Origin: Thamnidium elegans
Lineage: Eukaryota > Mucoromycota > Mucoromycetes > Mucorales > Mucoraceae
DNA length: 64,000 nt
Direction of reading: 5' to 3'
Assembly (NCBI GenBank): GCA_025201345.1
Contig: JAIXMG010000006.1
Span: 248,001-312,000, forward strand
Within the stretch, counting starts at the first letter, position 1; each line of letters starts with the position of its first letter. Under the pieces are notes generated by a model. It made no database searches. It saw only the letters and a program-made list of their open reading frames with translations, and had not been told where the DNA came from. The translations under genes and the position numbers were made by a program. Below are positions 1 to 64,000 of the stretch, in pieces.

Positions 1-165
1 ATTGATGATGGCTATGACAATGATTACAACAGCAATTACGCCTATATCAAAAACAGTAACAGTGATAGTAACAGAAGCATCGACGTTAGTAACAGCTGCA
101 GTCATAACAATGGGAGCAGCAGTAACAAATGCTCAAATGTGGCCCACCCGAATGTAATACTGTAA
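1..165 (+). CDS. Possible 3' end of an Asn/Ser-rich coding region (partial)
   Basis: Frame 1 is open from the window edge to TAA at 163-165 and would encode a 54-residue Asn/Ser/Asp-rich tail of low complexity. A second frame is also open and would encode a Thr/Val/Ala-rich peptide. The stretch is trinucleotide-repeat-like (AAC/AGT/GAT units), so open frames are expected by chance and the true frame cannot be decided. No domain is recognisable. It could be the C-terminus of a gene outside the window or only an imperfect microsatellite. Confidence 0.3.
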   Translation: MDDGYDNDYNSNYAYIKNSNSDSNRSIDVSNSCSHNNGSSSNKCSNVAHPNVIL

Positions 166-793
166 AGTTAAAGCTACTTTTAGCATTTAATTAAGGTATG
201 TCATACTTTTTTTCTGGACGTGTACACCCCGAAATTCCTTAAAGTCTTCTTTATCTTGTTGTTCCTACATTTATCTCTGAAACCATGCCTAGCGACGAAG
301 AAATTCTCTCTTAAGCTGAAAGAAGAAACCCTGAGAGACATCTACCTGAACACATAAATCGCAATGTATCGCAGTTTTAATAAATAAAAAGTGTTGTGCA
401 TTGAAGTTAATATATTTTTTCCATAAGCGGGAAGAGGTTTTTGGTTTTCCTCGTGTGCCCGTAATACATTTGAAAAATGCTGATTTTCAAAATGACACGT
501 TATTTCCACGGGTTGCCATGTGTATTTTATACTTTTAAAAAAAAAGAGCTATCAAAGCGCTTTTTAATAAAAAGATCAGATCATTTCAACCCTTTTTTTT
601 TTTCTTTTCTCCGATATGCAAGTAATAATTATAATAATAATAATAAAAAAAAAAAGGTTTTTATAAGAGATTACAAAAAAAAAAGGGCATGAAATAACAT
701 AAGGGAATAATAATAAGTGAGTGAAAGTAGTAAAAATTAGATATAAAAAAATAATTAAAAAAAAGAAAAAAAAAAAAAAAAGAAAAACCTTAT

Positions 794-814
<21 letters not shown>
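166..814. other. Intergenic, A/T homopolymer-rich
   Basis: No gene was found. Long poly-A and poly-T tracts at about 765-816 lie immediately 3' of the RAS stop codon and probably belong to its 3' UTR and flank. The open frames here are Lys/Phe-rich artefacts of the homopolymers. Confidence 0.7.
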
Positions 815-824
<10 letters not shown>

Positions 825-1653
825 ATACAACATTTATCGGAAGCAACATCAGGAGCATCCTGAATAGCAAATTGATCGTGTCCCCTTGTTTCCTGTTCTT
901 TGTTATATCTACGAATATCACGTACAACTTCAAAGAAGGCTTCATCCACATGCGTTCTTTGTTTAGCAGAGGTTTCAATAAACTGACATCCAAAATTCTT
1001 TGCTAAATCTTTTCCTTCTAAGCTGGATACTTGTCTATCTCCTTCCAAATCGCATTTGTTTCCAACTAATACCATTGGAAAATAATCACGGTCTTTGACA
1101 CGACAGATTTGTTGATAGAATGTCGTAATTTCTTCAAATGACATGCGAGATGTGATCGAGTATACTAGTAAGAACCCCTCTCCGTTTCTCATGTATTGTT
1201 CACGCATAGCACTATTTTTTTTTTATAAATGTTAAACACGTATATTTCTTTTGGTAGTAACTATGCCTACCTGTATTCTTCTTGGCCGGCTGTATCAAGT
1301 ACATCCAATAAGGCTGTTTCTGAATCAATGACACATTGCTTACGATATGAATCTGTTGGACAATTAATTTTTCTTGTGTTACAATTGTTTCTCTTTTTTT
1401 TTTTTATATGTGTATGTATGATTATTTTACCTTCAATAGTTGGATCATATTCATCAACAAAATGAGACTGAATAAATTGAATTGTCAAGGCTGATTTACC
1501 AACACCTAAATAAATAAGAAAAAAAAAAGTTTAATTTTTTTTTTTTTAGTGTTTTTCACATATGGTCATCAAGATGATGATGATAAAAACTTTACCTCCA
1601 CCACCAACCATAACCAACTTGTATTCACGTACAAAAGAAGAAGCTTTAGACAT
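815..1653 (-). CDS. RAS: Ras-family small GTPase, 4 exons, 203 aa
   Basis: Membrane-anchored signalling GTPase of the Ras subfamily. Exons on the minus strand are 1653-1596, 1505-1431, 1352-1271 and 1211-815. All introns are GT-AG, and the join is in frame (612 nt). The product starts [17 protein letters not shown] and carries the P-loop GGGGVGKS, the effector region [14 protein letters not shown], the [11 protein letters not shown] switch II with the catalytic Gln, NKCD and ETSAK. It ends in the prenylation box CILM after a second Cys (KCCILM), which could be palmitoylated. The double-Gly P-loop is the normal fungal form, not an activating change. In fungi Ras feeds cAMP and morphogenesis pathways; that role is inferred. 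It diverges from the ARC1-like gene with 237 bp between start codons. Confidence 0.95.
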
Positions 1654-1890
1654 TATTTTATTTTTCAAAAAGTATATATATAAAAAAAAAAGTCCGAGAT
1701 GTATAAAAGAAGAAAAAGAGAGAGAAAAAACCTCAAGTCTCACCATTTGATTACTTTCTAATACTTCAAAAGCCGTCGTTCATCGCCGTTTCAAAATAAG
1801 CCACAAACCAGTTCAATTTTTTTTTCTTTTCCTTGGGGGTTCCAAAAAAAAAAAAACGCGTTTTTTTCTTCTTTATACAACAATTATAAA
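1654..1890. promoter_or_regulatory. Shared divergent promoter of RAS and ARC1-like genes
   Basis: These 237 bp separate two divergent start codons. The stretch contains poly-A/T tracts (about 1819-1850), a TATA-like run near 1673-1684 and a second TATA-like run near 1873. No specific factor site can be assigned by eye. Confidence 0.5.
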
Positions 1891-3486
1891 ATGGCTGCTG
1901 TTCTTCGTATTCCCGAAAAAACTAGTACTGAAGTTCTTTTGACTTACAAGTACGTCAAGTCTGACGCTAAGCTTGAAGCTGGTTCTGAACTCGTTTTAGA
2001 AGTAAAGTATAAAATAACGTCAAACACCCATTTTTTTTCTGACATCTTGAATAGGCTGCTGGTGAGAAAATTGATGCTGCTAACACTATTATCAAGTACC
2101 TTATTTCCAACTCTGATAAGAAGGAAATGCTCGGTGCTGATAAAGCTGAACAAGCTCAAGTAAGTTTTTTTTTTAATAGTAACCCGAGTATAAACCCCTA
2201 ACGAATAAGTTAGGTCGAAGAATGGTTATCTTACACTAACCAATCTCTCCGTGGTGTCGGTAAGAAGGAAATTGTTTCCAACATTGAGGTAACCCCCCCC
2301 CCTTATTCTATGTAACATGCACAGAAACCCTAATTTTTTTTTCTGCTGTAGAAAAAACTCAATGATCATTTAAAGACCAACACTTTCTTTGTCAACAACC
2401 ATCTTACCATTGTTGATATTGTCATCTTTGGTCTCTTGTTCGCTCACAGCGTAAGTATTTATCTCTTTTTTTTTTCGGTCTGGAGAACTAAATTTTTTTT
2501 TTTTTTTTTTGCAGAAAAACATCAAGGTCACTTCTGCCCCCAACACTTTACGTTGGTTCGATCTTATTCAAAACACCGTCGTTAAATCTAATAACTTGAC
2601 CGAAGATTTCCCTTTGGTTGAAATTAACCTTGACGATGTTCCTGAGCCCGCTGCTCCTATTGTCGCCGTAAGTATTTTTTAAAAAAAGAGGGTAAGTTTA
2701 ATAAACTAAAAGAGAGACGTTATAGAAAAAGGCCGATAAGAAGGGTGAGAAGAAGGGAGAAGCTAAGGCTGATTCCAAGACTGAAAAGAAGTCTGAAGCT
2801 GCTCCTGCTGAAAAGAAGGGTCCTGTTGAAGGCGGTAAGCCCAAGAAGGAAAAGAAGGTTAAGGCCAAGAAGGAACCTGCACGTAAGTCCCCCCTCCCCC
2901 CCCCCCAAAAAAAATGATAGCCTAGGTTACTCACACATAAAATTTAGCTGCTGCCGTTGAATCCGATCAACCAGTCTTTTCCCGTATTGACATCCGTGTC
3001 GGTTACATTAAATCCTGTAAGAAGCACGAAGGCGCCGATTCACTTTATGTAGAAGAGATCGATATTGGAGAAGCCGAACCCCGTACAATTGTGTCAGGCC
3101 TTGTGCGCTGGTACCCCGTTGAAGAGATGGAGAACCGTTGGGTACTTGTTTTAGCTAACTTAAAGCCCGCCAGTATGCGTGGTATTAAATCTGCCGGTAT
3201 GGTTTTATGTGCTAGTGCAGCTGACGGATCTGCTGTTGAATTATTGGGCCCTGTTGACCCTACCAAGGTCAAGGCCGGTGATAAGGTCTTTGTGGAAGGT
3301 ATGGAAGGTGAGGCCGAAAAGACCTTGAACCCCAAGAAGAAGTATTGGGAAACTGTTCAACCCGAGTTAAAGACCAACGATGACTTGATCGCTCTTTACG
3401 GCGATAAACCTCTTTTGATCAGAACTGCTTCTGGTGAAACTGTTCAATGTAAGGTTGCCTCTGTTAAGAACGGTGGTATTAAATAA
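1891..3486 (+). CDS. ARC1: Arc1p/AIMP1-like tRNA-binding cofactor with EMAPII domain, 7 exons, 412 aa
   Basis: Aminoacyl-tRNA synthetase cofactor: proteins of this type deliver tRNA to Met- and Glu-tRNA synthetases in the cytoplasm. Exons are 1891-2001, 2055-2159, 2214-2288, 2352-2450, 2515-2667, 2726-2882 and 2948-3486. All are GT-AG and total 1,239 nt in frame. Residues 1 to about 180 look like the all-helical GST-C-like module that binds synthetases. About residues 182-233 form a Lys/Ala/Glu-rich linker. Residues from about 240 to the end are the OB-fold EMAPII/tRNA-binding domain (VFSRIDIRVGYIKSCKKHEG, SGLVRW, NLKPASMRGIKSAGMVLCAS). The layout matches yeast Arc1p rather than a free bacterial Trbp. 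Synonymous codons look biased, as in highly expressed genes. A tyrosyl-tRNA synthetase C-terminus is excluded because no catalytic domain is present. Confidence 0.9.
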
Positions 3487-4102
3487 AAAAAATCTCCCCT
3501 TGCGGAACCTCAATGTATCATTAATGCAATAATAAAAAATGTTTGCCACTTTTATAAAGTAGTACCATTTAAATTTTTCGATCTAATAAGATTGCATAAG
3601 ATCTGACGTCAAAAAAAAAAAAGTTTTCGGTTAAGCAAAAAAACGGGTTAAAATGAAAATATATTCTTTGTTGTATGCTTGCAACTTATCTCGAAATCAG
3701 CCGACCTTTTTTTTTCTGTCGATCCAAATATCACTTAAAGAAAAACCTTTGTGCATGGACTTATAAAAAAGAAAGGAGAAGAGAGAGGGGTTAAAACTGC
3801 AAAAAGGGGGAAACATCTTTTTTCGTATGTGAAACATGTTTCATCAAAAACTATTACCTCGGAAATACTGATACAAAAGAGAGTGAGAATTTTATACCTG
3901 TAATTACAACAATGTAAACGTGGAAGTTGACCAAAAACGGTGATTTACAGTAAACCCAAATTATTGACGTTTTTTTCATAAACTTTAATTAGTGCCCTTT
4001 TTTTTTTTCTTAAAAAAGAATTCTTTATTTAACTCCCCCTTTATTAATCTCTTTTTCTTTCCTTTTCTCTTTTTCTTTCTTTCTTTAGATATACGCGTAA
4101 TT
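3487..4102. other. Intergenic: ARC1 3' flank and PUF promoter/5' UTR
   Basis: AATAAA-like signals follow the ARC1 stop (near 3530). A pyrimidine-rich stretch at 4040-4088 ends in CTTTAG just before the PUF start. It could be the 3' splice site of a 5'-UTR intron or simply a pyrimidine-rich leader. There is no other gene. Confidence 0.5.
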
Positions 4103-7070
4103 ATGCAACCAGGTCCTTTTAAATTGGATTATCCAAATAGAGGACAACCTGACCTTCAACAACCAAAAGCAAGAAACCAGCCTCAAGGACAGGTAAAAAA
4201 AAAAAAAAAAAAAAACTTAAAAAAGTAGTTACCATACTAAAAACTATTTCTTTACACAGCTTGCTGCACTAATGAGAGGTCGTGTAGATTCAGAAACTGA
4301 ACAATATTTAGTAGACACGATGCAACACGATCAAAGACCTAGCAGTGCACCACCAGACCCTCATCAGTTCCAATTTCCAGTTCTTGGACAACCAAGCAAC
4401 TGGAAAACCAACAACCAGCCTATTGCTTCACCACTTTACGATCCTTCTTCTTCATCTCGTCAAGTATGGTCTAATAATTCCAAAAAACAGTCTAGGCCTG
4501 CAACCATGGATACCTACAGTAAATATATATATAAAAACTATTTTTTTATATATATACTAAAAAAAAAAAATAGGTTTCCAAGGTAACAATCAAGAAGATA
4601 CTGGTTACTTTAATAATTCTATGCAACAACCACAACAACAACCACTCGAACCGACTTATCAAAACGTCTGGACACCGTCTGGATTAGTATCTCAAGACCA
4701 ACCACAACAACAACAATTTGATGAAGTAAATATATATATAAACTTTTTTAAAGAGTGACTAATAATAGAAATAATTCACACACAAAAATTATATAGAGTT
4801 TAAGAGGTAATTCTTTTCAGGTACCACAACGATTAAACCCATCTTCAAGAGGATACTTTATGTTTACAGAAGAACAGCAACAAGCTCCTGCTTTTAACAA
4901 CGAAGGGGAGCCTTCTTATGCACGTTTCCCTTTGTCACGGCCCATGTCTCCTCCTGTGCGCAGCAGGTATGTAACTTCACCTCCACCTCGTGCCAACTCT
5001 ACTCCGCCCGCCAATCATCATTTGAATAATTCGCAACAAAGACGAATTGAAGATTACGAGTATACCCAATTAATGATGGATAAGGTATTTAACGCAAAAC
5101 AGAAACAAAAAAAAAATACATTTTGCTTACCTCCTCCTCCCCTCCTTTTTTCTCCCTTTTTTTTTTACTCCCTTATATACTCCTTAAATTAGCAGCAAGA
5201 AGATGGTATGTCAAAGAGAAATTTACAGCAAAGGTATTATCAATGGATGAACAGCCAACAAAACCCCAACCATCAAAGTCTAGATGCTGTTTTAAACGAA
5301 AGTTCAATGCCGTGGAGTGGAAACATGTCACCAGGTAAAATTTTATAACAATTTGATTATTCCAGTCCACTAAAATTTAAAGGGGGGACGGTAGTGGCTA
5401 GTCCGTTTGAATCCGATAGAAGTAGAATGCATACACCTCAACCTCAACAATGGGAAGACCAAGACCGACCTTTCATCAACACCAAATTCAACGACGACAT
5501 GCCTCGTCCATGGGATTCCAGCCGTGCTGGCAGCCCATTAATCCACACCAGTTTACCTTCGACCCCTATCGTTGACTCCAACGACCGTCTTCTACTCCAA
5601 CTCCAATCTCGCCAACGTCAAATTCTTTTACAGCAAGAGCAAATTTTAATGCTACGTGAACAAATGATGCGCCAACCTGTCCAAAGTTCCAGCGCCACCA
5701 CTACCACCACCACCACCACCACATCTCCTACATATTACCGTCGTGACACACCTAACGAACCTACTACTAATACTAATACTGCACCTATTATCCGCTCACC
5801 GCTTTTAGAAGAATTCCGAAGCAACAAAAACAAGAAATTCGGCTTAAAAGACATCATTCACCACGTTGTTGAATTCAGCGGCGATCAACACGGATCCCGA
5901 TTTATCCAGCAAAAGCTCGAGACCGCCAACAGTGACGACAAGCAATTTGTATTTGACGAGATCCTGCCCAACTGCTTACAGCTGATGACCGACGTCTTTG
6001 GAAACTACGTTATCCAAAAGTTGTTCGAGCACGGCAACCAGTCGCAAAAACTAGTTTTAGCGAAACAAATGGAGGGGCATGTTTTATCGCTTTCGCTGCA
6101 GATGTACGGATGCCGTGTGGTGCAGAAGGCCTTGGAGTACGTGCTGATGGACCAGCAAGCGGTTTTGATACGAGAGTTGGACGGATGCGTTTTAAAGTGC
6201 GTAAAGGATCAAAACGGCAACCATGTGGTTCAAAAGGCAATTGAGCGTGTGCCCGCCGTACATATCCAGTTTATCATCGATACGTTTTATGGGCAGGTGT
6301 ATCATTTAGCTACACATCCGTATGGGTGTCGTGTTATTCAACGTATGTTTGAGCACTGTCCCGAAGACCAAACTGTAAGTTTGTGCAATTTTGTATAATA
6401 TAACAAGACTAAACTTTTTTTTTTATAGATCTACTTGTTGGAAGAACTTCATCGTAGTACCAGTCAATTGGTTCAAGACCAATACGGAAACTATGTCATT
6501 CAGCATATTTTGGAGCACGGTAAATCAAAAGATAAGGCCATGATTATCAGCAAAGTAAGAGGCCACACGCTTCAATTAAGCAAGCATAAATTTGCAAGCA
6601 ACGTAGTAGAGAAATGTGTTGCGTATGGCTGTCAAGAAGACAGACAAGCATTAATTGAAGAAGTTTTGTTAAATCGACCTGACGGGTAAAAAAAAAAAAA
6701 AAAACCGAGTTTAAAAAAAAAAAAGAAATACTCATTTTTTATATAGGTCGTATCCTTTGATGTCCATGATGAAGGATCAGTATGCAAACTACGTTGTCCA
6801 AAAGATGTTGGACGTAGTTGACGGTGATCAACGTGATCTTCTTGTTGCAAAAATCAAACCTCATCTTCAAGGGTTAAAAAAATATACCTATGGCAAGCAT
6901 CTTATCAGCAGTAAGTACCATTTTTTTTATTAAGTTTTTTTTTTACTCATATCCTTTTATTAGCTTGTTTAGAAGTAGAGAAACAAATGATGTTTAATAA
7001 ATCAATCTCGAGCTTAGATATTGAGACACTCAGTATCACCGACTTGCCCACCACCCACGATTTCCAATAA
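4103..7070 (+). CDS. PUF: Pumilio/PUF RNA-binding protein, 9 exons, about 803 aa
   Basis: Cytoplasmic mRNA 3'-UTR-binding repressor of the Pumilio family. Exons are 4103-4192, 4260-4518, 4574-4725, 4821-5084, 5196-5334, 5395-6374, 6429-6685, 6747-6910 and 6964-7070 (2,412 nt, in frame). The N-terminal ~440 residues are Gln/Pro/Ser-rich and disordered, with a run of Thr. The C-terminal ~350 residues hold eight PUF repeats with recognition triplets, in order R1 SR..Q, R2 NY..Q, R3 CR..Q, R4 NH..Q, R5 CR..Q, R6 NY..Q, R7 SN..E, R8 NY..Q. The start [10 protein letters not shown] was chosen because an upstream in-frame Met leads through a Phe-rich homopolymer. Two acceptors are ambiguous: 4797 instead of 4821 adds 8 in-frame codons, and 5193 instead of 5196 adds one Gln. 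Confidence 0.93.
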
Positions 7071-7588
7071 ATCAACAGTACATACATTTTATATTTGTAT
7101 TATATAAGATTACTTTTTTTTTCCCCATACGAAAAAAAACTATAAATGTTATTTAAAACCTTCTCTCCCCTCCCTCCACAACTTTTTTTTTTTTTTTTTT
7201 TTTTTTTTTACATATTATATATATATACAAACTTTTTTTCTCTCTCTTACTTATTAATCCCCTTTCTATTTTTTTTTTTACAAATACCAACAAAAAATAA
7301 ATATAATTTTTACAAATACCAAAAAATAAATAATAAGGGAGACAGATGCACAAATGTTTTTTTTTTTTTTTTTTTTTTTTTTTGCTTAAACTCACGTGTA
7401 GCCCCCCCCCCCATCGACAGGCAGCAACTCGATAGCATAACATATGTATTACCATGGAAACGGTCAATGCGGCTTCAACTCTGTTAAGTTGTAAAAAAAT
7501 TTATGCATAAAAAAAGTCGCTCTCATTTTATACGTATTTGAAGACACTTTTCTCCAAAAATATACACATTTCTCTCTTTTTTTTTTAT
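7071..7588. other. Intergenic between convergent PUF and SPT7 genes
   Basis: Holds both 3' UTRs. Very long T tracts lie at 7184-7209 and 7358-7383, followed by a C tract at 7399-7411. No gene was seen; the open frames are poly-Phe or poly-Lys artefacts. Confidence 0.6.
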
Positions 7589-10500
7589 TTACACTTTTTT
7601 TTTAGCTAATTTTTCCTCTTCACGAAGTTTCTTTTTTTGTTCCTTTTCCGCCAACTTCAACTGTTTTAACTCTAATTTCTGTTTCTTTTTCTGCGCCTTG
7701 GACTCTTCTAAAGCTCGCTTTCGTTTACGTTTCGCTTCTTCGTTCGCCTGTGTATTCGATCCGTCTTTCAATATACGACGTTTGGTTTGCTGGTGCTGTA
7801 AGTACGCAGATCGTATATTGACAGGCGGCTGACGCGGCCGTGTGCTCTTCTTAGGTATGTATTCGTCTTCCACTGCTGTCGGACGTGATTGGAACCATGG
7901 TTTTAAAAGTCCTATGAATGCGTGCGATGTAGCTGGTATAAATGATGGTGGATGTGGATATTTTGATTTAGGTTCTTTTTGAAAAAAAAAAATTTGTTAG
8001 AATATTTTTTTTTAACAAAGTGGGGGAAATTTTGGTACCTGATTTGGTTGGGATGATCAGTGGTTTGTCTTTACCAATCAAAAGACGTGGTGGCACTGTC
8101 AACGATCGCATATTAAATGCCTGATCTAATCCTAATTCTTTAAACCCAAAGAAATCTTCACCTAGATCTTGGTTGAATAAACCACTAAAAAAAAAGGGGG
8201 GGGGGGTAAGAAAACCAGATAAAAACCAATAATAAAAAAAAACTTACTTTATAAGTGTTTCATCATCTTCATGATTATCTTGTACATCTTCTGCTGGCCC
8301 CTATATACACACAATCAATTAAAAAAAAATCCTTCTACTTTTTTTTATATACAGTTATTTACCGTCACCAAATCACGATACGTATTTTCCAATTTACGTC
8401 TACTTTCCAATAACCGATTCCCGTACTTTTGAATATCGTCCGTCACATACCTATCCAACGCATCCACGCTCTCAATATTATTTTCATTCAGCGTATGCTG
8501 CAAGATATCCTCCCCCGACATCGAATTCCCGTGCTGATCCCAGTACTTTCGTGCCGTCTTTGCAATATTGGCCAGGTACTCGGACATCATATCCGTCAAG
8601 ACGTTCAGCGCCGTTGAATGTGTGCTTTCAAACCCTGCATGCTGTAAGATATGCGACACACTGCGTTGTAAGATCTGATCGCTTGCTTCTTTATTCAGCA
8701 GCATAGGCGGTGTATGTTGACTTAAAGATGGTGTAGGTGTGCCTGTGTCCATAGCAGCAGGAGATTGGTACGTAGTCGGTGCAATATCTGTCGAAATCGG
8801 TTGGTTGTTACGCACAGCCATACATTTGTTGTAAATAGACCTGTTATGCTGCATCAGTTCAATATTGTTGTCGATACTGTGAATTAACCCAGACTGCGGC
8901 GGCTTTGTCGTCATATACACGTCTAACGAAGGTACCGACTCATATCCTTGCTCGTCCTGTGCAAAATATTCTTCTGCTACGCCCGCGATCTCAGGCACAC
9001 CCGATAACAAATAATACTCTGGTAAAAACAAATCTGTTCGTAACGCATCTTCTTCATCAGTTGGAGGCGGCTTTTCCGACCTTGTCTTTGACGAAAAAAA
9101 GAAGCCACCATCAAAGCCCTCTTCATCCTCTGACGTTAAATCAAACGCATCATGTACACTTGACCCTTCATGTCTATCCACCCATCTTACAAACGCAGTC
9201 GAACTGCACCGCATCAATTTCTTCGTCAGTCCCGGTTGGTGATGTAAATGCTCCAGTCTCGAAAACCGTTCCATATCTAAGCAAGATCGATGCATGGCCC
9301 TTCGATTTCCAAATTCAAACTGGTACTGTTTTTCAATATCTGTCGTTAATTTCGCTCGCGTGTTTTTGGTCACCTCCGTCCAAATTTTGCTCTGCAGTTC
9401 GCCGGCGTCGACAGGTGCCTCTGGCTCATCGTCAAGTTCATTTAAAGGTTTTAATGGCGTGCCGCCCTTTTGCGGATGCTTGCCGCCGTAGTGGTTATGG
9501 TGACGACGAGGCGGGTCGTCCAGGGACTCGTGCGTCATCGATCGTTCACGCGTGTCTTCCTCGTCCGTTTCTTCCATCTCTTCGATATCGTGCTCGGACC
9601 GTTCCTTGATGCTGATTTCAGGCACACCCACAAGTAATCGGTCCGTCTTTCGTTTCATAGCTGCTGCATGTTTTCGAAACTCGCTGCCTGGATTGGTATT
9701 GTATGCTAAACAGTTTTCGTAAATCAAGTACAGGTCGTTGGCGAATTCTCGCTTGTTTTTGTATTGACAGTGTTTTAACTTTTTAGCAACTAGGCCTAAA
9801 TCCATTGGTTCCTTGATAACTATAAAAAGCAGGGATTAGTTTTTTTTTTTTTTTTTTTTTTTTGGTGTTTCTTTTTATATATATATATACCTTCCAAGTA
9901 ATCGGGTGCTTCTCTTTTATTCACTTTACTAAGAAACGGTGTAGAGTGCTCCTACAAAAGAAAAAAAGACGTGTTGGTATAAAAGGTATCCATTTTTTTT
10001 TTTTTTGAAACATACAGTATAATTCTTTAAATCTGTCAAAACTTTATCACAAGCTTCGTATAAATCCTCTTGTCCAATTTTATCATCATTAGCCCACTTG
10101 GATCGATGTGGTTTCGCATCCAATAATAAGTTTCGAAGTTCTCGGTCTGATAACGATGTTTTGTTTCTGTTTTCCGAAATACCTTTCAACAAGTATTTTA
10201 AACTTGAATGATCGTTTTCATCTAATATCGTAAACTACATAAATATATATATATATGTATCAGCTTCTTTCTCTTTTTATACAAACGATATATTTACTGT
10301 AGGTGTAGATTCTTCTTCTTGCGCTTCCTCTTGTGCCTTATACTCATCCAGTTTTCTTTGTTCCATCATATCCGCCATATCGAACTCCAACGTATGAAAG
10401 ATATCTAAAAGCGGTATATGATCACTATTGACAAACTCTTTGATAGGTGTAGGTACAGGTGAGCTCTGCTGTATCTGATGAGCTTGCAAACACAGGTCCT

Positions 10501-10768
10501 TTAAATCGAGAGGTGATTGACAACAGCTTCCATGGTTAGAAAAGAACGGAATCAACTGTTCGGAAATCATGGTGCGTACTCGAAATACATTGATGTGATC
10601 TTTCGAAATAAAGCTGGTCCAACTGTCAAAGGATGCTAGTGCTTGTGTAAAACTCTCTTGCTCGGTAGCGGTGAGAAATGTCTGTGGTATGTCGAGACGT
10701 AACATTTGTTTGGCGAGTACAAACGATAGTTGAGGCCAAGGTGGAAGATTGTCAAGTATTGAAGACAT
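7589..10768 (-). CDS. SPT7: SAGA complex subunit Spt7 (bromodomain plus histone fold), 7 exons, 930 aa
   Basis: Nuclear scaffold of the SAGA histone acetyltransferase coactivator. Minus-strand exons are 10768-10298, 10234-10016, 9951-9891, 9819-8363, 8300-8248, 8184-8039 and 7974-7589 (2,793 nt, all GT-AG). A bromodomain spans about residues 225-320; it reads HSTPFLSKVNKREAPDYLEV, then KEPMDLGLVAKKLK, then the acetyl-Lys-pocket Asn in CLAYNTNPGS. An acidic region follows. A histone-fold segment at about 625-720 starts DQILQRSVSHILQHAGFEST; in the family this pairs with a TAF10-type partner. The C-terminal tail after PRLLIGKDKPLIIPTKS is Lys/Arg/Glu-rich and probably nuclear-localising. The exon order was fixed by the bromodomain crossing two introns. 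It diverges from the bZIP gene. Confidence 0.92.
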
Positions 10769-11034
10769 TTTTTTTTTTTTTTCGAAAAAAGGGGAAAAAA
10801 AAAATAGTGAGAAAAAGAGAAAAAATCGCGTTTTTTTATTATTTTTTGGTGAGTAAAAAACCAGGTTTGTTCAATGAAGGGACGGTCTTCAAATATGTTC
10901 GGTTCGGATTATGGGTTGTTGACTATAAAAAAAAAACCCGATGTTTATAAAAGAAAAAAAAAATAAAAAATACAAAACAATTTATTCCCTTTTTCTTTAT
11001 TTTATTTTTTTTATACACATATAAAAAAAAAACG
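10769..11034. promoter_or_regulatory. Shared divergent promoter of SPT7 and bZIP genes
   Basis: 266 bp between divergent start codons, rich in A tracts. A TATAAAA-like element lies at about 10924-10931, and further TATA-like sequence at about 11021 sits just upstream of the bZIP start. No factor site is assigned. Confidence 0.4.
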
Positions 11035-11604
11035 ATGTCATATATTTCATCCTTAAACTTACTCGGAGACGATTCACCTGTTCCAATTTCAGAAGAAGCA
11101 CTCAGTGAAGAGCTTTCAATTTGGGCCAACGCTCAATTCACATTTGATACCAAACCAGGTTCAGCTATCCTTGACGACTATAATAAAACCGCGGAACAGC
11201 AGGATCTTTTCTTTGGTTTAAACGATACAAACAACTCACAATTATTAAATTCTTACTTAAATAATTCTTATTTACATCAACCTATTTTACCAAAGTTAGC
11301 TCCTGCTCCTTCTTCTACATCAGAACAGCTTTATAATACTAAAAAACGTAAATCGGTTTCAATCACTAGACCAGAAACTGATGAACCTGTAAGTGAATTA
11401 GCCGAAGAAGATAAGAGAAAACGAAATACCGCTGCCTCCGCTCGCTTTCGTATGAAGAAAAAATTGCGAGAACAAGCACTGGAACAAACTGCAAAAGAAA
11501 TGACCGCTAAAGCAGAGGCGCTTGAAAAACGTGTTATTGAATTAGAAAAGGAAGCAAAGTGGCTTCGTGCTCTTGTTGTTGAAAAGGATCCTGCATTATT
11601 ATAA
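11035..11604 (+). CDS. CYS-3/Zip1-like bZIP transcription factor, intronless, 189 aa
   Basis: Nuclear DNA-binding regulator. The C-terminal ~65 residues form a basic leucine zipper. The basic region reads KRKRNTAASARFRMKKK, with the invariant Asn and Arg (N-x7-R) spaced correctly, and is followed by heptad leucines in EALEKRVIELEKEAKWLRALV. The NTAASARFRMKKK wording is that of the CYS-3/Met4/Zip1 group that controls sulphur assimilation and, in some fungi, cadmium response. The sulphur role is inferred from family only. The N-terminal half is acidic and Asn/Leu-rich with no domain. A basic KKRKSVSITRP patch upstream could be a nuclear signal. One exon, start at the first Met. Confidence 0.85.
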   Translation: MSYISSLNLLGDDSPVPISEEALSEELSIWANAQFTFDTKPGSAILDDYNKTAEQQDLFFGLNDTNNSQLLNSYLNNSYLHQPILPKLAPAPSSTSEQLYNTKKRKSVSITRPETDEPVSELAEEDKRKRNTAASARFRMKKKLREQALEQTAKEMTAKAEALEKRVIELEKEAKWLRALVVEKDPALL

Positions 11605-11621
11605 AGTTGACGTAGCTACAC

Positions 11622-11653
<32 letters not shown>

Positions 11654-13114
11654 CTTTTTTTTTTTTTGATATAGTAGTAAAATAAATAAAATAAAAAAAT
11701 GTAAAACAAAATGAATTGTATCTTATTTGTTCAATCTTGCGTGATTTGTTTTAAAAGGCAGTTGATTGGACTTTTTTTCATTAAGCTGTCAAAAAACATT
11801 GGCTGGATAAACGTTCAAGAGTGAGAGATAAGAAATATAACGTATTATAAAGTACTTGATCGCACCATAACAAAAAAAGACATTATATAGTTAAAATGAT
11901 CATGGGAAAAACTTTGTTATTTTTTTTCATGCATTGTAAATCCTGTACAACAACATCTATCGCATTCCTTATAGGTTAAATCTTCGTTATTTTTGCATCT
12001 TGATCTCTTTTTCCTAAATAAAAGTCAATGAGACGTCACGGATTAATAATCTTTACTGTAAATACTTTGTACTAATAGTTTAGTAGAGTCATATGTTTCA
12101 TAGATCATAATGATATATTATAACAAACAAGCCGATCGTGCTACTTCAAAAAAAAAGCAGGGTCGAGAACCTTTCAAAACTTTTACTTGATTTAGTTCTC
12201 ATCTTGCTTAAAAAAAACACACACAGGTACCTAATGCATAGTTTAATTAAGCGGCGACTCATCTATTTTTTTTTTGTTTTTGTTTCTTGAAACACGAGTA
12301 TCAGAGATCCAAACAAAAAATTGATTTTAAATTTGTAATTATCATCTCTTCTTTTTTTCAAGTCTTAATCCAATAACTGTGTTGCTATCGCGACCAATTT
12401 GTATATATTAAAATTTAGTTTATCGCATAGAGACAAACTAAATAGGGGTTTACGATCTCAAATATGGCGTGTCTATTTAATCATTCGATACTTTAAATTC
12501 TTAACGTGAAAAAAAAAAAAAAAAAAAAAAAAAAAACTTAAGAAAGCAAAATGTCAGTTATTTGAAAGAGTTGATAAAAAAAAAGTGAACGCAAACTATT
12601 ACGTGCAGAAAATAACTTCAAACTATACAAACGCAAGAAAATTTACCAAAAGTCAATCGAATCTGTTACACAAACAAACCCTCTCTTGTATCACAATAAA
12701 ACTTTATTAACATAGTTTATTCAGTCAGCAAATTTTATTTTTGTATGAATATAAACAATATTTTCGACATTCAAAAGTTCTTCACTGGTATACATCCTGA
12801 CTTTGTTATCCAGTAATACGAGGTCCATAGTAATCTCTTATGCTCTTGTATGTGCCATTTTTATAGTTTGCCAGTAATAGTTTTTTTACGAGCCTCCCTC
12901 ACAAATCAAAAAATGCTTCTGATGCACGATAGAAAATGATAAGCCTTCAGCTTTTAAATCCCATTCAAATGACTGAGAGGTGTATGTTTTAAGATAGTGG
13001 CTTTCGCAGTTACTTTATTGGTAACCTAGATTACTTTTAAATATTGACATATTTATTCAAAATATATATAAAGAATTATAATGTTTATTATAAAATGTAT
13101 TAGTTTTTTTTTTT
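11605..13114. other. 1.5-kb intergenic region, AT-rich
   Basis: Lies between the bZIP and carboxylase 3' ends. Homopolymers occur at 11625-11667 and 12510-12536. The only possible coding trace is a Cys-rich minus-strand segment at 11917-12013, listed separately. No RNA gene was recognised. Confidence 0.5.
11917..12013 (-). CDS. Possible last exon of a tiny Cys-rich protein (tentative)
   Basis: On the minus strand a TTTATTTAG acceptor at 12014-12022 is followed by about 32 codons reading KKRSRCKNNEDLTYKECDRC then CCTGFTMHEKK and a stop. The four clustered cysteines (C-x13-C-x2-CCC pattern) look non-random. A candidate first exon MSRRLIKLCIR lies upstream, near 12235-12267. No family is recognised and the ORF is too short to be sure. 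It may be chance. Confidence 0.2.
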
Positions 13115-15337
13115 TTACATACGGCTGACACCATAGAGGTTACCACCTTCTACATCAGTATTGTAAATAGCGGAAAGACAGTAACCGAGAACGGTACGTG
13201 TATCTCTAGGGTCAATGATACCATCATCTAAAAGACGAGATGATGTGTAGTATACATCAGACTCGGCTTCAACGGATGCTTGGAACATGGCTTTTCTATC
13301 ATTAGCTAACTCTTCATCGATCGTTTGGTTCATTCTATATTTACAATAATTAACTTTAAAAATAAATATCTAATTTTAATATACTACATACCTTGCAGCA
13401 CCTTGACGCATAACAAGATCAAGTACACCAGTCAATTGTTCTGCTCCCATAACAGAACACTTGGAGTTGGGCCAAGAGAACAAGAATCTTTTATAATATA
13501 TTGAATTATTAGTATAAACTGTATTTGCTAAAAGATTTTTTTTTACCTTGGTTCATAAGCGCGACCACACATGGCGTAATTACCAGCACCATAACTAGCG
13601 CCCATCATGATAGTAATTGCAGGAACATTAGAGTTACTAACAGCATTAATAAATCTAGAACCAGCTTTAATGATACCCTCTTCTTCGTATCTCTTGCCGA
13701 CCATAAAGCCAGTAATATTTTGCAAATAGATCAAAGGAGTATTTCTATAATTGAGATTTATAGTATTAGTCAAAGGGATACAAAAAAATAATAATTAGCA
13801 TGTGTGATTTTTTTTTATAGCTTACTTCAAATTACAAAGTTGAATAAATTGTGTAGCTTTGTTAGCTTCTTGAGTGAAAATAACGTTGTTATTTGAAATA
13901 ATACCAACAGGAATACCTTGAATGTAAGCCCAACCACAAATTAAATTTCCACCATAGTTAGGTTTAAATGCTGTGAAACGAGATCCATCTACAAGACGAA
14001 TAATCACTTCGGTTGCATCAAATGGAATACGAATATTAGCAGAAACAATACCGAGTAATTCCTCTAGAATATAAAAAAAGTTTAAATAAAGAATTATACT
14101 AGAAAAAAAAAAGTATATTTACCAGGAGAATAATAAGGTTCTTCATATTCACCCTTCAAGTGTCTTAAGGGTAATTTTCCTTTTTGCTCCCAATTCAAAT
14201 TGGCAACCCAATCACGAGCTTTACGAATACCATCATATTCATCATTGGCTAATTGATCACTGACTCCAGATACTCTGGAATGCATATCTGCACCACCGAG
14301 ACTTTCAGCATCGGTGATTTCACCGGTTGCCATTTGTACAAGAGGAGGACCACCTAAAAAGACTTGAGCTTGTTTCTAAGTAAATAAGGTTAGCTTTTTT
14401 TTCTTCGAAGAAATTAATAAATGCTCTTACTTTGACCATAATAACATAATCACTCATACCAGGAGTATATGCACCACCGGCAGTTGAACTACCGAATACA
14501 ACGCAACAAGAGGGTACACCAGCCTTTGATCTAAAAGAGAAATGATTTTGTTTAATTGTACCAGAAAAAAAAAGGGGGAGAGGGTAAAAACATACTGTAT
14601 AGCTTGATTACGGAAACCTGCACCACCTTTGTGGAACACACGAAATTGTTGTTGTAAATTTGCACCAGCCTAAAATAGGAAAACTAAATTTTTGTCATTT
14701 TACAAAATACGTAAAAGGAAACTTACAGATTGAACAAAAGTGACAGAAGGTAACTTGTTCTTAATTGCAATTTGGTGAAGACGACCACCTTTAAGCGCCG
14801 AGATTTCGTTCATGGCACCGCCAGACATGGTTGCTACGTTGGCAGAAACTAAACAAAGTACACCACTATAAATTGTGATTAAATAAAAAGGTTTTTTTTA
14901 AAAAAAAGAAATCATTATCAAATTTACCTGACAAGACCGATACCCGCTACAAGAGATCCACCAAGTGTCATTTCATCTTGATCATAGCCGGCTAATGCAC
15001 ATAACTCGAGAAAAGGTGAGTCTTCATCAAGTACTAGTTCGACACGTTCACGGGCTTAATCGAAAAAGAAAAAGAGTGTATTAGATATATACTCCGCCTT
15101 ATGAAAATGCGTGTGTGAAAAAAAAAAAAGAAGTTATTTACCAGATAATTGGCCACGCTTTCTATGAAGAGCAATACTCTTTTCTTTTCCTTCGCCAGTA
15201 GCTTCTTTAAGTCGTTCTTTTAATTCGTCAAGTAAACCTTGCCACTCTTCAACATTGTTTTTGAACTCTGGGCTAGCTTTGTTGACTGCAGTAGCATGAC
15301 GTTGAACAAGGTGGTCTCTGGAAGTAAGTGTAGACAT
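13115..15337 (-). CDS. Acyl-CoA carboxylase carboxyltransferase (beta) subunit, MCC-like, 10 exons, 546 aa
   Basis: Biotin-dependent carboxyltransferase of the methylcrotonyl/propionyl-CoA carboxylase beta family, which moves the carboxyl group from carboxybiotin to an acyl-CoA. Minus-strand exons are 15337-15142, 15054-14928, 14865-14727, 14669-14596, 14530-14431, 14375-14123, 14063-13826, 13744-13547, 13487-13392 and 13334-13115 (1,641 nt, all in frame). Visible blocks are the N-half crotonase fold ([46 protein letters not shown]), the C-half ([24 protein letters not shown]) and the oxyanion-hole region [20 protein letters not shown]. The sequence around [14 protein letters not shown] differs from typical mitochondrial MCC2, and the N-terminus has no clear presequence. 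The acyl substrate and compartment are therefore uncertain. Confidence 0.88.
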
Positions 15338-16006
15338 TTTCTTTACTGTTTAAAAAAACTAAAAAAAAAGAAAAATAAGAAAGAAGAAAAAAAAGGAACA
15401 AAAATATATATACATGTATTTATTTACACATATTAAGCTTACAGAAAAAAAAAAGGGGGGAGAATTCTCATGTGTGTATGCAAAATGGTGAGCCTGGAAA
15501 CGACAGTCACCTTCTTGTTACGGTAAATTCCCGTTTTGTCAGCAGCAATCATTGTTGAAAAAGGTGGGGGAGAAATGCTAGCGTGATATATCTAAATGCA
15601 TAAACTTTTATATACAGATGAGGTAAGGCTGTATCGCGTAGAATCGAGCCTCACCGTATATTAGAAATTACTCAATTATTTAATCATATTTAGTTGAAAC
15701 AAGTAACTCCTTTATGTAACTTTTTTTTTTAATTTTTTTTTTATATATACACTTTTAATATCTTTATTTTTCGTAGCGTATGTAGAGCATATGTTTAAGC
15801 GGTATTTTTACCCACGACGAAAAATAACTTTGTTGTTTGGGCATTTTGCTATGGCACGTGATCAAAGTAAATGCATAATTCTGTCCAATTGCAAGGTTAA
15901 AACAGAAATATAGAACATTTAAAAGTATTCATACAACTTATTGTCAAACTTTTTTTTTTAACTTTCTTTGTAGACTTCATAATATGTAACAGTTGGCGAC
16001 AAATGC
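15338..16006. other. Intergenic: carboxylase promoter and AT-rich DNA
   Basis: The promoter of the minus-strand carboxylase is expected at 15338-15500. An imperfect hairpin built on TGAGGTAAGGCT and GAGCCTCACC lies at about 15618-15655. Otherwise nothing was seen. Confidence 0.4.
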
Positions 16007-16620
16007 ATGTCTGCTACGACTACAGGAGCAGTATCTTCACCGGCGACTGTTGATACAACTCGGGAAAATAAGGTTAAGTGTAGATTTTGGGAAAGACATT
16101 ATTATAAAACGCAAGGTCAATAATAATAAAAACAGTAGTTTTAAGTGAGCACCAGACTATATAGTTGTCAACTTAGTTATGTAGTTTATTTATTAGTTTA
16201 TTCGAAATTGTATTAGACCTCTTGTCTTCACTAAGGGATTATCAAACGATGTATTTAAAACAAGGGGATAATTAAACAAAATGACAGAGAGAGGGTAATA
16301 CAATAAAATCGTATAAAGTAAAATTTATAGTTTTAGACTGTTTGAATAGTATATCAGCAATGAATCTTTAGAAAGGTAACTAGGAAATGTAATTTAAAGA
16401 TGATTGAGACAAGACTTTTGACGCGGGACGAACTCAATGAACTAGCCATTGCTACAGTGAGTTCAGCCGCGGAACAAACAATAAAAAGAATGAGGATCAA
16501 GTCTACCTGCGAAGCGTTTAGATAAGACACAGAAGGATTTGCCCACGATATCCGAAAAAGACAGCTTGAAAGAATTGGCTCCGACGGTTATTAGTCCAGT
16601 GCTAACAATATATACATGAG
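16007..16620 (+). pseudogene. Decayed unrecognised gene (fragments)
   Basis: Two readable fragments are present. The first, 16007-16123, starts MSATTTGAVSSPATVDTTRE. The second, 16400-16525, starts MIETRLLTRDELNELAIAT and is followed in another frame by KRLDKTQKDLPTISEKDSLK up to about 16615. The wording is protein-like, but the fragments are split by stops and at least one frame change. They could belong to one decayed gene, perhaps the N-terminal part of a mobile-element ORF. That assignment is a guess. Confidence 0.3.
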
Positions 16621-16649
16621 TAAATACACCGATGTTATCCTATTACAAT

Positions 16650-17550
16650 AAATGCTACATACAATCTTAACATCACATCGTTGTCTGGATCATCGAATAG
16701 ACCACTCAACAAAGGTTTAACAAACCTGGTTGATAGTTCTTGTTCTTTAAGTTCTTCTGATAAATCTTTACGAGGTGTTTTTCGTAATCTAAAAACATAG
16801 AACATAAAACATAAAAGCTACTAAGTAAAATTTTAAATATGTCGTTTTCAATTTGTTTCATATTCTTACAAATTTGCAGTTGCTTTGATAACTCTGAACT
16901 GATCATTTGATAATTCATCCTCCATCAATAATAACTTTATAATACCTTTGTTACGTGAAATTTTATTTTGGTGGACTTCCTATATCTCACAGAATGATTA
17001 ATTTTTATTAGTTCACGTGTCTTCGGTATAATCCCACATTATACAATACCTCAATCAATCACAATAGTGTGATCACTATTGCAAAAGAGATAGATGAATT
17101 CCTATTTGATGCAATGATTCTGATGGTGACTGCGGAGTATTTGCGTTACATCTTTTTTCTATAATCTTTAAATTATATACTTACCATATTTACAGCACTA
17201 TTGGATATATTGTTTGCAACTTGTCCATGTACATTTCCAAATATGTTCACAATTGAATTTGAAGACCCCTTTTTCTATAAACATAATAATAGATGGATAC
17301 ATCACTTTTGGTTAATTTGATATTCCTTTCAAAAACGAACTCTTTCATTCTAGCTTACCTCTGGGTCTTCCATCTTGCTGTCTTTAATAATACCCTCAAT
17401 TAATAGACTTACGCCTTCTGGTAGATTGCTGTCTTGGGCTATACCGCTTAAATAATTACAGTAGGCCTTTTTTAAAGTAGCTAGTGATTTTGGATTTCGC
17501 GATCCACTTTGAGCAAACTTAACGAAGTTGTCAACATTCCGCTCTGACAA
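16650..17550 (-). pseudogene. Frameshifted remnant of an unknown mucoralean gene family
   Basis: Minus strand. The first exon, 17550-17359, starts MSERNVDNFVKFAQSGSRNP. A second exon at about 17276-17187 reads KKGSSNSIVNIFGNVHGQV. A third, about 16980-16873, reads EVHQNKISRNKGIIKLLLMED. The last, from about 16790, reads LRKTPRKDLSEELKEQELS, then RFVKPF, a one-base frameshift, and LSGLFDDPDNDVMLR. The last block resembles a repeated hypothetical family I associate with Mucorales; its function is unknown. The frameshift and lack of a proper end suggest a pseudogene. A 38-bp inverted repeat flanks the first two exons. Confidence 0.5.
17052..17089. repeat. Left arm of 38-bp inverted repeat
   Basis: Pairs with 17750-17787 with two mismatches. 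The core, CAATAGTGTGATCACTATTG, is itself a near-perfect palindrome around TGATCA. The arms are about 660 bp apart. Confidence 0.8.
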
Positions 17551-17749
17551 CTTGTTAAAAAAAAGTTGAAAACACGTCGTTCTTATTGTTGTTTTCGTAT
17601 TTAAAATTCATTGTAAAGTGCTGTAAGTTTTTTTTTTTAGGAAGAAGTATGGAGAAATACCTTGATTTAACATAGAAAAATTAATAAAAACGGGTGAATA
17701 AGATTAACGTTTTAATTGTAAAAAACAATCCTATGAGCTCTTATTTATA

Positions 17750-17787
17750 CTCTTTTGCAATAGTGGTCACGCTATTGTGATTGATTG
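17750..17787. repeat. Right arm of 38-bp inverted repeat
   Basis: Reverse complement of 17052-17089 (two mismatches). The pair may be the ends of a small non-autonomous element or a fold-back structure. Confidence 0.8.
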
Positions 17788-17880
17788 TTATGCTTAGCTT
17801 TGATCTCGTGGCTTCTATAGTCTGAGGATCCTGATTGCTTTTTTTTTTATATAAATCCATTTTGATACCTAACATATGTT

Positions 17881-18249
17881 ATGTTTATAATCGATGAACT
17901 CAGTGATTTTACCGGAAGAAGAAAGAAAAAAAGAGCTGAAAAAAAGACTTGTTCCTATAAAGGAAAAATCCCTGCTAAAACACCACAAGCCTTCTGCGAC
18001 GAGATTGGTTTGATTAACAAAAACGAAACTGGTAAATTCGTTTCCAATGATTCATTTGGATTCATTTACGAAGACATGGAAGAAGAAATGTTAGATCTGA
18101 CATCTGATGCGAATTTGAAGAATATCAACTTGACAAAGAAACGGCCCAATATCACTACCATGCTATTAAACGGTTTACACCCGACTGAGATACCTATTGT
18201 TATCGAGCATTTTTTTTTCACTTACTTAATTAATAAATTTTATACTTAA
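17881..18249 (+). CDS. Unrecognised ORF, 122 codons, probably a gene remnant
   Basis: An open frame starting MFIIDELSDFTGRRKKKRAE, Lys-rich at first, then a mixed-composition middle (QAFCDEIGLINKNETGKFVS) and a TTMLLNGLHPTEIPIVIEHF end. The composition is more protein-like than the homopolymer ORFs nearby. No splice partners, domain or family were recognised. It is probably a fragment of a decayed gene, given the broken genes on its left. Confidence 0.3.
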   Translation: MFIIDELSDFTGRRKKKRAEKKTCSYKGKIPAKTPQAFCDEIGLINKNETGKFVSNDSFGFIYEDMEEEMLDLTSDANLKNINLTKKRPNITTMLLNGLHPTEIPIVIEHFFFTYLINKFYT

Positions 18250-19572
18250 TAATATGAAAATCCATAGATATAATAGAGACCAACACTTGATAAGTTTTAA
18301 AAGTATAGCATAAATCATTTTATCTCTGTTAGTTATAGTTTTTTCTGCTCCCACAAAATAGATTTTCCTTTTTCTTTTTATACTGGCTCATATATTTAAA
18401 TAACATACATGAGCAGACACTCACCCGGTATCATTTAATTATATGTAGTAAATGCATGATGCGTAGGTCACACGATAGTTCTTATTAAATATTAAAAACC
18501 AATCAACAGTTACCTAAGCTAGTCGTACATTCTGAATATGTATATTCCCATCCTTATAATAAAATTACATATTTCAAACGTGTTACAATTGATTTCAGTA
18601 CATGTTAGGTCGGAACGCCATTTCTACCAGTTTGAGATATGTAAGATTACGTAAACAAAACTCATTATTTCGTAAAAACATTTTCTAAAGGTTTGACCAG
18701 CTTTTTTTTTTTTTTAAAAAAAAAAGGACTGTATTTTCCGGGACAGTTGTAGCAAAGCTCATGCATTAATTATCTGGCAACGAAAAAAAAAACCAACTAT
18801 TCTGTAGACGGAGTTCTACTATGAATTAATCCCACTTAAAAAAAAAAAAAAAAGGTATCGTGGTACGTAGAATCAGCAGCAGTAAATTGTTGATAGTTCC
18901 GCGCTTAACATAAATGTTCTGTTACATAAATAAATAAAGAGAGCCAATTATTATATGCTTATGTGTAAAATTTAAAATATTTAAGTGATTGGTTTAAAAA
19001 AAAAAAAGCTATTGCAAAGAAAGAAAAAAGTCTAACATATATATAACCTGTATTGTACTTTATTGTAATTTACTGTATATGCATATAAAAAGGAACTAAT
19101 ATATGGTGGCTTTTTAGTTATATACGCAAAGTAATACAAGATGAACGTAAAAAAAAAATTACTAGCGTAATTAATGTTAATTCCACAGCGAATTTCAACA
19201 TTTTGAACCTATTTTTAACAGTGTGTCACATTTGGCACATTAAAGTACATTCATTGATTGCACGAGCGCTTGACTCGTTGAAATTTTGTAGCACAAGGAC
19301 CTACATTTCATTCAACAGTTAGCCAATCATTTCTCATTTTCACTCACTTGCACACTATTTTCCCAGAACGCAAAATAGCTCTTTTGCCGCATTATCACAA
19401 TATCAAAGGCCATACGTATTACACAAGTGAACACGAGATATTCACGTAAGTGAAACCAGTGTTATTTGACGTTAAAAAACAACAATGCACCATTCTCCTC
19501 TTTTTCTTCTGTTTATCTTTTTTGTTTTTTTATCTTGATATAGAATTTTGTAAATAATTTTTTCCCCCCCCC
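18250..19572. other. 1.3-kb AT-rich intergenic region
   Basis: No gene seen. Poly-A/T tracts at 18705-18725, 18839-18854 and 18995-19008. The last 200 bp should hold the promoter of the seven-helix protein, with a C tract directly before its ATG. Confidence 0.5.
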
Positions 19573-21072
19573 ATGAGCCAAGAATCAACGTTTTGGAGAG
19601 TTTGTAACGACGTTGGAGAATGCCATTGTGATTGGCGATATACTATCTACGATTGTAAAGAGGAAACAATAGCTATTGCAGTTTATATCGCTACCGCCAT
19701 CGTATCTGCATTATGTACAGTTGCTTTAGCGGGCATATTATATCATCGTTTAAAACATAAAAAACAAAAAATATTTCAAATCAAAAATGGGTTTCCACGA
19801 CCGAAACCTATTGAATCCATGTGTTTTTGTGGGTTTATATTTAGTCTTTGTAAGTAATAAACTTTGTTGAATAATGTGTGTTTATTTATGCGATGTCTTT
19901 CCCCTTTTTCATTACAGTACAAACCATTCGCTCTATTATTATGTTAACAGATGTATTACCAAATACTATATTTCGTGCCTGTACGTATTTGTATCACATC
20001 AGATAGTATCAGTTACTAACATTTTTTTTTATATAGTTTTTTACGAATTTGCACTTCAATTCGGGTACCATTGTTTTGCCTGTTACGTTTTTGGAATTGC
20101 TTATGCTATATCAGAGGTACATTTAACCCCCCTCTACTTGCTACCCTAAATGATTTGCGTGCCTTAAACGTTAAACTAATTTTTTTATTATTATTAAAAT
20201 AGAGTAGTCGAGTTATGTACAACACATGGGTACGGTCCCATACATTAGTCAATATTCTATTTCTATGCTCAATATTATGCCCTTTTTTCACCACCACAAC
20301 ATGCGCAGTGCTAGCAGGAATCTATGCGACTCAAGGTAACATTGTTATGGCGGGAATATTTACCAGAATACAATACCTTGCTTGGGGATTTTATTGCGGC
20401 TCTATTTCACTTCTTTTACTATTAGCCGGTTTACGTCTTATGCACTTGTTAAACAAATATATTGATTTACAACAAGATTTACGAGTAGATACAGCTAAAG
20501 TAAGAACAGGAGCTCTCAAGGTTAAAATGATCGTAATGACTGGTAGTTTTTGCATGGGAACATTCGCCCTTTTACTAGCATTGTATGGCGGCTTAAGAGA
20601 CTGGATTATGAAAAGTGAGGCAGTCAATATGACAGTGGCAGTTATGTGGCTATTTGTTGGTCCAATGGCTGCTTTAATTATTATTGGTGCTATCCTTATG
20701 AAGTATGTAAACCATATTTTTCTATTAATGCATGCACTAATCTAATTATATAGTCCCAAGTTTGCCAATCAATTTAATTCTATATCCTTCGGATCTGCTG
20801 AAGAAAGTGATGGTAAAAAACTTACATTACTAGAACTTGGAATATCAAAAGATAGCAAAAATAGCAGAGCTAGCCAGTTTCTAGCCTCCGCTGTCTCTTC
20901 TCCTACTGACGCCCAAGTTAAATTCTTTAAAGAAACCGAACCACCCAAAGTTGAATCTATAGATGTTGCGGCATGCGAGAACTCTAGGAACTCTGCCAAA
21001 GTAGAAGAAGAAAGATGTACATATAATGCTACCGTTGGACGTACTCGAACACCACCACCTTTTTACAAATAA
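19573..21072 (+). CDS. Seven-transmembrane GPCR-like protein, 5 exons, 412 aa
   Basis: Predicted plasma-membrane receptor-like protein of unknown ligand. Exons are 19573-19849, 19918-19980, 20037-20116, 20203-20702 and 20754-21072 (1,239 nt, GT-AG). A short Cys-rich N-terminus (VCNDVGECHCDW) precedes seven hydrophobic helices. They start roughly at AIAVYIATAIVSALCTV, CFCGFIFSLLQTIRS, FALQFGYHCFACYVF, LVNILFLCSILCPFF, YLAWGFYCGSISLLL, MIVMTGSFCMGTFAL and MTVAVMWLFVGPMAAL. A hydrophilic C-tail of about 105 residues ends in PPPFYK. The topology fits a GPCR, but no class signature (DRY, NPxxY) was seen. A lineage-specific seven-helix family is the safest reading. Confidence 0.8.
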
Positions 21073-22016
21073 AAAAAACTCCTGGAAATGGGTTCATACG
21101 CGTGAGTAAAGGGATGGGTTGGGACGCTGACAATCAGTGCGAATCTAGTAACTCAACTCACCTCATTAAATACCTTAAAGCATACAATTATTTTATACAT
21201 ACTATACTACCTATTCCAAATCTAAATAAATTATAATGTAATATTATCTCAAGAATTATTACAAATAAGCAACAATTGGTTAGTCTAAATTTTTGATTGG
21301 ATGATTTGTAAGGTACAACTTTTTAGTAAGGAAACACAATAATTCACAAGCTAATTTCTGCCGTTTGATCCGTTCGATAACACAAGCCTTTTTTTTTAAA
21401 AAAAAAAAAAATAACAGCCGGAAGAAAGGGGGAAACCACCTTTCTTTTCACTGTGTTTAGCTTTCTTTAATGATAAATTGGTACGAATTGATATTTTTAC
21501 ATGCCATTTTTTTTTTTTTTTTTAACTATTCGTGTGGGCCCATCTTAACTTTTAGTTTTTTTTGTGAAACTTGGCACAAAAAAGTATCTTTTTCGGGTTA
21601 TGTAATACATTGAACTTGGAAAAACCTTTTTTAAAATGTGGCCAGAGTATGATGGTAGATCTTTGTCGCTCAATATTTGTACAGGAGTAAAATAAAAAAT
21701 AAAATGGCTTTCAGCATACCCTTTCATTACAAAAAAAAAAAAAAGAAAAAGCAATGCTTCTGTTTATTTAGTTATAATAAAAAGAACGTCATTTTTTTTT
21801 TTCAGTAAATGCAATCTACCAAACATTACGCTTAAGTTCTAAATATGGTTTTTATGTATAGATGATTTTGATTAAAAATATTAGTAAACACGGACAAAAA
21901 AAAAAAAGTTATGTAATGCGGTGTAAATAAAAGAAAAGATTAAGATATATAGTGTAAAATAGTAAATAAAATCGATAATAATAAAAATACAGGGTCTAAG
22001 CGATAAACAATTTTCA
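21073..22016. other. Intergenic between convergent genes
   Basis: AT-rich 3' flanks with homopolymers (21390-21412, 21507-21523, 21730-21750). The minus-strand Phe-rich frame near 21545-21754 is judged noise. Nothing else was seen. Confidence 0.5.
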
Positions 22017-24764
22017 TTAAAAGTTCATTAAAGGCGTATGCTGACTGCCTTTAGGGTATACTACAAGAGTCGCAACAAACAATCCAACCGTAATACCTAT
22101 ATCGAGACATATTTTAATAACAGCTTATTTTTTTTTAAAAGTGGTATATTTAACTTTACCTATCGAAGTTTCAATCATACTAAGAGCAAAGCTTGCTCCT
22201 TGATTTGCAAATTCACCTTCTCTTGCAGTTGATCCGAAGAAACCTAAAGCCGCTTTTAAACCTATACAACAACATCAGTAACGTTAACTTTTTTTTTTTG
22301 TGCGACTAAAAATAACTTACCCAGACTACCGGGTACCATATAGAAAATCTAAAAAGAAAAAAATAAATAATAAATAAATATCGCATAATAAAAACGAAAT
22401 GTCTTTTTTTAAAAAAAAACTTACACCAAGAATAACAGCATCTAAAGACATTTGTCCAGTAAACTTTGTCCACAAATTTCCTATAAGACCAACAACAAAA
22501 GCCGGAACTACTTGTAAAACTTGACTAGGTGCATTGGCATAACAAGCCAAGACGTAATTTGTGATAAATCCAGAAGCTGCAACAAAGATCATAATAGGCC
22601 ATCTTGGCGGTCTAGCCCTCAAGTAAACACAATAAGATACGGCAAACAAAGGTACGGTCAGAAAATAGAACCACTGAGAAATAATTGTAACACAAGTGTT
22701 GGAAGAATAGGCGGCTTTACAAGCAGTAGCTTGACTTTGTGCTTTGACCGATTCCGGGTCAATCGTACCGAATAATTCGGATCCCATTTCAATACCATAA
22801 CCCAATAAAAATGAATAGATGATAGCATACACCATACGTACTACACCACTGACTAACTGCCTCGATACTAATTCGATAATTGATACTGCCATAGAGTAAC
22901 CCGGTAAAATAACAATAAAGGATGCGAATGCGACTGGTGTAAAACAAAATCCATACCTCCACACAGCTATATAATATTTAGTTTTTTTTTTTTTTTTTTT
23001 TTTTTTTGGGATTTAAATAATGGAATGATATTTACCTCTTGAAACAAATCCGATAAATATACAAATAGTGATTTCCCAAATTGGTTGGAAACTCATATAA
23101 CGTCCAGAAAATAATTCATAAAAGGCAAAGAAAACTAAAAAAAAAAAAAAATCAGTCTAGAACTTTTTATGTGTGTGTACGTATGGTACTTACTAGCCAT
23201 AGCAGCCGATAATCCGCCTTCTTTAAACTGACCACCATAAAACATAACACAACCACAGAAGCTTGCAGTGGCATAAATAAAAGGGTTCAACCAAACAGGG
23301 TAAAATACGGGTTCATTGGAAACTCTGTCAATAAATTCCAAAGCTTCATCCACCGAAACTTCACCATGAGAAACTAACTTTTCTAGTCGATAAATTTCAC
23401 CTAATTTGTGCATATCGAATAACTGAGGACTCCGAATAAAATGAGTTTCGGTGGTATGGGTAGTTTGATCAAAGAATGTTAAGAACATAACATTGGGTAT
23501 ATAGACGTATTCTGCGTCCACACCAAGTGTACGAGACACTTCACGAAGGATATATTCTAATCGGTGTGCTGGCGCTCCATACAACATCAAACATTTCACT
23601 AATTTACGTAAAAATTCCTGTTTTTGTAAAATATTAGCAATCTCAAATGTGATACGGATACGATCCTCGAGCGTGATAGGCTCAAATTGAGACGCAGTTG
23701 TTATCATACTATCCATAGACGATCGACGAGACATATTAATAGAACTGGCCATCTTACGTTTTTGTAAACTAGGAACCAGGTGATTACTATTGGTAAGTGT
23801 TGAAAGCCAACTCGTAGGCCGATGTGTCATGTTGGGTCGTTTAGCAGCTTCGCCCATTCCATTTTTTGCTGGAATAGATGGCGTGAGTGCGTCAAAACTG
23901 GATTCAGCTTTTAGGTTGTACATGGAAGATGGTTTCTTTATTTTCGGTGCCCTTTTGGTATCCTATTTATCACACGTACTAATTTGTTAATATAGTAATT
24001 CCCTCCTTCCGTTTATAATAATAATAAACTTTTTTTTTCTTTTTTCTTTTTTCCTTTTTTTTTTTTACCTTTTTTCTTTTAATGGTCTTTTTTCTTTTGA
24101 CTGAGGGTTGTCTTCTTTGAGATTCTAATTTCATTAGACTTGCTAATACACTACCGCCAACAGGAGGGTTGGTAGAATTTGTTAAACTGGTTGGGTGAGG
24201 TGATTGTTGTGATTGCTGCCTTTCCAGTGAGCCGATATCATATTCATTACACTCATCTATAGTTGTACTAGGACGATGTGTGTTACTACTAGGTCTCCTT
24301 GTGCTTGTGCTCAACATGCGTTCTACTAATGAGCCAGCTTCGGCAATATGATCTTGAAATCTAACATGTCTATCCCTAGCTTCTGCTTGATCCAAAGCAG
24401 CCTCTACAAGGGTGCCAGCCGAGTCTCTTCTAGCACCGTGAGAACTACGTCTTGTTATATCCTCTTGATCAATATTATTTATGTCTTGATGTACTACATC
24501 ATATCCTAAATCTTTTTCTTTATCAGAAATACCGAATTCAGAACTAATGCTTGATTCAGAATCAGTGTTGGTAAGTGTTTCATCCTGATCTATTATAGGT
24601 GATCTAACAGGTTGAAATAGGTTGCTATGGCTTGAGCCAGTTACTTCTAAAGCTGGTACTAAAGGCCATGATCTTCTAGACTGAACCGAAGTAGATCTTG
24701 GTCTTGAATTGTTTTCTTCGGTTGCTAGTTTTGGAGGGGATAAAGGATGTTCTGAATCTCCCAT
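22017..24764 (-). CDS. ThrE/PRM10-like membrane protein (DUF1212), 7 exons, 771 aa
   Basis: Multi-pass membrane protein of the fungal pheromone-regulated Prm10/ThrE family. Related bacterial ThrE proteins export threonine; transport is unproven for the fungal branch. Minus-strand exons are 24764-24069, 23962-23194, 23134-23036, 22966-22425, 22348-22321, 22261-22160 and 22096-22017 (2,316 nt). The first ~340 residues are Ser/Arg-rich and probably cytosolic. The conserved soluble part follows (LRKLVKCLMLYGAPAHRLEY, then PNVMFLTFFD). About ten hydrophobic helices then run to the C-terminus, including IVILPGYSMAVSIIELVSRQ and the closing TVGLFVATLVVYPKGSQHTP. One exon is only 28 nt but is needed to keep frame (IFYMVPGSL). 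Confidence 0.87.
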
Positions 24765-25355
24765 TTAAACTATATATATATATAAAAAGAAACGAAAGAA
24801 AGGAAATAAAAAAATCTCATTCTTTTTTTAATGCTGGAATGTCAATTTTTTATTTATTTATTCGCGGAATTAGAAAGTGAGGCTTAAATTGCGCTTTGTT
24901 GCCCAATTACTCCCCGCAACAGCGACTCAAAAATTCAACTTCCTTTGCTTCTGTTATGATGTCATGCCAACTACTTTAAAAAAAACTAGTGCCTTTTTTT
25001 TTTCTACATGCCATTAACCGGCAAATTTACTGTACAGTTTATAGACTCAATATGTAGCTTATAAACATAAACAAATATAAAAGGTTGTCATACATTGAAG
25101 TCCTTTTTTTTTTCTCTCTCTCATAAATTACGGTAAAAGTTTTTGGAAGATATTACTAAATATAGTTTGTATGTACGACAGTCGTGAAACGCTTTTTTTT
25201 TTGTCGAAAAAAAAAAAAACTATGAAAAAAACTTTTGTAAATTGGGTGACTTCCCCACAATTTTATTTAAAGTCCTATAGAAGGTTTATAACGTAACGTT
25301 AACACATTTTTTTTTTTAGCTTTTAAAGCTTTCATTTGACTAAATTCTTTATATA
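24765..25355. other. Intergenic, promoter side of the PRM10-like gene
   Basis: AT-rich; no gene was seen. An AT dinucleotide run precedes the start codon at 24772-24784. It ends at the TA that borders the mobile element. Confidence 0.5.
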
Positions 25356-25473
25356 CAGTGCTGCCAATTGACGGAAATTGAAAAGTGTTTGGCGGTTTGT
25401 AGTTGGCTGGATTTGCGATTTACTTTTAGCTCAATTAGCGGCTTAATTTTTCTCACATTGCGTTTTGCTTAAG
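25356..25473. repeat. Left terminal inverted repeat
   Basis: 118 bp starting CAGTGCTGCCAATTG and ending GTTTTGCTTAAG; near-identical in inverse orientation to 28520-28643. Confidence 0.9.
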
Positions 25474-25570
25474 ATCAAATTACGTTTTGTTTTAGCTCTA
25501 AACTGCGGGTTTCTCTTTTCTTTTCTTTATTTTTGAATCATAAAATGGGTAACGTATTCTTCTACGAGAG

Positions 25571-26426
25571 ATGCAGATGGTAAATGAGGCAATGGACTGG
25601 GTAAAATGCGTTGATCCTTTTAATATTACCTCTTTAATGACCTTAAGTCGTTACAAGTTGACCTATAACAAAAAACTACACTTTTATTAGCTATATTCAC
25701 TATATGGAGACCTAGATCCGATATTGGACGGCTACAAAAACGTGATATTATATTCCACTATGAAAGAGGAACATTAAGCGGGGAAGCAATAATTAGCAGA
25801 TTACCAAAAGAAGCTCAACAAAAGACAACTTCGTTAGGAATTATCAACGAAAATAGTGATATGTGTCCGGTACTACTGGCCTTATACTTGTTTCTACAAA
25901 AAACTGAAGACTTGAGAGAAAAATTACCTGAAAACCAAACACTTTTTATCGTCCATATAACAGACATACAACAAGTCTCATGCATTAGTCCAATAACGGT
26001 GGTTAACTTTATCAAGTATAATATGACACAAGAGCTGGAATTAATACACTACTAGTCTATTCACCTCATAGTCTTAAATCAGCAGCGAGTACCAAGGCCG
26101 TACAGCTGGGATATAAGATTGAAGAAGTTAAACAACATGAAAATTGGAGCCTTAATAGTAACAGCTTTGAAAAGTATTATTATAAACCTAACACTTCAGA
26201 AACGGTGAGTGCTTCAATGGGAAACAGTATCATGGCAATTTTTACGGAGAACCATACTATATCTGAGGTCCGAACGGAGGCAACAAGTATTGGAGTAGGA
26301 ACGGCCTGCAATACGGCAGTTGCCATAGAGAGGACAGAATATATGGTAGAACCAGACCCAAAACTCTTAATTCTAAAGGTTAGATTAAGACTTAACCTTG
26401 TAAGGTTATATAATAATATTTCCTAG
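25571..26426 (+). pseudogene. Tyrosine recombinase (Crypton/DIRS-like family), frameshifted
   Basis: Site-specific DNA recombinase remnant. Three frames must be joined: 25571-25690 (MQMVNEAMDWVKCVDP), 25681-26055 (WRPRSDIGRLQKRDI, then CPVLLALYLFLQKTEDLR and FIVHITDIQQV), and about 26040-26426 (SPHSLKSAASTKAVQLGYK, HENWSLNSNSFEKYYYKP). Catalytic positions are visible: the first Arg in RPRSDIGR, the HxxR box as HSLK (Arg changed to Lys), the His of the HENWS segment, and the Tyr cluster of KYYYKP. The frame changes and the Arg-to-Lys change indicate an inactive copy. The HSxRSAAS/NWS/YYYKP wording fits eukaryotic Crypton- or DIRS-type recombinases. Confidence 0.75.
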
Positions 26427-27459
26427 ACTACCGCATAACATCTTACTTATAATAATATTTTTATTATTGAAACCTATTATATACTAACTCCCATCCCTTG
26501 GTATAAAAAAAAAATATTTAAGCTTTGTAATACAGTATTGATATGATATGAAGAACTCTTTAATGAAACTTGAAACTATTCAAGACTGTTGAACACCATA
26601 ATAGATAAAACTGTTATTGAAAAAATAAAAAAATTAATATTTTACCTCTGAGTGTGGGATTTTTTACTCACCTTTAGATTACCTTAATAAAAGTAGGGCC
26701 GCATTTGCTAAAATTGAATCAAAGCAAACGAACCTCTCCCCTTTTTTTTTTTGCGTCAATGTGAACCAGGTTGCACATATTCTCAACAACCAATCAAAAT
26801 AGCTTATTGGACCTTTAAAATGAACGGTTCACACAAAAAAAAACAAAAAAGATTTTTTCTGCATCTCTTAACAATATTATGAGCATTACCCGTAATCAAG
26901 CAATCTGTATGCTGTTTTGTGAAGAATACAGCGATGAAATGCAGCAAGATTGGCAAAGTGTGATATTGACGATTATGTTAATAAGAGTAAATATCAAAAA
27001 AAGAAAAATAAAGAAAATAAGCGTAGAATTTATCAGACTTTAAAAAGGAATTGTTGTTTTTATTAATGAAATAATGTGTGCCTTATATACAAAATAAGTT
27101 AAATAAGCACTTATCCACTTAATATGAAACATGGACAATGTTAACCATCTAATAGTGGATGAGCAATTTGGAAATATAAATAGTTTCTTTAGAAGGTCAA
27201 TTGTAACAGCGGTAATGCTTATTATCTTTCTAATTGGCTTTTCTAAATAAAAGATCCAGGATAGAGGCTTGTTCATTCAAAATAATTGGGGCATTATTTA
27301 TGAACCAGTTATCTGTCCTTGATAAGAATTAAAACAGTCTAATGCTTATATAATCAATAAAAGAGAACAATAGAAGGTGTCTGAGTAGATATATGTAATA
27401 TACAACATTTGTGTATAACTTATGTAAGCAATATGTGAGAACATATACTTGTATAAGTT
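26427..27459. other. Interior of the mobile element without a clear gene
   Basis: One small open frame lies at 26879-27043 (+). It starts MSITRNQAICMLFCEEYSDE and reads plausibly for about 36 codons before turning Lys/Ile-rich, with a possible GT donor at the switch. It may be a first exon. The rest is AT-rich with no support for coding. Confidence 0.3.
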
Positions 27460-28550
27460 ATGTATAAATTTGTATCATTGAATATACTACGCAAGTACAA
27501 CACAAAGAAGATTGAACAACTTAGCAATTTCGACGTATGCTATGAAAATAGTCCCAATAAACCTGTTCTCGTTCATTTATATGTAATTCGTAACGATCCG
27601 TTCACTTTCAAAAGATATTTGACTTCATGCCCTGAACCAGATACCAACGAAGTGGAAAATACTAAATTTGACCTTGGTAAGACAAACAGATGTTTTTATT
27701 CAACATTAACTAAACTTTTATTTTAAAATATCGTGGTAGATTCAGAAGCGCAAGTGCTTTCATATCTAAATGAGGTATATCGTCCCTTCGTTGATCCTCA
27801 AAATGTTTCCTATTCTCTTGAAAAGGTTGCCATTAAAGATGTGTATTTGTCAGTCATTTCTAAAACCGACTGTATAAATGGAAAATCAGAAATAGGTTTC
27901 GCATCGTGGTGTTCAAAGCGAAAAGTCGAATTTATGAATGTGCCAATTACCAGAAAACGGGAAATGGATTCCAACAAGCGGTTTAGAAATCTATATGTTA
28001 TGAAAACTGAGTATAGAGGTAACAAATTATTGACTCACTTTCAAAAATACATGCATGTTAATTGATTTCTTTTTAGATAATGTTATAAATGCAATTAAAA
28101 CACACACCACGTTACCAGATGTATATAAAATCATTAAAAGAACAAAATTTTACTGTTGTGGGATATGCTAGAAAATCCCCAGGTAGTGAAAATAAAGAAA
28201 ACCGAAATATACTCTTAAATCGTATGGTAAAATGTTTGAAGGAAAGGTCATTATGTGACATTATCTTTGCATCAACATACTCATCAGCTGCTGAAATTTT
28301 AACTTCAAGAGATATGAATGAAGTAGTTAATATTCGAAATGGATTAAATGATGTAGACGGAAACACTCAAGGTACAATATTTTTTCTCGATTTGACTAGT
28401 TATTGATATTTCTTTTTTTTATTAGACATGATTTCGTACATTGGATCGTCAGAAAAAGACATTTGCCTTGTGGCTATCGACTTTTCAGGGCTGTCCACAA
28501 ACATTAGTGATTTAACAGCCTTAAGCAAAACGCAATTTGAGAAAAATTAA
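27460..28550 (+). pseudogene. YARKS (serine-recombinase-like) mobile-element gene, frameshifted
   Basis: Exons inferred: 27460-27676, 27740-28018, 28077-28371 and 28426-28550. It starts MYKFVSLNILRKYNTKKIEQ. Exon 2 has FASWCSKRKVEFMNVPITRK. Exon 3 carries FTVVGYARKSPGSENKENR. The last exon reads CLVAIDFSGLSTNISDL. YARKS followed by a later (V)AIDFSGLSTN resembles the YARVS...DRLGRS layout of serine recombinases, so the Ser may be the nucleophile; this is an inference. Exon 3 needs a one-base frameshift near 28100-28120. The final exon runs into the right inverted repeat and stops there, so the normal C-terminus is missing. Confidence 0.6.
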
Positions 28551-28643
28551 GCCGCTAATTGAGCTAAAAGTAAATCGCAAATCCAGCCAACTACAAACCG
28601 CCAAACACTTTTCAATTTCTGTCAATTGGCACCGGCAGCACTG
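28520..28643. repeat. Right terminal inverted repeat
   Basis: 124 bp, inverse of 25356-25473, with an extra 6 bp (GGTGCC when read inward from the right end) inside the outer end. It interrupts the YARKS gene. Confidence 0.9.
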
Positions 28644-28679
28644 TATTTCAAGTTACACGATCATTGCTTAAAAGAGCCT

Positions 28680-29330
28680 TAAATTAATTGACGGAACTTT
28701 TTACTTAGCGCTATAGGAATTGTTTGCGACCAGAAGCAATCAAGTTGCCGATCTCGTAGGTAATAACTTCTTTTGGTAGCTTTGGAGAATCCACTGACAG
28801 AAATAAAAGGACTCCTTTTTAGATTTTACGATAGGCGAACAATAGTATCACCATAGCTTACTTTTTGTCACTTCAGGCTTCTATAAAATGAAGTCGGGAT
28901 GTTTCGTTCAGCACTAGCAACTTCAATAATTTCAAGAGCAAAACAAGTACGATCTTTAATCTATCCACTATAAATATCGATACATTTGGTGCGGTTAATG
29001 CTGCTGATATAATAATCACGGATTCCAACTCCATCAAAATATACTTCAATAGAATTTTTAGAAGCATATTGCTTTACAATATCACCAATTTCAAGTGCTC
29101 CAGGAACTTCTTGCTCACCACCAGTTATAGCTTTGACGGTAAATGGCGATATCAGAAGTAGATACAGTTTGTTCTTGATTGAGATTTAAGGTTTTTGCTT
29201 TTAGACACGGGCAAAAGAAAAAGGACGTGATAAAGTATAGGGACCTTTACTCATGTGATCCGTTGAGTCATCATGGCGCATACTACCATTTGTTTCATAG
29301 ACGTTAGCTATAATTTCAGTGATTTTTTAA
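28680..29330 (-). pseudogene. Decayed unrecognised gene
   Basis: Minus-strand protein-like fragments occur in more than one frame. They read SMRHDDSTDHMSKGPYTLSR, then TVKAITGGEQEVPGALEIGD, then SIEVYFDGVGIRDYYISSIN and KDRTCFALEIIEVASAERN, then YGDTIVRLS. The fragments follow each other in order but are separated by in-frame stops and a frame change. No family was recognised. It lies just outside the right inverted repeat. Confidence 0.4.
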
Positions 29331-30332
29331 AAGAAATAAGGGGGATTTTATTTGTTTCATGTATGAACAGTTCAAGTTTTTTATTACAAGATAGTTTAAT
29401 ATAGCTGAAGTAAAAATTAACCAATAAATAACATTGTCATTGAAGGCAGTTTAGATTCCACAAGATATCAAAGTAGTTTTTTTTTTCAGTCGCAAAGATA
29501 GATTAAAGACAGGAAAGAATACCCTCTCTTGACAACTAAGTTAGTCGAGGATTAAGTACGCTTATAATGCAGCCTCCCCCCCTTTTTTTTTAAAAAAAAA
29601 ACAAAAAACTGAATCGATGATGATAATCCTAGTCACCAGAGTGCTTTCTGATGTCATCACCACTAAACGGTAAAACCAACATCTTTCACTGATCGCGCCA
29701 TAGGTATAGGGTAAGATAGAGTACACCATAAGGTAAAAAAAAAAAAAAATATGTCTAGTAAATTGGAAAGTATTAAAAGGCAAAAGGGTTTTGGCATAGT
29801 TTACTTCAATAGAGGTCTTGATAGAGTTTACTCACCAAAGATTTACTAGAACAGAGAATCATAGAACCATAATATAAGGAAAGCGGTAGACGCCATAAGA
29901 AGAGAAAGAAAGAAAAGAAAGCTCTTAATTTATAATCTTGATGAAACAGTCTTATAATCTCATGTAATACAGAGTACAGTATGTCTGGCAAAAAAAAAAA
30001 GAAAAAAAAAATGTTCGTCACAGTTTTTAATGCTTAGAAATATGGTTTAACAGCAGTATCTGCGTTAGGAAAAGACTATAGTATTAAAATTGTTTTTTCT
30101 TTGTAGATTAAAATAAAAAGGATAACGAGTTTTACACATATATACCCGGCTTAAAGTGGTGTCAGTACAGACGTACACTTTATGTTTCATCTCCCCTCCC
30201 CTTTTTTTATGTAACACACGGGGTCTAATTTATATGTTAGCACTTCAGTTCCAAGACAACAATTCATTTGTTCTCTTTTTTAATTTTTACTTTTTATCGC
30301 TTCTTTAAATATCAAAGAAAGCATCTACCCAT
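29331..30332. other. 1-kb intergenic region
   Basis: AT-rich with short A/T tracts. No gene could be supported. The 150 bp before 30333 should contain the promoter of gene A. Confidence 0.5.
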
Positions 30333-33300
30333 ATGGAGGAGGTGTATGATCTTTATAAACATACTCATTGTGTAGTTATTTGTAACTATTGATATTAAAA
30401 ATAAGCATACCTTCACTTTATAAACCTTTTTCTTTATAATTACTCAACTACAGACATAAAAAAAAGTGATGTTTATATTGAAATTTACCCTAACTTGTGC
30501 AGATCTCGTTTCACTTCGGAAAAGCCATCGAATTTGAATAAATCCAGCTATAAACATGGTATACCAATCGATGACTTTATGGAAGGACTACACCGTATAT
30601 TTGAAAAACGCGAAGATAATTGGGACGAGGATGATAAGTTCCTAATGCAAGCCATATCGGAGTTTCTAAGCCGCGAAGTGAAGAAATTAATACAAGATTC
30701 AAAAAATAGTGTTGATGCACTTCACTATGCATTTATTGTTCCTTACAAATGGAAAGAAAATATTAGGGAAGAAATCATTCGACCTGTTTTTATTCAATCA
30801 GGATTGATCGCAAGCGAAGATCACCAAGACAGGCTTTTATTTTTTACGGATATAGAATCTATCTGTTATAATTTGCAAAAGAGCTCTACCACCAGAAATT
30901 CATTCAAAAGAGGTCAAAATTCAGTTTTCTGTAGATTTTCCTGCCCTAAAGAAAATGAAGTTTTAATCACATTAAATTTAATCCAAACTACTAACAATCT
31001 TTTCAATTTTTCTGGCTCCATGCTATTCCCCAGAGTTATGAACTCGGATTCACTCTCTATTTCTGCTGATTACATTAAAAGCTCTTTAAAATCATTCTTA
31101 ACCGAAAAGCTGTTCCCTACACGAGAGGATGCCAATCAAAATTGGGAATCTATAAGAGGGTTTTTAAAAAACGAGTTACTTCCTGTATATGAAGATCATA
31201 TTATCATTGATACTATGGTGGAAGACATATATACTGGAAAACTGCCTGATATGGTAGTTTACTTAACTTTATATAGAAATCTTTCTTTTTTTTTAACAGT
31301 CAATATTAACTTAGGACGCATACAATAAAGATAACCCACAAAATGAACATTGGATCCATACTAAAAAAAGGTGGATGTTAAGCAAAGACCAAAAAGCGGC
31401 CATAAACTCTATTTACCCTATCGATATATACGCCAAAATCGGTATACCCTTTTTTGACGCCATGAAAAATATACTTTCAAACCATTTTACGAAAGAGTAC
31501 GTGCTTTTCCCGTTCGATGATGAATACTCTACTAGTATAGAGCTAGACACTTGCCTTCTCAAATGGGCATCACATATAATGGAGTATAATAGGCGTAGTT
31601 TAAACTCCATCACGACAATGACTAGAATTGATGTATCCTTTTTATATCCACTTCGTTTAGGCGTGATTATATCTGGAGCAGGCTTTGGTGTTCTTGAAGC
31701 CACAAAAAGCTCTAATATAAACAGTAAACCGCGCATACTCAATACTGATTTTTTGGATGATTCCTTATCCATGTTCTTAAACTCAAGAGCAAATGCTATC
31801 ATTAACATAGGTAAGTTAAATCGTCACTTACATATCTTTTTGCTGCTTACTTATTTAGTAATATTACTTTCTTAAATAGACATCTCATTAAAATCTACAA
31901 CATTATCTCTTTCGCTTTTGAATGATGAAGGATTAGTTGAAGACATATTTGATCACAATCACTTTACAAATGAAAAATAGTAAGGTATACATTCGAAATA
32001 TATTACAATAAAACTAAAAGAAAAAACTCTAGTTTACCGTCTCTAGGGTCTTTTTATCAAGTTTCGCATATAACAACTTTGGTTGTGAAAGAACAGTGAG
32101 TTTATTAATAAAACATACCATGAAAAAATAATACTAACTTTTACTTAGGTTTATCTCGTTTGCAGATATGTACTTGGTGAATATTATCAATAACCTAGCC
32201 GACGACGAGGATGATCATTATAGCATATACGACATAGAGGAAATATTGGGCAACTGTCTTTCTTCTAACGAGGACTTAGTATCGACCGAACAGAAAGTAT
32301 ATATCAAAGCATTTCTACTTATGTACATGACTTATATAAAAGAAATTATATTAAGCAAGCTGCGTGACCATTTGAACTGCGATGATATGAATATTGGATA
32401 TGCCATTTCTATTGAAAAGTTTCTCTTGGACGGTGTGGTTGAAACCATAAATGACTTTAGAAAAATTGTACATACAAGTGGTTTGGTTCAAAAGAATGAC
32501 AGATCTAAAAAATTACGAATTATAACCCAAGGCGACGATATATTACCCACAATTCAAAAGTATTTACATTTGGAACTTCCGCTCAAGTCTTACTTTGTAT
32601 TAGCTCAATTGCACGAAGGTCACATACAGCTAACTTTGAACCAGACAGTAACTTGTCCAGATTTAAAAGAAGAACAGGAATCAATTATCATTGAAGATAA
32701 AATGGTCCCTATCGAAAATATATATGACTCTTTGTGTCTAAATGTATGGAATAACCTCATAGAAAACAACGATTTAATTAAATTGTGTGATGAACATAAT
32801 ATGAGTGATACAGACGGGGTACTAGACCTATTTTCATTGAAGACCATAAAAGAGTTTAAAAGCAATTTTAAGCAATATATTTCAGAAAATGTAAGTAATA
32901 TAAACAAATCACTTTTTGTATACTAATAATTTGATATTTTTTACACGTTGTATAGGTCCCGATATATAACAAAGACTTACAACGCGGCAAGAAAACAGCC
33001 CTACAACTAAACAAATCTTGTCACTGCAAATTGTATTTGTCGGCCGACGATATTATAGAGATATCTTTTAAACCTGTACTACAAGAAACTATCTTCAACG
33101 TATCAACTTCGCTGTTAAATAAGGAGCTTTTTGGCAACTATGAAAATATACGTTATCTTTTTAGCTTAATATGCTTTGATTATAACTCACAATTTCAACA
33201 CAGTATTACAACCATACTACAGGAGGAATCCGACGACTTTAACCATCAACACGGAATCTACACTCATTATTTAACTATACCCGAATTATCAGTTTTTAAA

Positions 33301-33624
33301 CAACGGCCTTATACGTATCGAAGTTTCCATGCAGGTACTTTTCATCAAGTCTCTAGCGAAAATTATGCATTTGTTATAGGCAGCAGCACTTCAACTGAAG
33401 AATTAAGTCCACTATTTAAAAACAAGATAACGGATACACTAGAATTTGAATATGGCTATAATACTATTTTCCCATTTTTAAAAATGGGAGATGTAGTAAG
33501 TGACGTTCAAGTAAAAAGAATATTATATTTAAAGCCTCAAAATTATAAGGACAAACGATATATTCATATAGGTAATTATTTAGGATAGTTACTTGCAAAC
33601 GTATTACTAATATTGTCGCACGTA

Positions 33625-33655
<31 letters not shown>

Positions 33656-33929
33656 GTGTATAGAATTATTCAAATATAAGACGCTGGACAATTTAGAGTA
33701 TAACGGGACGGCTACTTCAGTAGATGATGTTATTGAATCAGTAGAAGAGATATATCCATTGTTCATGTATGACAATTTCAAATCAAGTGGGTATATACCC
33801 GTAATGATTTCTGTTAGGTCCCAAGGCCATTCCTCGTCACTTCTTTTTTCAGTAAACGTAATAGGTGAAGACATTATTAGAAGAAAGTATATAGAAACAG
33901 GAGAACCGTTAACGATAAGCCGGTTTTAA
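30333..33929 (+). CDS. Large paralogue A, possibly divergent Hsp70-like, 8 exons, 1,043 aa
   Basis: Exons are 30333-30381, 30454-31253, 31315-31810, 31880-31979, 32033-32095, 32149-32890, 32956-33571 and 33664-33929 (3,132 nt, in frame). It starts MEEVYDLYKHTHCVVI and ends EPLTISRF. Blocks shared with B are HYAFIVPYKWKENIREEIIR, GLIASEDHQDRLLFFTDIES, NRRSLNSITTMT, LPTIQKYLHLELPLKSYF and SLLNKELFGNYENIRYLF. The DHQDRLLF...DIES block recalls HSPA12-type Hsp70-like proteins (DHPDRLLL..EPEAA), but the N-terminal phosphate loop is not canonical. Function is therefore open. The donor at 31254 (GTAGTT) is weak. Intron positions match B except that A lacks B's second intron. A and B stand tail to tail. 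Confidence 0.7.
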
Positions 33930-34228
33930 GCCATTAGTTATTTAAAAGCTAGTAACTAACTTCTCGATTTCCAACAGGCACCTTAAAAAATGATATAATT
34001 AAATATTTTAAATTGGCTCACTCTTTAAGAAGTGGAGAGAAAAACGAAAAAATAAATGATAAAAAAAAAAAGGTTGTATTATCTAATGAATCATTTTTAT
34101 GAGTATATTTGTAGAATTCCCCCAAAAAAAAAGTCGTATCATAATTAGATAATAGTGAGAGGGTAAGAATAAAAGTAATGTTTGGTGGGAAAATGCCTAG
34201 AAAAGGCAAAATAGTTTATATCGTAGCT
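33930..34228. other. Intergenic between tail-to-tail paralogues A and B
   Basis: 299 bp holding both 3' UTRs. The part next to B (about 34150-34228) is homologous to the flank of pseudogene C at 47018-47085. Confidence 0.6.
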
Positions 34229-37200
34229 TTAAAACCTAGTAAGGGTCAATGGCTCGCCTATTTCTATTACGCCCGTTAAATCCTTATCTCCGGAATCTGC
34301 ACCAACTAATTTTACAAAAAATTGAAGGGAAGCAGTATAAGATACGTAGTTTAAGGAAACCATTCCAGGTACATCCACATCTTCGTCTTCCAGAATCGAC
34401 CCAAACTCTATACTTGTAATATCAACGCGTTGGAAAATGTTATCGTCACAGGAAAGCGTCACATTATTCGGTAAAAAATTCATCGTTTTAAATCGGAATA
34501 CCTCTAAAGCACGGAAAGCAAATGTTAGTTACGCGTTAACATATCATTATGATGAACTATTACCTATGCTAAATGTACTGAACGTCCAATCCTCTCTGTT
34601 CCGCAAATAAAATGTTCTGTCTGACTGAACATTATTTATTGGATCTCCTTTATTTAAAAAGGGGAAGACAATATTATCGTCGCATTCAATTGATTCTGTA
34701 TCTGTTATTTCGGCTTTATATAGAGGACATTCTCCTTGGTATTCATTTTGAGTTATACCAATGACATAGTTTTCACTACACACCTGTTGTAAAGCACCGA
34801 TTTTGAAATCTTTATAGCAGAATGGTTGCTGCGCAATAACTGGCCGCAAGAGTTGACTAAATAATTCTGGTACAACCAAACAAGATGTAACAATTCCAAA
34901 TTTTAAACTAAAATCATCAGCTTCTTCTTCCAATATTCTTGCTAATGTGTATTGTAGTTGCGGATTATTGTTGAAATGTATAAAGCTAAAGAGATAATTG
35001 ATACCAATATAGTTTCCAAAGAGTTTCTTATTTAATAAAGAGGTAGATAAAGTACGGGCAATGTCTTGTAAAACTGGTGTGAAAGAGATGTCTATAAAAT
35101 CAGCGATTGTCAAACGAACGTTACAATTACAAGAATTATTTAGCTTTACAGCATTTGTATCGACAGTGCTTTGCGTGCCAAAGTTATTTTGAAGTACCTG
35201 TATATTCGTGAGTCCAACTGTCAGTAAAAAAAAAAAATACATTGTATTTATTTAGAACTCTTACATTGTCCGCAATATGATCCTTAAGGTTCACAAAAAA
35301 ATCTGTCTTGGTCTTTGATGAAAATAGGTTGCTTGTATTATGCATTTCGCATAGTTCGATTAAACTACTATCTTGCATGAGAGTGTCCCATATATTCGAG
35401 CTAAAAGAATCATATATATTCTGGATGACTATTATTTCATCTTGTACAATGATAGATTCCTGTTCTGAGCTGGGAGCTGTTACCACTTGATGTAATGATA
35501 GTTGTACATAATCTTCATGTAATTGACATAATAAAAAATAAGACTTGAGGGATAATTCTAGTTTCAAAGACTTTTGAATAGCGGGCAAAGACCTTTCTCC
35601 TTGAGTAGTGATTCGTAGCTTTATAGAATCATCATCCTTTGGTAGCAATCCGCTTTCAAATATAGCATCTCGAAGATTGTCTTTGGTACCCATTGTATTG
35701 TTTAATAGCATTGCTTCAATAGAAACAGCATACCCAATTTTCATATCCATATGATCAGATAACTTGTACAATATATCTTCTTTTATATAGACCAGGTACA
35801 TCAATATAAATGCCTTGATGTATTCTTGCCTGTCAGTCGATACTAACACTTCCCCAGCTGAAAGGCCCTCACTCAATATAGCTTTCATTTCAAACAAAAG
35901 ACTCTTTTTTATAGAAACACCGTCATCAACAGTTAGGTCAACTAAACCACCTAGCAAATATCTCTCGGCAAATGGAATGAATCTGAATAAAAGTTTAATA
36001 CGTATAATTTAAAACGTTATATTCGTCTACTAGACTTACTGCTCTTTAACATTCAATGTCGTCGTATTCAAAAATTTATAAAAGTGGCCCAGAGGAGGCA
36101 AACTGTAATTAGGTTAACCTTTGTACTATAAAGTTAATATAGATACTTTACTATTTGTTTGCTATAAAATAATCGTGGTCAAATATCTGTTGGATCGACC
36201 CATCTTCATTTAAAAGCGAACACGTAAATAACGTAGACTCGAGTGAAATATCTATTTGTATAAATGTTAGTCAATGTTAAATAATACACTGAATTTTGGT
36301 ATACCCAAGTTGATGATAGCATCTGGTTTGGAGTTTAGAAATACGGACGAAGAGGTGGTTAAATCTTCTGATGACATTATACGTGGCTTACAGTATATAT
36401 CTGAGTTTTGAATGGCTTCAAAGATACCTATACCGGCTCCTTCCAAAAGAGATCTTAAATTAATTTCGTTTTCTCCTATCGTAGTTTGAGTTATTGTAAC
36501 AATGGTTTTTAAAGAGCGTCTATTCTCTTCCAATATATCTTTTAGCCAGGTAAAACTACTTCCATATCTACCCCTCTGGGTAGAGTATTGATCCGAAACT
36601 AAAAAAAATCCGTAACTCTCTGTAAAGTTATTCGAAATTATATCTTTCATGTAGCCAAGGAGAAATCTACTAATTTCAGCATGTACAACAAAAGGGCAAA
36701 GTAAGTTTATAAACTCTTTCTGGCTTTCGCTCAACGTCCATCTGTTTTTAAAAGTTATCCAAGATTCCATTTCCGTGTCTTCCTCCTCAGATTCTTTATC
36801 CTATCAATACAAAGTCGTTAAAACTTATGATGAGCATATCAAGTTATAGTTACCGATGAACAAAAACTCCAACTACTTATTCTTTTTATTATGGCATCGA
36901 TAATCTGATCTTGGTTAGAAGGAACTAACTCGGAATTTAAAAACCGTTTTAACGATTTTCTTGTGTCGCCATCGCCTGTTATAGCCACAGGGAATAAATT
37001 TTCCCTTAAAAAATCTTTTATACGACCTTCAATATCTTTAGTTGAAACAAAGACAGACTTCGTAATCATTGGAGACAATTTTGCGTTTGGAAAGCTGTAT
37101 AGAGTGTCCCTAGTTTGAATCAAGTCGAACTTTATTATGGTTTTTCCCTCTTCGGGAGAGACTCTGCACAAAATCGTATTTTCTCCTTTTTTGAAAGAAT

Positions 37201-37873
37201 GCGTGTAAAATATGGATTCAATATCTGTGAGAAATAAAAGTCTGTCTTGATGGTCTTCATTTGATATCAAACCCGATTGAACAAAAATGGGTCGAATAAT
37301 ATCCTCTCTAATTTCCTCTTCCCATTCAGAGGGAACAATAAACGCGTAATGAAATAAATCAAAGTCTTTTATTTCTAATTTCATTTCTTCCATGGTCTCG
37401 CCTATCACAGCAGGTAAATAATCAGAAACTGCCTTCATCAAAAATCTATCCTCTTCTTCCCATGTTGCCTTGCCCTTTTTAAACAAGCCGTATAGCCTAT
37501 CGCGGAAATTGGTAATTACTATGTTATCTTCATCTTCTTCTTCGCAGTTTGGACCAAAATCTTTAACATATGTTCTCTTGTTATTGTAAGAGATAGCAGA
37601 ACGGAATCTATGTATTGATGAATACATATACACTAAATAATGTCATTCTGTGTTTAATTTACTATTTACTTACCGTACTTCATCAAAATAAGGAAAATCA
37701 AAATGTCTGTTTGAAGTAGAGAAAATATAGACTGTAACATCGGTTTCTCCAATATCTGAGCAATAATAATTATATAAAAAAAAAACTTAATAAACACCAA
37801 GTTCTTTATTGTACAGATACTTACGCATAAACACACAATGGGTGTGTTGGTGAAGGTCATATACCTTCTCCAT
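34229..37873 (-). CDS. Large paralogue B, possibly divergent Hsp70-like, 9 exons, 1,056 aa
   Basis: Minus-strand exons are 37873-37825, 37755-37674, 37607-36854, 36800-36305, 36251-36152, 36102-36040, 35982-35265, 35197-34564 and 34503-34229 (3,171 nt, all GT-AG). It starts MEKVYDLHQHTHCVFM. The next exon reads GETDVTVYIFSTSNRHFDFP, in the place where an actin-fold phosphate loop would lie. Other blocks are HYAFIVPSEWEEEIREDIIR, SNEDHQDRLLFLTDIESIFY and SLLEGAGIGIFEA, then LPAIQKSLKLELSLKSYFLL and SLLNKKLFGNYIGINYLFSF, ending EPLTLTRF. Six exons are similar or equal in length to those of A (49, 496, 100 and 63 nt identical), which supports both models. Function unknown; the Hsp70-like assignment is tentative. 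Confidence 0.72.
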
Positions 37874-38244
37874 ATGTATATGTGTTTTTCTTTACGTTTC
37901 AAACGAAAAGAAAAGTGAAAAATAAAGAAATAAAAAACTTTTCTTTTTATGCAAAATAAAAGGAACGGGTGGCACCTGTGTTACATCGACTACTCAAACG
38001 CAAAGAAAGCATGGCGCTTTTATAGTTACATAAATTGATTGTTTGTACTTTAGATGATTCTGAGAATTGTTTTAATTGCGTTACATAACGCTATGCCAAT
38101 GCGATATAAACTTGTGCCGTCATATAAACTTTTAAAAAAGGCCCCTATTTTATCAACTTAATAATCATTTTTATTATGTATACCAGTAAGTTTTTTTTTT
38201 ATATGTGCACCTTTTAAACAAGCTTATATCTGATATAAAAGGAG
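37874..38244. other. Promoter side of paralogue B; AT-rich
   Basis: No gene seen. A short MYTS start with a GTAAGT donor at about 38175-38193 could be a tiny first exon for the ORF that follows, but this is not secure. Confidence 0.3.
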
Positions 38245-38418
38245 ATGACGATGAAGAAGCAGGAGAAGAAGGAAAAGAAGATGGACGAAGCCAGTGAAAA
38301 AGGAGAGCAAAGCAGCAATAGTTCGGATCCTACTAAAGTATTTACTTTTTACACAAATATGTTAGCAAAACATGATACAACAAAGATGCAAGAGTTGTGC
38401 CTCCTAAATTGTATATAA
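38245..38418 (+). CDS. Small charged ORF, possible gene fragment, 57 aa
   Basis: It starts MTMKKQEKKEKKMDEASEKG and continues SSNSSDPTKVFTFYTNMLAK, ending near KMQELCLLNCI. After a stop and a TAATAG acceptor-like site at about 38443, a short continuation reads AVGPQGFCFQSMR. The second half looks like genuine protein, so this may be a decayed multi-exon gene. No family recognised. Confidence 0.3.
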   Translation: MTMKKQEKKEKKMDEASEKGEQSSNSSDPTKVFTFYTNMLAKHDTTKMQELCLLNCI

Positions 38419-39901
38419 AGTTTAATTACACTTAATAATAGCTGTAGGGCCGCAAGGCTTCTGTTTTCAATCAATGCGTTAGGTAGAAATAGTCAAGACT
38501 TCGATTATATGGGAGTTCACTTTAAATTCGATGGAGCATTACCATACTTTGTTTTGGTTATCAGGTCTATCTTTCGTCCATTGTACTCGTCTTTATTTAA
38601 TATTTGCGCTTGTTGAGTATCTTTTGAAACCTTTTCACTACCTTAACTTTTCAAATTGGCGGAATATAGCGCTTTTCTAATAATAATAAAGCAAGTACAA
38701 AAGAGAGAAAAGTGATTTACTCATTAGATTGATAAAATAGCGGGCCAATTTGCTCATGCGATCTATTTAATCATATTTATATTAATACACGTCTACAACT
38801 TGTTTCATGTAAGAGATTAAAAAAAAAAAAATTGCCACACAATAAAATAAATACTTGTACGAACCTGGTTAAAATTGGTGTATACGTTTTTTTTTTTTGA
38901 TTAATGATTAACTGCCCTCTTTTTCTCTTTTTTTTTAAAAACGTATTCTCAGCGCTACTAACGATAATAATGATACATATTATCGCTAGATATATAGAGC
39001 TTCTACTACTTATGGAACTACTGCTACTTCCGTTTATTGCAAGTCTGGAATCCTTGGTAAAACTCCTTAATAAATTCTAGTGGTTGATGGTACTCCTAAT
39101 GATTCAACAAGTACTCTTCCTCCTGCTGTACTACCAATGTTACGGAATAAGTGTTTGAAAGGTGTCAAAAAAAAAATTAAATAAAAAGATAATCTACAAA
39201 GGCTGAATAGTCCTAACGGGTAAACAATATTCACCCTTAAATATATATATATATTGTTCTCTTTTTGATGTGAGTTTTCAGAATTTTTAGTAGAACTAAA
39301 CATCAACATCACCTGCGATATCCTATTTTTAAATTGTATCAGTGTGAAAAATTTTCTCTAAACTATCAACACAAATTATCTGCAAAAGTTTAGTTGATAG
39401 CCATACAGACAAAGTACGTACTTGACATAACGCAGAACTATACCCACAATCTTGCTGTTTTTTTCAGTACTTGCAAAAAAAAGGCTCATGATGAGGAGTG
39501 GCGACTGCTATACCTTGGCGCGCGCGGTAATCCCAATGAGGAAACGACATGTATACCTTTCAAATTATACTATTTATAAACAAGCTTAACCCAACCCCCT
39601 CTTTTCTTTACACAGACCTCATTAAAAATAGTTACAAAAAAAATAAAAGGTTGTACAAAAATTCAACTGGGAAACTTTTTCATTGTAAAACGTTTTATGA
39701 CTAAATATAATGTCAACGTGAGCAAAACAAAAACAATAAAAATCAGCCGTTTTAGATAAAATTCTCATCCTCTCCCACCGTACATATACGTTATTGTTGA
39801 AAAGAGAGAATATGGTTTTATATAGATATAAAAAAAAAATGAGACAGTGCATTATGAAGAAAAGGTTATATAGAAAAAAAAAATGTAAATACAAAAAGAT
39901 T
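38419..39901. other. 1.5-kb intergenic region with possible coding traces
   Basis: Two short protein-like traces are present on the plus strand: about 38999-39150 (STTYGTTATSVYCKSGIL, then VDGTPNDSTSTLPPAVLPML in a shifted frame) and 39466-39579 (KKAHDEEWRLLYLGARGNPN). Both are isolated and without splice partners. They are probably fragments of decayed genes. The remainder is AT-rich. Confidence 0.35.
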
Positions 39902-41714
39902 TTAAGAAGCAGTAGGCAAAACATGATTTATAAATCGAGCCAAGTCATTGGAACTAGCACATTGTAAGAGTCTACTTTGAATATGAACATCGATTTCCTA
40001 CATTTAAAATGTATAATGATGAAATAAGTAAACGATTGTATAATAATCATACAAATCAACAGCTTACCTGCAATACATCACTCGCATGTGGTCTAGTAGA
40101 TGGAGTTTCATCTAAAAGCCAAGCAACCAGGCCTCGCATGTACACCGTAGGATAACTGTAGGTAAATGTGGGGCTTGATTCACTTAAAATAGCAGTAAAC
40201 AGCTCCGTTTCATCTTTCAACTGATAATGGGGTGGTACACGATCCATCATTTCAATCAGTGTGATGCCCAAAGACCACATATCGATCTTTTCATCATACG
40301 ACTGTTCACGAATCACTTCAGGCGCCATCCACTTGCTAGTGCCTAATCGTTCACGATTACGTCGATTGGTTCTTGTTGCAAGACCAAAATCAGCTTATTT
40401 ATATAAAGAAGAAGCTTGAGTATCTTGTTATTTTGCATACATGTTTAAATTACCTAATTTAACTTCTCCGTTCCAACCTAATAAAATATTTTCGCACTTT
40501 ATATCACGATGAATAAAGCCCTTTGAATGCATGTAAGAGAGACCCTTTAGCGCTTCACATATAATATAAACAGAGTACTGTTCGGGGATACCACGCTGAC
40601 ATAAAACCGCAAATACAGAACATCGTTGGAGATCCATGGCAATCCAAACATCGTCTTTCCACAGTGAAACTTCTCGAAGTCGAATTAGGTTCGTGTGACC
40701 TGTAGCCATGATACGTAGTTCGCGGATAATAGAAGCCTTGTATTCGCGATCAGGATCCAGATGACACCGTTTAATAGCTAAAAATACATTCTTCTTGTAC
40801 CGATGTTGAGCTCTAACAACGGACCCATTGACACTACATAAAGAGATTTATTATTATGATATATACAGAGAAAAAAAAAATTCGTGAGTGATTCTAACCC
40901 TGTGCCTATTTCTTTAAATCCATCATATTTATTCTTTGGATCAAGCGAAGAAACAGGTACTTTTGCTAAAGCTTTTCGAATCCGTTTCTCGAACTCGTTT
41001 TTAGTTCGAACAAGTGGTGGTAACTGGGGTATCTCGGTGCAGTTGCCAACCGGCCTCCAAGGATGCTTAGATATATGTTTTTGTAAATCTGGTGTACGCA
41101 GTCTGTATGTTTTCTCAACGATTGGCTCTGGTTTAAGAAAACAATCGCTTCCAAAAACATTCGGAATTTCGTAACAACCGGGAGATCTCCAAACCTATAA
41201 GAAAATAGTATAAATAAATAAAAAAAAAACAAACAATTATTTTTTTTTTTTTTACTTTTGTATTGGATATATCTGTTGACTTTGAACTTTTATTAGAATA
41301 TACTGATGCCCTGCGTAAACATCCTGTCGATCTTCTCTTCATTGTTAAATCCATCGATGTTAGTAACTCTACTTGTCTTGTACTGGATTGATGGTTATCT
41401 GCTGTGGTTGAAGATTTTGACTTTCTGAGGTTTCCAAGCGATGCCCGCTTATTGCCAAGTAAACCTCCAAAAGCGCGCTAATGTTATAAAATATGTAATT
41501 AGATACCAAGAAAAAAAAACAAAATCATTGTTTTTTTTTTTTACTTTCTTACTCTTCTACTCTCTTTTAATGCATCGATCATTTCTCTTCCATTAACTCT
41601 ATTGAATGAAGACGCGAATGTATTTGTAGTGAATGGTACATTTTTATTACTAACACCACCTACACTTTTATTAGAGTGGTGTGAACTAATGGATGATGAT
41701 TTGCGTCTCAACAT
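39902..41714 (-). CDS. STE20/PAK-like serine/threonine kinase, 6 exons, 493 aa
   Basis: Cytoplasmic signalling kinase of the STE20 group. Minus-strand exons are 41714-41553, 41477-41256, 41194-40899, 40833-40454, 40393-40068 and 39997-39902 (1,482 nt, in frame). The N-terminal ~215 residues are basic and Ser-rich, with RSPGCYEIPNVFGSDCFLKP and ISKHPWRPVGNCTEIPQLPP. No CRIB motif (ISxPxxFxHxxHVG) was found. The kinase domain, about residues 218-480, has GTGVNGSV, AIKR with the catalytic Lys, IIRELRIM (helix C Glu), HRDIKCENILL, DFGLA and GTSKWMAPEV. The last is the STE20-type activation motif. It is followed by DMWSLGITLIEM and RPHASDVLQ. All catalytic residues are present. The third exon ends at a non-consensus GTTAGA donor. 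Confidence 0.88.
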
Positions 41715-41747
41715 CTATTTTTTTTTTAACAAAAAGGTAGGGGGGAG

Positions 41748-41793
<46 letters not shown>

Positions 41794-43809
41794 AGAAGGA
41801 AAAAAAAAGGGAAGAAAAAAAAAGAAAGAGAAGGCTTTTTGAATATTAAACTTTTTTTATTTTATTTTATACAGTTTTAATGGATCTAGGCCAAGCAAGA
41901 AAGAGAGTGGCGCTGCATAGAAAACTCCCCTTCCCCACTCAAACAGACGTTTGTCCACGTGTGCTATCTTATTTTAACAATGTATACATTTATAGAACAA
42001 AAGAAGGGGTGGTATACATGAATGGGCTAAGATGTTATTCTTATTACCATGGTAACAAATTCAATTGATGTTATTCGCTATTTCTAATATTAAATACTTT
42101 CTTTTAATTCTAATCTAGTCAAGTGAAGCATTATATTGCCTCAGCATTTTAAAATCTACAGATAATACAAATCTCTTGGTGCTGCAGATATTTAACATTG
42201 GTTTCAGACCTGATCAGCAGACCTACTTTTTTTTTCTTGTACGTCACAACAAAAGGGAAACAGTGAAAAGACGATCGAATATGTACAAATTACTCTCAAC
42301 AAAAAAAAAAAAGATAAAAATACACACAAAAGCCAAAAAGGTCAAGTGGTATCACTCACTCTCACTTTCTAATCAGTTTGAATTATAAAAAAAAAAAAAA
42401 AAGTATAACCAATACTTGTATCAAAGTTGAACTGATGATGTTACAATTTATACAATGACGTTAAACCTAAAAAATCAAATTAAACTTAATTCTGCAAAAA
42501 GAAATAGTCTTGTGAATGCGCGAGTAAATAAACTCCTTGATTTCCTTTTTGTTATTCTTGTATATATATGAAAGAAATGAGTTTTTATTTTTTTTTTTTT
42601 TTTTTTAGAGCTAGTGTTTGTATACACGTATATTTTTATAGTGCATTCAATTACATCAACGATGCATAACTGTTGTATGTCTCTATACAACTTTCAACTA
42701 TATTCACAAGGGTAAATGAAGGAGAAAAAAGGGTTGTATCACTTTTACTCCTGATTTGCGTGTCAAATTGTCAATTTTACTACTATCTTTTTGCATATCA
42801 CATTTTAATATGAACATTTTATTTTGCTTGCTCTCTCTCTCTTTTATATATTCTATGCAGTGCCGATACTTGGAAACAATCACTTTTCTTTTGGTGCTAC
42901 AAATACGTTATTAAAAATGACAGCAAAAAAAAAAAAAAAAGATGTGTGTACTTTTTGTATCTAACTGAGATCAAACCTTTATATGGTTAATTGATGTTTT
43001 ACGCGGTAAAACATTCACAGCCAAAACAAAAAAGAAAATATTTAAGCATAGTTGGATTTTCTTATCAGTCACCCCTTTATTCTTCTAAATTATAAAACAT
43101 TTTAGTAGTTCATTACTAGAAAAGAAAAAGAAAAGTGTACGTTTCATCAAATATCTTTCTTGTTAGCTGATTAAATATATATATATATTTTTCGTGTTCT
43201 GACTCAAGTTCCACAAACCTTTCTATTTTTTTTTTTTTAGTAAACAATTTTTATTTTCAAATTATCGTAACGGATATCCCGAACTATTTATTATTAAAAA
43301 ACAAATGCTTTTCTCTTTCTCCGAGTAAACAAGTTGAAAAAATGTAAATACAGAGTCTACACTTTTCTGTGCAAGAAAAAGTGTAGTTTAGATAAAGTGA
43401 TAAATAGTAACTGTTCCGCGGGTTTGCATATATATCTCTCAGAAGTCGATCCCTTTTTTATTTTATAATCCATACTTTTTGCTTTTTTTTTTTTACTCCC
43501 GTGACCCTGTATTATTTGTTAGCAATGGCGGCGACGGAGCCAATAGACACTCTTCCGAAGCGAGAGAGAGAGTTTTTGTATAATGTAGTACACACCCCAC
43601 ACCCAATTTTCACATTTAGCTTTTCGTTCCGTTAAACCCAAAAAGAAACATATGGCCAACTTGTGGAAAAAAAAAAAAAAAAGAAGGGGGGAACGGAACT
43701 GATTTTTGAAAAGTGCATGACCTTCCTCTCTCAGTCTTGTGCTACTCATCAGTATAGTGCGCCACTCTCTTCACGACATAAAAAGCGGCACACGTCACTT
43801 TAGCGAAAA

Positions 43810-43875
43810 AATTGGTCAAACTTCTAAATTCAATTGGTCAAATTTCTGAATTCAATTGGTCAAATTTTGAAGCCC
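43810..43875. repeat. Three tandem copies of a 22-bp unit
   Basis: Units at 43810-43831, 43832-43853 and 43854-43875 share AATTGGTCAAA followed by CTTCT or TTTCT and AATTC. The third copy diverges at its end into GAAGCCC. Tandem sub-repeats inside an inverted-repeat end are common in Tc1/mariner-like elements. Confidence 0.85.
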
Positions 43876-43883
43876 GTTGGGTC
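43858..43883. repeat. Left arm of 26-bp inverted repeat
   Basis: GGTCAAATTTTGAAGCCCGT and following bases are inverted at 44509-44534 with about four mismatches. The intervening ~625 bp have no readable ORF, so this would be a decayed or non-autonomous DNA transposon. Confidence 0.6.
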
Positions 43884-44508
43884 ATCGTGTGTGTCAAAAC
43901 TGTATTGTACTTCTTCAAAATGATAAAGACAGATGGCTTTATTAGATTAGCTGTTTAGTTTTGCAACCTTCAAATCTTCTAATAGAATGACGAATTATGT
44001 TCTGAAGGTGCTCCAGAGGACATAATACCTCAAAGCTCTCAATAATCTTTGTAGCCAAACTTTGAGTATCTTTTTAAAGTATAACTTGAGAACAATATGA
44101 TCTCACGGAATATCAAAACGAAGTTTTATTATAAGAAAAATACGCCAGTTAGGGCGCATCTACTTGACGATGCAAAGCATCTATAATCTTCCTACAGATT
44201 GGAAAAAAGCTGAGTCTTCCGTGTTCTCATAAATTGCGAAAGGCTAATCAAATAAATAAAAAAAAAGGTCAAGCTTGTTCAAAACTCTTTATTCACTAGG
44301 TCTTAGTGTAAGCAGATGAAAATTATCTTTTGATTTGAAAGCTCAAACTTTCTTGTTCCTTTAACTGCGTAGCTGTTAGGCTTACCTAATGGCCTTGATA
44401 TTTTGGCTTTGATGTCTTTCTTTTTTCTTTAAAATCATACTATACCTTTAACGAAGCAAATCGAGTTGTTCTTAAGATAAATGATTCAGAAATTTATTTC
44501 GACAAGGT

Positions 44509-44534
44509 GACCAAACGGGCTTCAAAAAAATTGA
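44509..44534. repeat. Right arm of 26-bp inverted repeat
   Basis: Inverse partner of 43858-43883 (GACCAAACGGGCTTCAAA and following bases). Confidence 0.6.
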
Positions 44535-45451
44535 TTATCCTAAAAATCACATCGCTTCAGTACAGTGCATTCATTACTTCTCATCACAGCAACAATTTTA
44601 TTATCATCCATGTTATTTAAAAACCCGCGCTGCTTTATAAACGAACAATTGGTCCTGAGTTTACAATTTTTACTTTTATAAAAAGGTACAGCGAGAGTAC
44701 TTTTCGAGAAGCATTATCAAGATATATTAACCATACCACTTCCCTCTGCTACTAATCCCCCCTTTTTTTTTTGGTAGAATTGAACCCTCCCCCCCCTAGT
44801 ATATCTCTGCACCCAAATCTTTTTCATAAGTGTACAAAAGAGTGAGCAATCCTCGAATTGCTTTCGGCTCTCTAGCTATCTTGCTACATGACCTCGTTAC
44901 GGGAGGTAAAATACGCCCTTCATATCTGTCTGCATTAAGCAATGCAATTTTATTCAAACAATAACAAAGAAGTACAATTTTTTTTTTTTAAAAATATTCA
45001 AGATAGTACAATAAAGGCTAACACAGATTACTTTTTCTATTCTCCGGAAAGACCTGTAATGAGTTCCGGTAAAAAAAAAAATAAGGTTTTTTATATTCTT
45101 TCTTCTTGTAAAGAAATAATGTTGATGGATATATCTTGTTTATTTAAATTAGTTCCTGTTAGCTTTCAGAGAGAGAAGGCGTTGATGAGGATTAAATAAT
45201 AGCTGGCAATATTGTGTGCGCATGTACAATAACGCTTTAAACCATTCTCTTTAAAGCTACCATGGCTGACGTAAAATAGACAAAATGGGCTAAGTATCTT
45301 TTTTTTTTTTTCCACTATTCTTTTTTTTATGTATGTAAAGACCTATGCACTGAACACAACAAAGCCACTAAGACCAATTTAGGCCTTTTGAACTATTTGA
45401 TCCAGCTTTTTTTTTTATGTGTGTAATATGAGGGGCGGGGGGGAGGAGTAA

Positions 45452-46500
<1,049 letters not shown>

Positions 46501-47017
46501 ATTTTTTTTTTACTGCACCCCCCGCTATCATTATTATTATTACTATTCTATTACTATAAACCTTTTTTTTTTTAAAAAAAAAAATATATATATATATAGT
46601 ACATGTGTTATTCTGCATGTACACATCATAACAATACCTTTTTTTTTTTTTTGCTCATTTATTATAATCGTATAAGATATATGTCATCTCGTTTGGATAT
46701 ATATTTTTATTGACAAATAGCAATCATTTGAAATGTATCCCACTATCAAAGCTAAGCTTCCCGGAAAGATTATGAAAATCATTGCAGCTTTTAAACTAAA
46801 ATCGTTCCGGAAAGGATCAGATTTCTTTAAATCAGTGTTACCATCGTGTAACCACAATCTGAACTAGCCCATTCCCCTACACCAGCCCAATTTTCTATCA
46901 GTCTTAAAAAAAAAAAAAAGTGAGTTTCTTTTTATTTTACTTCTTGCATAATACACTTTTTATTCACATAATTGCAGAGCGAGGTTTATTTAAAGGTAAG
47001 CGTCACTATAAGGGAAA
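46501..47017. other. Intergenic between RAB11 and pseudogene C
   Basis: RAB11 3' UTR with T/A tracts (46562-46592, 46639-46652). No gene seen. Confidence 0.5.
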
Positions 47018-48060
47018 GGTAATGTTTGGTAAAACTACAAAGGTAAAATGGTTTATGTTATACCCTTAAGACCTAGCAAGTGTTAGTGACTCGCCTGTTT
47101 CTATTACACTACGAACCATTTCTCTGTAGTATCTGCGCCGACTATATTTTTACGGAAAACCGGAGAGAGGGAAACATAAGATATACAGCTTACGGAGATC
47201 ACGTTTACATCAGTCCGGTCAAAAAGCGAAGTAGTCTTTATCGCCACAACTCGATAAACATGATCGTAAAGAGAAATATTTTTACATTCTTATCTAATTA
47301 ATTCATCGTTTCAAATTTTTGTATCGTTAAAGTATGAAAATTAGAGCTATGTATTAATATGCCACTATTCTGAACCATTACATATAGTAATATCATTATC
47401 ATGACTCCAAGCATTACTGCTCCGCGAACAAATTTTCTCGCCTAATCAAACACTATTTATTATATCCCCTTTATTTAAAAGGGCGAAAGCACAAGATAGA
47501 CCCCCATGAATTTAGTCCTTTAGCTTAATTTTGAGGATAAAATAGTCTGAAGGTGTATGAAAAACATAATTTTCACTATATACTTGTTGTAAAGCTCCAG
47601 TTATAAACTATTTATAGCATAACGGCCACTGTGTGAGATAACTGGCTGTAAAAGTTGGCCAAGTATCTCTGGTACAAGCAAACAAGATGTGTCAATCCCT
47701 AATTCTAAGTTACAATCGTCGGTTCCCTCTTCTAACACTCTTGCAAATATATATTGCAGTTGCGGATTATTGTTGAAATGTATGAAGCCAAAGAGATAAT
47801 CGATATTTATATAGTTCCTAAAGAGTTCCTTATTTAACAAAGAGGCAGATAGAGTACAGGCAGTATATTGTAAAACTGGCGTAAATGAGATTTCTATGTC
47901 ATCAGATGTTGCCAAACTTACTTTACAGCTACAAGAACTATTTAACTTTATAGTATTTGTATCGACGGTGTTTTGCGTACCAGAATTATTTTTAAGTACC
48001 TGTATATCTGAACATCTAACTGTCAGTAAAAAAAAAAAAAGATGCATTATTGAATTTATT
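47018..48060 (-). pseudogene. Truncated copy C of the A/B gene family
   Basis: Covers only the last two exons and the 3' flank of paralogue B (B region about 34150-35240). The penultimate exon remains open from about 47997 to 47630 (VLKNNSGTQNTVDTNTIKLN, then SASLLNKELFRNYINIDYLF), then reaches in-frame stops after the WPLCYK position. The last exon is heavily decayed. Homology ends inside the B intron on one side and in the B 3' flank on the other, so it arose by DNA-level duplication, not retrocopying. Confidence 0.8.
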
Positions 48061-48461
48061 CACGCAAGCACACTGGCACTACGGATATCAAGAGCGCGAG
48101 ACAAAGACTTATTATTATAATTACTGCAAACGCGTATCGTTCTAAATTCGTCTATTGTAATAACAAGAAGATCACCTACTGCTTCTTTTTTTTAACGTCC
48201 TCCAAAATACACCAGTTACTCCAGCCTAAAGCCCTTTAAACTTACGGTGTCTTTACCAAACTCAATAGCGAAGTAAATGACAAAGCCAATTAAAAAGGGT
48301 AAAACATCGTTTATGACTATATTGATGAAACTATCCATATAACACGTAAAATAAAATAAAAATAATTTAAATAAAACTACGATAACTTGGTTAACAAACT
48401 TTCGCTCTCCTATATTTTGACTACATGAATACTATAATAATCGCTCTTCGCCACTCATATA

Positions 48462-48498
<37 letters not shown>

Positions 48499-48504
48499 TT
48501 ACCT
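48061..48504. other. Intergenic with a long A tract
   Basis: No gene recognised. A poly-A tract of about 34 bases at 48462-48495 borders the left arm of the large inverted repeat. Confidence 0.5.
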
Positions 48505-48895
48505 AAACTGGAAGTTGAAACCCCCCCCCCCCCCTCTTGTTTGAAGTGCAAACTTCACTTTTTTTTTGACGTAGCGAAATGAGCCTACGGGGTGGTAAGA
48601 TAGTACTTTCTCGTAATTGTGGGAATATTTGGAAACCAATCAAGTTTGATTGTTTGGAATAAACAGATACGGGTGACTTTAGTTTAAAAATATCAGTGTG
48701 TACTAGCCAACTTGACACATTTATGCATTAATTTAGGGGGTTTGTGACACAAGAAATACTTGAATTTTGCCCCCACTTTCCATTTCCGTATATATCCACA
48801 GTTAAAACAACTTAGTTATAATATAAAATAAATATATATATATATATATATATATGATTCCGTTATGGTAAGCACAAGCTTTCCCGAGAAGGGAC

Positions 48896-48940
<45 letters not shown>

Positions 48941-49016
48941 ATGTTTTTTATTTATTTTTAAAAATGTTTATTACAAGTACATTATCTACAGCAATAGTAA
49001 CAGAATATATCATGAC
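48505..49016. repeat. Left arm of ~510-bp inverted repeat (upstream region of gene D1)
   Basis: Inverted at 53279-53785. The arm begins near a C14 tract (48521-48534; G15 at 53762-53776 on the other arm), includes the 5' region of gene D and a poly-A tract (48901-48937), and ends inside D exon 1. A third, more diverged copy in direct orientation lies at about 51840-52310 upstream of D2. Confidence 0.85.
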
Positions 49017-49624
49017 TGAAAAAATTAGAAGCATATTCTTTTTTAGCCAGTTATGCTTTTATATTTTTGTTTTAATTGATAAAGGTTTCATTTCCTTTAT
49101 TGAAGAAGCCATTTCCATGGTTTTCCCAAAAGAAATGATACATTTCTTTGTTAAAATTAGTATGTCATACAGTCTACATATATCTATATAGTACAAATAT
49201 TAAATTAAATATATTCATAGATACAAATCATTTACGTATGAAGGAGCTTGAATTCAAGTTGGCCAACCGGGCAAAGCAACTTCGATATTACGTAAATGAA
49301 TGTGAAAAGCTGAAAAATGCTTTTGTAAAAATTAAAGAAAAGGAAAACGCCGTTGAAGGAGAATTGAACCTTGCAAAGTGTCGCCTTAAAAACTCCGACG
49401 ACACTGTCGAAGTTTTGTTAAAAGCTATTGATGACTTAAATGTCAAAAAAAATAGTTTGTATCAAGAAATGGCCAACTTGACGGCAGGTATGTTAGCTAT
49501 ACCTGCTAACCATGACAAGGATATGGCAAAAATGCTTCAAACCCATTTTTTTACAATTACAGAGTTAAAAAGAAAAAACTCTGCTCTTAAAGACAAAGTC
49601 AGCGATGACTTTGTCTTTGTATAA
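48964..49624 (+). CDS. Gene D1: membrane-anchored coiled-coil protein, 2 exons, 199 aa, unrecognised
   Basis: Exons are 48964-49159 and 49221-49624 (600 nt, phase-1 GT-AG intron). It starts MFITSTLSTAIVTEYIMTEK. A hydrophobic stretch at about residues 21-48 (SIFFFSQLCFYIFVLIDKGF) could be a membrane anchor. Exon 2 encodes a Lys/Glu-rich predicted coiled coil (MKELEFKLANRAKQLRYYVN, then KIKEKENAVEGELNLAKCRL) ending SDDFVFV. Gene D2 has the same two-exon layout, the same intron phase and the same hydrophobic-then-coiled-coil order despite low sequence identity, which supports both being real genes. No known family. The in-frame GGTATG at 49488 could be a cryptic donor. Confidence 0.65.
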
Positions 49625-49669
49625 ATAAATCTTTTTTTTTTTAAAATAAAATTTATATATTATATATTT

Positions 49670-49705
<36 letters not shown>

Positions 49706-49910
49706 TATAACTTTTTAATAGTTAAGTCGTATATAATAAGACATAATCTACTGAATAGTGTTTCTTTATATGTTTGATCATTATTGAAATAAGATACTGT
49801 AGTCAAGTTTACTAGAAACCTAGCTAAAAGCTCTACTAATAAATAAATAAAAAAAAATTGAACAAGACCCAGAGAGTATGTACTTTATTTTACTTTTCAT
49901 ATTATAAAAA
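49625..49910. other. D1 3' flank
   Basis: T tract of about 33 bases at 49671-49703. The segment about 49780-49890 (GATACTGTAGTCAAGTTTAC onwards) is homologous, inverted, to 53178-53272, which shows that the right-hand D copy lost its gene body. Confidence 0.7.
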
Positions 49911-50001
49911 ATGTTATCCTTAACCTTCATTGAACTCTTCTTTGGCTCGTCGTTCATCTCGCTGTTTAGCGACAGCACAACCTCCCTTTTTCCAGCCTGA
50001 C
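49911..50001 (+). pseudogene. Gene E1: solitary first exon of E with a nonsense codon
   Basis: Reads MLSLTFIELFFGSSFISLFS, then DSTTSLFPA, then TGA where E2 has TGT (Cys). The donor GTAAGT at 50002 is kept, but no second exon follows; retroelement-like debris is found instead. It is 91 nt long to the donor, the same as exon 1 of E2 and E3. Confidence 0.7.
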
Positions 50002-50111
50002 GTAAGTAATTTTTTTTTTTTTTTAATCGATTAGGATTAAAAATTTTGCAGTTGTAGCATATGAATACATTTTTCACCTTTACTTTCAGACTTTTGTAAT
50101 GTTATTCCGTT

Positions 50112-50255
50112 ATGATTGTTTACGTCGATGACATAGTCATTCACTTCCACTCATTATATTTATTTCAACTAGTCAGCGCTGTCAAGATATGTATATATTT
50201 GCATAACGCAGGAAGTTTGTTTTTACCGACTTTCTGGTTCCATGTATACATTGTT
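50112..50255 (+). pseudogene. Reverse-transcriptase fragment (YVDD box)
   Basis: A short open segment reads MIVYVDDIVIHFHS, followed by LVSAVKICIYLHNAG. This matches the catalytic palm motif of retrotransposon reverse transcriptases (VYVDDI) and the following helix (HxxLVxxVxxxLxxAGL). Nothing else of a retroelement is readable around it, so it is a small relic. It occupies the place where E1 exon 2 would be expected. Confidence 0.45.
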
Positions 50256-51007
50256 ATATTAGTATTCCTAACAAACATAACAAAAAATAACCCTTTATAA
50301 ATGTCGTATTTGAGGATAATATTTATATTATATCATTACGAGAGAGTAATAAAGGAATCAAAGTAATATATAGATAAAATCATGTTTGTATACTACTTGT
50401 AAGCTTGCTTTAATTTTATTGGTGGATTGTTATCTTGGGAATCGTGTGAGAGAAAAAAAGGACACTTTAGTTTGATCGTACCGATCACTTGGGTTCTTAT
50501 ATTGCGTTGATAGAAGATAACATGTAACACGTAACATGTAACATATCGATATATTGATTTAACTATTAGCTGTGTATATAACCACGCCTACTTCTCTCTC
50601 TTTTATCAGTAGACGAAACGGCTTGTTTTTTAACTTATTATCTTTATCATAGATCTAAGGTTTGATGAAGAATGACGCCAGCTATCATGTGAATCGTGCA
50701 TGGAAAACTACACCCTTTTCTCTTATCGATTTAACACGCCAACCTTTTTTTTGATTTACTTAAAAACGGAAGGCAGCCGGGGGGGTATTTTAATAAAGGA
50801 TAGTGCCAACATTGTAAACAACTACATATAGTACTGAACATTATATCTAACTGAAGTTTACTTCAAATAATTATAATATAACTACATCTATAGCTAGAAA
50901 CAAACATGCGTATGATTAAGATAGGTATACTTGTAAACTTTTAAATAATAATAAATAAAAAAGAACCTCAAGATTTTTTTTTTTAAAATTTTTTTTTTTA
51001 TTTTATT
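50256..51007. other. AT-rich intergenic region
   Basis: No gene seen. A partial tandem repeat of ATGTAACACGTAACATGTAAC type lies at 50520-50545. Confidence 0.5.
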
Positions 51008-51637
51008 TTAATAACGAGCCATTCGATTGCCTATTATATAGACAATCGTCAGGCTCGTTATGAACAACATCATTTCGTTGTCAGGGTAAAAAAACCCTGA
51101 CTGATGTTCTTGTGACAACTCTTTTGCTGTTGAAGCAAAAGAGTTAGTTGGCTTCCCACCAGTGTTACAGGCTGATGGAAGCGTGGAGGGAGGAGAAGAA
51201 AGGGAAAGAGGCGGGCAAGAAGGCAAAGGACAGACTGGAAGAGGGCGAGAAGAGACAGGACAGAAAGGTTGAGGAGGAGGAGGAGCAACCATCAACCCTT
51301 TTGGCTCTTCTGCCAAAAGACAAACACCGTGAGGGAGTGCTTCTTTTAACAAATCCCTCGGAGAGAGGGATTTACAAACCTCCACAAGGAAGGTTTTTTG
51401 CCAACCTTGGCCAGAGGCGACGGTTGGCACAAAAGTGCAATAACTTTTAGTGTCCCAGAAGGACGAACCAGCTAGAAAATAAATAATAAAGAGTTCAAGA
51501 TTATTATTTATTTTTAAATGAAAAAAAAAAAAAAAAAGTTACTTACGACAGGCTGGAAAAAGAGAGGTTGTTCTGTCGCTAAACAGCGAGATGAAGGACG
51601 AGCCAAAGAAAAGTGCAATGAAGGTCAAAGGTAACAT
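51008..51637 (-). CDS. Gene E2: secreted or membrane Cys/Pro-rich protein, 2 exons, 184 aa, unrecognised
   Basis: Minus-strand exons are 51637-51547 and 51471-51008 (555 nt, GT-AG, phase 1). Exon 1 is almost exactly a signal peptide (MLPLTFIALFFGSSFISLFS). The mature part reads PACPGSSFWDTKSYCTFVPT, a region with VEVCKSLSPRDLLKEALPHG, then a Pro/Cys/Ser-rich stretch (PLPVCPLPSCPPLSLSSPPS) and SACNTGGKPTNSFASTAKEL. It ends with a hydrophobic segment MMLFITSLTIVYIIGN and a short RMARY tail, fitting a type I membrane protein. It is the only intact E copy of three. Exon 2 is almost tiled with perfect DNA hairpins. It diverges from D2. No family recognised. Confidence 0.6.
51011..51061. repeat. 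Terminal hairpin at the end of the E2 coding region
   Basis: ATAACGAGCC and CGATTG pair with CAATCG and GGCTCGTTAT around a short AT loop. The same hairpin ends the E3 copy at 54491-54541. Homology between the copies stops here, directly beside the E2 stop codon. Confidence 0.85.
51080..51145. repeat. Two adjacent hairpins inside E2 exon 2
   Basis: GTCAGGG/CCCTGAC (51080-51101) with an A-rich loop. Then AACTCTTTTGCT/AGCAAAAGAGTT (51117-51145), a perfect 12-bp stem with the 5-nt loop GTTGA on the plus strand. In E3 the loop of the second hairpin is the exact reverse complement. Confidence 0.9.
51298..51373. repeat. Two further hairpins inside E2 exon 2
   Basis: CTTTTGGC/GCCAAAAG (51298-51319, 6-nt loop) and AAATCCCTC/GAGGGATTT (51351-51373, 5-nt loop). 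Both are perfect stems, and both are conserved in E3. Confidence 0.9.
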
Positions 51638-52412
51638 TCTTTATAATATGAAAAGTAAAGAAAAAAAAATGAAAGCAAGTAGAAAAAAAAAAGTCTTATA
51701 CCAAAAAAAAAAACAAAAAAAAATTGGAATGACCTCATCACGAAATTTTTTCTGTTTACTTTGGTAATGTAGCAAATAACTTACATAAATATATATACAT
51801 TTGCCATATAGTTTATGGTAGACGTGGTATTTACTCTAAAAATCAACCCCCCTCTTTCTTTTTTTTTGACATGAGTTTTATCTGTAGCCAATAGACTTTA
51901 AAGAGGGGAAGGGAGTAGCGAAATAATCCTACTGGGTGCTAAGATAGGTAACTGTTTGGCTGTAAACAAATTCTTCTGTAAAAAAATTGTAGGAGAATCT
52001 AGATCATTATAAATTATCTCAAAGGGAACAACCAATGATTAAGAATAAATAAATAAAAACTGGTTTTTTCTTTATATTTTTATTACAGTGGGAATATTTG
52101 GATACCAAATTTGATTAGTATAAAAATATCAGTGTTTACTACGGCTATTTTTTTTTTTTTGACTTCTGTTATCTTTATTTGAACGAACTTTCTTCATATA
52201 TGCATTAATTCCGGAAGTTTGTGAAACAAGATAAAATCAAACTCTACTCCTTACTTTCCATTTCCACAGTTAAAACGACTTATGACATATATGTATATAA
52301 ACACTATGGGAACAGCGAAATAACCTCATTAGTTAACAAGATGACGAAATATTAATTTATAAAATACGAATTTTACGCCACTTACAAAAAACAGTCGTAG
52401 TGTATATAACTA

Positions 52413-52446
<34 letters not shown>

Positions 52447-52492
52447 TATTTCTTTCTTTTAGTTATTCAATTTAATTATCAAGTTTCCAATA
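51638..52492. promoter_or_regulatory. Shared divergent upstream region of E2 and D2
   Basis: 855 bp between the two start codons. The E-proximal part (an ATGAGGTCATTCC-type block when read on the minus strand, about 51728-51740) recurs upstream of E3. The D-proximal part (about 51840-52310, with GTGGGAATATTTGGAxACCAA and TTTCCATTTCCACAGTTAAAAC) recurs upstream of D1 and D3. A T tract of about 30 bases precedes D2. Conservation in all copies suggests it is the promoter. Confidence 0.6.
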
Positions 52493-53113
52493 ATGTCTTT
52501 TATTAACGAAATGCCAACAGAAACCATGCTTGAATATATAGCATCTGAAAAAATGAGAACATGTTTTTTTCTTTTACAAACATGTTTCTTCATTTTTGTT
52601 TTAAAAGAAAAGAGATTTTTTGCCCTTGTTTTAAAAACCATTAAAATGGTTTGTTTCAAATTTGGTAAGTAATTGAAGATACACCGATATATATTACGCG
52701 TTATACTAAAAAAACATTGTCTAGAGGAATGCAGTTCGCGCATTGAAGAACTCGAGAAGGTTTTGATAGAAACAGAAATGTTTCTTCAAACCTTCACCAA
52801 CGAGTATCAGAAAATGCACACTGCAATCCTCAACAGCCCACACAGGGTATATACGTTGGAGACTGACGTGGAGCTCGCAAGAGGCGATATAAAAATCACT
52901 GATAATTATATCAGTGATTTGTCAAAAGAACACTCAAAGCTGAAAGCTGAAACAAGCAGTTTGTATAAAGACATCGATAGTTTGAAGGCGATCAAGCTAT
53001 CGATGGAAGAAAAGAATGCCGAGGAGAAGACTAAAATTGCCAAGCGCAATTTTGTAACAATTAATAAATTAAAAGAAGAAAACGCAAAGCTCAGAAAGTA
53101 CGCAGAATCTTAA
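52493..53113 (+). CDS. Gene D2: membrane-anchored coiled-coil protein, 2 exons, 186 aa, unrecognised
   Basis: Exons are 52493-52664 and 52725-53113 (561 nt, phase-1 GT-AG intron as in D1). It starts MSFINEMPTETMLEYIASEK. A hydrophobic stretch (CFFLLQTCFFIFVL) and a second one (FFALVLKTIKMVCF) follow. Exon 2 is a predicted coiled coil (EECSSRIEELEKVLIETEMF, SKEHSKLKAETSSLYKDIDS) ending KEENAKLRKYAES. It aligns with D1 in layout (EYIxxEKxR, SLYxD/E, FFTITELKRKNSAL against FVTINKLKEENAKL). Intact. No known family; a role in a membrane-tethered complex is only a guess. Confidence 0.65.
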
Positions 53114-53267
53114 GTCAACCACGACTTTAAGTTTGTTTAGCTTCTTTTGTAAAATAAATTCATTTTTGTATCAAATAAAGTACATATCCTCTTGGTCTTG
53201 TTCAATTTTTTTATATTTTTTTTTAGTAAAGCTTTTAGTTAGGTTTCTAGTAAACTTGACTACAGTA
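53114..53267. other. D2 3' flank meeting the D3 3' flank
   Basis: Convergent 3' ends. The stretch from about 53178 is the inverted copy of the D1 3' flank (49780-49890). Confidence 0.6.
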
Positions 53268-53330
53268 TCATAGTTCAATCATGATATACTCTGTTACTAT
53301 TGCTATAGATAATGTACTTGTAATAAACAT
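53268..53330 (-). pseudogene. Gene D3: truncated D copy
   Basis: On the minus strand only the first 18 codons of a D1-like gene remain (MFITSTLSIAIVTEYIMI), followed by two extra codons and a stop. Compared with D1, about 765 bp (roughly 49016-49780: rest of exon 1, intron, exon 2, 3' UTR start) are deleted in one step. Its 5' region is intact and near-identical to that of D1. Confidence 0.75.
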
Positions 53331-53353
53331 TTTTAAAAATAAATAAAAAACAT

Positions 53354-53396
<43 letters not shown>

Positions 53397-53785
53397 GTCC
53401 CTTCTCGGGAAAGCTTGTGCTTACCATAACGGAATCATATATATATATATATATATATATATTTATTTTATATCATAACTAAGTTGTTTTAACTGTGGAT
53501 ATATAAGGAAATGGAAAGTGGGGGTAAGTTGGTTAGTATACACTGATATTTTTAGACTAAAGTCACCCGTATCTGTTTACTCCAAATAATTAAACTTGAT
53601 TGGTTTCCAAATATTCCCACAGTTACAAGAAAGTACTATCTTACCACCCCGTAGGTTCATTTCGCTACTCCCTTCGCCTCTTTAAAAACTATTAGTTATA
53701 GAATAAAACTCACGTCAAAAAAAGAAAAAATAAAGGGAAGTATGTACGTCAAACTAGAGGAGGGGGGGGGGGGGGGTTTGAAGTA
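53279..53785. repeat. Right arm of ~510-bp inverted repeat
   Basis: Inverse of 48505-49016, including the T tract (53357-53392), the AT dinucleotide run (53437-53462) and the G15 tract (53762-53776). It forms the upstream region of D3. Together the arms make a 5.3-kb inverted structure around D1-E1-E2-D2. Confidence 0.85.
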
Positions 53786-53937
53786 AATACAAGTCATTTT
53801 AAAAGATGGACATATGTGGTCAAGTTCAAAAAAAAAAAAAAAAAATTGTGTAAACAAAATTTATTCATATGAGGTCATTCCTAATTTTTTTTTGGTATAC
53901 AAGACTTTTTTCTATTCGTTACATATTATAAACAACA

Positions 53938-54034
53938 ATACTAGCTATAAGCGCCATCGCCCTCTTCCTAGACTCGTCCTTTTTATCTCTGTTCAGTAAC
54001 GGCACGACCTCTGTTCTCCTAGCCTGTCGTAAGT

Positions 54035-54075
<41 letters not shown>

Positions 54076-54432
54076 ATTTAAAATAAATAGTAATCTTGAC
54101 CTCTTTATTATTTTCTAGCCGGTCCACCCTTTTGGGACACAGAAAGCTACTGCGCTTTTGTCCCAACTGTCGTCTCGCACCACGCTTGGCGAAAAGACTT
54201 TGTTACAAAGGTTTGTAAATCCCTCTCTCCGAGGGATTTGTTAAAAGAAGTACTCCCTCCTAGTGTTTGTCTTTTGGCAGAAGAGCCAAAAGTGTTGATG
54301 GTTACTTTTCTCCCAGTCTGTCCTTTGCCTTCTTGCCCGCCTCTTTCCTCTTCTTCTCCTCCCTCCCCGCTTCCATCAGTCTGTAACACTGGTTGGAAGC
54401 CAACTAACTTTTTTGCTGTTGAAGCAAAATAG
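53938..54432 (+). pseudogene. Gene E3: E copy without start codon and with early stop
   Basis: Exon 1, 53938-54028 (91 nt as in E2), begins ATA instead of ATG (ILAISAIALFLDSSFLSLFS). Exon 2, 54119-54432, reads GPPFWDTESYCAFVPTVVSH, then SPRDLLKEVLPPSVCLLAEE, then PVCPLPSCPPLSSSSPPSPL, and stops at NFFAVEAK-TAG. Downstream DNA still matches E2 to the terminal hairpin, but with 8 instead of 7 T in the GTCAGGG hairpin loop. It diverges from D3 as E2 does from D2. Splice sites are kept, so decay is recent. Confidence 0.75.
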
Positions 54433-54490
54433 TTGTCACAAGAACATCAGTCAGGGTTTTTTTTACCCTGACAACGAAATGATGTTGTTC

Positions 54491-54541
54491 ATAACGAGCC
54501 TGACGATTGTCTATATAATAAACAATCGAATGGCTCGTTAT
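54491..54541. repeat. Terminal hairpin at the end of the E3 copy
   Basis: Counterpart of 51011-51061; marks the right end of the duplicated D/E region. Confidence 0.85.
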
Positions 54542-54630
54542 TATAATTATTTTACACTGTACTACTTTTTATGCTATTATTTTTAAAAAAATAATAGCTA
54601 CGGTCATCACCTTTAAATCCACTAGAACTA

Positions 54631-55290
54631 TCAGTCTCTTAGTAACGTGATCACCATGATCGCTTTTAAATTATCTCTTCTCGTTGCAACTACTTTACTT
54701 GGTTCGGTAACATAGCCAGCATGAGACTTGATACGAGCTTTATTGACGTTATTAGGATCATCTTCGAGACCGAAGCAGGAAATTTCACTTGTATAGGAGT
54801 TGCGGTGTTGAAGAGCAGCAAAATATTGCATTTGTTTTGAAAGTCCATTATTACATCTTGGTACTATGATATATGGCTTTGAATAGTAGTAGATGATTCA
54901 ATTATATACTTGACTAAAAATGTATATTATTGTCATGTCCTGTGGTATTACAGACTCTTCAACATGACGACTTGAGTGCATGCGAAGATCATTACTTTCT
55001 GATCGATTTAACAAACGAATCAAATACGGTAACAATATTACGTTATTGTTTTCATTAGGGGTATCAGCGCTTCGGATAGTCTTAATGCCGTGATATTTCA
55101 AGAAAAAGTCTGTGCTCTTTAAACTTTCATTAAAGCTATGTTCGTAATTTTAACAGCTAAAAGTAACTTTTACCAAAAGGTACCACCATTATTTCCGTTT
55201 ATAAATTTTGGTTCCTTGTCCAAGTTCGTAAAATACAACGAATTCGTCTGGGAATAATCTGCGTATTACAGATACTTTTAAAACAGTGCT
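54631..55290 (-). pseudogene. Decayed mucoralean-type gene
   Basis: Minus-strand fragments in order: RRLFPDEFVVFYELGQGTKI (about 55290-55190), then after stops TDFFLKYHGIKTIRSADTPN and NNVILLPYLIRLLNRSESND (to 54898), then a changed frame PYIIVPRCNNGLSKQMQYFA, LQHRNSYTSEISCFGLEDDP and KAIMVITLLRD, stop at 54631. The fragments look like one multi-exon gene with stop codons and frame changes. I believe similar text recurs in mucoralean genomes but cannot name the family. Confidence 0.45.
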
Positions 55291-55549
55291 AGTTATATGG
55301 CCATTTACTGATTAATTACCTTCTTTTGATTTCCCTTATCTAAGGGAGTACGTGTCATTCGCTTCGCTTTACATAAAAATATATAAGGTTAATGAAAGCT
55401 AAACGCATACTTTCTTATATAACTTACTAGAATAATCCGACCCCTCTGCAGAAGATAGACGTTTTTTTTTTTTTCATTTAATCGAGTTTTATGAGGTAGT
55501 TAAAAAAAAATATGCATTAAGAATGCCTAAATTAGGACTAACGCTTGTT

Positions 55550-55622
55550 GGACCACGCGGTGTGTACATAGGGTGTCTCGGATCGAGCATCCTATTGCGA
55601 AAAATAACTACGTGCACTCCCG
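55550..55622. repeat. MITE-like element copy 1 (degenerate)
   Basis: Inverse of 56396-56480. It retains GGACCACG at one end and GTGTGTACATAGGGTGTCT inside. The other end has lost the CCGTGGTCCG terminus. Confidence 0.7.
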
Positions 55623-55816
55623 TTTTCAAATAAAACTAACATTAGAGTTGTTTGTTCTTTTTGTTATTTTATATTACTTATACACACCATAAAATATTTA
55701 AAACCATTTTTTATGTCTCGCATTCATACTATACTTCGTATTTTATTATCTTTCTCTGAAAATATAAAGGAAATAAGGTAGATAAAATATAGTTTATTAA
55801 GAGAAAAAAAAAGTTA

Positions 55817-56320
55817 TTATTCTTCATCGGAAGATTCGATTACAACAAGCTCGTCTTTTTCTGCGTCAAAAGGCTTATCTTCTGTATGTTTGGGAAATTG
55901 CCAAAAAAGATTCCATGTCAATTTAAACAACGTAGCATAGGATCCGTCTACGTGGAAGTACATATGGTTAACAGAAGGATATGACATACGCCTATGGCCG
56001 AACTCGACAGTCAACCAGAGTGCATTTTTTATATTTTGAAGGTGGTATGACCGTATTTTTACTTTTGGTTTTACAGAAACCTTAAGTGAGTGGTTCATAA
56101 AGATGTCTTTTATTCCCGATGTCGAAATATGTACATATAGGTATGCTGTAAGTATCCGCAACAACTTGAACACAGTCAGGATAGTTAAACCAAATAGACA
56201 TGATCGTTCTTCTATACTCATACATATCTAATTTGATGCTCCTTTCTAGGCTGACAACGTCGAAATCAAAATCTTTACATACATGTTCTTGTTGGATTCA
56301 CATTCTACGAGCATATCTTT
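55817..56320 (-). pseudogene. Remnant possibly of an OTU-protease-like mobile-element gene
   Basis: Minus strand: EYRRTIMSIWFNYPDCVQVV, then DTYSIPICTYFDIGNKRHLY in one frame, and after a frame change SVKPKVKIRSYHLQNIKNAL, TVEFGHRRMSYPSVNHMYFH, ending KDELVVIESSDEE (stop at 55817). The order WF..PDC.Q..ADT...PI, then LWLTVE, then Y.S.NHMYFH recalls OTU-like protease domains carried by some mucoralean mobile elements. The usual catalytic HW is not visible. Low confidence in the family. Confidence 0.35.
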
Positions 56321-56395
56321 CTTTACATCCCTATACCTATCTTCATTGAGCTTTTAAACATTTGTTTTGACGCAGTTCAGGAACCAAAACTTTCT

Positions 56396-56480
56396 CGGAC
56401 CACGGGAGTGCACGTAGTTATTTTTTCGCAACACAGGGCGCTCGATCCAAGACACCCTATGTACACACCGCCGTGGTCCG
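56396..56480. repeat. MITE-like element copy 2, 85 bp with perfect 10-bp inverted ends
   Basis: Starts CGGACCACGG and ends CCGTGGTCCG. The interior includes AGTGCACGTAGTTATTTTTT and GACACCCTATGTACACAC. The copy at 55550-55622 is in the opposite orientation. Confidence 0.8.
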
Positions 56481-56741
56481 AATGATTTGCGCCGTGGCCC
56501 CTAAGAAAACCGATAAATAAAATGAAGTCCTTTTCCCCATATTTATTTTCAAAACCTTAATTTCTCCTAGAACGTTTGAAGTTGGTTATTATAATCAAGA
56601 AAATAGGTACGAAAAGTCCCAATACAACTACAATTAAGACGACGTCACAACAATTTTTTTTAATTCTTGTATTCGCACTTTTTTTTTTTGTACAAATATC
56701 TTTTTCTTTTTCTCTTTTTCTTTTTTCAAAAAGTAAACAAT
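56481..56741. other. Promoter region of the DSN1-like gene
   Basis: AT-rich. A pyrimidine-rich stretch (56684-56727) leads to the start codon context AACAATATG. Confidence 0.4.
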
Positions 56742-58126
56742 ATGAATTTGGGAGAATCATCCTTAGGTCGTCAACGAAATGGGGTGAGTTTATAATATTT
56801 TCACTTTGAACAATACTACAAACAAACAAAAAAAACTTACCAACATATTTTTAGAAACAGCCATTGGAACTTTTACTTAGTAATTGAAAATACTCGGTTT
56901 GTTTCTTATTGCCATGATATTAAAACTCGTATTCTTTATAGGTAGCCAACATAAAGATAGACTTTCAGGCCTATCGTTTCAAAAGAGAATTAAAGTAGCA
57001 CATGTAAGCTTAAAAAATATTTGATTATAACTTTTTGCTGATTAGTGCTTTTTAAAAAAGTATAAGGATAGATACATTATAAATAACGCCAATGACAAGT
57101 ATGATTTAGAAGTAGCTAGCCACTTAAATACACCTAGTCCAGAAAAACAGGATTTAATGTCTACTGTAACAGCTGCTACCACAGCGTCAACCAAAACCAC
57201 ACGAGCTTTAGACCGCTGTAATGATTTTTTTGTTGCAGGTTAATGAAAATTAAAACTAACTAATTTATATATGTAGCATTACCGCCGAAGGAAATACCAA
57301 CATCAGAATACATTCAACATATACCCAAACAACTTAGCGTGAATTCTAGAATGAGACAGTTATTAATTTGGTTTGCAACAAAGGAATTAGAGCGCGATGG
57401 GTTTATACGTAAAGGAAGGAACGGGACGACAGAACTAATAAAACAGAAATTGATTGAAGAACTGAGAAAGTCTAGGTCGATTGTGTCATGGCATAGACAA
57501 ATGGATATAGATTTAGGAGATAAACAACGAAATCCACAAAATGTTGAAAACGAAAAGCTACTGATCAAATACGAGAATGATATCAAGTCGCAAGTATTTT
57601 TTTTTTTATATATACATATTAAGTATTCTAGCTTACTTACCATTTTGTATATAGTATAAAGAGTGAAATAAAAGAGTGGAAAGAATGTGCGGATAAAGTA
57701 TACGACCATCATGCGCTCACAGTGGATAAAGTGGCAGCATTAGCATCGAAAGGATTTCAAACACAAGATAATCAAACGTTTATCAATGATTTGGAACCAG
57801 ATCAACAAACTTTTGTCAATGAATTCTTGGATACTGAACCTGAACATCAAATTAGTGAAGTTGTATCCACTATGGACGCAGAAGTCAATCGATTTAGACT
57901 TGTACTAGAAACTGCAAATCAATTTAATATAAAATCAGCTAAAGTAGCAAAGAGGGAATTATCTAGATTGGCTCATATTTTAAACGAAAATACAAGACTT
58001 GTACCAATTGATACTGATGATGCTGATAATAATGAAGTTGGGCTATTTCAAGTTAGTGAAGAAAAGCGTAAAGAAAGTGAACTTAGGAACAGTGAGAATA
58101 TATTTAGACTTTTATCACGGAAATAA
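56742..58126 (+). CDS. DSN1: DSN1/Mis13-like kinetochore (MIS12 complex) protein, 6 exons, about 367 aa
   Basis: Predicted subunit of the MIS12/MIND complex that links centromeric chromatin to the KNL1 and NDC80 complexes. Exons are 56742-56783, 56855-56879, 56942-57003, 57046-57238, 57277-57593 and 57662-58126 (1,104 nt). It starts MNLGESSLGRQRNGKQPLEL. The recognisable part is in exon 5: VNSRMRQLLIWFATKELERD, the Dsn1/Mis13 signature (R-M-R-Q-L-L-x-W). A helical coiled-coil C-half follows (SEIKEWKECADKVYDHHALT, EVVSTMDAEVNRFRLVLETA), ending IFRLLSRK. The fifth intron is ambiguous. A GT donor at 57594 needs an AAG acceptor at 57661. A GC donor (GCAAGT) at 57590 with the TAG acceptor at 57654 also keeps frame. 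Confidence 0.75.
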
Positions 58127-58729
58127 AATATACATATATTATTTTTCCTCAAATGTGCGACATATTTTTTTTTTTTTTTCGATTAGTGCCACAATTTTTA
58201 TTTTCAATATTAAGTGAAAATAGCCTACAGTCGATGGCCGTTTACAACAACAACAAAAAATAGTTGTACGCCTTAATCAATTATAACTATCCGTTCCTTT
58301 ATATATATAAAAGTCGGAATTGCTCATTTAATGCTTTTTACGACTTGGGCTGCATGGTTTTTATTTAATATAAATTGATAATATTCATTACACAACGATA
58401 AATACAATTACGGTGATGACCTTAATTATTGTGAGTATGTTTTTTTAGTACTTGAAACTCAATCTTTTTTAAAAAGAAGAGTAAATACTGTAAGTGCCTT
58501 TTAAAAGATATACGGACCATAGTTCGAACTACCTATACCCTGAAAATGCCTAAGGTAAAGTAACAGCAACAACGAATGCACGGAGTCATTGTTAAAAAGG
58601 ACTTGAGACTAAACAACTCAATATAACATTCATAAGAGATTAAAATAATATATAGTTAATGGGATTAACAAAATATACTCAATGCAAGTAACCACAAGAG
58701 TTTTTATTTTTCATTTTCATTATTATTTT

Positions 58730-58999
58730 AATATACTTCTGTCTTCGGACAGAAGTATATTGGTATCAAAAAATTAATCATTTGAGAAACATTCGTTTCA
58801 AAAATAAAATGAAATACAAGCTACTCCAAACGGGAATCTCAAAGTGGTTCTCAAATGAAGTCCTCCTTATACTTCTGGGTATACATGAAGTTTCCTTCAA
58901 GTAGGAGGTCTTACTTCTAGATCATCCTTAAAGACAAAATAATAAGCTCGGCTGTTAAAGTCGACCATGCTCCCGATTCTTTTGTTTGGACAAAGAATC
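58730..58999. ncRNA. Candidate structured RNA: four consecutive hairpins
   Basis: H1 is a perfect 14-bp stem at 58730-58743/58748-58761 closed by a TTCG tetraloop. H2 is a perfect 10-bp stem CATTTGAGAA (58779-58788)/TTCTCAAATG (58848-58857). H3 is AAGTCCTCCT (58858-58867)/AGGAGGTCTT (58903-58912) with one mismatch. H4 is GATTCTTT (58975-58982)/AAAGAATC (58992-58999). Their succession within 270 nt of non-coding DNA is unusual. It does not match any RNA family I know, and the strand is undetermined. It could also be a fold-back transposon end. Confidence 0.35.
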
Positions 59000-59499
59000 T
59001 TGTATCATAAAAGTCTTAAATCCCATTACAGGAGCTGACTGACAAACCTATTATATCTCACACCAGAACAACAAGACTCCAGACCAAATACACAAGAACA
59101 AAGCAACCTGGAAACAAAAAAATTAGTAATACGTATATTTACAAAGTTAATATAAAATAATTACCAAAAGTAAGCCAAGCACCAACAACAGATACACCAG
59201 AACAAACGAACCAGAGAATTTCCACCACCAAAAAAAAAAAAAAAAAAAAAGATTACGCAAAAAAGACAAAAAGACTACGCAAAATAATATGTTAGTGTTT
59301 TGTGAATATATATATATATATATTATACGTACCACCCAAAAAGAAAGTTTAACACGCACTTAAAAACACTAATAGAATAAAAAGTTAGTATCTTATAAAA
59401 TGTTATAAATGTATGCATACGTACCAATAAAAAAAAAAGAGGATGGCCATCCCGAAGGATAAAAACTCATAAAAAAAATAAAGACATGAAGAAGAAGAA

Positions 59500-59545
59500 G
59501 ACACACACACGCACACATACACACGCATACACACACACATACACC
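59500..59545. repeat. CA-rich microsatellite
   Basis: Imperfect (CA)n with GCA/TAC interruptions. Confidence 0.9.
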
Positions 59546-60454
59546 AGCATGCCCACTTAACACGGGAAAACCATGCTTTTTTTCCTTGTTAAAAAATAAA
59601 ATAAAAAAAAAACGTCAACTCCTGACCAAAACTAATGGTGCCAGAACAGGATGAAAAACAGTCATAGCAATGTTGAATTGACTATAGAGGCAAAGTAAGT
59701 GGTAGCAAATCACTTCAAATGGAACCGCCGATGAGAAACCAAAGTAGCTTGAAAGAGTAAAGAGGAAAAAGAAAAAAGGGAGTGTTTCGTCTTTAAAAGA
59801 GGGAAAAAAAAAGACTTGGTCACAAAACTTTGGGCCAATGAGAGAAAAGTTTGATCAGAGGGTGGTTTTCATATGTTTTTTTTTACTTATAAAATAGCAC
59901 TTCTTCCCTTTATTACTTTTTACTAGTGCGTATAAGCTATAGTTATAGATATGATTAATATTTCTACTGACAACTATCAATAGGATAAAATAAAACATTA
60001 TACCATTTCAATATTTTTAACTTTAGTTCAAAGTAAACAAATCATGCAAATTTACAAATCCAGACAATATATTTTAAACGGACGACTTAAAAAGAGAAAG
60101 GTAATGTCACATTAAACATTACCTTGATGGTTTTTCACTTTTAATAATATATTCGCAATATTCTTAATAAAGCTTACTGTTCTTTTTACAGCAAAATATA
60201 ATACCTATGTTTTAATTTATTTAGTTTAACCTTTGACACAATGCATATACGTAAATAAGGCTGCTGGATAATCACTATACTATATTTTACCTAATAAAGT
60301 GCACATCTCTCGGGTACAGCCTTATAGTTTAAATTTTTTTAATCATACCTTGTTATTTTTTACTCTGTAATTGGCGGTTACATTTTCTTTATACATAAGA
60401 AACCACTGCTATTTTTTACCAGCTATAATAAGAAATCGGAAATAATTAAGAACG

Positions 60455-60488
<34 letters not shown>

Positions 60489-62221
60489 TTTCATTTTTGG
60501 GTAAGCCCCTCTTGTTTTGTAATTACTCTATATCCAATTTGACTCTCTTTTCAGGCAAATCATTGACAACAAAGTACTCTTTTAGGCGCTTCTAATCCAT
60601 TTTAAATGATATTTTCTAATGCTAATGCAAAAATTGAAAGTAATCACTGTTTAAATATATATATATATATATATTACACCAGGTGATTTCACCAATTTTT
60701 TCTTAATTTTGCGATTACATTCACTTTGCTACTACTTGTTTATTATAGCAAAGTTTAAAGATATTTAGTATCCCCTTTATATTTGGTTATAAATAAAAAT
60801 GCTAAAACCAAAACTGAGAGTAAGTATGTTTTTAATAAAACGCCAGTTTAAGGTCCACTTAGCCAAAACATGAAGTAAAAAAAAAACACCTTTATTTCAG
60901 ATGTGTTAGATGGGTCTGAAATAGTACTTTATTATCATTGTTTTTCCACAAAAAATCTGTGACAAAAATCCGAAAATCAAAAAGGGGATCCCCTAAAATG
61001 ATCAAATAGCACTATTTATTACAATATCATATTACAGTACATTTAATATATTGGACTAAAAAGTATCTTTGTATTCACTTTATTTGGTTTAAACTGTATA
61101 CGTTTTCAATATGTTGTTACTTGGCAACCATCTATATTTAATTACTTCTCCAAGTTAATTTTCTAAAGATGCATTGCTGATACGCACCCCATTCAAGTCT
61201 AAGTATTTCGTAATATTTATTGCATTACCCTCTATCTATCCGTTTGATTGCTATTCCTATATTTATGAATAACATCGATTGATAATAAATTCTTAAAGGC
61301 TAGGCGCTTTCATACAATTTCTTCATAAATTAAATAAACACATCTCAAAATTAGCTACATTTAAAAAATACTTTTTATTACTGTTATACTTTTGATTTAT
61401 ATAATATACTTCTACCATACCTGATGACATACTGGTCATGGCGGGCATTGATTTTCAGCCCTTTGGATATACCACTGGTTCTGTATTATCAACTACAACG
61501 CCTGGTCTCATATAGTTATTCTACAAATGTTCCCACAAGACCATCGCACTGCAATTAATAATTTTATTACAACATACACACCCTTAAGTATAGCCGCTAC
61601 TGTGCTGGTATTATTTCCAACGTTTACACTAGTTTGATTTACGCTTCGATATACATTGGTCTTTATATCAATACATACATAATATATTGTATGACTTCTC
61701 TTCTTACACCGATGATATGGTTTCTTGTGCTGGTTAGCTTCCTTCTGACATTATGATTATGCCGTGGAAGTTGGGCGGCGCGGTCATGGTATACGTAAGA
61801 TAAGGACCGGTCCTTGATAAGTGCCATAAAATCCTTTTCATGGCTTCCTTCTACATATTACTTGAGGGATTTTACTACCGTTGAAGCTACGGAATATAGC
61901 TGTGAAGGCTATTCCGGTATGCGAACCCTTATTTTTTCTTCGCCTTGACGAACTCTGTTTTTGCTCGTAAGAGCAAATTTATTTAGATGATTACAGATAT
62001 ATATACATATAAAAGGTTTTTTCATCCAAAAAAAGGTATTCTAAGCATCTGTAAATTTATTTTTCTTACCTTCCATAATTTTACTGAATCTTCCCCTGAT
62101 CTGTGGAATAATTTATTTGTAGACTGCTTTTTACAGTGCTTCCCCCACTGTCCAATTTGAGAGAGAAAATTTTTGATTTTTCTTTTCGTCGCTATTTTTT
62201 TTTTTTTTTTTTTTTTTTTCA

Positions 62222-63356
62222 ATGAACTATCTTGTAATGGACAGAGCTTCAGAAGCGGCAGCAAATGATTTAGCTGAAGTTCGTAAACTTATTGAAGGAA
62301 TGAATGCACTTGTAAATAGTCAAATGCAACAACAGCAACAACAGTTGCAGCATGCAGAGTATCCAAATACAATGCAGCAACAGCAGCAACAGCAAGATGC
62401 TGCTGCTTTAATGGCCACTATTGCTGCTGTAGCTCAACAAAATAACCATAACCCACAGTCTACTCCTCCAGTGCCAACTAACGCCCATACTACTACCACC
62501 AACACCCCTACTACTACTACTACCACTGCCGCTACGCCATCTATCAATAATAATACCTTGAATACACCTGAACAATCTCCTCAACCTACTACCGCTTTAA
62601 ATACAAATAATACTGATACATCTTCTACAGCAACTGCATCTCCTACAGCCAATGCAGAGACAAACGCATCTCCTTCACAACAGGCTGAAACTCAAATATA
62701 CAGGTATTTTTTTTTTTTTGTTTGTTAAAGTTTTTTTATTTTCTTGCTTAAACGTTTTTTCTTTTTTCGTAAAATAGTAATCCCGCCCCACAAGCTGGCG
62801 TTATTATTGAAGTGACTCATTTAAGTTATAATCGTACTTTATATTTCCAATTAACACGTAAGTTATCACTCTTGTATTATTTTGTGGGATTGATGTTTTT
62901 TAAAAAAAAATGTCATTTCTTTTTTTTATAGAGGATGCAACTATAGAACCCATGATTGCTTGGTTACGTCTTTCATTTACAGATTCAGCTATTTCTGGTA
63001 TGGTTCTTCAATATAAGGGTTTTGATGGTTTATGGAAGTGTTTATTAAACCGTGAGTATAATATATACGAGATATGTGCACTAAATGAGGGTGAGAAAAA
63101 AAAAACTGACATTTTCTTATGTGTGTGTAGGCGATGATTCTTTGAGACGTATTTTAAAACAAAGTATGAAGGGAAATACTATGCTTCAAATGAGAGTTCC
63201 TCGTGAACAAGACTTATTAAGTGTAAGGATAAATGGATATTAAGATGGGAAGGGGGGAAATGTTTACATACTAAATGGTTCTTTTTTTTTTTTTGTATAT
63301 AGTCTGGTTATACCGATCGTCGACTTTTAGCTTTAACAAAACCTGACAGTCCTTAA
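62222..63356 (+). CDS. Gln/Thr-rich protein with a conserved-looking C-terminal half, 5 exons, 275 aa
   Basis: Exons are 62222-62703, 62778-62857, 62932-63051, 63131-63222 and 63303-63356 (828 nt, GT-AG). The first ~165 residues start MNYLVMDRASEAAANDLAEV, with poly-Gln runs and a Thr/Pro/Asn/Ser-rich stretch. The remaining ~110 residues are ordered in composition (QAGVIIEVTHLSYNRTLYFQ, DATIEPMIAWLRLSFTDSAI, YKGFDGLWKCLLN, SMKGNTMLQMRVPREQDLLS) and end ALTKPDSP. No domain was recognised; an alpha/beta fold such as PB1 is conceivable but unproven. A second in-frame Met at 62237 (MDRASE) could be the real start. Confidence 0.7.
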
Positions 63357-63443
63357 GAAAAAAAAAGCCTTTTTTTTTTTTTGCTGCACTCAAATCTACA
63401 CTTCTATTCATCTTTCAAATCATCTATTATCATTTTTTTTTTT

Positions 63444-63479
<36 letters not shown>

Positions 63480-63549
63480 TTTTTTTAAAAAAAAAGGTCT
63501 TCACTTTTATATATCTTTTTTTTCTTTTTATTTGATGGGGGGGGTTTTT
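63357..63549. other. Convergent 3' ends with homopolymers
   Basis: A tract of about 35 bases at 63444-63477, flanked by T tracts. No gene. Confidence 0.6.
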
Positions 63550-64000
63550 TTATTGTAATTCAATTTGAACACCACGAACAAAAACTTTTTGAATTTCAAG
63601 ATCATCGTTCAAAAATAAAATATCAGCATCAGCACCAGCGTTTAAAGTGCCTTTTGTATCTTGGATACCGAGAGTTTGTGCAGGATGTAAAGTAGCGGCT
63701 TCTAAAGCCTCTACCACTGTACATCGAGTGAAGTTTTTAAAGTTGCGTACACAATGATCAATAGAAACAGTACTTCCAGCAAGTGTATCTGTACCTTTGA
63801 CATACGCTCCACTGGCACCACGTACTTCAACATCTCGCCCACCCAATTGATATATCCCCGGTTGTAAGTAAGCGCCAGCTAAAGCATCTGTAACCAAAAC
63901 ACATCCACGAGGATGAGAGTAGTACGCAATACGTACCGAGTTAGGATGTACGTGTACACCATCACATATAATACCATAAAACGGACGAGGATCAGGTCGA
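63550..64000 (-). CDS. NAG2/DAC1: N-acetylglucosamine-6-phosphate deacetylase, C-terminal part (5' end outside window)
   Basis: Cytosolic amino-sugar catabolism enzyme that converts GlcNAc-6-phosphate to glucosamine-6-phosphate plus acetate. About 150 C-terminal codons are present without an intron. They read RPFYGIICDGVHVHPNSVRI, then CVLVTDALAGA (with the catalytic Asp of the amidohydrolase barrel), GTDTLAGSTVSIDHCVRNF, VVEALEAATLHPAQTLGIQD and KGTLNAGADADILFLNDDLE. The ICDGVHVHP, LVTDA and GxLxxGxDAD blocks are diagnostic of the NagA family. The stop is TAA at 63550-63552. The gene continues beyond the window edge. Confidence 0.9.
   Translation of the reverse strand, partial: RPDPRPFYGIICDGVHVHPNSVRIAYYSHPRGCVLVTDALAGAYLQPGIYQLGGRDVEVRGASGAYVKGTDTLAGSTVSIDHCVRNFKNFTRCTVVEALEAATLHPAQTLGIQDTKGTLNAGADADILFLNDDLEIQKVFVRGVQIELQ

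Follow-up and report, generated by a model that had tools for sequence, protein, structure and literature searches.

The D and E genes of Thamnidium elegans (Mucorales, Mucoraceae) probably represent a lineage-specific gene pair that multiplied through duplication and was reshuffled as copies converted one another, in which D would be a membrane coiled-coil protein and E its small partner. The pair was studied in a stretch of 64,000 bp (the window) and in the whole genome to which it belongs (34.1 Mb, 64 contigs). Contigs are labelled C1...C56, and the window corresponds to C56:248001-312000.

In the window, the first-pass annotation had proposed three copies of the pair in the order D1> E1> <E2 D2> <D3 E3>, and tblastn and blastn searches agree with this order (Table 1). 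It had also counted a single intact E gene and two intact D genes. This count stands, since E1, E3 and D3 are remnants and E2, D1 and D2 are open. Both D and E are two-exon genes, and the introns of D1, D2 and E2 are all GT-AG. The strong divergence noted between the D1 and D2 proteins is real (29.5% identity, E 7e-23). Their upstream regions, described as still similar, share blocks of 71-95% identity but no single continuous similar stretch; those of D1 and D3 are 94-96% identical. Rfam gave nothing at gathering score between positions 47000 and 56000.

Table 1 Features of the D/E locus in the window, and palindromes at other D/E clusters
Feature	Position	Strand	Basis or description
D1 (D-alpha type), open, 199 aa	48964-49624	+	own model; NCBI P0014 of sister copy has same exon join
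D1 exon 1	48964-49159	+	
D1 intron	49160-49220	+	61 bp, GTATGT..TAG
D1 exon 2	49221-49624	+	
D-beta 3' flank relic, between D1 and E1	49777-49890	-	blastn to D2 3' flank, 90%
E1, exon 1 alone, in-frame TGA, without exon 2	49911-50003	+	tblastn/blastn and own model
R, 3' side of E, no recognised gene	50022-50735	.	97-99% identity among C25, C48, C3 and window
E2, open, 184 aa	51008-51637	-	tblastn/blastn and own model
E2 exon 1	51637-51547	-	
E2 intron	51546-51472	-	75 bp
E2 exon 2	51471-51008	-	
Upstream region common to divergent pair E2/D2	51638-52492	.	91-94% identity among C25, C48, C3 and window
D2 (D-beta1 type), open, 186 aa	52493-53113	+	own model; NCBI P0001 concordant to residue 145
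D2 exon 1	52493-52664	+	
D2 intron	52665-52724	+	60 bp
D2 exon 2	52725-53113	+	
Divergence island: end of D2 exon 1, intron, most of exon 2	52656-53016	+	60-column shuffle scan and quartet counts
D3, 5' stub of D-alpha gene: upstream region and ~19 codons	53274-53527	-	96% identity to D1 start region
E3, broken: ATA replaces ATG, stops, frame change	53938-54541	+	tblastn/blastn and own model
C48 palindrome			arm 4476 bp (cut by contig start), spacer 1225 bp
C3 palindrome			arm 4792 bp, spacer 1616 bp
C25 palindrome			arm 5870 bp, spacer 1232 bp

The gene models were compared by eye with those of NCBI. P0010 (D of C12), P0012 (D of C19), P0005 (E of C48) and P0006 (E of C3) are the same as our models, and P0011 (D of C1) departs from ours in a single residue where the exons meet. 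For D of C56:1073k, P0014 has our exon join and a later start. P0001, which fits D2 of the window and is marked partial, has the same join, starts 6 residues later and departs after residue 145; the C-terminus of D2 is therefore based on the open frame and on other copies.

The linked co-amplification first noticed in the window extends well beyond its three copies. Searches of the whole genome with one D-alpha and one E protein gave at least 27 D and at least 43 E matches, these exon-level counts being lower bounds. The matches group into 12 clusters distributed over 9 contigs, which puts the pair at no fewer than 12 places, a recurrence beyond chance, and both genes are present in 12 of 12. 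Within clusters, the largest gap was 2288 bp from an E match to a D match and 1795 bp from a D match to an E match. Matching DNA that lacks any D or E coding match, e.g., on C45, C16, C56:13k, C56:21k, C12:778k and C12:1467k, were not counted as clusters.

The frequent decay of copies was likewise confirmed. Among the models attempted, 9 of 20 for E, 7 of 8 for D-alpha and 5 of 9 for D-beta are open, with each palindrome arm counted, so that palindromes count twice. One of the nine open E copies (C56:1074k) has lost the usual splice donor, and the E models of C10, C12 and C56d rest on improbable splice sites. The models leave out the D fragments of C10 (beta), C1, C19 and C56:355k, as well as three fragments of E, of which two lie on C3 and one at C56:1072k. 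The D copies divide into an alpha type resembling D1 and a beta type resembling D2. Beta1 comprises D2 of the window, C56:321k and C48, and beta2 comprises C25 and C3, to which the D copies of C56:328k and C10 were added by similarity.

Near-perfect inverted repeats were found by self-comparison in three clusters, C48, C3 and C25. Their gene order is <D E> spacer <E D>, with one E of C3 lacking exon 2. The two arms are 99.9% identical in each, as in gene-converting palindromes, where inverted arms of more than 99% identity surround a spacer. Each palindrome has 4 differing columns (12 in total). The differences in C48 and C3 are purely in homopolymer lengths, and C25 has two homopolymer differences and two substitutions, both at the arm edge, which are the sole substitutions among the 12 columns. 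The arrangement in the window is looser, and its inverted sister lies at C56:319448-324050.

The spacers of C25 and C48 are 96% identical, and their inner arm boundary is the same within about 2 bases. On the evidence of these two loci, the palindrome may therefore be older than their split, and the simplest reading of the sequences is that both descend from one ancestral palindrome. Between C25 and C48, D exon 2 has diverged by 23% and R by only 1%, while the arms within each match, and arm-to-arm gene conversion is therefore likely; its continued action would keep the arms alike. Since R is 99% identical between these two loci, a later replacement of exon 2 could also explain the difference. 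The near-absence of substitutions between arms could come in part from assembly collapse.

In an alignment of C25, C48, C3 and the window, identity is 87-99% in R, in the common upstream region and past the end of D. It falls to 76-78% between beta1 and beta2 in D exon 2, and low values of 78-91% were also obtained for the roughly 90 bases of E exon 1. In a scan with 60-column windows and 1000 column shuffles, columns being taken as independent, the 99% line lay at 0.200. The only stretches above it were 52656-52876 and 52906-53016, in the D intron and exon 2; a fixed window over E exon 1 reached 0.194, under the line. Compartment limits and final exon limits differ by at most 2 bases in D and at most 9 bases at the E exon edges. 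The result is a natural contrast, with almost identical copies and yet one coding exon of much deeper history.

Quartet-informative sites were counted along 3.7 kb for the groupings C25+C48, C25+C3 and C25+window, in this order. The counts were 8:0:0 in R, 0:0:9 in the E intron and exon 1, 15:3:4 in the common upstream region and 1:59:0 in D exon 2. C25 thus groups with C48 in R and the upstream region, with the window in the E intron and exon 1, and with C3 from D exon 1 onward. As the segments favour different groupings, the D/E unit is a mosaic between loci. The grouping of C25 with C3 begins in D exon 1 and runs past D (7, 10, 59, 6 and 10 sites), which makes the exchanged block larger than exon 2. 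Divergence is nonetheless greatest in D exon 2. A mere mutation hotspot in this exon was rejected, as C25 and C3 are 96% identical there. A divergence changing smoothly from the palindrome centre was also rejected, because identity climbs again beyond D.

The window was also compared with its sister, about 17 kb away. Between R and the 3' flank of D, compartments are 98-100% identical with the exception of E exon 2 (97.3%) and D exon 2 (95.1%); identity is 93.0% beyond D. Most of the 65 differing alignment columns in 3.3 kb are accounted for by a joining edge, homopolymers, a tract at 51050-51330 in E exon 2, and D exon 2. The last of these has 10 silent and 2 replacement changes in about 82 codons, and the sister is frameshifted. 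Out-of-frame rows (C48R E, C10 E, w_E3 and C56b_328 D) were omitted from the silent and replacement counts. Since silent changes dominate, the exon resembles an older version rather than a fast-changed protein, which argues against protein diversification in this pair.

Non-neutral dN/dS, a question raised in the first pass for D1 against D2, was found by pooling within D-alpha and within D-beta and not between D1 and D2. Omega was 0.32 for D-alpha (bootstrap 0.24-0.42, n=7), 0.45 for D-beta (0.30-0.67, n=3) and 0.43 for E (0.31-0.60, n=6), and six frame-shifted controls gave 0.68-1.28. The re-derived models were used with one arm per palindrome, and E of C56d and all broken copies were omitted; pairs were pooled without a tree, so the intervals are rough. 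By thirds, omega for E was 0.19, 1.37 and 0.76, so that most of the signal comes from the first third, and one shifted-frame control stood at 0.68. The first third of D-beta gave 0.95. Judged by these ratios, D is under purifying selection; E appears to be as well, with less certainty.

Structure modelling of D gave helices at residues 3-53 and 56-195, with a mean pLDDT of 75 and low values (52-61 by block) for the exon-1 helix. D is probably a membrane-anchored coiled-coil protein, in which exon 1 supplies a hydrophobic helix and exon 2 most of a second helix, about 140 residues long. The AlphaFold model of E (pLDDT 40) was unusable and offers no confident fold. E is a small protein containing Pro and Cys, with a putative signal peptide and hydrophobic ends, both judged by eye. 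No Pfam match above the cut-off was obtained with D, E, F, G or the spacer ORF, and none at all with an F relative located on C28 or with the copy of F that C56 carries. Weak coiled-coil matches were obtained with D only.

Homologues of both genes, a question raised in the first pass, were found beyond this assembly. None came from outside Thamnidium, Helicostylum and one small contig named Umbelopsis, in a protein search that detects only relatives sharing short exact words and may miss wider ones. Proteins almost the same as D and E carry BDF21DRAFT tags in T. elegans. D relatives occur in T. elegans under two locus-tag series (BDF21DRAFT and INT48) and in Helicostylum pulchrum (P0013, 65% over 199 aa, and P0017). 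P0003, on the 1277-bp contig named Umbelopsis sp., shares 119 of 122 residues with a D copy of C3, and this contig is probably contamination. E relatives were found in T. elegans and in H. pulchrum (P0009, with a different C-terminus). A second T. elegans assembly holds near-copies of D2 of the window (P0002, 98% over 73%) and of D of C19 (P0015, 127 of 128 residues); these two genes therefore do not look freshly polymorphic.

On the reading favoured here, D and E would form a divergent pair of genes specific to Thamnidium and related fungi, which spread via inverted and segmental duplication with no recognised element ends. As identity and mosaicism suggest, gene conversion would then have homogenised and reshuffled the copies, acting arm-to-arm within palindromes and ectopically between loci. 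D would be the better conserved member, and E would be kept at some loci while decaying at others. D may anchor in the membrane and pair via its coiled coil, with E as a putative secreted or membrane partner, and the two would most likely act together at the membrane or cell surface. If the coiled coil sets pairing specificity, the retention or swapping of exon-2 types would have consequences.

An ordinary decaying multigene family, shaped by segmental duplication and random gene conversion, is unlikely, although it survives best among the alternatives. Exon 2 would then have no special function, D would be conserved for a mundane role and E would be a hitchhiker. Such a family would fit the decay at most clusters, the weak constraint in two thirds of E and the transposon genes near clusters (a reverse transcriptase on C23, a Tc-type transposase on C12 and a MULE at C56:358k), and would fit less well with significant islands confined to the D intron and exon 2, with E accompanying D in every cluster and with E open at several loci.

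A selfish or conflict-driven pair, put forward as speculation in the first pass, is one possible reading. D persists open at loci where E is broken. Open D without open E was found at C1, C12, C19 and C23, and probably also at C56:1073k, where E has lost its usual splice donor; the reverse was found at C48 only. We prefer a useful D with a dispensable E to an antidote that outlasts its toxin. The latter would belong to a selfish two-gene killer family, a quite improbable reading with E as a secreted or membrane toxin-like protein and D as its antidote. Duplication and gene conversion would make new specificities, and D-only copies, at four or five clusters, would be leftover antidotes. Lineage restriction, co-amplification, many broken copies and mosaicism agree with a killer family; purifying selection on D, the near-copies P0002 and P0015 in the second assembly and C48, which keeps E beside a frameshifted D, do not. 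Pfam contains a Wtf model. It is absent from the matches at E<=1 of the nine D/E proteins scanned (D1, D2, E2, P0010, P0011, P0013, P0018, P0006 and P0009), as far as HMMER filters, which drop most matches above E 0.1, allow.

The wtf spore-killer genes of Schizosaccharomyces are nevertheless a useful parallel. In one report, they show a patchwork of segments formed via nonallelic gene conversion, pseudogenes and predicted antidote-only members (PMC6526906), and a second report describes recombination that can make new specificities (PMC13160552). Like wtf, as portrayed there, D/E is a lineage-restricted multicopy family with pseudogenes, a segment patchwork and hydrophobic segments. The wtf drivers, which kill gametes in heterozygotes, encode poison and antidote as two isoforms of a single gene; D/E consists of two divergent genes.

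A related and similarly doubtful reading is that the two genes serve recognition or killing in Mucorales (poison-antidote or self/non-self), in a system in which palindromes would keep matched D and E identical by gene conversion and old exon-2 specificity types (alpha, beta1, beta2) would be swapped between loci. In Neurospora, Sk-2 and Sk-3 have a two-gene architecture, with one gene killing and one protecting. Compared by architecture alone, D/E could on one possible reading be such a linked killer and protector; unlike it, Sk elements are large multi-gene regions. The Sk killer and resistance genes are treated in PMC6185902. If D/E proved a killer system, it could be a first candidate in Mucorales: among the titles listed by a literature search (12 of 93), none is on drive in this order. 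No description of the D/E family was found in the titles and abstract openings listed by the literature searches.

It is very unlikely that the palindromes are assembly artefacts, e.g., from inverted chimeric reads, as arms nearly free of substitutions and a 24.8-kb C48 contig beginning inside an arm might suggest, given spacers of 1.2-1.6 kb, flanks unlike on the two sides of C3 and C25, and a spacer and inner boundary that C25 and C48 have in common although these loci have diverged.

Gene conversion between palindrome arms is reported for the mammalian X (PMC8981503) and for willow sex chromosomes (PMC7023750). As in those descriptions, gene-bearing inverted arms of more than 99% identity surround a spacer. 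In contrast, the Thamnidium arms are about 5 kb long and lie at dispersed fungal loci, for which sex linkage is not known. An early-diverging fungus would thereby join the genomes with gene-bearing, gene-converting palindromes. Pfam gave no transposase match in the spacer ORF, D, E or G. A discrete mobile element was considered less probable, as no constant ends were seen in the comparison of the C25, C3 and C48 arms: arm lengths and outer ends vary among the three, and homology extends past the C25 arm into C48.

The stretch on the 3' side of E, designated R (positions 50022-50735 in the window), is the most conserved portion of the duplicated D/E unit, with 97-99% identity between loci in the sequence comparison, and no gene was recognised in any of it. 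Within R of contig C25, an insert of approximately 140 bp with inverted ends is found (C25:313342-313484). It was not seen in the R copies of C48, C3 and the window (four copies compared) and looks like a MITE.

A D protein, P0003, resembling the D-beta2 subtype of the C25 and C3 copies, comes from a contig of 1277 bp that carries the label Umbelopsis sp. WA50703. As 119 of its 122 residues are identical to those of the C3 copy of D, its presence under this label is probably due to contamination, with transfer as the alternative.

Further open reading frames accompany the D/E clusters and the palindromes, the inverted arms carrying D and E around a spacer (see table). A third orphan family, F, adjoins clusters on C56 and C19. 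Pfam matches above the cut-off were found neither for F, including its C28 relative, nor for the 180-aa ORF of the palindrome spacer. Each arm of the C3 palindrome contains an acidic-residue-rich orphan ORF, G.

Features near D/E clusters and palindromes, and their relatives and copies
Feature	Coordinates	Remark
F	C56:324975-325523	beside D/E cluster
F	C19:155453-155866	beside D/E cluster
F relative	C28:260779-261321	50%; inside 620-aa open frame
Reverse transcriptase ORF	C23:273302-274105	near D/E cluster
Tc-type transposase ORF	C12:1469038-1470074	near D/E cluster
MULE transposase ORF	C56:358364-359092	near D/E cluster
Spacer orphan ORF	C48:4736-5275	open, 180 aa
Spacer orphan ORF copy	C25:311770-312305	broken
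Spacer orphan ORF copy	C56:12326-12857	broken
G, 263-aa orphan ORF	C3:579112-579900	one palindrome arm
G, 263-aa orphan ORF	C3:588843-589631	other palindrome arm

At one and the same point, the E copies at C1:498141 and C12:1478673 pass into an alternative tail that is similar in both (LLKEAPFVSS); in a third copy, at C56:355657, the break comes at roughly this position. One E starts at most 10 bases from the end of the MULE ORF.
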